Source: Karstenula rhodostoma CBS 690.94 (taxonomy: Eukaryota > Ascomycota > Dothideomycetes > Pleosporales > Didymosphaeriaceae). From it: a stretch of 64,000 nt of DNA. Position numbers and translations under genes: made by a program. Positions within the stretch are counted from its first letter, which is position 1, and each line of letters begins with the position of its first letter. The notes beneath the pieces are model-generated. The model saw nothing but the letters and a program-made list of their open reading frames with translations, was not told the DNA's origin and made no database searches. Shown here in pieces: positions 1 to 64,000 of this stretch. Location: positions 1,131,397 through 1,195,396 of the forward strand of contig MU001499.1 of assembly GCA_010093485.1 (NCBI GenBank), given 5' to 3'.

Positions 1-137
1 TCGTAGGAGGTCTCGGGCGTGCGGTCGTCGTTGCGCTTCGGCACGGGGCTGGCGACGCGGGTAGACTCGTCGTCGCCATTGTTGGTGGCCGCGCCTCCTC
101 CTCGCCGGCGGGTCAGGCCAGACGTCGTGGTAGCCAT
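1..137 (-). CDS. N-terminus of a possible Vps74/GPP34-like protein (partial)
   Basis: A minus-strand reading frame opens at an ATG at 137 and runs off the window, giving 45 codons. The start reads MATTTSGLTRRRGGG and is followed by a Ser/Asp/Pro-rich stretch. A short SGLTRRRGG-type head before a disordered linker is what I remember of fungal Vps74 (GPP34), the Golgi PI4P-binding adaptor that retains glycosyltransferases and binds coatomer through an N-terminal arginine cluster. The conserved GPP34 domain would lie outside the window, so the name is a guess from the leader. The coding call itself is fairly safe: good codon use, no stop and a clean start. Confidence 0.4.
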   Translation of the reverse strand, partial: MATTTSGLTRRRGGGAATNNGDDESTRVASPVPKRNDDRTPETSY

Positions 138-622
138 CAGGTGGTGTGCGTAGGTCGGGTGGGGTGGTCGGATCCTTTGTTAGGGTGTTGGGGGGTGAGG
201 CTACTATGAGGCGCAGGCAGGGGTCGTCGTTAGGGCTGCATATGCGTCGAGGCAAGCTTTGGCCGGGCGCGACACAGCGGGTGCGGTGGGAGCGAGCGGA
301 ACGGGGTGTGAGCAGCGAGGGAAGATGCAGATGTGTTTAGTCGGGGCTGTGTCACGGAGGAGCAGACGTGGGATTCAGTGCGACGGTCTTGGCACCCAAA
401 TATATTTTGGATGGAACGCGCAGGCACGCGCGCGCCGCCGGCCTTGCGCTGTAGACGTGGAGAAGTGGGTAGCGTCCATTTTCTATCACCAAATACAAAG
501 GGTGCCTTACAGGCGACTGTTATACATGCGGAGGAATATATATATAGCAACGCCAAGGTAGCCTCCGCCCATCTGCTTCCCAGCCACGTCGTCGATATCT
601 AGCAACCCGCTCAGACTTTCGT
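138..622. other. Intergenic, no gene seen
   Basis: This stretch holds the promoter of the gene starting at 137 and the 3' side of the acyl carrier protein gene. The short open frames are GC-rich chance frames without family resemblance. Confidence 0.6.
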
Positions 623-1300
623 TTAGTGGGCTGCAGTCAATTAGCAAATGCGATCCCGAAGCTACTGCGATCCTGCTTGGGGCTCCTTACCATCGGGCTG
701 AGCAAGGATGTATTCAACTGCTTGCTTGACTGTGATATCATTAGCATTGGTCCGTCCAGATGGAGCCAATTGACGTACTGCTGTGGATGGCATCCGCCTC
801 CTTGTCCGGGATCTCGATGCTGAACTCCTGTGATTCCGTCAGACGTGCTCCCGAAGCATGTTTCCACCTCGGCCACTAACCTCCTCAATCGCCATAACCA
901 CCTCCACGGTATCGAGACTGTCTAAGCCAAGGTCGTTGTGGAAGTGCGCCTCGCCGTTCAACTATATCATGTGAGCTGCTGCGCGACCTGCTGCTGCGTT
1001 TGGAAATGTACCTTGGAGGTGTCGGTGACCTATGCCGGGTTAGCCAGAGCTCGCACGCCATCAAAGCGCCATTACCTTGTCAAAGTTCTTCAACAGATCC
1101 ATTATCCTGCCCTCGACCTCGTCCTTCGATAGACCGGCCGACGAAGCGTAGCATCGGACTGCCTGGAAGCGGGCGGAAGGAGCGATCTGCTTTGCCTGAA
1201 GCAGGGAGCTTCGCGCAATCGGGCGAGCAATTGGCGCCTGCCACCGGGGTGCAGCACGGACGGCTTGCCTTGCGGACCTGAGGAGAGCAGTGCGGAACAT
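623..1300 (-). CDS. ACP1: Mitochondrial acyl carrier protein (complex I NDUFAB1 / ACP1)
   Basis: It carries the 4'-phosphopantetheine arm for mitochondrial fatty acid (lipoate precursor) synthesis and is a structural subunit of respiratory complex I. Six exons: 1300-1076, 1029-1012, 961-881, 827-779, 729-691 and 630-623, giving 139 residues. The N-terminus is a basic, hydroxylated mitochondrial presequence (MFRTALLRSARQAVRAAPRW). The prosthetic-group motif is GLDSLDTVEVVMAIEE with the modified Ser inside DSLD, followed by EFSIEIPDKEADAI and the end EYILAQPDAH. Every junction has GT/AG ends and matching phase. Exon 2 is an 18-nt microexon, and the last exon is 8 nt and supplies only the final two codons and the stop. 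It sits head to head with the NDUFS8 gene. Confidence 0.95.
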
Positions 1301-1709
1301 TGTGGAGGGTGTTGAATGGGTTGAGGCGGAGGTGTCGAGACTGAGGTGGATAGAGTTAGCTTCAGAGTTCTTGCCCTGCCTTCGCCTGCCGCAGGTGACT
1401 AAGCGAGGGTCGTCGACCTCACTATCCACTATCCGCGATACCCATGCCACCTCGGCGAATTTACAGGCGATGGACAGGTAGTCGTATAGCTCTCTGCTGG
1501 CTCTTACAATTGCGACCGAATTTACCTTCTCTGGCCGTCTCGGCCAAACGTTTGCCTCTCCGGGCGGCTTGCCGACCTTACGTCGTGATTTCGCAGCCAA
1601 TCATAAGCCGGCCAACTATCCTGACGTTCGTGCGTTCTGCACCAAGCTCCAACTTCACGCAACCTCGCACCTCGACAACCCCCAGCGCCGCGACCACCCC
1701 ACACACACA
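1301..1709. promoter_or_regulatory. Shared divergent promoter of ACP1 and NDUFS8
   Basis: About 410 bp separate the start codons of two oppositely transcribed complex I components. Short open frames cross the region but none resembles a protein. I infer a bidirectional promoter; no specific factor site was recognised. Confidence 0.55.
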
Positions 1710-2523
<814 letters not shown>

Positions 2524-2925
2524 TGGTGAGAGCAGAGGGGTTGCAAGTGTGTAAATATTAAGAGGAACAGTGTAGTACGATCAATTCTGATTTCATTTGT
2601 GGCATCTGCGTTTGTAAGGACTAGGCATCCTGTAGCTTCGAAGCACCACTAGAAATATATTAAGCATTGTGGATTCATGGCCGTTCGATCTAAATGTCGT
2701 CGATGTACGTTGTCCTGGGAAGTACCGAGTTTGTTTCCTTGGTTCGTTGACCATGAACGCTACCCTGAGCGTGTCAAAGAGTGCAATAACACCGAGTTTG
2801 GATCTGCTACGTCACTTCGTAAGGATCTGAGGGTGAAATGGCAAAAGGTATCCATTCATCAGCCGCTACGCCAAAAATGCTACGCTAATCCAGTATACAC
2901 AAGAGGTTCCTAACTTGAACCGCCC
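2524..2925. other. Intergenic between convergent genes
   Basis: This is the 3' side of NDUFS8 and of the SURF6 gene, which converge here. No RNA gene or credible coding frame was seen. Confidence 0.6.
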
Positions 2926-4628
2926 TTATTTGGCTTTGAACGTTCCCTCAAAGCCGGCCCGCTTCTTGACTTTTTTCCCTGGCTTCCCCACCTTCTTTTT
3001 ACCCTTGACGCCTTTTTCTTCTCGCCGCTTCCGCAAGTTTCCCTCGCGTTTCTTCTGTCTGGCCTCTATGCCCTTTTCTACTGCTTCCTTACGGTCACCC
3101 CATTCCCGCGAGCTCTTAGCTTTGCCCTGGTCTAGACGTTTGACGCTCTTCTTCAAAAGCTTAGGGTCGTCGTGTACTCGCTCGCCTTGTGCTCTTCGCT
3201 TTGCGTTGAGCCAGAGATCTTTCTCTTGGATGTCTTTACGTTTCTCCTCATCAAGCGCATTGAGACGCGCCTGCTTGTTTTTGGCTGCTTCGAGAGCGGT
3301 TTTGGCATCCGACTTGCCCTTCTGCTTCTTCGATTCGCGGAACCCTGAGAGATCGCCTTCGAGCTGTTTTCCATCGCTCCACGCTACGCGACCAAAACTC
3401 AGATTTCTTTCTCGGTCGGGCGATGACCGATGTGAAAAGATGGAGGGAGAACCAGATCCACCACGTATCCGCGCGAGCTGTTCTTCTGCCTTGAGGCGAT
3501 CCTCGTCCTCCTGTGCGAGTTGGCGCTGGGCTTTCTTTGTTTGTTTGCGCTCTGCTTCCTTCTTCCGCCGAGCCTCGATCAGTTCAGCGCGGTTCTTTGC
3601 GGGACGTCCGTCGGGACCGTCAGCCTTTCTCTTAGCGCGCATTTCCTCAAGCCGTGCCTGGAGTCGAGCGCGGAACTCTTCGTGTTTCTGCTGATTGGGC
3701 ACGAGGGATTTCTTTTCCTTCTTTTGCGGGATCTCGGACGGCGGTGGCATGGATGATGAAGAAGAGGCATTGGAGGCCACGGACGCTGTGGAGGCGGTGG
3801 AGTCTGCAGCCGACGGCGTAGCGGTAGACTGTTCTTCCTCGACCAAACCACTAACATCCATAGCCTGAATTTGGTCATCATCATCGTGCTCTTCTTCTTC
3901 GCCCGCCGAGTCTGCAACCTCCTCGTCTTCGTCGTCTGACTCCTTGGTGTCGGTCAAACCTTGGCTGAACTCTTCCTGCTGTGCTTTCTTCGACTGCTGA
4001 TTTTGTTGCTTCTGTGCCTGCTTCTCCTTCTTCTTCTCACGCTGTTGCTGCTTCTTGTCGGCTTTGGCCTTGGCTCGCGCTTCCTTGGCCGCCTTCTTCT
4101 CCTCATCCTTGGTCTGCTGGGTTGGAGTTGGGTCGGCATCGGCGTCGTCTTTGGCGGTCTTCTGCTTCTTGGCCTTGGCCGACGGCGTCCTCAAGCCTTC
4201 GCCCGGCTTCTCCCTCTCAATGTCTAGGTCCAAGTCGGAAGAGTCGTTACCGTCGGCTTCAGCCTCGACCTCGAGCTCCCGCTTTCGTTTCCGAGCATTC
4301 TCTTCCAAGACATCGAGGGCGCTCTTGTGGTTTGCAGGGTCTAGCTTCGCTCGCTTCGCAGCCTGTCGCTCTGCTTTGGACTGCTTCTTCCCTACGCGCG
4401 TCCACTCTGTCTACAGTACACTTAGCGGTGGAGGTTGGGAAGGCGGCGCGGGCAACGTACACTAGTGATGCTCTCGTCCTTGCCGTAGTAGTCCTTCGCC
4501 GGGATCAAAGACATCAGGCCCTCGAAGGCCCGCTGGTGCGTCTTCAATCGCGCCTGCTCTGGGTATTAGCGGCGTGTGCAGAGGAAGTGGGGAAGGCGCG
4601 CGCTGCTTGCCTCGAGGTCGTCGCCCAT
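2926..4628 (-). CDS. RRP14: Ribosome biogenesis protein SURF6 / Rrp14
   Basis: A nucleolar protein of 60S (and early 40S) pre-ribosome assembly. Exons 4628-4611, 4553-4461 and 4410-2926 give 531 residues. Residues 7-37 are the conserved N-terminal block (LIPAKDYYGKDE inside it). The middle is acidic and low-complexity. The C-terminal third is the SURF6 domain, with DPKLLKKSVKRLDQGKAKS and SREWGDRKEAVEKGIEARQ, and ends in a Lys-rich tail. The first exon encodes only six residues (MGDDLE), and its intron begins GCAAGC instead of GT: a GC-AG intron is needed to join the conserved block in frame. The long plus-strand frames over the gene are the mirror of its Lys/Glu codons. Confidence 0.92.
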
Positions 4629-5139
4629 GGTTGCTGCTTCCAAAGTACCGAGTTGCAGTAGCGGCGTTCGGTATGCCGTCTTCGGGTGAGGAAAGACTCG
4701 AGAAGATGTGGAGAAGGAGCTGGGTGGGCGCGTCGTGTGCAGCTGGTGGAAGCTGGTGCGGAAAATCCGAAAATTGATGGCAGCCGCCAAGATTTACAAG
4801 TTTAGCGCAGCGCTACTTCCAGACCGCCCGACACGCAGTGTGCCCGGATACTATCCTCACTTGCGGTCTCTCGTTACGTTTCCCTGCGACGTGTGGCAAG
4901 TGCAAGTCCTTTGTGTGTCTTGCTGGGACGTTGCGGCATGGCCGCTGTCTGTCCAAGGTACCAGCACCCAGCACATGGCACCAGTTGGCTTTGACGCGTC
5001 GGCACTGCCACAGCCAGCTCGACGCCTCAGCTTCGCCCTGCTTTATATCATGGCTCGGCACCCTGCACATCTCTAGTCTGATAACCGAGCCCAAGTAGCT
5101 TTTCGCTGTTTCTCCACTTGTCTCAACCACTACGGTCCA
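4629..5139. other. Divergent promoter region
   Basis: This separates the SURF6 gene (minus) from the unknown gene starting at 5140 (plus). No other feature seen. Confidence 0.5.
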
Positions 5140-6806
5140 ATGTCTGCTCCTGCCATCGAGGCTAGGTCTCTCTCTACCCTTACCTCGCTTGCCTCGAATC
5201 CGCCGTCGTACCCCAGGAACCCCACCCACGTGAGACACGAGCCACTGGTCTTGTACATCGCTCGTGTGCCTGGCAGCAGAGGTATGCCTGCTACGTGTGC
5301 GTACGTTTCCTGATCTAATGCCTGCTAGATGTGTTCCTGTCTCCTATGAAACCGCGGGAAAAGGTTGTCACGGCAGAGGATATTCAAAATTCGTTATATT
5401 TCGTCCATGTCGAACAGCCAGAAGACGCACACTTTATTGAGACGCCTCCCCTCCAGGGCCCGCCACACCCTGATTCTCGTCCAACCTCTCCGCATGGGTC
5501 ACAGTTAGCCGCCGTGCAGCGCAAGCCTGTGTCTAATCCTGTTACTGGTGTACCTACTGCTGCTAAGCGTAAACCGGTCCCCAGTACACTGGACCCTGTC
5601 AGTGGCTTCGAAACTACTCATAACAACGCCAGGAACTCTCAGCAGATATCGGCTGGTCTCCTAGGTCCTGACTATGTTCCCCGCCAGTCGTTCGAAGATG
5701 CCCAATACCAGGACGAAAACAGGCCTCCACTCCCACAAAGGCCAACTCAGCAACCCGCATCTCCAGGAGCGTCTCTGATCCTCATCCGTCGGGACCCGGC
5801 CTCTGGGGCGCAGTGGAATGTCGCTCGCATCGACGATCCTCTAGTAATGGATGTCTCGTCATCCACGTTGAATGAGCCGATGGCCAGGAGGAAACCGGGA
5901 GCACCGGCGTACATCGCAGTCACTAATCCCGGATATTCCAAGTTCCTATATGCTCAGCAACCAGCTGTACCACCACTTGTCAGCCGGAACACCAACGCAT
6001 CTATCGCTACCTACAGTCCTGCTCAAGGCTCCCGTTCAGCGAACCAAGTCGAGATTGATCGCGAAGATGGTGTGTTTCGTAGAAGGCTGTGGATGGAAGG
6101 TTCTAAACACCCGGGTGGTGAATTTGGGCATCGGAGGCTCAAGTCTCACGAATCTAACATGTCTGGAGGTAGCTCTAGAAATAGCTTCGAGGGTACGCAA
6201 AGGACGTCGTTAGATTGCCGACCTCCAGCAACGCCTCCCTTCCTCACGAGGGAGAATCAATCATACAGTTCCATTCAAGTCTCTGAAAAGCAATCGACCT
6301 TCCGTGGATATGTGTTTACAAGTCCATGGAACGGCCGTTGCGAGTTCGTTACGGGCGCTGGGGGTGGCTCGCTGAAGGTACGCCCGTCGTGCTTAGTATA
6401 CATACATGACGCTAATATTGACCAGTGTCGTCACATTGTACCAGGTCTACAGGGAGCCCCTCCTGTGGCCCTATCAGTCAGCGAACTCCGGTTCAACCTT
6501 CCTAGCAGTTCCAAAGCCTCCACGCCCCGAGGTGAAGAGTCCTCTAAGCGATCATCTTTCTTCCACAAACCGCGGCATAGCCGTAACAACTCTTCGATGG
6601 GGGGATCTCGTGCCGAGAGCACGGAGGACGTCAGACGCTCGTTCGATCGTATGGATCTATCGTTAGGGCAAGAATTTGCGGGGGGTGGATTTGGTGGCAA
6701 ACAGGCAAAGCTGGGCAAACTAATCATCGAGGATGAGGGCCTGAAGATGATGGATCTCTTGGTTGCTGCAAATGTGGCATTGTGGTGGAGGGTGTATGAG
6801 AGGTGA
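5140..6806 (+). CDS. Conserved fungal protein of unknown function
   Basis: Not recognised. Three exons (5140-5281, 5329-6377, 6426-6806) give 523 residues. The second intron is 48 nt and would also read through in frame, but it has GTACGC, GCTAAT and CAG signals, and its removal joins GGGSLK to CRHIVPG. An ordered N-terminal block (LVLYIARVPGSRDVFLSP, then DIQNSLYFVHVEQ) is followed by a long disordered Ser/Pro-rich centre. A second ordered segment, around FRGYVFTSPWNGRCEF and CRHIVPG, is then followed by Ser-rich sequence and a basic tail. No signal peptide or membrane span is visible. It looks like a cytoplasmic or nuclear regulatory protein, but no function is assigned. Confidence 0.8.
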
Positions 6807-7285
6807 CATCACGCCTTTCGGGAAGTGCAGATGTGACCAAGAAGCCGCTGGTAGTGTATAAGTGGGCATGCTGTTTGATCGAAGATGTGAATAGTCGAAC
6901 AACTTGACCCGCCGCCCAGTTGTGCAGGGAGTATTGGGCAGCTGCTTGTACGCCAACCCAACCACACGTCTCTGCTTATGCTGGCTGTGGAGCCAACCAG
7001 TGCCCGCAAACTAACGTACCGAGTCAATGCCTCCCTCGAAACATCGATCTACGTGAGTGTTTCACAAGTCCGTGCGTCACCCAACTTTTGCGCTCTTCTT
7101 TGTTTTGGCAAGTCACGTCAGCTTTTCGTGGAGTCCATGTCGCCTTCACACTCTCGGCACCACCGACTTGGCAAACCCCACAGATACTTACTTCACCTTC
7201 GACCCTGTGATTCTACACTCGCTACCAAGCAATCTATCCCGCTGATATCCCGCAACTCGTCATTTCCTTCCGTCTTCTTGGCCTA
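6807..7285. other. Intergenic, edge of relic zone
   Basis: Only short overlapping frames occur, with no family resemblance. Confidence 0.5.
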
Positions 7286-7497
7286 TAGGGCACGCTCGGC
7301 AATATCGTTCTGGTTTAAAGCGATGACGTCGATCCGGACCTCTAATCTCCATTTCCCTACTTCGAACGAGCTTTGAAGTTTCTGAAGCGCAAGGTATAAG
7401 TTCTCTCCAACTACAAAGCAGTGACCGTTCACGCAAATCTTCCGAGTCTTTCCTGGATAGCCCCAGACATAGCTCAGCACGATGCAACCCCCCAAAC
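7286..7497 (-). pseudogene. HET-domain (heterokaryon incompatibility) gene fragment
   Basis: About 70 codons on the minus strand read like the start of a HET domain: LSYVWGYPGKTRKICVNGH, then VGENLYLALQKL, then a worn WIDAICINQ motif seen as RIDVIALNQNDIAER, followed by a stop. The family normally has LSYVWG...VNG...NL..AL...WIDAICINQ and continues for another 100 residues or more. Here the frame is closed on both sides, with no start codon context and no rest of the domain, so this is a truncated, decayed copy. HET genes control self/non-self recognition at hyphal fusion and often turn over rapidly. The same relic zone holds the AAA+ pseudogene at 8540-9690. Confidence 0.7.
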
Positions 7498-8539
7498 GTA
7501 TCGTGGTTCAAGAATCACTATTTCCTCATTGGTATATCGAAATTCAAGTTCAACAACGGCAAAACTTCTTCCCCTAACTGACGCATAACCTCTTGTAAAT
7601 CATAGGTTTTCCGCTAGTGCGTCATTGGATTATGTCATTGACCATTTGCCAAAGCAGAAGCTTGTTGTAGGGCTGACCCTTTAGATTATTCAGTCTTTCG
7701 GAGTTCTCCAAGCGCAGGTATGTCGATACAGCTTTGATAAATCCCATAAGCTCACGTTTTCGAGTGCAAATATTAAAGGCCCGCCTGCGTGCGCTTTTCT
7801 CCCAGTCTCAACGAGAACTGTCCTTTTCGACGCCTTGTCGACTCTCCATCGTCGGATTTCTTGTGTGTCAGCGGGCACGCGCTAAGCCTGTTTTGGCTAA
7901 TTCCTTTTCGGTTAGCTTTGCGCTACGCCCTTTTTAGTTAGCCTGCGCACAGACGCTAGGCGCGCCTTAGCCGCTTTTTTAGTCCCCCTTTGTTTGTGTA
8001 TTGGCAAAGCACAACGCGCCTTTTTGTCCCCCCTACTTAATTGAGTCACCCTACCTCATAGTGAATCTCTACAATATATATTAAAGGCTATAACGCGGTT
8101 GTGTCTCCCTTGCTAGGCTTTGGCTTAATGGAAAGAATGCTGGGCTCATTGCTAAAGGGTACTAGAGGGAGATATCGCAGTGCTGATACTTAAGTGCCCT
8201 TGACTTCTAGGTCTTCTCTAGTGCTTGATTCGATTTCCTTGATCCGACCCGTCAAGTCCATATGACTGTGTTTAGATGTACTTGGGTGCTTCTGGATAGG
8301 CGACGGCCAGTTCGGTTCATGAAGAACGTACAGAAATGGATTGTCGAGCGACCAATGTGCGAAGTGGTATAAGGGGGGGTTGAGTTCTCCGATAAATGGG
8401 GCTTCACGAATCCCTTTCGAGCTTTCTAGGGCAGAATTTGTTGCCGCTTCGATACCATGTCTGGTAGTCCCCCCTGCTTTGCGCTTTATTCTCTGCCCTC
8501 ATTTTCGTCCACGTACTAGGATCGTATTCTGTCGCAAAC
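7498..8539. other. Gene-free relic zone
   Basis: No intact gene. It contains the 34-bp dispersed repeat at 8045-8078. The rest is probably decayed sequence that I cannot assign. Confidence 0.5.
8045..8078 (-). repeat. 34-bp dispersed repeat, copy 1
   Basis: These 34 bases are the exact reverse complement of 37743-37776, nearly 30 kb away; both contain a CACCCTACCTCATAGTGAAT core in opposite orientation. Identity stops abruptly on both sides. This suggests the terminal part of a transposable element or solo repeat rather than a coding match. Confidence 0.75.
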
Positions 8540-9690
8540 TCCTAGATGTTCCATAATGCTATAGTAGACACAATGGGTATGGTCTGGAGAAAGGCTTTGC
8601 CAAAGTGCGCTTTTTCAGTATCCTAATCCCTTGTACATCGACATTGGCGGAAAAGGCTTGGTACATAAGGGTTGCTTAGACGCACACGGTCTGTATGTCC
8701 GAGCCTGAGTAGCCATTTGTCTTGCGAGAAAGATCTTCCTGTTTAATGTCATCGCCCGCAGTTTCATCACGTAGGCATATGTGAAAAATGCTCTAGCATC
8801 CGTGCCTGATTGAAAAGTCCTTTAATAGCCTTTTCAATCTCACCAATCCACATACTCTTAATGTTAGCAGCGGACGCAGATATTATAGTAGCGTAAAACT
8901 CTCATGCTAAGACCCTTGCAAGATGCGTCTTTCTTATAGCTAGCGGACCGTACAAGGGCGCTCCACAAATGCGGCCTTTCTTGAGAATACTGTATGCAGC
9001 GCGTCCATTATGGGCCGGTTAATCAACCATACGCTTGATTGTCTCTACTGTTTCAATATCCAATTGGATGTCTGACCATCCCTCTTCAACGCTTGCGGGC
9101 TTTTGTTAGCGGGGCCAGTGGTACATTTGAGTTAGGTCTGGTTGTTGTTCTTTTGTGTTCGCAGCGTTAGTTGCAAGTTCTCACACTGGATTTTATTCAG
9201 ATTGAGCAATCCAGACATGGATAGTGTGTAACCATTAAGCTTAGTGCGGTATTATACCCGATGCTGAGAGGTAGGAAAAGATTACGCACCAGAATCCACT
9301 AGCAGATCGAAGAACTGCTGTTCCCATTTGTACTTGTCCTTTTCGTTCTCGGTTTCGAGAATTGCTTTCTGGATCTTGGCCGGGAAGGTTGACCATTTGT
9401 TCGCTTCTTCGGGTTCTTCTTTCCAGGTCTCAAGCAACTCCGTCGTCCCGCCCTCGATACGGCTTGGAGAATATCGCCGTAACTTCCTCTGCAGTGTTCG
9501 GATATTTTATTCTCTAACTAAACTGAAGCTGCCATAGCCGTTTTGTAGCAGGTCTAGTTGGTCTTTGGTTCTAAGTGGGGTGACGATGATGGACTTCGTC
9601 GTATTGGAACGGCGGGTAATGCTTGACGAAACATACAGGATTCGATCTGCGAGGCTACTGGACCTGGCGATAAAAGATCAAAGGCGCGAT
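8540..9690 (-). pseudogene. AAA+ ATPase pseudogene with internal deletion
   Basis: A minus-strand reading frame can be followed over several hundred codons with stops. An Arg/Ser-rich leader (9690-9560) is followed by LLETWKEEPEEANKWSTFP and a helical KAILETENEKDKYKWEQQF segment, then a likely intron. The AAA core comes next: EEGWSDIQLDIETVETIKRM, a worn Walker A GAPLYGPLAIRKTHLARVLA (family GALLYGPPGTGKT), then ASAANIKSMWIGEIEKAIKG. Near 8790 the frame jumps straight to HICLRDE and DLSRKTNGYSGSDIQTVCV, the sensor-2 side of the domain. Walker B and the second region of homology are therefore missing. Several in-frame stops, the deletion and the ruined P-loop make a functional product very unlikely. 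Confidence 0.8.
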
Positions 9691-9814
9691 ACAATAGAAC
9701 TGACCTGCTAAGTTGTTGAATGGTTGAGCAAGGCTGAGGCTGGATTTTGCTTAAGCAGCAAGATTAGTGTAACGGACTGGTACGTATTCAAGACGGGCAA
9801 CAGAAAAAGCAAAA

Positions 9815-9850
9815 CACCCAACCTAGGATCGAACTTGCGCCTTCTGACAA
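9815..9850 (-). other. tRNA-like 3' fragment (B-box relic)
   Basis: On the minus strand a GTTCGATCC B-box-like motif is followed by a T run at its 3' side. No matching acceptor or anticodon arm can be drawn upstream, because the Pol III terminator of the initiator tRNA lies there. I read this as a relic or chance match. Confidence 0.25.
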
Positions 9851-9861
9851 TCAACAAGGGC

Positions 9862-9867
9862 AAAAAA
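9862..9867 (-). terminator. RNA polymerase III terminator of the tRNA-Met gene
   Basis: Six T residues on the non-template strand lie 11 nt past the tRNA 3' end, the usual Pol III stop. Confidence 0.8.
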
Positions 9868-9878
9868 TAGAAGTCTCA

Positions 9879-9999
9879 TAGCTGAGCTACGTTTCGATCG
9901 TAGGTCTGTATTGCTGTTAGTGGACGATCCTGTAGATGATTGAGTGTCACGTACCCTCCGGGTTATGAGCCCGGCGCGCTTCCGCTGCGCCACTCAGCT
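9879..9999 (-). tRNA. Initiator tRNA-Met (CAT), interrupted in the variable loop
   Basis: With bases 9906-9954 removed, the remaining 72 nt fold perfectly: acceptor AGCTGAG/CTCAGCT, D stem GCGC/GCGC, anticodon arm CCGGG-CTCATAA-CCCGG, a five-base variable loop AGGAC, and T arm CTACG-ATCGAAA-CGTAG. It shows the hallmarks of eukaryotic initiator tRNA: an A1-T72 pair, three G-C pairs closing the anticodon loop, and A54/A60 in an ATCGAAA T loop. An A box (TGGCGCAGCGG) and a B-box equivalent are present, and a T6 terminator follows. The exonic part shows no decay. The 49-nt insert between positions 46 and 47 is not at the canonical 37/38 tRNA intron site, so the tRNA splicing endonuclease would not be expected to remove it. 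Confidence 0.9.
9906..9954 (-). other. 49-nt spliceosomal-type intron or introner-like insert inside the tRNA-Met gene
   Basis: The insert starts GTACGT, contains CACTAAC with the branch adenine about 13 nt before the end, and finishes ATACAG. These are the same signals and length as the protein-gene introns of this window. Exact removal restores a complete initiator tRNA. The border is ambiguous by one G. Confidence 0.75.
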
Positions 10000-10859
10000 T
10001 TCTTGAGCTTGTTGCTTTGATGACTAAGATGCAATAAAAAAAAACATATAGATAAGTTAAAAGGTTCCTATGGTGATTGTGGTGCTAAAGATGAAAAGTG
10101 TGGCTGTGGTGGGGTAGTGGGGTGGGGCATCCAAGGATATTCGCAGACTCAGAGGCTAGCACGTTGCGAAGAGCGAAGAGCGAAGAGCGAACTGCCGACT
10201 CAACTTAAACTCGTACCCAATCCTCCTTACGACTGTTGAAGATATAACGGTCATTCCCAGAGTTATTAGGCATTCAAGTTGAAACTGCATACCATAGAAT
10301 AGATTCGGGCTGGGGAGTTTATTTGGACATGGATGCGTCCTTCGAACCACGGCACAAGTGCAACGTCAGCAGGAACACGTGAGCGTGAGTTCGCCGCGAG
10401 CTGTGTCAAGTCAATGGACGCACCACAAGTACTGTCTCTACGACAAGCAGCTCCTGCCATACCGGTAAAGCAGCACGCGGAACATGTCCCAAATTAGTAG
10501 GTATACCTCAACTAGAGCCCACGTCACCAACCGGGCTTTGATATACATGCCGATGGCTCCCAGACGGCGCAATTGATAACATCGCTTCCGGTAGGAGCTC
10601 TGACGGACGTTTCCATCAATATGAGTCGAGGGGCCAGATACAGAAAGTCGTGCCTGCCAAGCCCCAGTTGGAAAGAGCCACCCACGAATAGCGGAAGCAG
10701 TCACCTTCTGCCTTTCCTGCTCGCCTCCCAGAACTTGTGCATCGCCCAACTGTTCCTCGCGCGCTCGTCCGTCTTTCAACCTTTCCCACATCAGCCTACA
10801 CCGAATCCCATCCCACCGCTAGTATCCCAAAGCCCGCATCCCCTAACCAAACACACCTA
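10000..10859. other. Intergenic between the tRNA and the secreted-protein gene
   Basis: This stretch contains a short 7-bp tandem repeat (GCGAAGA, about 3.7 copies, 10166-10191). Otherwise it holds the promoter of the gene at 10860, with no further gene seen. Confidence 0.5.
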
Positions 10860-11843
10860 ATGTCTTCTCGTCCACTGACGGCCCTCAAAACCATGATCGT
10901 CACCGGCGTCATCTTACTGCCTACCGTTGTCCCGCACGCCGTTCAAGACCTGGCAGACTTGAAGACAGTCATCGACTCTACAGCAGCGACTATCGATGCC
11001 GCGCCCAACAACTCCAGCTGGGGTTTTTTCAGCCCTGCGAGTCCGGCAGGCTCACTGGTATGTCATGTATGAGCAACACGGTATGGTAAAGGTTGACGAG
11101 GGGACAGGGAACAGCGGACCTGATTGCGAATATCAGCACCACAATACTGAGGGCGAAGTACCTTCTCGATGTCGACAAGGTACGTTTGTTTCCTTCCATC
11201 TTCCTGAATCTACTCTGTTCCTCCTACCAACGCCCACCAGGTCGCATGGACAATAACGCCAGACAATACTACTGCACCCGCCATCACGACCGACCCAACA
11301 CAGACCGATGTCCCTCAACCGCCTACATCCACGTCGACTCAAGCATACAACATCTCTCTCGATTTAACCTACGTCGACTACATCTCGAGCATCCCCACTC
11401 TCGCGAGCGCCCTCGTCGACCTTGGCCGCGCCTGGCACAAGGAATTGAACAGTCCTGTCTCTGAAGCCATCGGGGCCCTTCAACAGGCGATCACCCAGTT
11501 CTCCACGTCCATGCTGGAAGGCGACTTGCTAAACAGTACGAGCATCCTCAGAACAATCCGCGCTTCTAGCAGCTTGGAGTCGGCACAAGTGGCGTGGAGC
11601 CGGGTTCTCAACTTACCAGGCGCTGCGGGAACAACGAAGAAGCGCGGAGAGGAGAAGGAGGTGAAGAGACCGCAGCTAGCTGAAGGACAATTCTATACGC
11701 ACAAGGAGCTGTGGGGGAGGAGTGGTGGAGTCGTGCAGAGGCAGGCCAAGAATGAGGATGATGGGTCGTCTGAGGCGTCAGACGTAGAGGCGACGTGGAG
11801 CGAGTGGCGCATCGAGAAGACTGCGAGGCGGTTCGTCGCATAA
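10860..11843 (+). CDS. Predicted secreted protein, possibly HsbA/galactomannoprotein-like
   Basis: Exons 10860-11057, 11108-11179 and 11241-11843 give 290 residues. The start is followed by a hydrophobic signal-like segment (TMIVTGVILLPTVVPHAVQ) and several N-glycosylation sequons. The first half (DLADLKTVIDSTAATIDA, then amphipathic helices) and the middle segment (SEAIGALQQAITQFSTSML) loosely recall the helical repeats of hydrophobic-surface-binding/cell-wall galactomannoproteins. The C-terminal 80 residues are charged and unlike that family. I am sure of the gene and its introns and fairly sure of secretion; the family link is only suggestive. Confidence 0.75.
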
Positions 11844-12626
11844 TGGCATGGTGATAGAACCTCGATCAGTATTGAGCAACCCTGACTAGCTGACATCGCT
11901 CAAACATCGCTCAAACACATCTCGCACCTTCTCCAGCTGTGTCAACCGTGCTCTTCTGTGTCCCTTGTGAGTAGAAGACCGCATGCTGCGCAAAATATAC
12001 ATGACACCACATCAGTGAACGTTGAGTTTGTGATAATGCATGCTCTTGCATTGCACAGGCGCCTCCCAGTCGCCTACCCCATGCATACATAAACACACGC
12101 ATGCCGGCATACATACATACACAGCTCTCCTTCTTCGTTATCTTCTCGCAGATAGATCCGCATCTACAAGTCTAGTAAGGACAGGCGGCAAAGACGAGTG
12201 ACTAGTACAGGTGATGAGAAGAAAAAGCAGAATGGGATATGAATCGGGGATATCTCGACTTGCATAAAACAGAAACAACGACATGTAAATGGAAAGAAAG
12301 AAGAAGAAAAAAAAAAAAAAAAAAAACCACAAAGTTAAGATGGGGGAAAATAACCATGACTCGTTAAAAGTGCAGTTGAATCGCTGTGATAATGCCAATG
12401 CTGCGCATACAAAGGTACCATGCAGGAACATGCAGTGCTCCGCTCCTCGTCCCTCTTTCACTTCCTTGCCCATAGATCCCCAAAAAGTAGGAACAAGCAC
12501 GGCGATGAACGATAGTGAGGTCCAGAGCCCATTCGTTGTGCGAGCGAATGGTATCCTAATACTATCCTCTTTTCATTATAGCGTGTATCTTGTGTGTATG
12601 CGATAGGTTGTGCTATGCATACTTTC
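11844..12626. other. Intergenic between convergent genes, with an A tract
   Basis: This is 3' sequence of the secreted-protein gene and of the MIT-domain gene. It includes an uninterrupted A run of about 20 near 12307-12326. No gene seen. Confidence 0.55.
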
Positions 12627-15600
12627 TCACACGAGCACCCACTCGCTTCCCCTCTTGATGAACTTGTCCAGCATCAGTGTCATGTCCGCCAACACGAAGC
12701 GGCAGATGTAGAAGCCGAAGAACTCGGCGGCGTGGCGGGCGCAGAGTTCGAGGCCGACGTGCGTGGGCGACGAGTGCTTGAGGCCGGGGTCTTCGACTTG
12801 GCGAGCGATTTGGTCTGGACGCACGCGTTAGCACAGGCCGGCGATCAAGGTTGTAGGGCGTGGGAAAGCTTACCCAGTATCTGGACTGAATCGAACAGCT
12901 TCGCCAAGCTGCTCATGTAACCCCCGTTCGGACCCTCAAACGCTACACTCCCGACGTCGCGTTTCGTGAATCTGATGTTGGGCAGATTCGTCATCGGCAG
13001 CGTGGCCATGGTTAGCGAGTCCTTGGAGACTTCTGGCGCCGCGCTCTTTGTTCCTGCCGTGTTGCTCAAACCCACTGCGGAATTCTTTGATCGCAGTTTA
13101 CGCCATGACGTAAGATACGACTTGCTCTGCGACATACCGCTCTTTGATCCATGGTCTTGGGATCCATGTGAGCCCTTCTCGGAATTGCCGTCGGCAGCCG
13201 ATCCTACTCCTACGGTATAGGCATCTTTGAAAAGCACCGACACGCCCTGCATGCCTACTTCGTTGCCGAGCTTCTTCGCCAGCTGTGTTTGTACTTGGTC
13301 CAGGACTACCTCGAATGCTTGCATTTCTTCTAGAACGGCATCGGCATCGAGTGTGTCTACGGTTGATAGTCTCTGCAGCGCGGCGGTAAGCAGGTCACAG
13401 TTGGCAATCTTGTCGTCAACATTCTTGAGCTTCACACCTTTGACCCGCCATACATCGCGAGGAATGAAGAGCTTGGTTGACAAGTATCCGCCACGCGGGT
13501 GCACAATGGTCTGGTAGAAACATCGCATGAGCCAAAAAGGTCGTAGGAGATATGACTCCGGGCACGATTCCAATGGAATGGGCGCGTTCGCTACGGCAGC
13601 ACTAGGCGAACCAGGGGAGTAGGGTGAGTGAATGTCGCTTTCGAAAAGATGCATACCTCCGCTGGGCAGGCCATCGACATTGAACACTGGCCCATTCGGT
13701 GTAGGCGTAGGCATTGGCGCAATGCTTGGCTTTCGACCACCAAGATTGAATGTAGCGCTCATGGGTGTCGCGACTGACCCATCTGAGCCGTCTGGGCTTG
13801 ATACCGAAAGATTTCGCTGCTTCAAGCTAAGGGAGGATTTGTTCTTCCGGATGCCCATCGAGGAACCCTTGCCAGTCTTCGGAGATGCAGGGGCGGGAAT
13901 ATTGTCACTCAACATAGCATTGTTGAGGGCGAGTGTGGCTGGGGATGCGTCGAAAGCAGTGTCTGCTGGGCTGGGAGCAAGAGCTTGTGGTGAGGGTGCG
14001 TTGAGTCCGCTCTGGGAATGTGATTGCGGAATCGTAGGAACCTTGAAAGTTGCATCGACCAAAGGCTGGGTACTGCTAAACGTAGCAGCAGCCGCAGATT
14101 TAGGCAGTGGCGGAACTTCGGGTCGCGCTTCTCTCTCAACATGAGACGCCTTGTCTGTGTGGGGCGCTGGAAGGACCGGTGGTAATGAGGTTTCAATCTT
14201 CAGTGATTGGAGATTCTGCCCAGATAGCCTCCGACTGCGTACGGACGCCGCGTCTTTAGCGACGACTTGGGACTTTGGTGATGTTGCAGAATCGTCGTTC
14301 CCTTCCGACGTTCGGGACTCCGATACCGACGCCAAGGTACCAGATGATGTGGAAACCGGTGGAGGGGAACTTATGGGCGCTTTGGGCTTCGTTGGCTGCA
14401 AGACTTCCGCAACGGTCGATAGTGACGTTCCACCCGTTGTCCTGTGCGACGATACCGAACTGTTGTACGTGCTACCCGAGAAGCCACTGGAATCCGATTG
14501 CCGCGGCAATGACGACTTTGTTTGGAGATCAAAATCAAATCCATCCAACATGTACTCCCTTGTGATTTCATCCAGCAATCGCTCCTCCTCTTCAGCTTCG
14601 TCATGAAAATTGAGCTCCGCACTCTCTCTGACGTGTGGTAATGGCTCGTTTCGCAATTGCGTTTCCTTGTAGCGATACTTTGCGGCCGTGATGGCCTCTT
14701 CTCTTTCTGCTTCTCGTACTCGCTCCTTGGCTAGCTCTACATTTCTTAATCTGTTTGCCCTCAGCTCAGCGGAGTCCGGCATTCCATCTTCATAAGGTTC
14801 GTAGCCTTCATCATATGCAGCTTCCACGGCTGCATCCAGTGCAGCATCGAATTCTGCTTCTGTTGCGCCGCTGCCATTTCGAATGTGCTTCCGGTGCAGC
14901 CCGCCTGGGGAAAGCGAATGTACGGATGACGAACAGGAAGAGCCGCCAGACTCGTCGATTGTGTCAAGCCACGATATGGATTCGGTGCTATTGCCTCTTT
15001 GATGCCCTGCTCGTGTAGGTTCTTCTAGCCTATCTCGCGTGCTTGGGTTGGGGTCTTGTTTCGTAAAAGGAAGTGGCGATATTGGCCGGCGTGGGGACAA
15101 GGGCGGAGGCATGTAACTTCGGTCCATTGGAGATTCTAATCCGGATGTCCCTAATGCTGCGGAATTGGTTGCAAGTCGACTGGGAGGAGGTTGCAGATGG
15201 AACTGGGGTGAGCTCATCATGCCTATCTGGACATCGTGAATCGCAGTCGTTATGACGGATTCTCGCTGCCCACCTAGTGGTGCCATTCTCAAGGGCAAAT
15301 ATTGTGGATCTCGTGATCTTGAGCCAGATCTTGCACCTGCATCGTCGTCAACAGGTCGATCGTCGATAACCCTGCTGATCTTGGCGGTTTCAATGACGGG
15401 TTCATCGTCGTCGTCTCCCAGCAGCATGGATTGTCCTTCTTCTAGTGATTCATTGCTCATGGGTCGCGCGGGTAACGATTTACCGCTCGTGGAGTGGTAG
15501 CCAGGGTCCAGTCTCCGCAGCTCTTCAATGCGGTTTGTATAAGTCACACGCTGTAGGAGGTTAGCGCCCGGAACGTGGGTGCAAGAAGCATCGAGTCAAC

Positions 15601-16771
15601 TCACGATTGCGTCCAGTTTCCTCTTGTCCTCTTCGCCTGAACTCCGTATCATGACCTGTTGAAGCAGCTTGCACGCGTCCCCGTACGCCTCCATGGCGCC
15701 CTCGAAATTCTGCGCATTGTCCAGCAAGACTGCAGTGTTCGCCTTTTGTAGCGCGCGTGAAAGCATGGTCTTTTTGTCCTTCTCCCTCCGCTCCCGGGTG
15801 CGCGGAGGGGTGCCCTGAATGCCGTCGTCTAGGCGGCTGCTTGCGTTGCTTCCACTCCGATCTCGGTAGTCCTGCTCCTTCGACAGTGTCCTTTCGTGCA
15901 CAGCACTCTGCGCTGGCTTTGGTGGGGGCTCCCTTGCGGTCCCCGTCGAGGGACGGCCGGCGGTCAATGGCCGAGAAGCGCCCGAATTCGCCCTGTATGC
16001 GGCCTCGGATTCGAGCACACCGACGGGCGGGGACCCCAGTGGCGACCGGCCTAGTATCCTGTCGGCCTTGGTCCGTGAGGGCAGGCGTTGGGCCGGGGGC
16101 GGGGGTGGTCGAGGCTTGGAAGTGAAGTAGTCGGTGGAAGCCTGCGTGTACGTGGTGGGGGTGAGGAGCTCGGCAGTGGAGGGGGGGTCGCTCGAGGAGC
16201 CCGTGTGCGGGCTGTTGGGGTCGTAGACGGTAGCGGGGAGGAGGGCAGGCAGCACGGGGACCTGCGGAGGGCGCGCGGGCGGGGGCGAGCGCGGGCGCTG
16301 GGAGCGGCGGGGGCTCGAGGCGGGCGAGCGCTGCTGGTGGGTGGTGGAGATGGTGGTGGTGGTGGTGGTGGTGGGCGTGCGTGTGGGCGATGGGTCGGGG
16401 CGTTGGGGGGCGTGCGAGTGGGCAGCGGCGCCATTGACGAAGGGCAGGGAGAGCGACTGCGACTGCAGATGGCGCGAGAAGCTGGGCTGGGGCAGCGGGT
16501 GTAGGCTCGCGGCGGGCTTGTCCCAAAGATGCAGATGGGCAACGTCGTCCCTGAAGAGTCCCAGGGCGTCGCCAGCGCCGGCGGCAGCGCCACTGCGGCG
16601 TCTGGCTCCAGGCGGTGTGGACGAGCTGTGGGGTTGCGGCGGATCCACGATGGGGTCCTTGAACGAGGCGGTCCTCTTGACCGTGACCGTCGACGACGAC
16701 GAGAGCGAGCTGCTGCGCGAGGGGCGGTGGCGGGGCGGCGATGCGACGTCTGTGGCCGCGAAGACGTTCAT
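12627..16771 (-). CDS. Large MIT-domain protein
   Basis: Exons 16771-15605, 15550-12874 and 12814-12627 give 1343 residues. The first 320 residues are disordered and rich in Pro, Ser and His. Around residues 335-410 a three-helix MIT (microtubule-interacting and trafficking) domain is visible (LSRALQKANTAVLLDNAQNF, YGDACKLLQQV, RVTYTNRIEELRRLD), crossing the first splice junction cleanly. A long low-complexity centre follows. The ordered C-terminal third contains SYLLRPFWLMRCFYQTIVHP and FIPRDVWRVKGVK and ends in HAAEFFGFYICRFVLADM. MIT domains bind ESCRT-III tails, so a membrane-traffic role is likely. I know the architecture only as an uncharacterised fungal family. Confidence 0.88.
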
Positions 16772-17138
16772 GGCCGGCGAGGCTGGATGCTGCGAGGGCC
16801 GTGGGCTGTCTCAAAGTGGCCGTTCCCGGATCATGCACGTTTATGCACGCGGTCCTCCCGCATGGCGGCGTGCGCAGGAACACACACTGGATTGCAGCGG
16901 AGCAGCGGGCGCGGACGGCGAGGGGCGCTGCTGTGCTGCTGTGCTGCTGTGCTGCCAGAGCCAGCTGCTGTGTATCGCGAGGCTGGTCAAGCTGCCCTCG
17001 GTGGAGACAGGGGCGCTCGACGTAGCGCGCCGCCGAGCGCTGAGGCTGCCAAGTGCCCAGGGAGCCAAAAAGGTGCCCGAGGTGCCCCTGGACGACGCGT
17101 GCGTGCGACTACCGCGCGCTCGCCGGCTCTAGAGGCCG

Positions 17139-17222
17139 TGGTAGCGGTCGTGGTAGCGGTCGTGGTCGTGGTCGCGGTCGTGGTGGTGCTGCTGGTGGTG
17201 CTGCTGGTGCTGCTGGTGCTGC

Positions 17223-17254
<32 letters not shown>

Positions 17255-17262
17255 GTGGCGTG
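17139..17262. repeat. GC-rich trinucleotide tract
   Basis: An irregular run of GGT, CGT, GCT and CTG triplets about 120 bp long, pure (CTG)n-like at 17190-17250. It lies about 370 bp upstream of the MIT gene start. It stays open in several frames, which explains the spurious Gly/Ala-, Gln/His- and Leu/Val-rich reading frames. Confidence 0.85.
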
Positions 17263-17640
17263 GCCCGTCGTGCTTGCACTCTTCTCGTCGTCCTGCGTTG
17301 CGTGCCTGTCCACACTCCCAATCGAGGCGGCTCCACTCCACTCTTCGCAATTCCGGATCTCGGGTGCACCACGGCGTGCGCAATGGAGGCGAGGCGAACC
17401 GATTGACAGGAGCCAAAGTGGCAGCAGTTGACTTTCCGTCTGCGGGTCCCGGACGCCTGAAATCTATTCTCGCAATGGAAAGAGACGTGTTCCTTCGGAC
17501 TCGGCGAACCCTGCCCATCTTGTCCTTGGTCTTCATCTCACGCTATCCACCACCTGCATTCGACACAGCCGATCTTGTCCTTCCGCGTCGCCAAAACGGC
17601 ACAGAAACAACAATCGACACGCGTTTCCCTCACGTCACGT

Positions 17641-17671
17641 CACATCACATCACATCACATCACATCACATC
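17641..17671. repeat. CACAT pentanucleotide microsatellite
   Basis: Six perfect CACAT units follow two CACGT units, which look like the same repeat with one substitution. Confidence 0.9.
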
Positions 17672-17940
17672 AGCCACACTGCTGTTTGCCGTTGCCGTCA
17701 CGTCGTTGCGTGCCTATCTGTGCCTTCGTCCACCCGTCTACTCCCCATCCATCGGGCCCGCGAGAACAGCCATCTACCCCCTAGTCCATATCGGCGTGTT
17801 TCACGCATTACCGTCATTGCGTCATCGCCCGTCCGACTGCCTACAAGGTATCCCGAGACGACCTGCATCTGTCGCGGGCATCCTCTTGCAGCCATTGCAC
17901 ACATGTGAACATGTCTAAACGCCTAGCGTCTCCTCGACCC

Positions 17941-19740
17941 TCAGCGCAGGTCGCCCATGATATCCTCGTCCAGGTCGCCATCTTCAAACCCCATGTCCAT
18001 GACGTCCACCCCTGCCCCTCCTCCTCCACTTGCCCCGTTCTTCTTCTTCTGCCGCTTGAGATACTCCACATACTCCTTGGTGATGCTTAGACGGTAGTCC
18101 GCATCCTTCACCTGCTCAGCCAGCGCATTCGTCCGCTGCGTCCGCTCGAACAGCGCCTGCTGCTGCTGCTTCTCCGTCTTGGCAAGGGGTCCCTGCGTGG
18201 GGTCGAGGTAGAACCGTAACACGGCGCCTGCTACCGACTTGTCGTTTGCCTCTAGATGGGCGTTTAGGAGACCCTGTCGGATCAGCGAGTCCACAAACGT
18301 CGTCACTTGGTCCACGCTGCTGCCCACGTTGCGCGCAATGTTTGAGACCGGAATGGCCGAGTACGTCCTCGATAGGCGTGACAGATAGGCTCGGTTTTGG
18401 TGTTCCAGGAGCTCCTCGACTAGACCAGTGTTCCCATCCTACACGTTGTGTAAGCGCCATGCGTTGAAACGGACCAAACATGTTTCATGTCGAGACCTGG
18501 ATCGGGGTATAGACGTCGAGCGTCAGGTGTTTCGTACGGATTTGACTTACTTCGGCCCATATGTCGCTACCTGCATTGACTTGTGCTTTGAGTTTGGGTA
18601 GATTGTTCACCTGCTGAAAAGCTTCCGCAAGCGCCTCATACGCTTTCGCTGCGTTCTTGCAGTGCTTCACCGCGGTGCTACTCATTGTGCGCGGAGGCGT
18701 CTTGTGCTACCATTTGTCAATTGGCGATCCTCCAGTCGAACCCACAATGATTCGAAACTCATGCCGGCGTTCGCAGCGCAGGCACTTACCGATTTGTCCG
18801 CCAGACAGCTAATCAACACCCACTTCTTGTATGCTTCAAGCATCAAACCATTCAGCGCGTTGTTCGCAGGGGTTACCAGCACATGCTCCAAGAAATGCAG
18901 AGCATCGTGTACCTGCCTCTCTCCAAGATATGCCATTGCTCCCAGGACATAATACTCTTGTAGGTCCGCGAGGCTGATCTTAGCTGTGTGGCCCGACTTC
19001 AAGTTGATGAACTCTCCGCTCGCGACACTGTCCGCAGCCGCTACCGAATACTCTAGGTCTTCCAACGTCTCCTTCGCGATGGCGGTGGGAAGGCTGTGTA
19101 TGTAGTTGCTGAGCACAGGCAGGGCAGCCTTGTAGGACCTAGTCTCCATGCATAGGTGGATGAAGTGAAGGTGCGTCGAGGTAAAGGTGCCAGTGGTGGG
19201 GTCGAGGCGGAACATTGCCGAGCGGATGGGAGCGATGGCAAGAGCAGGCTGGAATCAGTTAGCAACAGTGACTTTCCTAGGCCTCAGTAGCTCCAACGTA
19301 CTGCTCCTTCGTTCCGCGCAATCAGCTCGACATATTCGACCAGCTTCCTCCATTGTTCTCCGGCGTAGCGCATCTGAACGGGATCGAACGACTCTAGAAA
19401 CAGCACCAACTTGTTCCACAACGAACCTCCTGGTCGGAGTTGGTCGACGCTCTTCTTGGTGGCCGCTTCGATGCGGTGGCGGAGGGTGAAAGCGTAAGCT
19501 ATTGCGTTGGTTGTGGGATCGAGTACCTAGACTAGTTAGACGGGTAGATTCAGAGCCATTGTGTATACACACGTTCAGAGGATCTTGAGGAGAGTCTGCA
19601 CCCTTGAGAAAGGTGGCCGGAGTTAACCCATTGACTTGTTTGACGAACTCGCGGGCTTCCTTGTCGTATTCTCGCTTCTGCTGTAGCTCTGGAGCATCTG
19701 GCTGGAAGCTCAGAAGCGAGGTGATTGTTTCTGCAGACAT
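17941..19740 (-). CDS. csnC: COP9 signalosome subunit 3 (CSN3)
   Basis: A subunit of the COP9 signalosome, the deneddylase of cullin-RING ubiquitin ligases that controls fungal development and light response. Five exons (19740-19573, 19526-19302, 19248-18790, 18700-18551, 18438-17941) give 499 residues, a normal CSN3 length. Helical repeats fill the first 350 residues (for example LHFIHLCMETRSYKAALPVL and YYVLGAMAYLGERQVHDAL). The PCI winged-helix domain follows, with NRAYLSRLSRTYSAIPVSNI and VDSLIRQGLLNAHLEAN. The C-terminal tail is acidic. All four introns keep phase 0 or restore it. The gene lies downstream of BUB1 on the same strand. Confidence 0.92.
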
Positions 19741-20194
19741 CTTGCCGCGGCAGGTGGTTCAAGAGCTGTCGTGTGGAGAGGTAGCGTGCGCGAGTGTTGA
19801 GAAACGCGGGGCGTTATAAGGCGCGGTCGCACCTGCCCGAGCGGTGGAGCCAAGAGCTGCGAGCAGTACGCGTTCGAGAATCGACGGGGATCAGAGCCTT
19901 CAAGTTCGGGTTGGTCGTAACGCATACGTATTATTCTCTGTCGAGGTTTAAGGCAGATAGATGGTCGGGTGTACAGGTGAAGCTCACGGCCCCACTACTT
20001 ATTGTGTCCGTGCGCTCTCCAGGCTGCGAGACCATTGCAGTAGGCGCTCCAAAATGTCCATCATTACTGCCTTGCTGATACAAACTCTGATTCTACCAAG
20101 GTACCCAGATCATAGTGAAAGCTAATAATGTCGTCCCCTAACTCCAGGCAATGCATCCTGTACGCCACTATCCAAGGCAACCAACGTAAACTAT
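19741..20194. other. Intergenic
   Basis: This is the promoter of CSN3 and the 3' end of BUB1; no feature seen. Confidence 0.55.
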
Positions 20195-23100
20195 CTACCT
20201 CTTCTTGACGGCTTCCTCCATCCTTCTTACCAATGCCTTCAAGCCCACCCCTTTCTCGCAGTTTCCTTCCAGCCAAACCTCCATCTTCTCTCTTACATCC
20301 CTCATGCCTCTAGAGACCGGCATTTTCCGGCCTTCTTCAACTTCCAAATGCATCAACGGATTCAACAAGAGATCTAGAGCCTCCTGCCAGATCTCTGTCT
20401 GCCAGTATCTCTTGAGACTTTCTTTGATTCGGTACGTCTTCGTTGCGCCAGCACCAAGCGTAGCCGCCCTCTCAGCCACGGTGGAGATGTACTTGCCAAA
20501 GAGCAGGTTGTGAATTATGCCTGCCAGGCCGTGGTAATCGATTTGGTACGTCCATGGCCTTAACTCGCGCATCTCGGCGCAGTCAGCTTCGGTGGTAGGC
20601 CAGTCGGCGATGAATTGGACGTCCGGCTTGAAGACCTTCATATCGATACCGCGACCAAAATCAATCAGAGCGATGCCCTTGGATGCCCAACCATCCCTGC
20701 CGTCGCGCTTATACTGGGAATCCCATTGCTCATCTTTTGACAATGCATCAAAGCGTACGAGGATGTTGTCGGCCTTCAAGTCACCATGAATCAGACCCTT
20801 GGAGTGCAGTGCCTCTACCGTCCGGAAGAGCTCGACGGTAAAGAACATCGCAAGCTGCTCGTCCATGACACCATTGTCCGCACGGGCGACATTGACTAGG
20901 TCGAGCAGTGTGCCTTGATCTCTGAATTCCTCAACCAGATAGCACTCGTCTTTGAATAAATGCATCTCGTACGCGTGGATCACCGACTCTGCTGCGCGAG
21001 AGACACCTAAACGCCTCTTAGCTTGTCGCATGATATAAAACTCCCATGGCGAGGGTGGCTCTTCCATCTTGAGTGCTTCCAAGGTATGACGCTTGACACC
21101 GAAATCGCCCTTGCCCATCTTTATAGGCTGATTCTCGTCCTGATCTTCTTCGATCCAAGTACTCTCGGCTAGATAAACGGGGGCGAAAGCGCCTTTGCCG
21201 AGCTCCTTCTTGACAGTGTACATCCTCTCACTGCCCGGGAAAAGAAGAGTCGGCGGTACGGTGAGACTTGTCGTCGTCTTGTCGCCAGATGCTCGGCTGT
21301 TCAGCTTCGACACAGCTTTCGTATATTTTCGTATATCTGCACCTTTACCGTAAACGCACTCTGTATCCGCAAAATATCCATCATACGAGTCTAGCGGGGG
21401 CTGTATGTCTCGGAGAACGGTCTCTCGTATTATCTCGTCAACAGGGTTGCATTGTGCATCGTGGATTATTGGGCCTTTTGACTTTGTGTCTTTGATGCCG
21501 GCATCCTTTGTGACAAGCACAGCTAGCTTCGACTCGGCCAAAGGCTCCTTCGCTGGCTTCGCTTCCCGCAGGGCGAGCTTAGTAACCTTTCCCGTGCCAT
21601 CGACAGACGGCGCGAGACCTTCATGAAAAGGGCTACCCCAAGGCTCGTCGTCGTCTTCGATGATGGCCGTGGTCCCTTTAGAGCGAGAAGGTGTTTTGGC
21701 CACGAAATAGTCCTTCTGAACATGAGCTGTTGCGATCCCTAGCGACGACTCGGTCTTCTCTACAATCGGTGTCATAAATGGTAGGCGATTGTTGGCAGCG
21801 AGGGCAGGGTCGCGATATGGCCCTGTAGGCACATCGTAGTTGTCGGGGGGTACAGGCACATAACGTGTCGGTAAGGAGTTCGAGGGTAGCTCTGGAGACG
21901 TAGGCGTAACAAGATCTTCAGATTGTTCGTCAGTGTGGTCGGTGTGGTCGTGCGCGTGTGAAATTTCACTGAAAGAGTCATCTTCTGAACCTTCGCTATC
22001 GTCGTCGGATCCAGAGCGCTTGTGCTCCTTCGGTACGTGGTTGCTCTCGGTGAAATCGGACCATGCCGATACGCTCTTGGTATCGGTGTCGCCTGCGTCG
22101 CTTTCTTCCACCTCGTCATCACCGATCGTCGTGCCGACGGTGAAATCAGCGGCAGTGGTCTCGTCTCCAAACTCGCTTGTGGCGCAAGACAGGTGGCCAG
22201 TCCCTGTACTCTCACCACCACTGGTGTAATCATCATCATCATCATCCTCATCATCATCATCGCCATCGCTCGTCCCTTCTTCGCTCTCCATTTCGGTAGC
22301 TCTCTCTGCAGAATCCTTCAATGGTTCGTTGAAAATATCGTAGATTTCATCCATGGCTTCTTTTGTGTGGAGGGTCATCGTTGCTTCTTTACCCAACTTC
22401 TTTCGTCGAATCTTACGGCCAGCGGGAGAATCCAAATTTGTTTGAACTTTGCCACGTTAGTGTTGCAGGATCGGGAGCATTTATACGTTAATTACTCACT
22501 GGTCTGCGTCTCGTTTCGAATTTCCTTTAGCTTCATAATCTTGATCTTTCGGGTTCGATTAGAGCGTTCTTCCCGTCTAGCCTTCTTAGTAGCCTTCGCT
22601 TTCTCAACTTCTAGCTGCGAGGGAGGTGTGTTTTCATCATTGAAGTTTGGCTCGTCGTCGATACCTTTCAGGGGCACCGTTCGGGTCTTGAGGGCTTCTC
22701 TCTTGGGTTCTTGCTCTGCTATTGGGTTGACTCGTGGCTTGGGCTCCTCGTCCGCAAGAACAGAAAATGACTTATTGGCTTTCTTCTGAACCTTTTGCGC
22801 AGTCGACGCGGGCTGCGGGGCTTCTCCGTTAGCGACATGTCCCAGGAGTTTTGTGCTGGCCCTGTCTGGAACGTCTTCCGGCAATGACACTGGTTCTTCG
22901 TCATCGACATGGATAAGAAGTTTTGTGCTGGCCTGGATAGTCTGGTCCTCGTCTAGCAATGACGCTGCCGCCGCATCTACGTGGATCTGGAGTTTCTCGC
23001 TAGGCTGCTTGTCCTCCTCTGCTAACGGCGCAGGCATTGGTTCGGATGTTGCTTCTAGGTCTACATGAACGAGAATATGTTCCTTCACTTCCTCTTGCTC

Positions 23101-24452
23101 CTGTGATGCTGTCGAAGTCTCCTGCGGAATGAACGTCTCTTCCGCAACCGCCAGAGTTGCTCTCTCCTGCTCAAGTCTTCGGGTTGCTTCCCAATCAATG
23201 TTCAACCATCCACGATACTGCGCTCGCAGTTCTTCGAAAGAGTACTCTGCGTTAGCTCTGGGGTAGATCAGTTTAAGGTTCGCGAAAGGAGCTTCCACTC
23301 TCCCGGTCTTGGGATTCACAGTCGGTTCTTCTAGATGGACTGGATGGGGTATTGCATGTTCGTCATTACGGTTCAGGTTCACTAGTGCGGTCTATAGTAC
23401 ACGAAAGGCAAAAGCCATACCAGTTAGTCCTGTGCTTGTAAATATGTGTAGGGTTATGGCGGACTTGTACGGCTCACCTCGTCTTTGAAAATCATCATCT
23501 TCGAAACGCCGGTGTTCTTCTTTCCAACCTTTAGCGTTTCTCCAACCCAAGAGCGTGCCTCGGGTGTGTTCTCCTTCTTTCTGTCTGCTAGAGACCCAAT
23601 GTTATCCCACCCCTTTGAGCTTCCGCTCGAACTAGGTTTCGGCGCCTCGTCGCCATCAGAAAAGACGGCAAGCTTGGATTTTCCGAATTTCGTAGAGCTG
23701 CCGCCGGTTGGTGCTCGACTTTGTGCTTGCGGTTCGGCTGGCCCGGTTGCGAAGGGGTCGACCTTTGCCGCGAGGGCAGGGCGCACGGCAGGCAGGGCAG
23801 GGCTTGTGGGCTCGGCGGTCTGCTGCGGTCGGCTTTCGAAGCGGTGTTGGAACTCGGCGTATTTACGAACAAGGCGCTCAACAGGGCGTGCCTCGTTGTC
23901 AATGCCCATGCTGTAGACCTCCTCGGCCTGGGTCCAACGTCCAGCGGTCTCGAGCCAAGCGGCGAACTCTTCATAGTATAGGGCGAGCTTGTCGCCGATG
24001 CTGTGTCGCGCAAGGTATGCAAAGGTCTCCCGTGGCGCATCGGAGAAGAGGCGAATGTAGTGGAGCCACATCTTCACGTAGCGCGGGTCGTTCTGGTAAT
24101 GCGACGACGACTGGAAGGCTTTGGTTGCGCGCTCCAGCAGCGGACAGAGCTGAGACTGCGGCGTGTTCTGCGCCGAAGGGTATGCGTCCAGCGTCCACTT
24201 GACGTAGCGATCGTAAACATCGAGCGGGTCGTCGGACTCGTCGATTGCCTGGAGCTCCTTCTCGAAGGCCTGGCGCGTTTCGCTATGCGCATCCTGCATC
24301 TGTGACGGTGACGGCGCAGCGCCCGCGGCGGAAGAGAGCGGCGGCGTGTAGAGCTGTGCGAGCGCCTTTGCGGAGCGGCCGCTGGGCAGAGACTGGATGT
24401 TTTCCTTTTGGTTTTCGATCACCTCGAAGTCGATCAAGTCGTCGGAGCCCAT
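20195..24452 (-). CDS. BUB1: Spindle checkpoint kinase BUB1
   Basis: A kinetochore Ser/Thr kinase of the mitotic checkpoint; it phosphorylates histone H2A and recruits Mad and shugoshin proteins. Exons 24452-23478, 23391-22500 and 22446-20195 give 1372 residues. Residues 1-30 carry a KEN box (ENQKEN) before the Mad3/BUB1 region (DPLDVYDRYVKWTLDAYPS, WLHYIRLFSDAPRETFAYLA, EEFAAWLETAGRWTQAEEVY). A long acidic, disordered centre follows, including an Asp-rich run. The C-terminal kinase domain has GKGAFAPVYLAE, the catalytic loop LIHGDLKADNILVRF and LIDFGRGIDM as the DFG segment. Kinetochore-binding KEN and kinase signatures together separate BUB1 from Mad3/BubR1. Confidence 0.95.
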
Positions 24453-24825
24453 GGCGCCGGCGGGGTATCAGAAAGAGCGAAGAAGGAAGAGAAAAAGTCG
24501 TGTATTAAAAACAAGGTCCAAGGCGCAAAAGGCCTACCTGCGCGAGTCGTTGTCGTGAAGGTCGTGTCGGGGCGCGGCGTGGTGGGGCGCGTCGTATTGA
24601 AGCAGCCGCGGGGCCCAGGCGCTTGAGCCAGACGCGGCATCGGTTGCGGTTGCCCCAGCAACAGATAGCACCCCAAGAAGCACAGAGTACCATACCATGT
24701 GGACTGCCATGTCATTCCAGCATACCTACATACATATGCACATAGCTACACGTTCGTTACATGACGCTTCAGACAAATACTGGGCGCGCTCCAACATTTC
24801 CCGGGTTGGTATCAACTCGCGCACG
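24453..24825. other. Intergenic
   Basis: BUB1 promoter and the 3' flank of the alcohol dehydrogenase gene. No feature seen. Confidence 0.55.
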
Positions 24826-26150
24826 CTACAAATGGCTCTTCCCTCCCTCAAAGACGATGCCCATGCGACCCTGTGCTTTATGCGACTTCATCAAGTCAAT
24901 CATCTTCGGTAGCTCCTCTAACTGGTAAAGCGTTTGGTGCGGCTGAATGTTGTGCTTCGCGCTGAACTCGATGGCCGGACGCATGTTGTAGCAGGCTGAT
25001 TTCGTCAGTTGGGCCACGATGCTCCCCCTTCAGAGACACTCACTTCCGTTGTTGGATCCTTTCACCCGAAATCGACCCAGAGCAATGTCCAAGGCATTTA
25101 GTTGCAGCGGATCGCGGGGTATGCCCACAACCATCAGCAGACCTTGCCCTGGTTTGATGATTGCAGGGCAGTCGTCATACGACTTCTTAGACGCGGTGAA
25201 GTTTACTGCCGCATCGACGCCTCCGCCTGTGATTTCAAGCACCTTGTCCTTCCAATCTTTGTCCTTGCTCGAGTTGAAGACGTGGTCGGCGCCGCAATTC
25301 TTTGCTTCCTCAAGAGCTTGGTCGGCGATGTCCAGTCCGATGACCTTGAGACCCATGGCTCTGCATGTGAGTTAGCAAATAGAAATGCGAGGGTCCATCC
25401 TACTTACTTTGCATACTGGATGCCTAAATGCCCTAGGCCACCGCACCCTATAATAGTAACCCACTGTCCAGGGTCAAGTTCGCAATCTTGAATTCCATGG
25501 AAGGCCGTGACACCTGCGCAGAAAAGCGGAGCCGCCGTGTTGACATCAACTGTGGACATGTCAACTCCGCTTGCAGCTTCTGTTCCTCTCCGAGATCACA
25601 TACGTCCTTCGGGCAAAACCATCGCAGCCCGTGCATCAACAACGGCATACTCTTGAAAGTACCCGTCTAGCGTGAAACCTTGCATCTTCGTTTTGCCTGT
25701 AACACACCAAGAGTTATGCACCGTCCTGCAGTTCAAACAATCAAAACAGCATTCCACAGCACACAGAAAGCCGACGTTGTCGCCATCTCTGAATTTGTTC
25801 GCCGCCTCGCCTGATCCGCGGCCAACAACAGTCCCGGTGGCTTCGTGTCCGATGGTAACGGGGTTCTTTCCGCTTATTACCCATGTGAGCTTGTGCTCTG
25901 AAACTTGGATGGGGGCCAACTAACAGTACGAGGCCTTGATCGTTGGGCTCAAACAACATGACATCGGAGTGGCAGAGGGAGGCATTTTTTATCTTTACGA
26001 GTAGCTCGTGCTCGCGAGGTTCCGGTATTGGGACCTGATTTAGGTGGAGCTTGTTATCGCGCGCATCATATCTGGTGTCTCGATCAGCAATGTAATGCTG
26101 CGCGCGTTGGAATCCGCATACTGTTGCGCGAGCATGGTTTTGGAACCCAT
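24826..26150 (-). CDS. Zinc-dependent alcohol dehydrogenase (MDR family)
   Basis: It should oxidise an alcohol or reduce an aldehyde with NAD(P); the substrate cannot be told. Six exons (26150-26122, 26071-25925, 25872-25604, 25549-25408, 25360-25044, 24995-24826) give 357 residues, the usual length. Catalytic zinc ligands are seen in SLCHSDVMLFEP and TIGHEATGTV, and the third in LFCAGVTAFHG. The structural zinc loop has four cysteines (AVECCFDCLNCRTVHNSWC). The cofactor fold carries IGCGGLGHLGIQYAKAMG, and IGLD follows at the second strand. The start (MGSKTMLAQQ) was chosen because its exon alone joins in phase to the GroES-like domain. It is convergent with nothing and stands alone. Confidence 0.93.
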
Positions 26151-26764
26151 CACGGCGGCTGAAATGGGCGATTCCTGAACAATCCGGAAACAAAGAAAGA
26201 ACGACAGGCGCGTCGGATGCCTGGCAGGCGCGTTGTATACGCTTCTCTTAGCATTGCATCAAAAGGCGGGAAAGCTCAACCGCAAGCTACGAGGAAGATG
26301 GTTCCCGACAACCAGCCACGGCTGCGCGTTCAAGACCTCACCCCGCAAACCCCGCAACGGAGCCCATCCACGATCGAGGCGAGTCATGTCTTGTCAGGGG
26401 TCCAGTACTTCATCTACACGAACTGACTCTTTAGTGCCGGTTCTTCCTCTTTTGCAACGTCACGTAGCCTCTCTACACCCCATCCGTGGTCCTGACAACA
26501 AGCGAGGCACTGCACGCAGAATACAGCCGGGTAGCTCGACAAAGAAGGCACCTAGATTGCGACTGGTCTACGCATGGTTCTAGGTCCTGATCCGGTGCAT
26601 CGCGGAACAGTCCTGCGCAGAACTAGGCTGTTGACATCCCCTGAGTCTTTTGAATAGCCCCGAGTATCCCTGTCCCGCAGAATCTACCTTTCGAATCGTT
26701 CCTTCTGCTGTCTGTGGGACCTCGACCAGAGGTTTGAACGGCGAGGTTCTGCTTCTGTATCTAC
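26151..26764. other. Intergenic
   Basis: Upstream of the alcohol dehydrogenase and downstream of the RBR ligase, both on the minus strand. No feature seen. Confidence 0.5.
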
Positions 26765-28195
26765 TTACCTCATTTGATTCCTGCGACAATCGCGGCATGC
26801 CATCGCATCACATTGCGCGCATGAAGCCAGTTCTTGAAAATTCCTTCTACACATGTCGCATTGCAATCGTGCATGCTCATCCCGGTCCATGGCGCCTCTG
26901 ACATTCCATGCCGGATGTGTACATTCGGCATTCGCGCGAAGCCGGTTGGTAATATGCTCGACTCGACGATCCAACTGTGCATGCGGTAGAGCACGCCGTG
27001 CGTCGCGACGTACCACCTCGTGTGCTCTTGTGTAGAGTCTGTTCTCGGACCAGAGGTCGCATTTGCACGTCTTCCATTTGTTGCCGCATATGTAACAGAA
27101 CTGAGCGCCGCATTTGCACCTGGAAGTTCACGTAAGCGGCTCGAAATTCAGCTCCTGGAAGTCAACAAACACTTACGTCATATGGTTGCAGCCAACATCG
27201 AGTTCTACTAGCTGACGGCAAGCGTAACACCTCTGCCAGTTTTCTTCATCTGCAAGCGCCAACGTTCCATGTAGGGCGGGATCATAAGGACAATCGGTGT
27301 CTTTATGGAATTCTCCCTTGCATATAGCACATGTCTCACTGCCGCACTGCGTACAGAACGCCTTATCCGCCATGACATCTGGTGGCGGGATGAACGATGC
27401 ACAGCGGAGATTGCTGCAGTACGTCCTATCACCCGTGCTGAACTCCGTCTCGGCCAGTTTAAATGCATTGAGCTGAGCACGTGTGAGCTCGTTGGCCACG
27501 ACTGTCACAGCGATCAGTTGTCGACAGCACCTCGGCGGGAAGAGTGTTTCGTCTCGTGTCGCGCGTACGAAGAGATTTTTGAGACAACCTAAGCAGTAGC
27601 GGTCTCCACATTCCAAAGAGACAACGGAGGACGCGTGGAATGTCTCGAAACAGACCGAACAGTCGAACTCTTGGGATAGCTTTTCGAAAGCATTAGCTTG
27701 CCGGCCCGTGTAGGTGTGCGGTGCTTCTGTACCAGTGCTGTACGTATCCTCTGTTTCGTTAATGACACGTGTAGAAGCAGCAGTAGTAGTAAGCCAACGC
27801 GGCGCGCCGGCGGAATAGCTTGCTGAAGGTCCAACCTCGTTCGAATCATCGTCGTCGTCGATGAAATCACTGAGATGCATCGCAAAGTCTCGGTCATCTT
27901 GTGCCTGCTCTTCCGGTCCAGCAAGCTCCGCGATGGCGTCCGCGTCCGTATTGACCGCAAGAGCTATGCTGTGCGCAAGCTTCACATCGCGTAAGAACGA
28001 CAAGTGCGCTTCGATCTCGCTATGAAAATTGTCGAACGCGATGGTGCTGTCCGGTGGGCTACCAGCAGGAAATTTTCCTTTGCCGCCGAGGCCATGTATA
28101 CCGGCTTCTTCCAACTGCAAACTCCATGCCGTGATTTCATCATCCAAGATGCTCGGCTGAGGGGCCACGACAGTGATGACTGCAGTACTGCTCAT
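26765..28195 (-). CDS. RBR-type (RING-IBR-RING) E3 ubiquitin ligase
   Basis: Exons 28195-27177 and 27119-26765 give 457 residues. A helical, acidic N-terminal half is followed by RING1 (FDCSVCFETF, LECGDRYCLGCL), an IBR domain (TYCSNLRCASFI, FCTQCGSETCAICKGEFH) and the catalytic RING2 split by the intron (NWQRCYACRQLVELDVGCNHMTCKCGAQFCYICG read across the junction in pieces). The conserved catalytic cysteine is the one in CNHMTC. A late Cys pair cluster follows (CDMCRR, CAQCDAMACRDCR). The TAA stop overlaps a donor-like GTAAGT, so an alternative short extra exon cannot be excluded. Targets are unknown. Confidence 0.9.
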
Positions 28196-28868
28196 TTTGG
28201 GGTGATGGAAAGACGGTGAACAGATCGATCAGAACAGGGTGCGCAAAATCCGCGAGTCCTGAACAAACATAGCACCGGCAAATGCTTCAAATATGTAGGG
28301 ATGTCTACGCGTCGACATTGAAGCAAGGCAAAGACATTGCGGAATGTGCTGCTTCGGTTCCAACGTCATGGTACCTGATCTATGGTCTTACATCGTGTGA
28401 CAAGGACGTGCCTTGATTCCCACGCATGTCAATCAGGAGTACCTGCGTTGAAAACGACCAAGTGAAGAGCATAAGACAAAGCGACGGAAACATTTTGGTC
28501 TTTGGAAAGAGTGCCATTGTCTTGAGCTCGTCAAGAGTATCTGTTTTTGACCAAGGTCCTGCTATAAGCAGTGGCTCATGGCCATGTAGCCCCGTACCGC
28601 AACCATGTTGCACGACCTCCAGTCCTCGAGGTAATGCCGTAATACTTTCTGCATATATACCTCTACAGCTGCCATGTGCCCTGAGGCCTGCTTTTGGCAC
28701 CCTGATGTGTATCGCAAGCTACCAGCTACGACGGACGATGTCGGTGGGTATTGGCAGATCAGGCGAGGCCGCGTGTGTCGCACGCATCCATGTAAGTCTG
28801 GACGGTTACAATGAAGGTGCCGATCCGCCCCGAAAGTCTTGTTCTAGCAATGTCTGATTCTAAGGAGA
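28196..28868. other. Intergenic
   Basis: RBR ligase promoter and the 3' flank of the receptor gene; nothing recognised. Confidence 0.5.
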
Positions 28869-30552
28869 TCATACGCTTGGTGCCGGATGCTTGCCATTAT
28901 CCTGCAGCTCCACAAGCCGCACCTCATCATCCAATTGGGTCGATGTTACCCTAGTGTCTACCGTCTTCGTAATTTGTGTCTCGAACAGGCTGCCGTTTAA
29001 GGTTGACCGTTTGTTTTTCGGGGTGCTCCGCTTCCCACTAGATATCCGAGCGTTGGGCGTTCCGTCGTCATACTGTCGAAACACAATTAGTAAAAGGTTT
29101 TGGGCTCCATGTCCGTGTTCAAGAATCCTACCTTGAAGTTCGAATCATCCTGAGAAGACCCGAAGCACCTAGGGAACATGTGGCCGAAGAATCGTCGAAA
29201 CATGGGCATGCAGATGCAGATTATTCCAACGTTCTGTTCCAAGACCGAATATAGAGCTGCTTCGAGACTGTCGTACATGGGGTTGTTCGAATTGCCATAT
29301 GTGGCGATAGTCTGTATACGGATACATGAGACTATCATCGTTCTAGAAGCAACTCAGCAAACCAAGCGGCAAGTAAAGTTCGGAAATACTCACAGGAAGC
29401 CCACGCTGAAAATGCAGATAAGGAAGAATTTTCGCCTCAAGCTCAGCTTCAGCTTCAACAACTGCGGGATAGGTACCGCCAATATGCCCAAATCGATAGC
29501 GATGTTCGTACCAGCTGCGGCATAGATGAACGCATTCTGGTTCATGCAGTAATCGAAAGGCTCTTCCCGCATCCAACCAGTCCAGACGGCTTTGATAGGG
29601 AGACAAGAGAAGATCAAGGCCAGTTCAAATCCTAACGAATGGAGAACGGTAATACCCATAAGTATGAAGACTGTCGTGCGGACGCCTGTTGTCGGGAATA
29701 TGTAGAGGAAGAAGAACAGGAAGGTCAACTTGGTGAAACCGATCGTTATGAAGTAACCAGCCTGCGACGCATAGATCATCTGAAAAGGTTCATTAGGGTA
29801 GTTCCATCAATTGCTAGAGTACGACTGACCTGCAAGACTCTGATAATTTTCCATGTTTCGACCGTCCACGTATCCTTCCCCAACCCGAGACCAGGCGTGA
29901 TCAATTGAAGCACTGTCAAAGGAATCGAGAAGAACCAGGCCGCAAGAGCGCACTGCAGCGGGTACAAAGTCAGTAAAGTTACAGTAGCGGGGTTATATAC
30001 GAAGTGTATATGTCTAAGACAAAGCACATTCATATTGTGGAGTATCGTACTACGTCATCCCATCTCCAATGCTCAGAGAAAAACGCCACAGTAGACCGCA
30101 TAATTATAGCCAGAAGTGCGAGGGCGCCGGACACGATGGAAACCCACAGGAGTTTGCTAGTCTTATCACGAACTGGCGCTCCGCACATAGTTTGTGTTGT
30201 GTTGACAGCAACTGTTTGAGTGAGGTCGTGATTCTGGCAGTGTCGTCCTGACAGCGTGAGGCGTACCTAAAGCTTGCCTAATGGTGCATGATGCGCCTAC
30301 ACAGCCTTGTATCGCTGCGTTTATCGCAGGCGATGCGCAAATGCAGGGCATGTTTTCGCGTGCGCATTCCGTCTGGTTCGCAACGGCCGATTCAAAACAT
30401 GTTTGCTAGACTCTGTTAGTGGTCTGTCGTGTAAAAACCTCTCAATCGTGACAGCAAGTCCTTACAGCGCAGTCAGGAAGTTGACCCAGTACGGGACGTA
30501 TGGTGAAGCTAAAGATCGCAAGCACAAGGCCCATAATACTAGTCCACCGCAT
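28869..30552 (-). CDS. PTH11-like receptor with N-terminal CFEM domain
   Basis: A fungal-specific seven-transmembrane receptor class implicated in surface sensing and virulence. Seven exons (30552-30466, 30405-30267, 30211-30051, 29952-29830, 29779-29394, 29342-29132, 29072-28869) give 436 residues. A signal peptide (MGLVLAIFSFTIRPVLG) precedes the CFEM cysteines: LPDCA, QTCFESAVANQTEC, MPCICASPAINAAIQGCVGA and SCT. Membrane spans follow, with the family marks EHWRWDD, GLGKDTW, ASQAGYFITIGFTKLTFLFF and NIAIDLGILAVPIPQLLKL. The cytoplasmic tail is basic. The donor after RWDD can be placed at either of two GT sites three bases apart, which adds or drops one Val. Confidence 0.9.
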
Positions 30553-30971
30553 CGTGAGTGTCAATGAAGAATACGACGGTGAACTGTCCTATGTCAAGTC
30601 AGGAGCCCGTGGAAGGGAGAAAAGTCGACCGTGAACCAAAACGAAGCCGCAACGCCCGGATTTTTCGCAAGGCATCGTCAGTGACAACATGGGGGGTTCG
30701 GCAGTGCCCCGTCGCCTCCATGGGGGGTTTGCCGGGGAAACCAATTCTTTGAAATCGCAGGCAATACCGGTATCCTGTTGCACGGCCTAGTTCTCGATAG
30801 GTGCGTATCCATCCCCGAACAGAGGGCCGAGCCGTTAGCTAGAGACCATAACGTGCGCACTGAGACGGCGGATATGTCCGACGATTCTCCTAATTTGGTC
30901 ATATGCCCGCGCGGAGCCACACCGCATTATTCCGAATGAAATTTTATCAGCGGCCGACGTTCTATCGTATG
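30553..30971. other. Intergenic, flank of the nested MITEs
   Basis: This is the receptor promoter; no gene seen. Confidence 0.5.
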
Positions 30972-31062
30972 TACTGTGGTTGCAGCCCTATCTTTGTGCA
31001 GTGGGTCCTCCGGGGTAAGTATTATATACAGTATTTAGTATTAGTACCTTTCTATAATAAGT

Positions 31063-31125
31063 AGGTACTATTCTATAATAAGAAGGTACTATTCTATAAG
31101 AAGAAGGTACTATTCTATAAAAAGA
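31063..31125. repeat. 21-bp tandem repeat inside the MITE
   Basis: Three adjacent copies of AGGTACTATTCTATAATAAG plus one base, differing at one or two positions. A fourth worn copy may precede them. Confidence 0.85.
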
Positions 31126-31200
31126 GTTAAATACGCTACTATAGGGGCTTAGATCCTCCGAAGAAAATAGACCCACTGCACAAAGATAGGGCTGCAACCA

Positions 31201-31364
31201 CAACAGGTGGTGCAATAATTATTGAGCGCTGTAATGATAACTAATACTCTGCCGCCCTAATTCTTCCCTGCGAGACCTGTTCTCCTCCAGTATAATTACT
31301 AGAATTGTATTAGTAAGGTATGAGTTATTATTACAGCGCTCAATAATTATTGCACCACCTGTTG
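31201..31364. mobile_element. Inner MITE inserted in the right terminus of the outer MITE
   Basis: A 164-bp element with perfect 35-bp inverted ends (CAACAGGTGGTGCAATAATT at the start), extending to about 45 bp with mismatches. ACCA occurs on both sides (31197-31200 and 31365-31368), so a 4-bp target duplication fits; 6 bp is possible if the ends are drawn differently. Removing it restores the outer element's terminus exactly. Confidence 0.88.
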
Positions 31365-31373
31365 ACCACAGTA

Positions 31374-31987
31374 TGCTATTAACCGGCTTTTTGTGGGCTG
31401 TCTAATCCGAATGGATACCCGTACCTTGTCATCAGGTGCTAGCGACCCACATACGTGAAACGTCTGGCCCTTGCATACAGTCGGTCCGTATTGGTTTTTG
31501 CCAAAGCTAGGTAATCGTTGCAGACCCGACCTACAGGGTGTTGTCACGTCCGACGCAACCCACGAGCATTGGAATTCTTAGCTAAACCTCGCAGAGCAAT
31601 GATTGCAGCCCTGTGATTGGCTTAAGACGACGATTTTCGCTGATCTACATAACTAATAAGGTGTTTCGCCCTAGTAGGGGTTGCGTCGGAAGTGATAACA
31701 CTCTGTACAGTGACCCATGTGGTTCGGGAGACTAGCTCGTCGAAGTTCGCAAAGCCTTCGAGAGGTCTTTTACAAGTAATTTGCCCCCAGCTAAGTGGGG
31801 CGCACCAGTCTCCCGCACAGTATGGGCGACTGCATCCGCAACGGTCGCTCTGTGGAGCCGAGGTGGGCTATCCGCCCATGTCTTCCCGCTGTCGCACGAG
31901 TCGTTGAGCCTCGTCTGAAATAGAACCAGTCCTTCGGGTCAAGCTGCTGCACGCGCTGCGTTGCCCACCTCGCACAGCTTCCTTCCA
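31374..31987. other. Intergenic, P450 promoter
   Basis: Between the MITE pair and the P450 start; no gene seen. Confidence 0.5.
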
Positions 31988-33792
31988 ATGGCGCTTCTTA
32001 CCATTCTCCCATTGGGTCCGAAACTCAGCGTGTGGACCTTTGTTTTCTTACTTCTTGCCTTTGTCGTCTACTATAGCGGCTGGATCATATACACGCGTAC
32101 CCTGCACCCCCTCGCATCGATCCCCGGGCCTTTATGGCCATCCATCTCTCGCACATGGCTTATGTGGAGGATGCACGTTGGGGACTTCGAGATCGAGCTT
32201 CGCAAAATACATGATCAGTATGGGCCCCTCGTTCGTATTGCCCCCGATGAGGTCTCTTCGGGTGTTCCTGCCGAGATTCCAGACATATACCGTATGCAGA
32301 AGCCATTAGAGAAGACTGTTTGGTACCTGCCATGGCGTGCGGTGCCTCAGTTCGACGAACGCCCTGACATGTTCACTACGTTGCTCGGCAAAGACCATGC
32401 AGCCTACAAGAAAATCATTGCTGGTGCCTTCACCATGGGCAGCGTTCTGCGCAATGAAGACCAGATGGACGAGTGTCTGCGTCTGTTCATGAATCGTATG
32501 GAAGAGTTTGCCGATAGAGAAGAGAGCTTCGACCTTGGATTGTGGCTGGAGATGTAGGTCTTTATTTTTCCGCCCAAAGTATCATGAACCTGATATATGG
32601 TGAGGTATGCGTTCGACATTATTGGCGCCGTCTTCTTTGGAAAGCAGTTCGGTTTCATGGAAAATCGTCACGATCATGGCAAATACATCGAGTCTGTTCA
32701 CTTGGCCAGTACGTATCCTTCAGCTTACAGCACCTTTACCCCCGAGAACGACTTGTTACGACTGGTTGAGGTCCCCGCTTACGTTGTAATGTGGTCTCTA
32801 GTGCCCTTTCTTTCTGTTCTCACTATGACTCCAACCTACCTACGCTATTTCGTGATGGCATGTGCTGTCGCTGTCCCGAAGCTCTTGAAAGCTGTAATTG
32901 CAGTAGACGGTATTAGGGCAATTGCCATCCAAAACACTAAGGAGCAGATGAAAGCTGCCGAAGAAGCCACTTCCAAGCGACACGACATCCTTTCTCAACT
33001 ACTCACCATTGTCCACGAAAAGGGAGAGAAGGTCAATTTTACAGAATACAACGTCATGGCAGAGATGCATGTAGGAATGTAAGTTCCGAGAAGCAACGTT
33101 TTGTTCAAGTCCAGTCGACTGAGTAGACTCTTTTAGTATGGCTGGAGCAGACAGCACATCCATCTTACTCCGCTCAATATTCTACTATATGATGAAGAAT
33201 CCTGAGACCATGGCCATGGCTACTGCTGAGGTTGACGAAGCTTTTGCCGCCGGGAACCTCAGCTGGCCCCCAAAGCACCAAGAGGTTGTCGCGTCTTGCC
33301 CTTATGTCTGCGCCATTATCAAGGAAGCTTCGAGGGTATTCCCCAGCTTTGCCGTCCAGATTCAGAGATACTCCCCACCCGAAGGCATCAAGCTTTCAGG
33401 CAAGTTCATTCCTGCTGGGTACCGAGTTGGTATGAACCCGCATATCATCCAAAGGGACAAGGAAGTCTTTGGCCAAGATGCGGACGTTTTCAGACCCGAT
33501 CGATGGTTGGAGGGCGAAGAACGATGCAAGGCTATGGACAGAGCATATATCAGTTTCGGTGTAGGAACTCGACCTTGTGCCGGCAAGAATGTAAGTTGAG
33601 CTTAATAAACCTGTCTTTTAATTAGCTAATCAATTTGATGCGTAGCTTGCACTTGCTGAGATTCACAAGCTTGTCCCCGCAATGTTGCGCACGTTTAGTG
33701 TGGAGATGGCTCACAATCGCCCATGGAAAATACACAATGCCAGCTTCATCGTACAGACAGATGTCATCTGCAGACTTAAGAGAAGAAAATAA
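31988..33792 (+). CDS. Cytochrome P450 monooxygenase, pisatin-demethylase-like
   Basis: A microsomal haem monooxygenase; the substrate cannot be predicted. Exons 31988-32553, 32605-33078, 33137-33590 and 33646-33792 give 546 residues. An N-terminal anchor (VWTFVFLLLAFVVYYSGWII) precedes the proline-rich hinge (LASIPGPLWP). Other marks are the I-helix MAGADSTS, the K-helix ExxR in KEASR, FRPDRW, and the haem loop SFGVGTRPCAGKN with its axial Cys. The chosen ATG gives the shortest lead before the membrane anchor. No other secondary-metabolism genes lie next to it, so it is probably a stand-alone detoxification or catabolic enzyme; general family resemblance is to the CYP57/pisatin demethylase group. 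Confidence 0.93.
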
Positions 33793-34034
33793 TGTTTCAA
33801 AAACTCTCAAGCCTCAAAGGGGTCTATAGTTTTGTACAACATATATCGGGTCGTGATCCTCAACACATGACCTCTGTCCATACCGAAGATAATCGAGGCC
33901 TAAATTTATCACATACTTCCATCATTTTTGCCGCGTAGGGTTTACTTCGTCTGATGGGTTGCTTTGGTCTTCCCAGCGCAGAATTTTGATCGAAATCAGC
34001 GACACACGATCATGTGTATTCATGATCGAGATCG

Positions 34035-34430
34035 TTAATGACTAACTTGGTACCGATTGCGGAGCTCTCCACACCCTTCGCAAGGTAGTCTCAATGATAG
34101 TATACGGTCCTCCCATTGTTCCGCCCAATCAGCCAATGTCCGATGCTTGGATGCAACGGCTAGAGTGGCTGAATCCCAAAGCTCACCTGCATCATTCGTG
34201 AGCCTGACTATGATGATGTGTTCTGGTACTGCAATATTGAAGTAGGGAGACTCGCTCGCGAGGAGGATGGGGATGAGCCTGACTAGACAACAACTCTTAT
34301 GTATGTTACCATATGCTGCACGAAGTTGCGAGTTAGATCTGGACTATATTAGTCTATGCTCAGTCTGGAGACGAGGAAAGAGGAACTCACCATCTGGAGC
34401 AGTATAATGATCGTAAGGGTTGTAAACTTC
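34035..34430 (-). pseudogene. Fragment of an unrecognised protein-coding gene with one in-frame stop
   Basis: A single minus-strand frame of 132 codons reads protein-like throughout (YNPYDHYTAPDGEFLFPRLQ, then SCLVRLIPILLASESPYFNI, LTNDAGELWDSATLAVASKH, LADWAEQWEDRILSLRLPCE) with one internal TAG near 34344. A GTGAGT/CTAATATAG pair around the stop could instead be an intron, but it would break the frame of the preceding segment. No start codon context or upstream exon was found. Most likely a truncated, decayed copy; the family is not recognised. Confidence 0.45.
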
Positions 34431-34819
34431 CTATTAGTAGATAGGTTGTATGGAGTGGTTGGCGCACTATGCTACCATTGCCTCCTGCATGCACGCCGCC
34501 GCTTGCAGAAGTGCCCAGATGCTTATAGATTTGCTACATGTGACATCTTGTTTGGCGCGGGTTGATGACTCTCGGGAGTATGTGGTCGGGCAATCGAATC
34601 GTGGTAGCTTTTTGAAAGCCCGGAAGAGGTACTAAGTTCATCCGAGCTCAGAATGGTTGTGCATGCGGCTGGAACATCATGACGTTGAATGTTTGGTACA
34701 CTGACGAGAAGGCTTATAACCGCTACTTCTTGGCTGTCCTTACTTGCCTGGGCTAGTCATGTCTATTTGTATAGATTGATATCATTGAATACGCCGGTCC
34801 ATCATCACATTTCAAATCA
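34431..34819. other. Intergenic
   Basis: The possible 5' side of the relic at 34035-34430 and the 3' flank of the dehydrogenase. No intact coding frame. Confidence 0.45.
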
Positions 34820-36091
34820 TCACGCCTTCTTAGCTGGCACCGTACCGTATACCTTCTCAAGTTCCTGACATACCGCATCAGTCACCTCCTTGGTTCCCGC
34901 CGATCCATCAAGGTCGCGCGTCGTAATTCCCCGTTCAGTCACCGCCTCAACTGCTTCCATCATCTTCTTAGCTGCTTCCTCTTCGCCTAGCCAGGTCAAC
35001 ATTTCGGCAGCTGTCCAGAATGTTGCGACAGGGTTTGCAACGCCTTTGCCGGTGATGTCAAATGCGGAGCCGTGGATAGGCTCGAACATACTGTCAACAA
35101 CGATTAGCACGGAACATGACTCAGAAGCGAACCAGATCTATCTTACCTGGGATTCTGTCGCGTAGGATCCAGGTTGCTGGTCGGTGCAATGCCGATCGAA
35201 CCAGCGAGGGCAGCAGCGAGATCAGAAAGGATATCGGCGTGCTGCTCGTTGTTAGCGAATGATGGTGAGAGTACACCTGCGGAAGGTCTACTTACAAGGT
35301 TGGTAGCCACGATGGTATCTAACGACTTCGGGTCAAGAACCATGCGGCAAGTCATCGCATCCACCAGCATCTTATCCCACTTGATTTCGGGAAATTCCTT
35401 TGCAACCTCAGCAGCGACCTCATCCCAGAGCACCATGCCGTTTCTTTGGGCGTTGCTCTTTGTGACGACTGTGAGTAGCTTCCTCGGACGTTTCTGTGCG
35501 GATTCGAACGCGAATCGCATGATGCGCTCAACACCGTGTCGCGAGAAAATGGCTACTTCGGTCGCAGTCTCCCATGCCTGGCCACGGTGTGATCGTCCAC
35601 CTTGGCCGGCGTACTCTCCTTCGCTGTTTTCACGGATGATGACCCAATCCAGATCACCGTGCTCGGCTTTTCGTAGTGGCGATGACGTCCCTCGGAAAAT
35701 CTTTGTGGGACGCACGTTGGCGTATTGCTGGAATGGTTGGCAGATAGCTAACCGGAGGCCCCAGAGGGAAATGTGATCAGGCACATCTGATTGATCGTCA
35801 ATGGAAGTGGCTTTCGCTCTTGTTTCCGAACATACCAGGCGCGCCAACAGCACCGAATAGTATCGCGTCGTGTTTCTTGAGCGCATCGAGTCCGCCATCT
35901 GGAATGTACTTTCCGGTCTTTTTGTATGTGTCGCTGCTCCAATCGAAGTTCTCGAAAACGAGCTCGAAGGAGCCGTCCAGCTCCATCAACTTTTTCATTA
36001 CCTGCACACTGGCATCGACAACTTCAGGGCCGATACCATCGGCCCCCATCGTTGCGATGGAGTACTTGTTCTGAATAGCAATCGGCGACAT
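34820..36091 (-). CDS. Tartrate / D-malate dehydrogenase (decarboxylating)
   Basis: A member of the NAD-dependent isocitrate/isopropylmalate dehydrogenase superfamily, in the TtuC/DmlA branch that oxidises tartrate or D-malate; with meso-tartrate, known enzymes give D-glycerate and CO2. Four exons (36091-35836, 35786-35296, 35241-35147, 35090-34820) give 370 residues. Diagnostic features: GADGIGPEVV at the start, the branch signature VPDHISLWGLRL just after the first intron, VIIRENSEGEYAG, the catalytic Lys in VVTKSNAQRNGM, the metal-binding Asp residues in HADILSDLAAALAGSIG, and MFEPIHGSA. Leu/citrate dehydrogenases lack the PDHISLWG block. It is head to head with a glycerate kinase gene, which supports a tartrate role. 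Confidence 0.9.
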
Positions 36092-36456
36092 TTTTGTTTG
36101 TGAAAATCAGGACTGGAGCACTGGAGCACTGGAGAAGAAATAGTGATGAGCGATGGCAAGGAGCAGATTCACATCAACGGTCATATTTCCATCTCTCGCT
36201 CACATATGCGCAATATCAAAGCGCCTCCACTTAGGGACTATGCGGGCTATTGAGAGCGGGTGACTAGTGGGGTTCGTCGCAGAAAGAAAGACCGAGCACT
36301 TCGGCATCGGACTTTGAATATGCGGGACGCGGCTAACGATCGGCCCCGGTAAGTGGTTCCCGACCTCGGAACAGCGACATGTAGGGCTGCAGGTCACGTT
36401 ACCAGCTGTCCTAGCCATCGCACTGCTTTCCTGTACCAAGCCGGCAACATCCCACA
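36092..36456. promoter_or_regulatory. Divergent promoter of tartrate dehydrogenase and glycerate kinase
   Basis: 365 bp lie between the two start codons. A short direct repeat (ACTGGAGC units) sits at 36110-36132. Shared control is inferred from the arrangement. Confidence 0.5.
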
Positions 36457-37374
36457 ATGTCATCCTTAGACTCAAACGTCCAGCAAGTCCTAGAACTCCT
36501 GGTTCCCAAATTCCGCGCACACAAGCAACAATCACCCCACCCAGTGGTACTCGGCATCACTGGCCTCCAAGGGAGCGGAAAGTCAACATGGGCTGGCAAG
36601 ATCGTAGACTTACTTTCGTCAAAGTACAATCTTCACGCCATCACAGTCTCCCTGGATGACTTCTACCACACCCACGACAACCTCGTAGCGCGGAAAGACC
36701 AAGACCCAGACAACAAGCTATACCGCACCCGAGGGCAACCAGGAACACACGACCAGCAACTCGCGCACGATACACTGCAAGCACTGCGATCCTGGGACGA
36801 CAGCAGCGCGCAAGGCGTAGACATCCCCGCCTTCGACAAGAGCCGCTTCAACGGCGAAGGCGACCGCGCCCCGCGTCCGACATGGCCGCACTGCGCCTCA
36901 AAACCAGACGTCGTCGTCTTTGAAGGCTGGTGCGTCGGCTTCCGCTCCGTGCCCGACGCAACCCTGCAGTCGAAACACCAAGCCGCCAAGGCCGCCCCGC
37001 CAGATGACAACCCGGAATGCATCGTCACGCTGCCGGACCACGACTTCGCGCACATCCAGGAAGTAAACCGCTATCTGGCGCAGTACAACGAGACGTTCAT
37101 GGGTCCGCGGCATTTCGACTTTTTCGTGCATCTGGACACGGAAGATTTGAGGAATGTGTATCGGTGGAGGCTGCAGCAAGAGCATGCGATGTGGAAGGCC
37201 AAGGGGACGGGCATGTCGGATGAGAGTGTGAGGACTTTCGTGAGGGGATATATGCCGGCGTATGAGCTGTATCTTGAGGGGCTACGGGAAGGATTCTTTG
37301 GGGAGGTGAGTGGGAGGCACGTGAGGGTTGTGATGGATAGGGAGAGAGGGGTCGAGAAGGCGGAAGTTGTTTGA
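36457..37374 (+). CDS. TDA10: D-glycerate 3-kinase (GLYK/Tda10 family)
   Basis: Transfers phosphate from ATP to D-glycerate to give 3-phosphoglycerate (the activity known for plant GLYK; yeast Tda10 is the homologue). A single exon encodes 305 residues, the usual length. A P-loop GITGLQGSGKSTWA lies near residues 33-46, a SLDDFYHTHDNL block follows, then the lid region LYRTRGQPGTHDQQLA and PAFDKSRFNGEGDR, a Walker-B-like DVVVFEGWCVGFRSV, and a C-terminal MPAYELYLEGL. No targeting signal is seen, so it is probably cytosolic. Codon use is strongly GC-rich. Confidence 0.9.
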   Translation: MSSLDSNVQQVLELLVPKFRAHKQQSPHPVVLGITGLQGSGKSTWAGKIVDLLSSKYNLHAITVSLDDFYHTHDNLVARKDQDPDNKLYRTRGQPGTHDQQLAHDTLQALRSWDDSSAQGVDIPAFDKSRFNGEGDRAPRPTWPHCASKPDVVVFEGWCVGFRSVPDATLQSKHQAAKAAPPDDNPECIVTLPDHDFAHIQEVNRYLAQYNETFMGPRHFDFFVHLDTEDLRNVYRWRLQQEHAMWKAKGTGMSDESVRTFVRGYMPAYELYLEGLREGFFGEVSGRHVRVVMDRERGVEKAEVV

Positions 37375-37948
37375 GGTTGGACGCTCGAACACACGAGGAT
37401 TCAAAGGTGCACTGTGGTTGATGAACTCTGAATTGGTCATTCGCAGACTTCTCTTTGCGCATCTTCAGCCTTAATGTAGAAAATGCACCTCTCAGCCTGC
37501 AGTTTCAACAACTTCTTCCCCATTGTTGTGGGCAGCCTCGGCTTTGGCCGCACAGTTACGCTCGTGCTTACTTGCCCTCCATACCTAGTGTTTGACTTTT
37601 CGGTATCGTCATTGGCTTGACTTCGGGCAGTTTTCAACGAAAGAACTTGGCATATTACTGCGTGCATGGGTGCTGCGTTGATCGGCTTGCCTCCAAATGA
37701 CGAAAAACAAAGTCGAGGCAGGAAAGACCGGAGGAGCATTTTTATATTGTAGAGATTCACTATGAGGTAGGGTGACCGCCATTCGACGAACATAATGGTG
37801 TGTGGGGCTGGGAAATGCGTATGAGCGGTCAGAAACCGGCAAGGGCACACTGGGACGATAGTCATGATGCTAGTCTCTGGTGCTCACTCAGCTGCAATTG
37901 ATACATGTTACTCAGGGCATTTGGTTTCTAATTCGGCGACTCTTTCAA
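37375..37948. other. Intergenic between convergent genes, with dispersed repeat
   Basis: Contains the second copy of the 34-bp repeat (37743-37776). No gene seen. Confidence 0.55.
37743..37776 (+). repeat. 34-bp dispersed repeat, copy 2
   Basis: Exact reverse complement of 8045-8078. Confidence 0.75.
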
Positions 37949-40900
37949 TCAGGACCATCCATTGACCATCCCAGCGTACTGATCTTGACCAAGCCAGAAA
38001 GGGATGTCGAAGCCAGCAAAGGGATCCTGATTATCGTTGCTTGGAAACTGGAAAGATTGGTCAAGTGTTAGACCGTTGTGTGAGAAGTTACCCAGAGGTG
38101 GAATGTCGAAATTGTTGTCACTTGTCTGCATGTTGAGACCGGCGTCCGCTAGCACCGACATATTGTCGAGGTTGTCCGCTTCCCTCGACATTCGTCCCGT
38201 AGCAGCGACCCGAGTACCCGGGCGAGTTGAGGGCGCGGCATCTGTTCCAACTGCAACGATGCGTTCTCGGACACGCTCTCCCGGTGCGGGTATCGTGGTC
38301 TGGCTTGGAGTATGCGCAATCACATGGGGCGACGCGGCTGATGTAATGTTGCCATATGGGGACGGAGTTGACCTGTCAGGCCTATTCGCCACGCTATCCT
38401 TTATCTTTTTGCTTGTATTATGTGTCAACTGGATCTTTAGGTCTTTTATGGCTACGCCACAGGCCTCGGGCCAGACGCTTCCTCTGCGCGCAAGGTGTTC
38501 TAGTATCCTGAGGCTTTTATCTGCCAATCTGTACGCCGTCATGTGAGCAGAATGAACCGTGTCGGATGCAAAATAAACCAACCTTGATACCATGGCTGTA
38601 GATACGTGTTCAGTGTAGGCCGCGTGAAACAAGATGAAGGTGCTCATCCAAACTGCCCTGTAGTAGAAGTCAGTATCATTGGAACGAACGGTGAAGATGG
38701 TGTATTTACCAGGTGAAGGAAGGCCAAAGTAAGTTAAACGAAACCTGTCCTCCATGAGAAGTAGATGTGATAGCATCGTGTAAGGACGCAATGATCGCTC
38801 GCGCCGACCCAATGCATTGTTGCAAAGCAGCTTCATACGTCGAGCCGCTACTGTTTGAAGCTATGACGGGGCGATTCAAGGATATCACTGATTCATGATA
38901 GAGTATTTTCAAAAGTGTATCGTGGAATGGTGATAATGTCGGGGGGTCGCGCTCATCGAAGTCGATGAACTCAGCAACATCGTTTGCGAGCTTTGCGAGA
39001 TTTGCGGTGATGACCATGGCTTGGTCTGTCTCCCGTTGTGCATGCTGGATGCTCTTGTGTTTGAACTCCATGATATCTCCTCGAATGTGGCAGTGACGTG
39101 ACAAAAATTCCAACAGTCGCAGCCGGGCGTCTACTTGTTCTCAGACATGTATTGTATACAGTGGGCCAAAACTTACCCGAAGAAGCTTTTCCATCAGCAT
39201 GACGCTCGATGCTTGGATAGCAGACTAGTTATCGAAGGCGCTATTAGTACATGCACAGTCTTCGCTCGAGAAGGGGACCTGCTCACCATCAATGTCGTCA
39301 TCACGAAGGCTGAGTGGGAGACCAGTCGACTGGCAAATGAAACGATCGATACAATACAGTGAGAAGAATACACGATGCCGGAGCTCTCTTTGAGTGGGAG
39401 AAAAAGAGGGATACCGTTGTGGGCAACGGTGGAGACCCATCTGAAGGGCCATGCGGATAATGAGCCCCCCAAGGCGAGATGCGGCGTTGAATCGAAGCAT
39501 GGAAACAAGAAATAACTGCACACTCAGAGCAGCTTGGAGAGATTGCATGGAGACTGGTTGTGAAAACGCGTGTTGGACGCTATTGCTTGCCTCGTCGTAA
39601 GACTGGAAAACAAGCTCCGCTGGGTACGGTTCTTCGTCGTCGGACAGACTTTGGCGTCGATCCGCAAGCGAGATAGACATAATGGCCCTCAGGACGATGA
39701 AGTCGGAATCTGAAGTCGCGGGTTCTCTTGCATCTCGTCCTTGTGATTCAAAGTAATCTAGGACGGATGGGGCATGGAGAAACGGGTAAGCGGGATGCCA
39801 ATTCGCAAAGTAGCTCCGACTCCAATCAACTAGTTTTTGGAAGGTGATGGTTGACGATCCACGAGGAGCCACTTCGTTGCCTCGCCATATCCGCTTAGAC
39901 AGGTTTGGGGATGCGGAAGGTAGATTGTCATCCTCTCCGGGAACCTCCGGAGATGGAAGTGGAGCTGCAGTGTTGAGATGCGAGCGAAAAGCACTGTAAA
40001 CGGAACGAATGAAGTAGACGCCACTAGAACTGCCAACAAAGCTCGAGATCTTGTCACCAGGGATACTGCGCATCAAGCCGACTTCGCGAGGTGGCAAAGT
40101 CGTCGTAGTGCGCCTTCTCCTCTTGCACGGCCGCCCGTCGACCTCTGTAATTGGGTCCGAGCCCTCGTCATAGTTTTCCATGCTATGTGGATGCTTTGCA
40201 CACTGTGCTGTCTTGCGAGCTGGGTCGTGATGCGAACGACGGTTCAAATGGAGGATCAAATCCCCGCAAATCTAGGTGACTCGGTTTTCGGTCCCGAAGG
40301 AGATAGCGCACGCGTGCATGACTAGCGTCATTCCCAGGTTTGGTTGCCAACTGCACTGCTTACCGAAAGGACCCAATGGTCTCAATATGTCAGAAATAGT
40401 TTCTCCATTGGGCTGGGTCTTGGGATTGAGTAGGGAGATGTGCATTTGCCGGTGTGTGCGAAGTTGCGGCATTGTCCGCGGCTGGAGGCTCTCTAGAAGC
40501 TGGAACAGTGTCGGCGGCTTCACTGCATGCAAGTTCCTCGGTTTGTGTAATTGGAGAGTGTCCGTTTAGGGAGGAGCGGGTATGCTGCAAATGATAGTCG
40601 GGCCGTGACTTCTCCTCGAACCAGGCGTCTAGCTGCTCCCCCGATCGTAAAGGCAGACGCTTCCATTCATCCTGCTTCTCAATCTTGGAGCGCTCGCGAG
40701 CCACTGGATCCGTTACGTTGGTAAGAAGTTGGTGCAGAGCAACGGTGTCGTTGTTTATGGGGCGGATGGTTGCCAAAGCTGAATATAGGGCTGCCTCGGT
40801 CTCGGCAAGTCTATCCTCCAGACTATTCATGTAAGCTGCGGGAATTCCTCTTTTCCCACCCTCGGTGTAGCGGCAAGGCAGAGATGATGCTTCACATTGG

Positions 40901-41029
40901 GAACAGTGAGGGCTGCGCAACATTAGCTCTGGACGTTGTGGAATGGTGGGACGAGGCGAACAGTTGCCGGTCGCATTTGCATTTTTTGGAGCGGCAATGC
41001 TCACATGCTATCGGGTTGAGAGCCTGCAT
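37949..41029 (-). CDS. Zn2Cys6 fungal transcription factor (MHR domain)
   Basis: An RNA polymerase II regulator. Proposed exons: 41029-40962, 40912-40524, 40271-40204, 40142-39287, 39224-39177, 39130-38710, 38657-38583 and 38528-37949, 834 residues. The zinc cluster (CEHCRSKKCKCDRQ, then CSQCEASSLPC) is divided by the first intron and regains the C-x2-C-x6-C-x6-C-x2-C-x6-C pattern. A linker and coiled coil (LEDRLAETEAALYSALATI) follow, then the fungal regulatory middle region with SYFANWHPAYPFLHAPSV, RLGGLIIRMALQMGLHRCP and VFFSLYCIDRFICQSTGLPL. The junction from exon 2 to exon 3 uses a weak GTGAAG donor and a 252-nt intron; it keeps phase but is the least certain part. Confidence 0.85.
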
Positions 41030-41475
41030 CAGGTTTCATTAGAAGATGCGCGGACACTTGCCATGGGGAGTCAGTCCTCGGGAGCGCTCATGAGATTAAG
41101 GGTGTGGGTGCTTGTGGCTGGTGGCTGGTGGACGGCACAGGTTCCGCCCCACTGTTGAGTGACGACAGACGAGTCACGACGTAGGTCCACATGCACGCGC
41201 ACGCCGTGTGCGGGTGGGTGTGCACTGATCCACACTGCGAACACCCGACGACGCGCTCCTCCTGCTGTGCTGCTGACCTCACCGAGTCGCTCTTTACCTT
41301 CACCAACCACGCTCACAACCCCACGTTGGCCTATCGACGCATCTTCGAGCTCGGCCGGCGCGCCCGCGGACCAACGCTCCTCACGCCGAGACACCACAGA
41401 GCCACACGGCAGCATCGGCACAAGAGCTGGCTCAGCCAGGTGCTTGGAGGCGGCAGTGGCCTTCCATTTGACAGA
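41030..41475. other. Divergent promoter region
   Basis: Between the transcription factor and the phospholipase gene. The long open frames here are GC-rich chance frames. Confidence 0.55.
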
Positions 41476-44400
41476 ATGTCCGCCCCGGAGACGAAGCCCG
41501 GCTTCCTGTCGGCCGGGATCAACGCCCTCTCGCCGTGGGGTTCGCGCAGTGGGACACCCAAGCCACCCGCCACGCCAAAGACACCCAAGAAGACTGAGGA
41601 AGACGGGGACAAGGACAAGGACAAGGACAAGGACAAGGAGAAGGAGAAGGCCGCTGCGTATTGTGCAGGCCCGCAACGCGGCGGGGACCATATGGTGAAC
41701 AGGCGGCACAGGCTCAGCCTCAAGCGATACCCCCAAGACTGTCCGCCGCTGGCCGTCAGATGGTACCATGCCGTAGATGTGAGTAGCTGCCGTCGTAGCT
41801 CAATCTATCGTGTCCCTGACAAAAAGCCAGGTCCCAAAGCGCAAGCCTTTCGCCTCCAACGCTGTCGTACCTGAAAAGCCCGTGCCACGGCCCAAGAAGT
41901 GGATCCCCTTCTCGTTCGACGACTCGCGATCCATCGAGAATGCCTTCCAGAAGACCGCCGCCGAGGCAGACGCCGCCGAGACTCGCCGAGGCATACTCAG
42001 CCCATTGGGAGCAGAGCAGTCCAGTCTGGACAAGGAGCCAGAGACCAGCACAACAGTGCCTGTCAACGAGGACTATCTCTTCGATGTTGAGATTGAAACG
42101 CGAGAGCTCTCCCCTGCATATTGGCTTGGACCCGTATACGATGTGAAGCGGGGCACGTGGTTCACACCGGATGGCGAGCCCTGCGACGAACACCTCGCGA
42201 CGCAGCTGGAGGAGGGCTATCTCAAGGTCAAGCCGTGGAGACTTGCTAAGCCGTCAGAGAAGCGCTCCGAGTCGCAGCCACGCACACGCCCCATCTCACT
42301 GAACATGAAAGTCGACGACGACTACAGGAAAGAGCTCGGCAGGCTGAACCACCGAGATTCCTCATCGAACCCTGTGACCCCAAAGTCATCCTTCGAAAAT
42401 CTAAGGACCGAAGCTGCCACAGAGTCTTCCCAGTCCAAAACGCCAGCCGACGGTGCAACGCCTCCGGATGATGGCTCTAGGACCTACCGTCTGTTTGGTT
42501 CCCGCATGAACTCTGTCGTTACCTATCAAGATGATGTGACTGCATACATACTCACGGATGATATGTGGTCACGCATGGGAAGTACCCTGTACCAGAGGTT
42601 CGCCGGTGCCGCCCACTTCGCCGGCCAGAAATACGTTCGCGGTTACGTTGATCCGGCGAAAAAGAAAGAAGAGAAGCCGTCTAAAGAAGACACGAACAAG
42701 AAGGGCACGGAGCGACCCGTCACTCCGTCTCTCGCCTATGGATCTGATCACGGAGGGCAACGCGCCGCTTCCGGGTCTGAGACCGTTTCGGAAATGGAAA
42801 GCGAAGGCGAGGAACGCGAGCGGGAGTCATCACCCGGAGAAACTCGAAGAAAGAATCTCGAACGCCATATCTCGTCACTTATCATATCTACGCAGACTGA
42901 TAGCTCGGAGCGACAAGAGGAAGCAGTCCGCAAACGAGAAGAGAAGGAGATGCGAGAGGACTACAAAGACCAAAACAAGGGCGAACAGGGACGCGAGATC
43001 GAGCACTTGCTCCTCGTCACTCACGGGATTGGCCAGCGGTTGGGAATTCGTATGGAAAGTGTCAATTTTGTTCATGATGTCAACTCGCTGCGCAAGTCTC
43101 TGAAAGCTGTGTATTCGAATTCGCCAGACCTGCAAGCACTGAACTCGGACGTGGACAAGGAGACGAAGAACAGTCGCGTTCAAGTGCTCCCCATATGTTG
43201 GCGCCACCTACTTGACTTTCCCCAGCAAAGTCTGAAGCACAACCGCCAGGAGCATGACCTAGGCGATCTCGAAATAGATGACCACGAATATCCAAACCTG
43301 GAAGACATCACCGTCGAAGGTGTACCCGCGGTACGCAACCTACTGACAGATCTGGCACTTGACATTCTCCTCTATCAGAGCCCCGCATACAAAGGCCACA
43401 TAACTCGAATCGTTGTGAAGGAGCTGAACCGCATCTACCAATTGTTCAAGGAGCGCAACCCATCATTCAACGGCAAGATTAGTCTCGTTGGCCACTCTCT
43501 AGGGTCCGCTATTATGTTCGATATTCTTTGCCAACAGAAAGATCCCAGGTCCAAACCATCCATGTCGAGCAAGGCGCGGCGTGCCACCGAAGGAGGCATA
43601 AAACTGGATTTCGAAGTGGAGGACTTTTATGCGCTTGGTTCGCCTATTGGATTGTTTCAAATGCTCAAGGGGCGTACCATTGCTGCCCGGCCATCCGCTT
43701 CATACGTCACGCCGGAGACGCCGGCCAATCCACTCGACGATCCCTTCTCAGCGGACTCTGAACGTAACCGCGTCAACGACTTCATCATCTCATCGCCCAT
43801 GTGCAAGCAATTGTTCAATATCTTTCACCCGACAGATCCTATCAGCTACCGGCTTGAGCCTCTGATCTCGCCTGCCATGTCTTCCCTCAAGGCCCAACCA
43901 TTGCCATACACAAAACGAGGCCTTTTTGGTGGTTCATCTGCACAAGGCCTGACTAATATTGGGCAAAGCTTAGGCCAGGGAGTTACAAATTTCTGGACAT
44001 CAGTCAGCACCGGCATAGCTAGTGGCTTGCTTAACCGCAGTCTCGGGATTACGGGCACAGACGCTTCAAAGATGAGCAACGACCTCCATGGCCAACGCAC
44101 ATCGCGCCCATTGACCGTCGGTCAGAATGCTGGAAACCTAGGAAACAACGCACCCAATGTTGAAGACCCAGCTCGGGCTCTCATGTTGGAGGAGCGGAAA
44201 CGCAGGCTCGGTGAGGAGCCCATCGCGCCTGGTGACGATGGCGAGCATCCCCCCACCTTAATCGAATCGGAAATTGAGACGCTGTATGCTGGATTCCAGA
44301 AACGAAGGAAGAGTCGGGAGGAAGACACCGAGGAAAGTATAGAGAAGGACCTCGAATGGCAGGAGCTGGAGGAACGAAGTAGAAAACTCAGAAAGGAGGA

Positions 44401-44655
44401 GGGCAAGGTGCGGGCTCTGAACGCAAATGGCAGAGTCGATTACAGCATTCAAGAAGGCGTAAGTATTGCATTCCCCCTCTGCTTGGACTCATATCACTGC
44501 GCAGTTCATCATGCTGACCCGTCCAGGCCTTTGACATTTCATTGCTCGCTAGCATTGCTAGCCACCTTTCTTACTGGGCAGACGAAGATGTCTCCCATTT
44601 CATGATATCCCAACTCTTAGCTAGACATCGCGTCTTTGCCAAGGCCGATAGATAG
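41476..44655 (+). CDS. DDHD-domain phospholipase (phosphatidic-acid-preferring PLA1 type)
   Basis: An intracellular lipase hydrolysing phosphatidic acid or related phospholipids; fungal relative yeast Ddl1. Exons 41476-41778, 41831-44458 and 44527-44655 give 1019 residues. The N-terminus is Pro/Thr-rich with a DK repeat (GACAAG units), followed by YPQDCPPLAVRWYHAVDVPK and YWLGPVYDVKRGTWF, the WWE-like front of the family. The lipase core has HLLLVTHGIGQRLG and the nucleophile motif SLVGHSLGSAIMFDIL. The DDHD region runs from LDFEVEDFYALGSPIGLFQM to NIFHPTDPISYRLEPL. The third exon adds the conserved end SHLSYWADEDVSHFM. No signal peptide or membrane span is seen. Confidence 0.93.
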
Positions 44656-45126
44656 CCTTATTGGTCCCGGGCAGCCCGAATGCCCTCTTTCAGTCATCCA
44701 TCTATTGTCTTTTTCTTTGTTTCTTTATTAGATTGCCTCTCTTGCCTCTCTTCTTCACTTGGTTCTCTTGATGTTTTTCACCGCCGTTACCCCGCGGTCT
44801 CCAGGTTTCGCGCCTGCCTTGCGCTGGCGATCACCCAGTGAACAGCGCCCCACCCATCCACTCTCACTCTCACTCTCATCTTCACCTGCCTTCATTTCCT
44901 GTTGTTGCCTGCTATTGTGACGCCTTCAAGCGAAGGGAGAAGCTCTTGGCGTTTGCGTTTGCCGCACATGAAAACTCGAGCTCGCCGTCCCAGAAGCCCT
45001 TTTCTCCTCAGCCTCGCATACCTTCTCTCTTGCGAAAGCTTCTCCCCTGTCAGCATTCTCGCTCCTGTGAGCGTCATCTTCTTCCTCCCTAAAGCTCTTG
45101 CGAGCCCTCTTTCCTCCTCGCCCACC
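44656..45126. other. Intergenic
   Basis: 3' flank of the phospholipase gene and promoter of the next gene. Pyrimidine-rich runs precede 45127. No feature seen. Confidence 0.5.
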
Positions 45127-46962
45127 ATGTTCGGCGTGTTCAACTTCCTGGTCATGGCGACCGACTTCCTCGTCATGGCGGTCGACGCCATATTGGATTT
45201 CGGCTCCGAGTTCTGCACCTTCCTCAAGATCGCCGTTCCCACGGCGATCTTCTTCGTCTTCCTCTTCGCGGTCGCCATTCCGGCACCTCCTGCAGAACCA
45301 CCTCTCTCGCGCCGCGAACGCCGAGCACCCCCCGCCGCCGTTCGCCGTTCTCCGCCCTCTCCGACGTTTCCGGTGCCAATATCGGCCTACGATATCGAGG
45401 TCATCACCAGGCGCGGTCCGCCCCCTCCTCAACTCCGCTCCATCTCACCCACCAAGAGCTACCCGAGCGCCATCGACGATATCGTGGCCAAAAAGGAACT
45501 CCGCGGTCTCAAGCCCGAGTTTCAGAACGGTCTTATTGTGGACTGGGTACCGATTGCCCCCAAGAGAGCATCGCTTGTCACTGCTGAGATGGTCGCACGC
45601 CCCGCTGCGTCGCGCCCTTCCACTCCCGTGGTCGCTGCTCCGGCAGATCTCGCCACAGACGCGTCTCCACGGGCGGGTCCTGTCGAGCCTCCTCAGTGTC
45701 ACAGTGCTGCTTCTGCAGCCGACGCTGGTCGTGCCCGTGTGCCGACTTCTACGGAAGGGTTGGTGAGTCGGGTCGTCGAACCTCCTCAGGGTGACAGCGC
45801 TGCTTCGGCAGCCAATCCTGACCGTGCCCATGTGCCGGCATCTACGGATGGGATGGCCAGACCAACCGGTATCGCCCCAGTCGCAATTGTCCCTACGTGG
45901 ACTCCCTCTTCTGGTCCTGTCTTCCTCCCCCCTCGTGCGCCGCACCCGCTGTTCACGTTCCGGAACTGGAAGCCCTCGACTGGCGTGGAATACTACCTTC
46001 GCCCGCCATACCCTCTCTTCGCTGCGGCCTTCGCGTCGCCCACACCCGCCGCTCCTGCGCCAGCGCCTCGCCCTCTCCCCAGGGTGGTCGTCTCTCCACC
46101 TTCGCCTCGCCCTCGCCCTCCTGTGGTCTTATCTGCGCCCGTGCCCCGTCCTCTGCCGGCCACTCTCGTTCCAGGTGCTTCTGCGGCCATCAAGGCGACG
46201 CCGACACCCGCGCCCGCACCAGCGCTCATCCCCAGGCCACCCCGACACACCAGGTCGCGGCCTGCTGCCGCTCTGCGCTCCCCAGCGCCGACCCCAGCGC
46301 CGGCTCCAGCTCCAGCTCCAGCTCCGACCACTTCGGTCTCGATCCCTCCGGCTCCCATCGCCACACCGCCAGTGCTCGAGCGGTCCAACCAGTTGGACAC
46401 TCAGGACTGGATGGCACCGCTTGACCAGATCCTCACTCTCGACATCCAGCATCTGGGTCTGACGGAGGACGAGCTGATGGCATGGGAGATCCCGCCCCAG
46501 GCCGTCAAGGCCGCCAGGAAGAGGAGCGATGCCGACGAAGCGCTCGCGCAGAAGGATCCCCTCACCATGGCCAGGAGATATGGAGCGATCGCCAGAGAGC
46601 TCAAGCGAGCGGCGGTGATGATCCGCCTCCAACTTCTCCGCGTGCCGGCCGGCCGATTCCCTTCGCGCGGCCAGTTTTCAAAGATCTTCCCGCCGATGCA
46701 CGAGGCCGGGTTGGCCTTCGAAAACCTTCTGAGAGCCGGCGGCGACAACAAGATCGCCGACTTCACCTCCTTCAGGGACGCGATTCGCTTCATCGCTGAC
46801 CATGTCATGGTCATGGACGAGTTTGAAGCTTGGATCGTGCATCACCACGGGGAGGTGGCCGGGAAGAGGAAGGCGGATCACTTCGAGGCGTCGATCCGGA
46901 AGGTTGGCCGCTTCTTGGGCATTCCGCAGCCCAACATCATTGCACAGCTTGGATTGGCTTGA
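45127..46962 (+). CDS. Pro/Ala-rich membrane-anchored protein of unknown function
   Basis: Not recognised. The start at 45127 was chosen for its CCCACCATG context and because it begins directly with hydrophobic sequence; an upstream in-frame ATG at 44902 would add a poorly conserved leader. 611 residues, no intron. Residues 1-55 contain one or two hydrophobic segments ending AVPTAIFFVFLFAVAIPAPP. A 31-codon tandem duplication starts VEPPQCHSAASAADAG and then VEPPQGDSAASAANPD (from 45682 and 45775). A Pro/Ala-rich low-complexity linker leads to an ordered helical C-terminal domain of about 190 residues (LTEDELMAWEIPPQAVKAAR, ADHFEASIRKVGRFLG). Codon use is strongly C-ending. Confidence 0.75.
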   Translation: MFGVFNFLVMATDFLVMAVDAILDFGSEFCTFLKIAVPTAIFFVFLFAVAIPAPPAEPPLSRRERRAPPAAVRRSPPSPTFPVPISAYDIEVITRRGPPPPQLRSISPTKSYPSAIDDIVAKKELRGLKPEFQNGLIVDWVPIAPKRASLVTAEMVARPAASRPSTPVVAAPADLATDASPRAGPVEPPQCHSAASAADAGRARVPTSTEGLVSRVVEPPQGDSAASAANPDRAHVPASTDGMARPTGIAPVAIVPTWTPSSGPVFLPPRAPHPLFTFRNWKPSTGVEYYLRPPYPLFAAAFASPTPAAPAPAPRPLPRVVVSPPSPRPRPPVVLSAPVPRPLPATLVPGASAAIKATPTPAPAPALIPRPPRHTRSRPAAALRSPAPTPAPAPAPAPAPTTSVSIPPAPIATPPVLERSNQLDTQDWMAPLDQILTLDIQHLGLTEDELMAWEIPPQAVKAARKRSDADEALAQKDPLTMARRYGAIARELKRAAVMIRLQLLRVPAGRFPSRGQFSKIFPPMHEAGLAFENLLRAGGDNKIADFTSFRDAIRFIADHVMVMDEFEAWIVHHHGEVAGKRKADHFEASIRKVGRFLGIPQPNIIAQLGLA

Positions 46963-47587
46963 GGGCCATTGTCTTGGGGGTGACTTTTGTTTTGGTGGTG
47001 TTTTCTGCGCCCGGCTTCGAGCTTTTCTTTTCTGTTCCTTGTTTGCCTGGTGTTTGGTGTTTTGTTCTGTTTTGTTTTATAGATACCAGTCTTCTGCACG
47101 ATGACAGTGCGTCGACATCCAATCCAACTCTCTGAAAAGTCACATAAATTATCCATGCCTTCGCTCGTGATGCCTCCATTCGTAGCCCTATATGAATGTT
47201 TTATTCAGTATCTGTGATACCCGAGGATGATGAGAGCTACAGACTGTCTCGTCAAGCATTTTGCTACCATGTTTTACATCAAGATGAGGCAAGCAACATA
47301 TTGTTGAGCCCACACGCTCCTAGATAGTCTTGGTATAACACAGAGGAGATGGTACTTGGCGCCACGAAGAACGCTTGCATTGACACTGTGGTAACTATTC
47401 AGAAGTACTAAAGCCCGGGTCATGCACAAATTTCCCACTAAACATCATTTAGAATCTCCATAATGGGCCACACTTCCTTCCTGCGCTGCGGATCCCCTAG
47501 CGAGACAGACGCATGCTACCATGTGCGCTGGGGCTCCACCTCGTAGTCCTTGACCTCCCACCATATCAGTGTGCGTGAACCATCGTT
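46963..47587. other. Intergenic between convergent genes
   Basis: No gene or RNA recognised. Confidence 0.5.
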
Positions 47588-48301
47588 CTAGTCGCGAATA
47601 TAGGCCGCGTGCCCGAACTTTGGCATCGTATCGAATCGCCTCATCTGCTCGATGTGCGCGGGGCGTTCGGCATTGGCGTCGGGTCCGATCACTGGCGTCG
47701 CATTGCCTCCCTTCTCCTCTTCGATGTACGCAGCACGTCCGAACTGCGGAATAGCAGGATCGCTTCGCTTCTCCGTGCGTGCGTCCTTCCAATTCACCGC
47801 TTTTAGAGTTTCCCTGAGATGATCGTCTTCCTCTATAGCCTTCTCTACGGCGGCCCTGATCTTGGGTGCGTACGCATTCAACATCGTGATGCAGAGGCAC
47901 GTCAAGCTACAGTAGCAAGTAAGGCCGAAGGCACCTACAAGCCACTCTTTGGGCGTGCCGAAGAGGTACGGATCCGTGATGAAGGCGTAGATGTAGACGG
48001 CCAGGGCGCAGCCCATGGAGAAGTGGCCTGGGAAGGGACATGTGCGGAACATGACCCACGCGGTGTAGAGGAGCGTGGGGATTGTTTTGATGAACGTGGG
48101 GGTTGCTTTGAGGAGGTTGGCGAGGATTGTGGAGAGAATGGCGAGGACGAAGAGGATGTTGATGAAGACGTTGTAACCGCGGATGGCGTTGGCTTTGATT
48201 GAGTCGCGTATCGCTGCAAGGAGACTTTGAGGCGGGACCACGGCGGCGGCGTCGGAGCCGTTGGCGAAAGCGGTTTGGTCGTGGTGGTGGCCGGAAGCCA
48301 T
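47588..48301 (-). CDS. Four-span membrane protein with duplicated C-terminal motif, unknown function
   Basis: Single exon, 237 residues. Four hydrophobic segments are visible (VFINILFVLAILSTILANLL; TIPTLLYTAWVMF; MGCALAVYIYAFI; WLVGAFGLTCYCSLTCLCIT), then a charged tail. The tail holds the same motif twice: PQFGRAAYIEEEK and PKFGHAAYIRD at the very end, about 40 residues apart, which could be a short linear binding motif. The family is not recognised. Confidence 0.75.
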   Translation of the reverse strand: MASGHHHDQTAFANGSDAAAVVPPQSLLAAIRDSIKANAIRGYNVFINILFVLAILSTILANLLKATPTFIKTIPTLLYTAWVMFRTCPFPGHFSMGCALAVYIYAFITDPYLFGTPKEWLVGAFGLTCYCSLTCLCITMLNAYAPKIRAAVEKAIEEDDHLRETLKAVNWKDARTEKRSDPAIPQFGRAAYIEEEKGGNATPVIGPDANAERPAHIEQMRRFDTMPKFGHAAYIRD

Positions 48302-48826
48302 GAGCTGCTTGAATTAACACCAGTGACATGTGGGAGATGACTGTGCTGGGAAAGCGCGAGTGGTAAGAGTGTTGGGCACGTACAGTTGAGATATGGGCAG
48401 CGACAGTGAGTTTTGGAAGGTGCGTTTCCGTGTCAAGCTTGTGTTGAGACTCGGTGATGCATATGTTTGAACGGCCTGAGCAACCTGGCCAGCACTGACA
48501 AACAGAATGTCATAGGACCTCGTTGACCGTAGCTTCCTGTTTCGGCGAGCACTTGGTGGGCGGTCTAATCGTCTCACCTGGCAACGCGCAAACTCACCAA
48601 GACGGGCAAGCTTAGCTTCCACTTCTGTCTGTCGGCCTACCTTCACATCCTACAGCATACTGGGCTCGACCGCCTTCCCTGTTGCGACTCTTCTTGTCGC
48701 CTACCATCTGGACCAAATGTACTTCGTTTCGTAAAAGACCGAGTCCCAGTATACGCAGCATACAGCACGACTTCCGGGAGGCAAACGATCGAGACATTTT
48801 CGAGCTGATATTGAAGGCTGTACACG
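48302..48826. other. Intergenic
   Basis: Promoter of the membrane protein gene and 3' flank of the zinc-finger gene. No feature seen. Confidence 0.5.
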
Positions 48827-49896
48827 CTATCTTGGCAACAGTTGATGCAAACCTCCTTTCGCCCACGAGAGGGGCCCATGAGCTTGATCATGCTTCTGTT
48901 TGTTCGCTTTCCTGGCGTACGACCACTCGCTCGTCCGCAATGCGTTCTCTTCGACCTTTTGCGATCTCTTGACCGCTACCATAAGGGCTTGCCGTTGCTG
49001 CGGCCCGATGTTCTGGATGCCCATTTCATCTCTGCGGGAAAGCTGACGGCAGCTCTGTTCCTGATATCCTCGTGGAGGCTGCGTGGGTTCCGTACTGGCC
49101 TGCAACAGCAGACGTGTGCCTCTTGCCCTTGCCGCTTTAGCTCGTCTCTGGTGATGTACTCTCGAGGTCTTTGGTTTGATCTCCTGGCATCCCATGCCTG
49201 GTCTGACAGGCCCCAATGAGCTGCCAGCTTCATCGCTTCTTTCCTCCCAAAAGTCTAAGAGCTCGGGCTCCCTACCGAAGTTGAGTTTGCAATGCGCGCT
49301 ATCCCTCATGTGGCTCTGAACTGCCACCGTAGAGATCCTGGTAGTCCCGCAGTACAGGCATTCATGCCAAACCCGCACCTCTGTGGCCAGATACCCCAAA
49401 AACGACTCCAGGTCTGATATTCTATCGTGATCGGGGATGAACAGGCCATGCGCAATAGACATGTGCTCTAGCACGTTCTCAAAGTTATCGGCATCGTCGT
49501 CGAACCTCTGATAACAGAAGAGACACTGCTGTGGGGAGACAACCTCTTCCCCTTCGTCATCTTCAACGACCGCTGACTTGCTCGTGCTTTCCGAGGGTTC
49601 GGACCGGGGCTGGATTTGATCGTTGAAGGTGGCCAGTGATATCGGGGGCAGTGTGGCAATTCGCCGCTTCAGATTATAGACACTGCCGATCGTGTTAGCT
49701 AAACCTACCACAGGCGCACTAATACATACTGCCAGGGGCTCTTCATGTGCTCTCTCTGTGCTGATCCATCCTCGAACGAGATGTGGCAGCTATTGCATGT
49801 CCATGATTGGCGGATGCTTGGAACTGAAGGTTGGGGAACATGACTGCTAGAAGTGGTGGCCGTCAATGTTGCTTTTTGTAATGCTGTTTCGGTCAT
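48827..49896 (-). CDS. REI1-like C2H2 zinc-finger protein (short form)
   Basis: REI1 is a cytoplasmic 60S maturation factor that releases Arx1 and probes the exit tunnel. Exons 49896-49730 and 49682-48827 give 340 residues. Visible are a first finger WTCNSCHISFEDGSAQREHM and, over the intron, the family block HVYNLKRRIATLPPIS; a second finger CLFCYQRFDDDADNFENVLE with MSIAHGLFIPD; and a third CLYCGTTRISTVAVQSHMRD with SAHCKLNF. The C-terminal Lys/Arg tail (ARKANKQKHDQ) recalls the family end. Fungal REI1 proteins are usually over 400 residues; the stretch after LDFWEE lacks the usual acidic and HRS blocks, so this may be a diverged paralogue. Confidence 0.75.
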
Positions 49897-50857
49897 AACA
49901 GTTTCGAACAGCCTTTTAAGGCATCAGGATCTTGTTCCAATGCGAGCCTTATATCTTGCATGCGTTCATGAGAGACCGAGGTGGTGCTGACCGGATTTGG
50001 CTTAGCGTCAAATGACTCATTTGAGGTCATAGTGAAGGGGGTTGCACCAGCGTGTAGTCTAGCCAATATAAACGAATACAGCCATATCTACGTGGTACTA
50101 GAATGACGACGGTATGTACGTGACTTCATAAGAAGCCCAGTAGTATGATAGACTGCGCTGCACCGCGTATGCGGGAGGATTCCAACCCATCTTTTGGGAC
50201 ACTTGAGGACGTCCCCACTGGAGCTCTAGCTTTCGTGATGAAAGGCCTTGATCCCGCTGCCTGTACTGCCTGCATTCGCATCGTGGCCGTTAAAGAACGC
50301 TGGGCAGAGTATGTTCCTAGTGGATTAGCCATGGGTCTACGTACGTTGTTATTGTCAGCTTAGATTTGCATCCTCACGTGGCTTTAGGGATATGCGAGGC
50401 TGCGATTGTGGTGCCGTAGGACTGCAGGTATGGCGAGCTGCCAGTGCACTGTTTATAAGATGGAGGCGTTTACGCTGCTGGTCACCGTTGGCCATGAGTG
50501 AAGTGCTCCCTGAATCGTGGTATAGGTAGCATACTTCGATAACAGTCGTGGATGATCGTCCGCTCAAGTCATCCTAAGCCGTACCTTCGTCAAGAAACTA
50601 GCAGTAGTAAGGCGAACTTAACTTTCGTCTGAGGTCAGATGGTTTTGATCAGACGAATCACTTTGAAACTTTGCCACAATGGTGGTTTGTAGACGTTGTG
50701 AAAAGCGGGATGAGTCGAGCAAGAGTGAACCTAGGCCGGGCGAGGGACCTCGGCTACGCACCCCGCCCCAACCTCCTCTCCCTCAAATAAGTGTGCAGCA
50801 CTGTAACATTCATCAGTACTGTGTGAGTCTGGAACTGCGATTACAATACTTCGCGAC
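49897..50857. other. Intergenic
   Basis: About 960 bp between divergent genes (zinc-finger minus, isomerase plus). A few open frames of about 70 codons occur without recognisable content. Confidence 0.45.
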
Positions 50858-52496
50858 ATGGCCAACCCTACTTTAGAATTCAATTACGATGTCTGCACAT
50901 TTCCCTGGTCTTCATTGTCTCGCACGTGCGCCCACAGCTAACATCAGTGTTAGATCTCGTGTCCCTTCGCATACATCGCTTCCACCCGCGTAGAAGCCCT
51001 TGCATCTCGCGCCGGTGCCGCTCTGATATGGCGACCCGTACTCCTGGGCGCGATCTACCGCGCGACCGCAGCACCCCAAGGCGCATCGGGCTCGGCGTCT
51101 GATGTATTCAATCCTACTAAAAAAGCCGTAGCCGCAGCTTCCATGCAGCACACTCTACGCCGGTATAAAATCAAGTACAATCCACCGCCACAGCATCCGC
51201 GTAGGACGGTGAACGCTCTGAGACTGCTGTACGCTCTAGAAGGAGAGGAGCGGAGAGTGTTGACTAAGAAACTGTTTGAGGCGTATTGGGTAGAGGGGAG
51301 AGATGTCAGTGATGAGCTCGAACTATTAAAAATAGTGAAAGAGAGTGGTATCGAGACTGCGACAGGAATATCCGAGAAGGCATTTGGTGATGCGAGTGCA
51401 AGGCGAGAATTGGAGAAAGCAACTGCAGATGCGATCGAGCGTGGTGCTTTTGGTGTTCCTGGGTTCTGGATTCCTGGGGAGACCTGGATTGATGTGAGCG
51501 GCCAGAAACGAAAGGGGAGGTTCTACTGGGGTCAAGACCGAATGCACTTCGTGGAGGCCTCTCTTAGTGCGCTAAAAAATGGTGGTCATTGGGAGCACGT
51601 GAGCGATCTGAAGAGCCTTATGCCCAGGTGCATTCCCGATCACAAGATCACTAATAGGGTGAAAGTGGAATTCTGGTACGATTTCAGCAGTCCCTGGGCT
51701 TTTCTCGGCTGGACTCAGCTCGAGCGTCTCAAACGGACGTTCGGTACCAACCTGGAAATCATTATGAAGCCTTTTTTGTTAGGCATCTTGTTTCGAGAGT
51801 GAGTGGTACAATCTTACTGCCCGTAAAAGAGCGCTGATGATCTCAATCCAAAGGATTGGTGCCCCGAATCTTCCTTCAAGCGCTATCTCGCCCACCAAAG
51901 CTGCTTGGACACGACAAGACCACGGTGACTGGGTGCGATTTTGGAATGCGATCAATACGCAGGAAGGCAAGCGGGACAAGAACATAGATTTTCACTGGGC
52001 CGAAATCTTCCCTATTCGCACTCCGACGGTGCTTAGATGTGCAATTGTAGACCCGCAGACAGTGCCAGTCCTCTGTCAGTCTTTCTTGCTATCAACAAAA
52101 ATTGTACGCTGACATGCACCAGATCGTGCTTGCTGGGAAAGCAACGCAAATGTAGCTGATGACTCTGTTCTTATCAAGGTTCTGGACAAAGGGGGCTTCG
52201 ATGTATTGGATGGTGCTGAGCTACTAAAGAAAGCGAATGCACCAGAAATTAAGCAGAAGCTTCGAGATTCTACTGCAGAGGCCAAACGGTTAGGAATCTG
52301 CGGAGTTCCAACTTATCGTGTCTTCCGACAGGATTCGAAAGGTGATTGGGAGCATGTTGGTGGCCTCGTCTGGGGCCAAGATGAGAGTAATGTTATAGAA
52401 GATCTCATTGCAGGCTGGAATGGCGAAGATACCGCTGCCCTCGCAGAGCCACGGAAAACGAAAGCGGAAGATAAAAGAATAGGTTCCCGACTTTAG
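50858..52496 (+). CDS. Two-domain 2-hydroxychromene-2-carboxylate isomerase / DsbA-like (GST-kappa type)
   Basis: A thioredoxin-fold protein of the HCCA isomerase/kappa GST superfamily. Exons 50858-50890, 50954-51798, 51854-52074 and 52123-52496 give 490 residues. Two domains in tandem are visible. Domain 1 runs MANPTLEFNYDISCPFAYIA, then STRVEALASRAGAALIWRPVL, to GAFGVPGFWIPGETW. Domain 2 runs VEFWYDFSSPWAFLGWTQLE to GICGVPTYRVFRQDS. Each carries the cis-Pro loop (GVP) near its end and a WGQDR/WGQDES motif. The family is normally a single domain of about 200 residues, so this is a fused duplication. Domain 1 has a DxSCPF start and domain 2 the SSPW form. The substrate (aromatic or GSH-dependent) is unknown. 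Confidence 0.88.
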
Positions 52497-53559
52497 GTCG
52501 TAAGTTACACTACAGAATCAAGATACTACCTCCCACAGGATGTGCTTCAGATCTCCGTACATGACATCCACAACACCGCAGCAGAGTAATATGACAGAAT
52601 TTTGCCTGTGCTAGGAAAAGTGTTCAAGTTTTCTAGCGAAAGAAACGTGCTTTGGTGTTCCTTTGAGCGTGATCTCGAAACCCTTGCGATGGCAGCTTCT
52701 TGCCTAGAATGAAGTACGGCGTGGCCTCAACTAGACATCCCAACTCAGTCACCACCCTTCGAAACGCATGAAGCCGACCGTGCAGTCCGACGAGTCCTCC
52801 GCGTCCGAACAAAGCCGCGCTATGACCGGGGAAACAATGGCGCCGACAAGTTTCGAGTGTGGTGGAGCAGCGCGTCTAGGACTTGTCGACTTCAAATCAC
52901 ACCCCGCATTCGTAGCCAGCAACCAAAGACACCATCGATATCGTGCCTACGAAATCTGCCTGAGTTCGATCGCGACACCTTCGATTTATGTCCGGTTGGT
53001 AGTGATCATCTCCATCAGCCTGCCACTGTATCATGCAGACACTAACAGCCGCGTCGCGTTTCCCGTATATTGCCGCCAGGCTGAACGCATCAATACCACC
53101 CAAGTTTCCTTTTTCGGAAGCTCACTCATACATCGAAGACGTTGGTCGCTGATTGGCTGTGACGCGTATGAAACGTAGACAACCAAGGGTATGGTTGGTT
53201 GCTCGCGACGAACCCTGACCTATGATGTTACAGGAGACATTGCGACTTTATGCACGCCTCTGCGGAACACTGTTCGCATAAAAATAGTTGTGGGGCGGTG
53301 CGTATCTGTGTATCGATAGGGTGTTCGAGCGTGGAAGGCGGTATGAAGACAGGAAGGAAAATGGGTATTTAGTAGGAGCGGTGCTTTTAGCCGCCGACTA
53401 ACTTTGCTTGTCCCTTCACCTTCACTTTGAACGACTTATTGTTGAGGTATTGTCCTCTTGCCATTCCTTGGATTGAAACAATCAAAGTGTATGCCAACGG
53501 AGATACACGTTCACTCTTTGCTTGACAGAAGAATATACTCACTCTCTAATACCGACACA
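52497..53559. other. Intergenic
   Basis: About 1.06 kb. One plus-strand frame of 136 codons (52768-53178) has no recognisable domain and mixed codon use; I do not call it. Confidence 0.45.
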
Positions 53560-54576
53560 ATGGCTGAACTGGCGGATTCGTTGGCTGGATCCATGGACGG
53601 TCAGCACATTTCTGACACTTCTCAACAAGATGTTGGCAAACACATGTTGATATCTGGCAACCGTGACTCGGGCGTCTTCCTCTCCGACAAAGAAGACCTG
53701 CCGCCATCCTCTCGCCCATCATCAATCTCTTCTACACGTTCTTTATCGACGAGAACGACCCCGCAACGAACAGACTACATAGCACGCCTCCGTCGTCCTG
53801 CTGAGCTCAACTTAGGCTTCAAGAGCAACACCGACCCTAAGAAGCCCCGCTCTGAGCTCGATATCCGCCTTGACCTCATCCGCAACTCGCAGAACCAAAA
53901 CAAGGCCGCGCTCCGATCCCCTACACAGCTGTTGCAGGACCGCTTGAATCTTTCGCCACAGAAAGGACATCATGAGAAGGTCCGCATATTCACGCCACCA
54001 AAGCCCATGCTCAATGGGTGCATTCTACCTGGACCTAAAGTACAAATGGAAGCGTTCACTGGCTCGTCGGTGCGTGCAAGGATCGAACGGAGCGGACGGC
54101 CAGCGTGGTGGTGCAAGTTCGATAAGCTCGTGGTGTTCGACGGTGTTGAAAAGAGCGACAGTGGTGACGTAAAGTTCGAAACACGGACGAGCAAGGGCTT
54201 GTCGATTGCGCGGCGGCGAGGCGATACCGAGACCGTGGTTGTTCCCATGGACTGTAACCATTGCCAAGAGATGCTCAATCGCACAGAGTGGAAATATGAT
54301 ATCCAGGTGTGCAAACGTAGCGTGTGCTGGGATTGTAGAGAAAGGTGTCGATGGGAAATGATGCAGGGGGAAGAGAAGAGGGCAGGCATGGAAGTGAATG
54401 AGGAAAGGACAGATGCGAATAGAGTAAGAGCCGATAGTGTATTGCAGGACGACAACGTGCAAGAGGAAGAGCTACTGGCCAAGATTGGCATCGAACAGCA
54501 GCCAAAGACACCGATCGAGACGGTTGGAGGTATCGAGGAAAGACTAGATGACGCTACATTGCCGGCCGGCGTGTAA
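53560..54576 (+). CDS. Conserved fungal protein of unknown function, Cys-rich C-terminal half
   Basis: Single exon, 338 residues from an ATG in ACAATGG context. Ser/Thr-rich first third, then ordered sequence (RTDYIARLRRPAELNLGFKS, ELDIRLDLIRNSQNQ, FTPPKPMLNGCILPGPKVQ, WWCKFDKLVVFDGVE). Two cysteine clusters follow, CNHC and CKRSVCWDCRERC, spaced like a small zinc-binding fold, then an acidic tail. No family recognised. Confidence 0.75.
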   Translation: MAELADSLAGSMDGQHISDTSQQDVGKHMLISGNRDSGVFLSDKEDLPPSSRPSSISSTRSLSTRTTPQRTDYIARLRRPAELNLGFKSNTDPKKPRSELDIRLDLIRNSQNQNKAALRSPTQLLQDRLNLSPQKGHHEKVRIFTPPKPMLNGCILPGPKVQMEAFTGSSVRARIERSGRPAWWCKFDKLVVFDGVEKSDSGDVKFETRTSKGLSIARRRGDTETVVVPMDCNHCQEMLNRTEWKYDIQVCKRSVCWDCRERCRWEMMQGEEKRAGMEVNEERTDANRVRADSVLQDDNVQEEELLAKIGIEQQPKTPIETVGGIEERLDDATLPAGV

Positions 54577-54818
54577 AGGCTGGTGGAGAAGAGAGATCGG
54601 GTAAGATAGAAGCCCTCTGGAAGGCACAAACCTATTATTCTGTGTGGATACTTGATAAATGGATTCTTTTTTATTGTTGCCAAATTGTACCCGGATTGTC
54701 ACGCTATGCGTCAAATTGGATCGTGAACGCTGGAGGGGGTATATGCAAGAAATTACAAAATGCAAATGGGTCAGGAATATGGTTCTCGAAAGATGTCGAC
54801 CGCGGAGGCAGCGTGTAT
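54577..54818. other. Intergenic between convergent genes
   Basis: Short 3' flanks only. Confidence 0.5.
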
Positions 54819-55707
54819 TCAATCCAGATCCATAGCATCGTCCATGTACTCGAACGGAACATCCTCCATCTCCACGGCGTTGCTTGTGCTTTGCTGCGCT
54901 TGTTGTTCGAAGTCTCGGCTCGTGAAGTTGTTCGGATCGGCGTCTGGACGCTCCTGGACTATGCCATGAGCATGTTCACAGCCGGCCAGCAGATATCGGA
55001 GCATGGTGTCTAGGTCAAGATCCGTCAAATTGACGTTCTTTCTAGACTCGCCATCCTTGTTGTGACCACTCGTCTTCGAAACCTTCTCATCTGCGTCCTT
55101 CCAGGCATTACGATAGTCTTTTGCTATGCCGAGTTGTATGCGCACCTCCTGATTTCCGAGCGAGAGATAAAGTGGACAATTTGGATCGTCGAGCGCTTCA
55201 AGGAGGTTCGCATGGAAGGCATGCAGCGCGCGCGGCCGCGTTCGTTGCAGGTCTGGGTTCGTGATCCATTTGAGGACGTTAACATTTGTACGAGGCGCGG
55301 TCCCCGAGACGTGAACGCCCATGATCTCGAGCGAAGTGGAGATGTACCGCTCAAGTAGAGTATAGAACTCGAAGAAATCCACTTTGAACATTGACTCTGC
55401 CTGTTTCTGTGGGGCGTTAACGCTGTGCAGATCAAATGAACGGGTATGCTTTACTTACGCTGTTGGTAGCCCGCATGAAGGCGTAACGCAATTCTACGCG
55501 ACTGTCTATGTTGCCATTCTGATCAACCTCCGCTCGCAATATCTCGATGGCGCGTAGGTACGATACTGCGAGCGACTCAGCTTTCCATTGAAGACGATTC
55601 AGCAGTCGCGTTGCTTTCGCCTTGTCCTGTTTAAGCTTCTCCGCTTTGGACTGCACTAAAGACTCCAATGGTGTTTTGCGTGCATATCTGGAGCTTGCGA
55701 GAGACAT
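54819..55707 (-). CDS. Conserved fungal helical protein of unknown function
   Basis: Exons 55707-55459 and 55400-54819 give 276 residues. The sequence is helix-rich (ESLVQSKAEKLKQDKAKATR, WKAESLAVSYLRAIEILRAE, FFEFYTLLERYISTSLEIMG), with a Lys-rich linker and an acidic tail ending DDAMDLD. The start at 55707 was chosen over an upstream in-frame codon because it is a true ATG followed by a conserved-looking MSLASSRYARKTPLESL. No domain is recognised; the acidic C-terminal end suggests a partner-binding tail. Confidence 0.72.
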
Positions 55708-56286
55708 GATGCACACTGTGAGTTGTTAGTGTATTTGGGTTTGTGTTGAGAGTTAGTGTGGAGGGCGCTGCGCGGAATCTCGGTAGTGTGACAAAGTAGA
55801 TTCAAGGAATTGCATCATGCTTATAACGAGCGCGGTCCAACATGATGAGAGTCAAGGTGAACCTCGACCGCGCGGACCCTACGACATAGAGTGAAACTGG
55901 TGAAAGATCATACAAGTCTGCGCGGAGCCGAGGTTCTTGGCGGCTCACGTGGCCTCGTGGTGGACCCTGAAAGTGCGCTTTGGGTTTAGTGTCTTATGCC
56001 GGTTTAACATCCCCATACAAGTGTCGTGACTCCCATCTTCGGCGTATTTACTTCACAGTCGAAGTCCTACGCACCTGAGACAAATTCTCACGAAGAATAA
56101 CTTAGATTGCTTAGGATTATACTAAGGCTTCCTAGCATGGGCGAGCTGGCTACCCTGGTACCCACTATGCACCTATGCTCGTCCTACAGGCACAGTATAT
56201 GTACGGTGAACTCGGGTTCATTCGTAAAATATAACGCAGATTTTACCGCAGATCCACCGTGAGTGCGCCACCATTCCGACACTGAG
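55708..56286. other. Intergenic
   Basis: Promoter of the gene at 55707 and the 3' flank of the small gene at 56287. No feature seen. Confidence 0.5.
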
Positions 56287-56950
56287 CTAAGTCGCTGCCG
56301 CACTTCCACCTGCACTGCCCGAGCCTCCGTTCATGTAGCCATCTGAGAAATCAGTCTCAACTTAGTATAAGCCTATGGAACAACTTACTTTGATTACCGC
56401 CAGCACGTTTCTTGGCTGCCTCTGCTATATAGTCAGTACGGTTTCAGTGTACCTCGAGTCTCACACATACCCTTGGCGTACGCATCCCTTGTCTTCCGCT
56501 CAGCCTCCTCCTCACGCGTGAAAGCATCTTCACCGCTTGCGTACCTGGGAGAAGGCACCGGACCAATATCCACAGGCTGACCCGTGGATGGATCGAGTAT
56601 AGTGTGTCCTGGAGAGTTAGTTATATTTACTGTAAACAATTCCACACAGTATAGTGGTTAGTATTCCAGGAAAATCGCAAAATAGCGTTTGACATAGTAT
56701 AAGAAACGATGTTGAATGTCTTATAAGAGATAATATTTGATGCAGAGCAACAGAATATTCGACACGTACCGAGTTGGAACCATTGACGCGCCTCCTCCAG
56801 CGTCACCAAGATGTCTCGGCCTGAAGAGGCGTGACGCACGAGATACGCTCGAGCAGTAGGGTTGCCCAGAAGGCGGTTAGATTGGATTGGTTCTGTTGAG
56901 CGAGGGGGTGAAGAAGAGGAAGGGTTGCGTGGTGGTGGTGAAGAGGACAT
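56287..56950 (-). CDS. Small conserved protein of unknown function
   Basis: Four exons (56950-56770, 56608-56471, 56424-56389, 56342-56287), each junction in phase, give 136 residues. Ser/Pro-rich start, then ARAYLVRHASSGRDILVTLE, EARQWFQLGHTILDPSTGQP and EDAFTREEEAERKTRDAYAK, ending in a Gly/Ser/Ala-rich tail. Intron-rich small genes of this kind are missed by simple gene finders. No family recognised. Confidence 0.7.
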
Positions 56951-57399
56951 GGTAGGAGTGTATCTGGCTGGTGTCGAGTAATAAACGTTTTGCGCTGAGA
57001 CCTGTGCGATAGAATGCATACGGCTTTTATAGTTTGTACTCCTCCCAAATTGAGCCTCAAAGAGGACACAATGACCTGGAAACGCGTTTGTTTCCTGGCT
57101 CATGAGAGTCGAGAATTCGAAGTGCAAACGTTGACATAGCAAAACCCCACACTGGCAGGACTTGAGGGTAGCAAGAAAGGGAAATTAGCATTGGGAGAGC
57201 TTAGCTTAAGTAATATTGGAGAATCTTGCCGTTACATCGATGAGGTCGCCTCCCGTACTAATAGTTCCGTATTACCTGCTTAGGTTCGACGCAGGTACCT
57301 TCACACCAGTTTTATATTACCTATTTGGTATTGACTCAGGTACACTCACACTTCTTGAGCGGGATTGTTATGTGGGTACGTGGAAGTTGGCATGCTCCA
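56951..57399. other. Intergenic
   Basis: Promoter of the small gene and 3' flank of the membrane protein. No feature seen. Confidence 0.5.
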
Positions 57400-59166
57400 C
57401 TAATCCCCAACCCATATACACACTCCATACCTCATCAGCATCTGTGCAACCACCACAAATCCCCCAACAGCTGGATTCGCACTGACTACATACACGCACG
57501 CTCTCACTAAAGGCCCAAATTGCCAGGCATGATTCAGCCTCGCATCTTTGCTCTCCTGATCCACAACCCACCATATCCCACATATTGCACCTAGAACTAG
57601 CCACTGCACAGTATAAGCTCTCCAAGTCGATGACTCCTCTAGCGGAATTGAACCCGCTTGGAAGCGACACATGCCGCCATAAAGGGCAAGGGGCGTGAGC
57701 GCTACGACAGTCGTGATGAGGTATTTGATAATTTGCAAACGCAGCGAGTGCGATGGGGTGGAGCATGTGAGCTTTACAGTCCAGTCGCGGTGTTTGAACG
57801 GCCAACAGGGCTTGGAGAGGGATATTGAGGAGAAGCGGTAGAGCTGAGGAGGTAAGACGTTCTTGTAAGAAGGGGCCGCCGAGCCGCGCATGATGGGGTT
57901 ACAGCAGGGTATTATGAGAAAGGAATCATCCTCGGTGCCGGTATAATTGAGCTTAGGCGGCAAGGCGTTGACATTGTGTGAATGGGTAAAGATAGACGAG
58001 CAAACAGAAACTGCCTTTTCCGGAGATTGCGGCTCTTCCTCTCGGCCAGAATGCCATATTTCCGGGAGCGCAGGAGTATGGAAGATTGTGGTGAGCTCAT
58101 CGTCTTTGTTTGAGCTGAATTGAAGGTTTTTGGCGTCGTCCGCATCAGGTAGCCCGCAACCGCAAACAGTTGTGCTTTCTTCACGTACGCGGCCTACCGC
58201 ACCTTCAAACACACCGCCTCTTCTTCGAGCCTCATCAAGAATACTGTTCTCTACCATGTACAAGGATGCATAATCCGGTCTGCATAAGTTCCCTAGCAGG
58301 TTCACAAAGGACATGACAGCGTACGGCGCGACGGTTAGCCCAAACGCAGCATATCCGAATTGCTCGATCTGGTCTCCGCGTGATCGGTATAGTGTTGAAA
58401 GAGCATAACAGGACTGTACTAAAGCGATGAGAGCTTTGATCATGTTGTGCGTTGCAGACACTTCCGAGATTGCGTTGGGGCTTGCTGATGCAGTGAATTG
58501 TGCATCCGATGGAACAATGGCGAACCGGTAACCATTGGGAAGTTCGTACGATCCGTGAATGGTTTGCCGTTGAACGAAGACTGATGTTCGGAATTGAGAT
58601 TTAAGCCAAGGGGGCGAGTAGGTGAGGACATGCACAGATCGATCGCAGGCGTTTCCACATCTTGATGATAAAGATCCACGGACGCTTGCCTGCTGTTTCA
58701 CAAGCGGTTCCTTCTTCGCTCTTCTAAACACTGCATTTGGCACTTCATCTCCATGATGCGGCCGCCAATCTTTTCCACGCACAACGAGGCATAGCGCTCC
58801 GCTCCTCGCTGCCTTCTTCAGGTCGTCATGTTTAACAAATGCAGCTCGACTGAGTATAGCTTCGATGCCGCGATACAGCCCTAGTGCAGGAAAGAGCAAG
58901 CTCCCGATTACGGAGACGATGAAGTCATCCAAGCGCTCACCAGGTCGCGTGAGCACCGTTGCTGCGTGCGCTACATAGTTGAAGAGGTAGAACAGAGCAA
59001 CATCTGTCCATTTCGTCGGCGTGCAAAGCAAGCCCGGAGTTGCGTGGTTCGACGTCCCGATCGGGAGCGGGAGCGTGATATTATGTAGAGGCAAAGCTGA
59101 AGACGTGCGTGCGAAAACGCACAGCTGGACGATATACCGCACTACCTTAGAACTCATGGGTAACAT
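57400..59166 (-). CDS. Polytopic membrane protein of unknown function
   Basis: Single exon, 588 residues (or 585 from the next ATG). An N-terminal signal-like segment precedes a probable lumenal part. Hydrophobic stretches lie at WTDVALFYLFNYVAHAA, DDFIVSVIGSLLFPALGLY, NMIKALIALVQSCYALSTLY, YAAFGLTVAPYAVMSFVNLL and near the C-terminus IIKYLITTVVALTPLALYGG, AYTVQWLVLGAICGIWWVVD and a final VSANPAVGGFVVVAQML. The stretches between are soluble and Ser/Pro-rich. This resembles uncharacterised fungal seven-span proteins; no function is assigned. Confidence 0.8.
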   Translation of the reverse strand: MLPMSSKVVRYIVQLCVFARTSSALPLHNITLPLPIGTSNHATPGLLCTPTKWTDVALFYLFNYVAHAATVLTRPGERLDDFIVSVIGSLLFPALGLYRGIEAILSRAAFVKHDDLKKAARSGALCLVVRGKDWRPHHGDEVPNAVFRRAKKEPLVKQQASVRGSLSSRCGNACDRSVHVLTYSPPWLKSQFRTSVFVQRQTIHGSYELPNGYRFAIVPSDAQFTASASPNAISEVSATHNMIKALIALVQSCYALSTLYRSRGDQIEQFGYAAFGLTVAPYAVMSFVNLLGNLCRPDYASLYMVENSILDEARRRGGVFEGAVGRVREESTTVCGCGLPDADDAKNLQFSSNKDDELTTIFHTPALPEIWHSGREEEPQSPEKAVSVCSSIFTHSHNVNALPPKLNYTGTEDDSFLIIPCCNPIMRGSAAPSYKNVLPPQLYRFSSISLSKPCWPFKHRDWTVKLTCSTPSHSLRLQIIKYLITTVVALTPLALYGGMCRFQAGSIPLEESSTWRAYTVQWLVLGAICGIWWVVDQESKDARLNHAWQFGPLVRACVYVVSANPAVGGFVVVAQMLMRYGVCIWVGD

Positions 59167-60442
59167 GATGTTGCCTGCGGTGTGTTCATGAAGGGAGCAT
59201 GGAAGGAGGAAGGTGTGTGAGAGAGAGAAAGCAACCTACGCTTAGAGGCCAACGACCAAGAGCCATCACGATGCTGCTGAAGTCTGCCTTGGCCGGCCTC
59301 AGCCCAAAGCCACGCCCTGCGCGTATTTCACATGCAGTCGCTGGTCGTCTTCCCCGCCATTTCGGCTAGCGCCCTGCAAGTGCGGGAAGCACAAACCTTC
59401 GTGCAGATTCGTCGTCTTCAATTGTGGTAAACATCTGCGGCCGAGTTACATCCATCATCACTTCGAAAGATGGTCGGAGCGTACGGCCAGTCGCGCAAAT
59501 TCCCGATCGAGAACTTGTGAAGGTTGCCCCTGCCTGGTGAGACGATCGCTCGGTACTAGATACAAACGACACCATTTGCACGTCGAAAACTACGAAATAC
59601 AGAACAATTGTACTTCTTCCTTTTCATTATCCGGTCTCTTCACAAGCTTTTGATACAGACCTCACCAGCGGTAATTTATAGGGTATCACTTCTCGTCTCG
59701 ATAGCGGCTTTCTGTGATCGAACCAGCGGAACCACTAGAGGCATGCACGCGTCGTCAGAGATCGCTTCGAGTACACTTCGTCCTCTCAAATTGAAGCATC
59801 CGGAACAGTGGCCGGAATGGCGGTATTGGGCACGAAACACCTTTCGACACTGCCCATATGACTGGTCTCATGGATAAATCCTGCCACCTATGTTCGGTTA
59901 GCAGCGCAGTGATACGCCTTGCGCAATGTAGTACAAGTCTCTGAAGGGTGCAGATTCGGGGAGGAGTGTTTGCACCGACAGCGGAGTGCACATGTGTAGA
60001 GCAGGGACCGAGGCCCTTGCGCTCGGCCTTGCTGTTTTAGGTTTAATGCACATCACGAAGCCTGATTGCTCAGCCACGATCCCTTGATTGATGCGCCACC
60101 TGGACGCGATGCAATGTACGTTCCGAAGTTCCACTTATTGCCGTCGCATATATCCCCGCTCACTCGAAGAATATCTCCTTGTCATCTTTTCTTTCGCTCT
60201 TACCTTCACCTCACCCACCTGTGTAATCAAGTAATACCACACCTACGACTTGCATTCGCCGCGAACTCCGCCCAAAGCGTCTCCTTGCAGTCGTTCGGAT
60301 AAAGCGGAGCGCTTCCGTGAAAGAGCTACCGCGCCCAGCCTTGCCGCGACACTACACCTCATAACGTCTTTCTCCAGTAGATCTGTCGAGGGCGCCACTT
60401 CCACTCCTCTTCCACAGCGCTTCGATTAAACAAAGCGACATC
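59167..60442. other. Intergenic
   Basis: About 1.3 kb between divergent genes. Only short frames without family resemblance; no RNA gene recognised. Confidence 0.5.
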
Positions 60443-60914
60443 ATGGCCTCAAACAAATACGTATGTCTCTCTATCTTTCGCACTCACACTCAACTGACAC
60501 CCCCAGGACGCTCCCGCCGGCGCCCCGCCCGCCTACCCTCAATCACCACCTCCCGCCCATCACGATGCTGGCCCATACCAACCCCCAGCTCCCTACTACG
60601 GCAACTCCCCTGCACCTCCCAACGACTACTACGGCGCATCACCGAACCCCTACGCACAAGGTCCAGGACCCTACGGCCCGCCGCAAGGAGAATATGGGCC
60701 ACCACAGGGACAATATGGACAGGGGCCACCACCACAGGGACAGTATGGACAGCCGGGATACGGACCGCCACAGCAGGGCATGTACTACCAACAAGGACCG
60801 CCGCCGCCGGGGGGCTATTATGACAACCAGAGGAAAGGCGGAGCGTCGGATGGGATCTGTGCGGGTCTATTCGCAGCGTTAGCATGCTGCTGCTGCTTGG
60901 ACTGCCTGTTCTAA
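60443..60914 (+). CDS. Small Pro/Gln/Tyr-rich protein with C-terminal cysteine-rich membrane motif (CYSTM-like)
   Basis: Exons 60443-60460 (six codons) and 60507-60914 give 141 residues. The body is built of YGPPQG/QYGQ-type repeats, a disordered tail on the cytoplasmic side. The end GICAGLFAALACCCCLDCLF is the C-terminal Cys-rich transmembrane module of stress-related tail-anchored proteins, probably palmitoylated. Yeast relatives with this layout sit at the plasma membrane and protect against stress. The frame on the other strand is a shadow of the repeats. Confidence 0.88.
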
Positions 60915-62095
60915 GCTTACAAACTTGGCAAGCGCATTTTCGTAAGAGCAGTTTTGAGGGAGCTTCATTTGTTTGGGATAAGTTGCATCAATCTTCGCCT
61001 GCTGGGCGATTTGGGCCATGGACGGATGGAAGGGTGTAATGGTTCCATTTCCTGATACCTGCACGTACTTTTCCTTTGTACAATGTTTTCTTGCGATTTG
61101 TTCACCGGGAGAGTGTTCTGGTGGAAGGGATTGAGGCACTCAGTCCCTTCATAAATGGTTCATTACGCTTGAATCATACAGACTACTTCATTACGCTTGA
61201 ATCATACAGACTACTTCATTTCGACATACAACCGTGTCACAGTCGAGTGCAGACCAGCATATGCAAAGTGAACGATGATATGTTCCAGATCGTTGAAAAG
61301 CTCTATTTTTGGTCTACAACAAAATGAATAATGCAGGTTATGAGAACGTTTTACTTGATATCAATCGCGGCAGTCAATGAGCCACACGCTGCGCCACTTC
61401 CAACGCAAAAATAGATCAATTGCGCACGGTACCAAACCGTAACGTCGAATTAGACGTCGAAATGATGGCACCTGTAGAATGGATGCTATGTGCGAGCAAG
61501 CAGTGTGCCGCAGACCGTGTTCGGAATCAAAATGGCACTCCCGATCAGGGAATAGTAACGGACAACGAGTGGGCTTTAGTTGCAAATGCAGTAAAGTGAA
61601 TAGGATGCTGGGAGAGGTTGTCAATACAACAAATCAATTCACGAACAGCTTTCAGTCAGTAATTCCAACATGTACAAACCTTCGAAATGATCGAGTCGCA
61701 TCGTCGCAGGGTTTCGAGGGCGGAAGTGGAAAGTATTCGACGTTCTACGGGATTCGCTCGAGTAAAGTACAGAATGGGGAAATCGCCAGATCGTATCGAT
61801 CGACCGACCGACCGTGAATGAACCTTCGACCGAACCGAAACCGATATCGCCGTTACGATCACCATGAAGCCATGGTTCCGATTCGCGTGACTGCTTCAAT
61901 ATTAATGCCGACTCTTACAAAGTCGCCGAAACCGCCATCGAAAGGTGAAAGGGAAGCCCTTGACCGTGTGCTGCAAACCCGACTCCGCCGTTTATTTTTA
62001 GCAATTTGAGAAATCGTCTTAAACCGAGACCGATAGAAAGTATGACTGGACAATGTAGGCCGTGTACCGCATACATGGCGGGAAAGGACAAACAT
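60915..62095. other. Intergenic with a 28-bp tandem duplication
   Basis: 3' flanks of the CYSTM gene and of the SR protein gene, which converge here. No gene recognised. Confidence 0.5.
61159..61220. repeat. 28-bp tandem repeat, 2.2 copies
   Basis: TTCATTACGCTTGAATCATA plus eight further bases is repeated head to tail at 61159-61186 and 61187-61214, followed by six bases of a third copy. The copies are identical. Confidence 0.9.
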
Positions 62096-63115
62096 TTACT
62101 CTGCCACATCCAGGTCTTCGTGAGCTGCCGGAGGAGGTGTTTCGTCTGTGTTGTCGATCAGAGGAGGTCGTCGTCTTGTAGGATGGGGTGCTCACTCTTC
62201 ACGGGGTTGCGCTCCTCGCCGTTGGTGGGAGCGTCGCGGTCCCGCTCGCGATCTTCATCACGATCGCGCACATCTTTCATCTCCCGATCACCGTCACGTT
62301 CAGGGCTCCGGGAGCGATCTCGGTCGCGACGTTCGTAGTCGCGCTCCCGACGATCTTCCTTGCGCGGAGAGTAATCGCCACCACGGCTACGACGAGGAGA
62401 GCGGCTACGAGGACGCTCGCTACGCGGTGAGCGGTCTCCACCACGGCCGCCGCGCTCGCTACGTTCGCCACGCTCGCCACGCTCACCACGAGGACGATCA
62501 CGGCCGGAGTCAAAGCGCCATGAAGCCGAAGGCGGTGTGCGAGCCCACTGTTGCATGTTAGATACAGTAGCTTGCTGAACATGACTGAACGTACCTCGAT
62601 CTTCAACAAGTCATCACGGCCGATGCGCTTGTTGTGCATCTCGTGGTACGCATCATCAGCATCACGGCGGCTCTCATACTCAACGAAAGCGAACCTTCCG
62701 CGCATTGTTAGTTGGTTAATATAGCCGGGGGTGTCCGTGGATGCTTACAGCCTGCTGGAGGCGGAACGCGGCGCAGGAATGTCGCAGCGAACAAGACGAC
62801 CGTAGCTGGCGATGACATTAGATGTATTCGTGACGTGGAAGGTGATAGCGAGAGGGAGCTGAACGAGGCGGGCTTTGCGCATGGGGAGGGCGTGGGAAGC
62901 GGTATCAGGTGCGACGTGACGGTGGCATCGAAAAGGGCGACGAGGCATTAAGCAGTTCGATGGCGCATAACGGACGGTGGACGAGGGGCGCGGTAACGAT
63001 CGGGGAGGGCGGTGCGTTGAGCAACATACCGTTCGAACTCGTAGGCGAGGTCGCGGGCGCGGGTGCCGTGGCCGAAGCCGGTGACATAGAGCGTGGTGCC
63101 GCCGCCGCGAGACAT
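62096..63115 (-). CDS. SR-type splicing factor with N-terminal RRM
   Basis: An RNA-binding splicing regulator. Exons 63115-63030, 62805-62749, 62694-62595, 62547-62196 and 62145-62096 give 214 residues. One RRM spreads over the first three exons: RNP2 is TLYVTGF and RNP1 is LFAFVEYES (RRDADDAYHEMHNKRIG follows). An RS domain with many RS, RD and RE dipeptides fills the rest (RSPRSERPRSRSPRRSRGGD, then DRDRSRSPERDGDR). The last intron (GTGAGC donor) replaces a short in-frame ending by the family-like HEDLDVAE end. The roughly 220-nt second intron is longer than the others here, a common site of regulated splicing in SR genes. Confidence 0.9.
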
Positions 63116-64000
63116 GTTGGTGATGTGCAATTAAGGTCGTGGACGGCTCGGGGTGGACGGAGTTGACAGGGCTCTTTGTCGCGTCGTGGGCGGTGGTGGT
63201 GTGAAAAGCGAGCGTGAGGCTGGAGACGCGAACTTTGAAGCTGGAGGCAACTACGTAACTGCGCTAGTACCAACACGGAAAGAAGCTTCTGCCGCGCCCT
63301 TAGGAGCGCTTTTGAACAAAGACAGTCATGGCTGCCGGAAGCAGTCGCTGTGGGATGCAACTGCTGGCTCGGAGATCGCCTCAAGTTTCGATGGGACACG
63401 GCTACTTTGGAAAGCCTCTTATATAGCCAATCGCGGAGCATTTGTGCTATAGCACGCGAGTAGCTCAGCGAGACTTGGCTCAACTTATGCCGGCGAACAC
63501 GATAACATTTCATACGAGGTGGAGATTTTTGAGAGGACGGAGCTGTTCTGATGGAAGACAAGCCAAACTAGTTACGAGTAACGCCAGGTCGTACCGACGC
63601 CGAGTGTATGGATATATGTAGCCTTGAGCCTCCAAGTCCGATCTCCAATAGCCCGACGTGAACCTGTTAGAACTTCAAAGCGAACGCAGACTCGAACTCG
63701 TGAAAGTCACTTGACAGCTGTAGACTCGATGCGCGGTCAAAACCCATTGCGCTATATCACAGAAGTAGAAGACGATCGAAGCGTGCAGATAGTCATTGAA
63801 AATGCTCATCGGCGGCTGTCGCATGTGGTCCGTGTGAGTTAGTCAGCGGGATATCTCACTTCGCGCCAGAAGCTGGGTCCAAACAATTACTTCACTTTGC
63901 CCGCTCCCCCACCGAGACAAAGCTCCCTGTCTACGCGCCACTCCGTCGCGTCCACGACACCGACCCATCGCTTGCCTTTCGACGACTGCGGAACAAGCAC
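63116..64000. other. Intergenic to the window edge
   Basis: SR gene promoter. A weak tRNA-like A box/B box pair near 63680-63760 on the minus strand does not fold. No gene recognised. Confidence 0.45.

Follow-up and report, generated by a model that had tools for sequence, protein, structure and literature searches.

Results

A split initiator tRNA gene

The window, a 64,000-nucleotide stretch of contig C8 in a genome of 44.3 Mb and 29 contigs, carries on its minus strand a tRNA-iMet gene (9999..9879) whose two exons (9999–9955 and 9905–9879) are arranged around 49 nt of additional sequence. The layout of the locus is as follows.

9955..9999, minus strand: 5′ exon of tRNA-iMet, positions 1–46, with the A box and the CAT anticodon; identical to the intact gene L002
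9906..9954, minus strand: spliceosomal-type intron of 49 nt in the variable loop, at 46/47; absent from this place in the paralogs L002 and L003
9916..9922, minus strand: branch-point-like CACTAAC, read from the sequence; the presumed branch nucleotide, an A at 9917, lies 11 nt from the 3′ end of the intron
9879..9905, minus strand: 3′ exon of tRNA-iMet, positions 47–73, with the T arm and the 3′ acceptor strand; identical to L002
9862..9867, minus strand: T6 run, read from the sequence as the presumed Pol III terminator
9826..9834, minus strand: extragenic B-box-like GTTCGATCC, a motif match 44 nt past the end of the iMet gene

When joined, the exons (72 nt) match the intact iMet gene L002 (G000:C2:516155–516226) letter for letter, and L002 is accepted as tRNA-Met(cat) by ARAGORN and scores 60.8 bits against the Rfam tRNA model. 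Initiator tRNAs are distinguished by A1:U72, a GGG/CCC anticodon stem, A54, and A60. By its identity with L002, the exon set of the window gene is complete for an initiator tRNA, the transcription and charging of which are predicted. The internal B-box region, GATCGAAAC, lies inside the 3′ exon 9879..9905. The insert opens with GTACGT, contains CACTAAC, and closes with ACAG; its border at 46/47 was numbered by hand and could be shifted by one base, GT..AG being the canonical choice. The first-pass annotation had described a 49-nt insert splitting an otherwise perfect 72-nt initiator tRNA, splice-like signals within that insert, undecayed exons, and an intact terminator, and each of these descriptions is borne out: the signals are present within 9906–9954 on the minus strand, the exons are those of L002 base for base, and a T6 run occupies 9867–9862. 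A loose GTRNG..TRAY..AG test is passed by about 9 in 100,000 random 50-mers of the window.

The window gene is not detected by ARAGORN, whether or not introns are allowed, and falls below the Rfam gathering score; at a lax threshold it is reported with 28.2 bits, just short of the cut-off of 29, and with a false 3′ end. Two familiar classes of intron were considered for the insert and rejected. A canonical 37/38 tRNA intron is ruled out by the position of the window insert at 46/47, and a group I or group II intron, which has a catalytic core and is usually hundreds of nucleotides long, is ruled out by the 49–53-nt size of the inserts and by the fact that nothing in the window reaches an Rfam gathering score.

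A search for other initiator copies, which the first-pass annotation had suggested as a check, recovered two more: L002 (C2), which is intronless, and L003 (C5), which is split at 38/39 by a 53-nt insert of the form GTAAGT..TACTAAC..AATCAG. The bodies of the two iMet inserts show no likeness above that of shuffles (0.40 versus a mean of 0.50). Two of the three iMet genes found carry unrelated spliceosomal-type introns at two places.

Interrupted tRNA genes across the genome

The census of tRNA genes combined an Rfam tRNA search (at least 54 rows, with 62 of 1177 candidates scored) with four DNA searches that used the genome's own tRNA genes. Together with the window gene, it yielded 98 distinct places, seven of which were judged decayed or partial, giving 91 non-decayed tRNA genes found. 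At least 12 of these 91 carry a 49–53-nt insert of the form GT..YTAAY..AG, and two Gly-GCC-like places, L089 and L092, which count among the seven decayed ones, stand outside these figures. The inserts occupy six positions, numbered by hand: 5/6 in the acceptor stem of Thr-CGT (one of the two copies found), 20/21 in the D loop of Pro-AGG (two of three), 25/26 in Ala-CGC (two of two), 38/39 and 46/47 in iMet (L003 and the window gene, respectively; two of three), and 60/61 in the T loop of Gly-GCC (five of six). Intronless copies were found for four of the five isoacceptors (iMet, Thr-CGT, Pro-AGG, and Gly-GCC), and none was found for Ala-CGC. The census is incomplete, as Phe, His, Tyr, elongator Met, Leu-AAG, and other isotypes were not found in it; ten tRNA sequences used as probes for the missing isotypes gave no match.

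The interrupted Pro, Ala, and Gly genes additionally hold an ordinary intron at 37/38, so that their precursors would need two splicing machineries. Because ARAGORN gives some interrupted genes the wrong name (L026 and L084, for example), we assigned the Pro and Ala anticodons by manual reading. Many tRNA genes of this genome (L017, L037, L041–L043, and others) have canonical introns, variable in sequence, that ARAGORN sometimes misplaces, which results in a wrong anticodon name. The genome also contains decayed or mosaic copies of Ala, Gly, Glu, and Gln tRNA genes (L100, L089, L092, L099, and L110), which are unlike the interrupted genes.

Splice signals of the inserts

Insert borders were placed from intronless paralogs for ten genes (iMet, Thr, Pro, and Gly) and from homology to tRNA-Ala-AGC for the two Ala-CGC genes. 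Every one of the 12 inserts starts with GT and ends with AG within a length of 49–53 nt, the 5′ splice site being GTACGT, GTGAGT, or GTAAG followed by T, C, or G. A YTAAY branch-like motif is likewise present in 12 of 12, with its A located 9–11 nt from the intron 3′ end; for iMet_C5 and Ala_C9, the upstream TACTAAC and GCTAAT were used over a later match, which puts the A at 11 and 10 nt, respectively. Judged by their borders and branch motif, the inserts would be U2-type spliceosomal introns, and lariat excision and exon joining are predicted. The split Thr gene, with a first exon of only 5 nt plus leader, would be a hard substrate for such splicing.

A different machinery can be envisaged: the tRNA splicing endonuclease would recognise a bulge-helix-bulge fold and remove the inserts as non-canonical tRNA introns, a route proposed for Cyanidioschyzon merolae. 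Many ordinary 37/38 introns exist in the same genome, and, in the accessible part of a review, archaeal introns of such a kind are placed at 20/21 and 25/26 and nucleomorph introns in the D and T arms (PMC4090602). Removal by the endonuclease would, however, leave unexplained why GT..YTAAY..AG, with its A 9–11 nt from the end, recurs in all 12 inserts, and we consider it quite unlikely. A pairing test for the bulge-helix-bulge fold detected no complete 4-bp central helix in any of the 12 genes, nor in the positive control, the 37/38 intron of Lys-CTT.

Conservation of exons and divergence of intron bodies

The exons of the Ala-CGC pair are identical and share the same intron site, with intron bodies at shuffle level (0.34 versus a mean of 0.38); the five split Gly genes have identical exons and intron bodies that are 47–86% alike (ten pairs); and the two Pro introns have bodies 79% alike between identical exons. 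T-runs lie downstream of all 12 interrupted genes. Kept exons and splice signals accompanied by drifting intron bodies would be the pattern expected of working introns; gene conversion could partly account for the identical exons.

These observations bear on the proposal that the interrupted genes are dead copies that acquired their inserts after loss of function. The presence of intronless copies of iMet, Thr-CGT, Pro-AGG, and Gly-GCC fits this proposal for four of the five isoacceptors, decayed tRNA copies exist here (the five listed above), and the available portion of the same review supposes that single D- or T-arm-interrupted copies among synonymous eukaryotic genes are pseudogenes (PMC4090602). 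Against it, intact exons and a following T-run are seen in 12 of 12 genes, the introns retain their splice signals despite diverged bodies, and Gly-GCC is split in five of the six copies found. Six positions in five isoacceptors also mean that the interrupted genes are not one decayed family. The first-pass annotation had made a dead copy depend on unspliced or absent transcripts from the locus together with intact intronless initiator genes elsewhere, and of the two the second holds: an intronless iMet gene does exist and the window locus by itself is not shown to be needed, whereas Ala-CGC was found solely with an intron (two of two). We regard dead copies as very improbable.

Recent introner-like insertion, by which mobile introns would have landed in tRNA genes by chance, is a claim about origin that is compatible with removal by the spliceosome. 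Introner-like elements occur in other Dothideomycetes and typically have many near-identical copies in a genome. The iMet paralogs differ (46/47, 38/39, and none), which implies that some introns at least were gained after the gene copies arose. The window insert, however, has no second copy in the genome at E ≤ 1e-3 (a 49-nt query, with very common words skipped) and none in the window with up to 3 mismatches, and the likeness of its body to those of iMet_C5, Thr_C17, and Ala_C12 (three pairs) is within the shuffle range. We place this origin at the same long odds as dead copies. Finally, an assembly or sequencing artefact, by which the first-pass annotation had allowed that the insert might disappear altogether, has a negligible probability, since 11 other tRNA genes repeat the design and the 12 are spread over nine contigs with a proper splice-site pattern at each, which makes assembly error very unlikely.

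Comparison with mRNA, U6, 5S rRNA, and SRP RNA genes

The putative spliceosomal introns of the tRNA genes were compared with other introns of the same genome. The one mRNA intron bounded by protein alignment in this comparison, located in the Bub1 gene of the window, is 53 nt long and reads GTGAGT..CACTAAC..AAG, the same form as the tRNA inserts. The first Bub1 intron did not give a clean border, and neither did a single look at the RING gene. The best named match of the Bub1 protein is from Paraconiothyrium brasiliense (85%), and those of a glycerate kinase are from Paraphaeosphaeria sporulosa (89%) and Didymosphaeria variabile (87%), a likeness that indicates the Didymosphaeriaceae, within the Pleosporales.

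The U6 gene (L122, G000:C3:1527880–1528520) is interrupted by a 54-nt intron, GTGAGT..TACTAAT..CGCAG, and has one B box inside the intron and a second one downstream. About 330 bases from it lies a reverse-oriented, 5′-truncated, intronless U6 copy that keeps DNA beyond the terminator; it could be a spliced retrocopy but, given the retained flanking DNA, may equally predate the intron, and it carries no weight in the argument below.

Among 38 rows for 5S rRNA, 27 align without a break across 118 or more of the 120 bases. Inspection by eye of the ten places that make up the remaining 11 rows, several of which begin at base 21, revealed no GT..AG intron, and these places look truncated or chimeric. 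In several 5S copies (L125–L130) the first 20–26 bases are missing, and sequence that varies but is partly similar stands in their place; these copies could be chimeric pseudogenes or a repeat derived from 5S rRNA. One SRP RNA match runs across the whole model, and no spliceosomal-type intron was seen in this model-level match. Two further rDNA-related places were noted, an AT-rich, mutated 5.8S copy of the kind that repeat-induced point mutation would leave (L058, C28) and an isolated 5.8S/ITS-like fragment adjoining an apparent gene (L057, C13).

B boxes beyond the terminators

With the T-loop intron at 60/61, the Gly B box loses its final bases to intron sequence. The motif GTTCRANNC is found past the terminator in four of the five T-loop-split Gly genes (C7a, C10, C7b, and C2), Gly_C13 being without it, and in all three iMet genes found, which themselves have a deviant B box, GATCGAAAC. 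It is absent downstream of the uninterrupted Gly and the Thr, Ala, and Pro genes that were checked (eight in all). As background, the motif occurs within 130 nt downstream in 4 of 54 other tRNA genes that have sufficient flanking sequence, one of these matches being the next tRNA gene, and in the upstream flanks of 3 of 56 genes. The contrast between 7 of 8 iMet and split Gly genes and 4 of 54 other tRNA genes has a Fisher p of 5e-6, in a test devised post hoc with the pattern already seen. If the pattern is real, the split genes would still be under selection for transcription. Two Val-AAC genes, L013 and L076, have ordinary B boxes and, in addition, GTTCGATTC 26–30 nt downstream.

Discussion

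We propose, with a probability of roughly 0.87, that a working Pol III iMet gene is interrupted here by a U2-type spliceosomal intron, the 49-nt insert, and that it is one of at least 12 tRNA genes of this genome with such an intron. The proposal is built on gene structures, the conservation pattern, and motif counts, and from these it predicts transcription, splicing, and the machinery involved. The first-pass annotation had left two options for the locus. One, splicing of a Pol III transcript by the spliceosome, is well supported by 12 split tRNA genes with identical exons between copies and diverged intron bodies, by the U6 intron, and by the downstream B boxes; the other, an introner-like insertion, is unsupported at this locus, the genome (word-filtered) and window searches having returned no further match to the insert.

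In the mechanism that we envisage, Pol III would produce a precursor with leader, intron, and T-tail, from which the spliceosome would excise the GT..CTAAY..AG intron like an mRNA intron, before or alongside end trimming. RNase P and tRNase Z would complete processing, and the Pro, Ala, and Gly precursors would also need the tRNA endonuclease and ligase. In the T-loop-split genes, TFIIIC probably binds instead to a B box that lies past the terminator, as in yeast SNR6. It counts against the proposal that a failure to splice most of these genes need not be lethal, since an intronless copy also exists for four of the five isoacceptors.

That at least 12 tRNA genes, among them two of the three iMet genes found, are split at six places suggests that the spliceosome may mature tRNAs in this ascomycete. 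We lean, with less assurance, toward a broader reading in which the spliceosome would be a regular tRNA-processing enzyme in this lineage, acting on several tRNAs including iMet, some of which would also pass through the tRNA endonuclease; Pol III promoters would have been rebuilt with downstream B boxes, and translation initiation would be tied to spliceosome capacity.

By the textbook account, a dedicated endonuclease removes eukaryotic tRNA introns and Pol II transcripts are the substrates of the spliceosome, U6 and rDNA being rare exceptions. A spliceosomal intron in 12 of the 91 tRNA genes found, or about 1 in 8, would, if true, overturn this division between endonuclease and spliceosome. 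It would also mean that uncapped Pol III transcripts that are short and fold strongly, with a first exon of as little as five bases plus leader, can serve as substrates of the spliceosome. The natural paralog pairs would then offer a test of how introns enter non-coding genes. Tools such as ARAGORN and Rfam can miss or mislabel such genes, and other fungi may therefore hide them, given that ARAGORN missed or misnamed genes and that Rfam scored the window gene below its cut-off.

Among the papers listed by our searches of the open-access PMC literature, we found no earlier report of spliceosomal introns in tRNA genes, and the accessible parts of PMC3978253, PMC11782384, and PMC6461891 do not mention them. 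The 2014 review cited above describes, in its available text, non-canonical introns as rare in eukaryotes and names nucleomorphs and C. merolae, and the word stem "spliceosom" is absent from that text (PMC4090602). The introns in question resemble the present ones in lying outside 37/38, D and T arms included; those of Guillardia theta, however, are 3–24 nt long, whereas the inserts described here are 49–53 nt and have spliceosomal signals (PMC4090602, available text). The same text credits certain splicing endonucleases with removal and calls that of the shortest G. theta introns unknown (PMC4090602).

Canonical 37/38 introns, which are handled by the TSEN endonuclease, are likewise found in nuclear tRNA genes and are present in the split Pro, Ala, and Gly genes, but the inserts differ from them in position, borders, uniformity of length, and branch motif. 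With regard to promoters, the yeast U6 gene SNR6 has an extragenic downstream B box. The B-box motif beyond the terminator of the iMet and T-loop-split Gly genes is similar in arrangement, although these are tRNA genes in which TFIIIC binding is predicted.

The closest parallels to the proposed spliceosomal introns come from other structural RNA genes. Lichen rDNA contains mRNA-type introns that are removed by the fungal splicing machinery, according to the accessible part of the source (PMC8527467); in that case the genes are rRNA genes transcribed by Pol I in lichen-forming fungi, whereas here they are tRNA genes of a Pleosporales fungus, read by Pol III. In fission yeast, U6 is a Pol III gene with a spliced mRNA-type intron, as is proposed here, and the available text of the source holds that the U6 intron is thought to have arisen by reverse splicing near the catalytic bases of U6, and its reference list includes a title on B boxes within the introns of Schizosaccharomyces U6 genes (PMC10484740). 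Unlike fission yeast U6, the present case concerns tRNA genes, whose products are not parts of the spliceosome, and it extends over five isoacceptors, six positions, and many copies.
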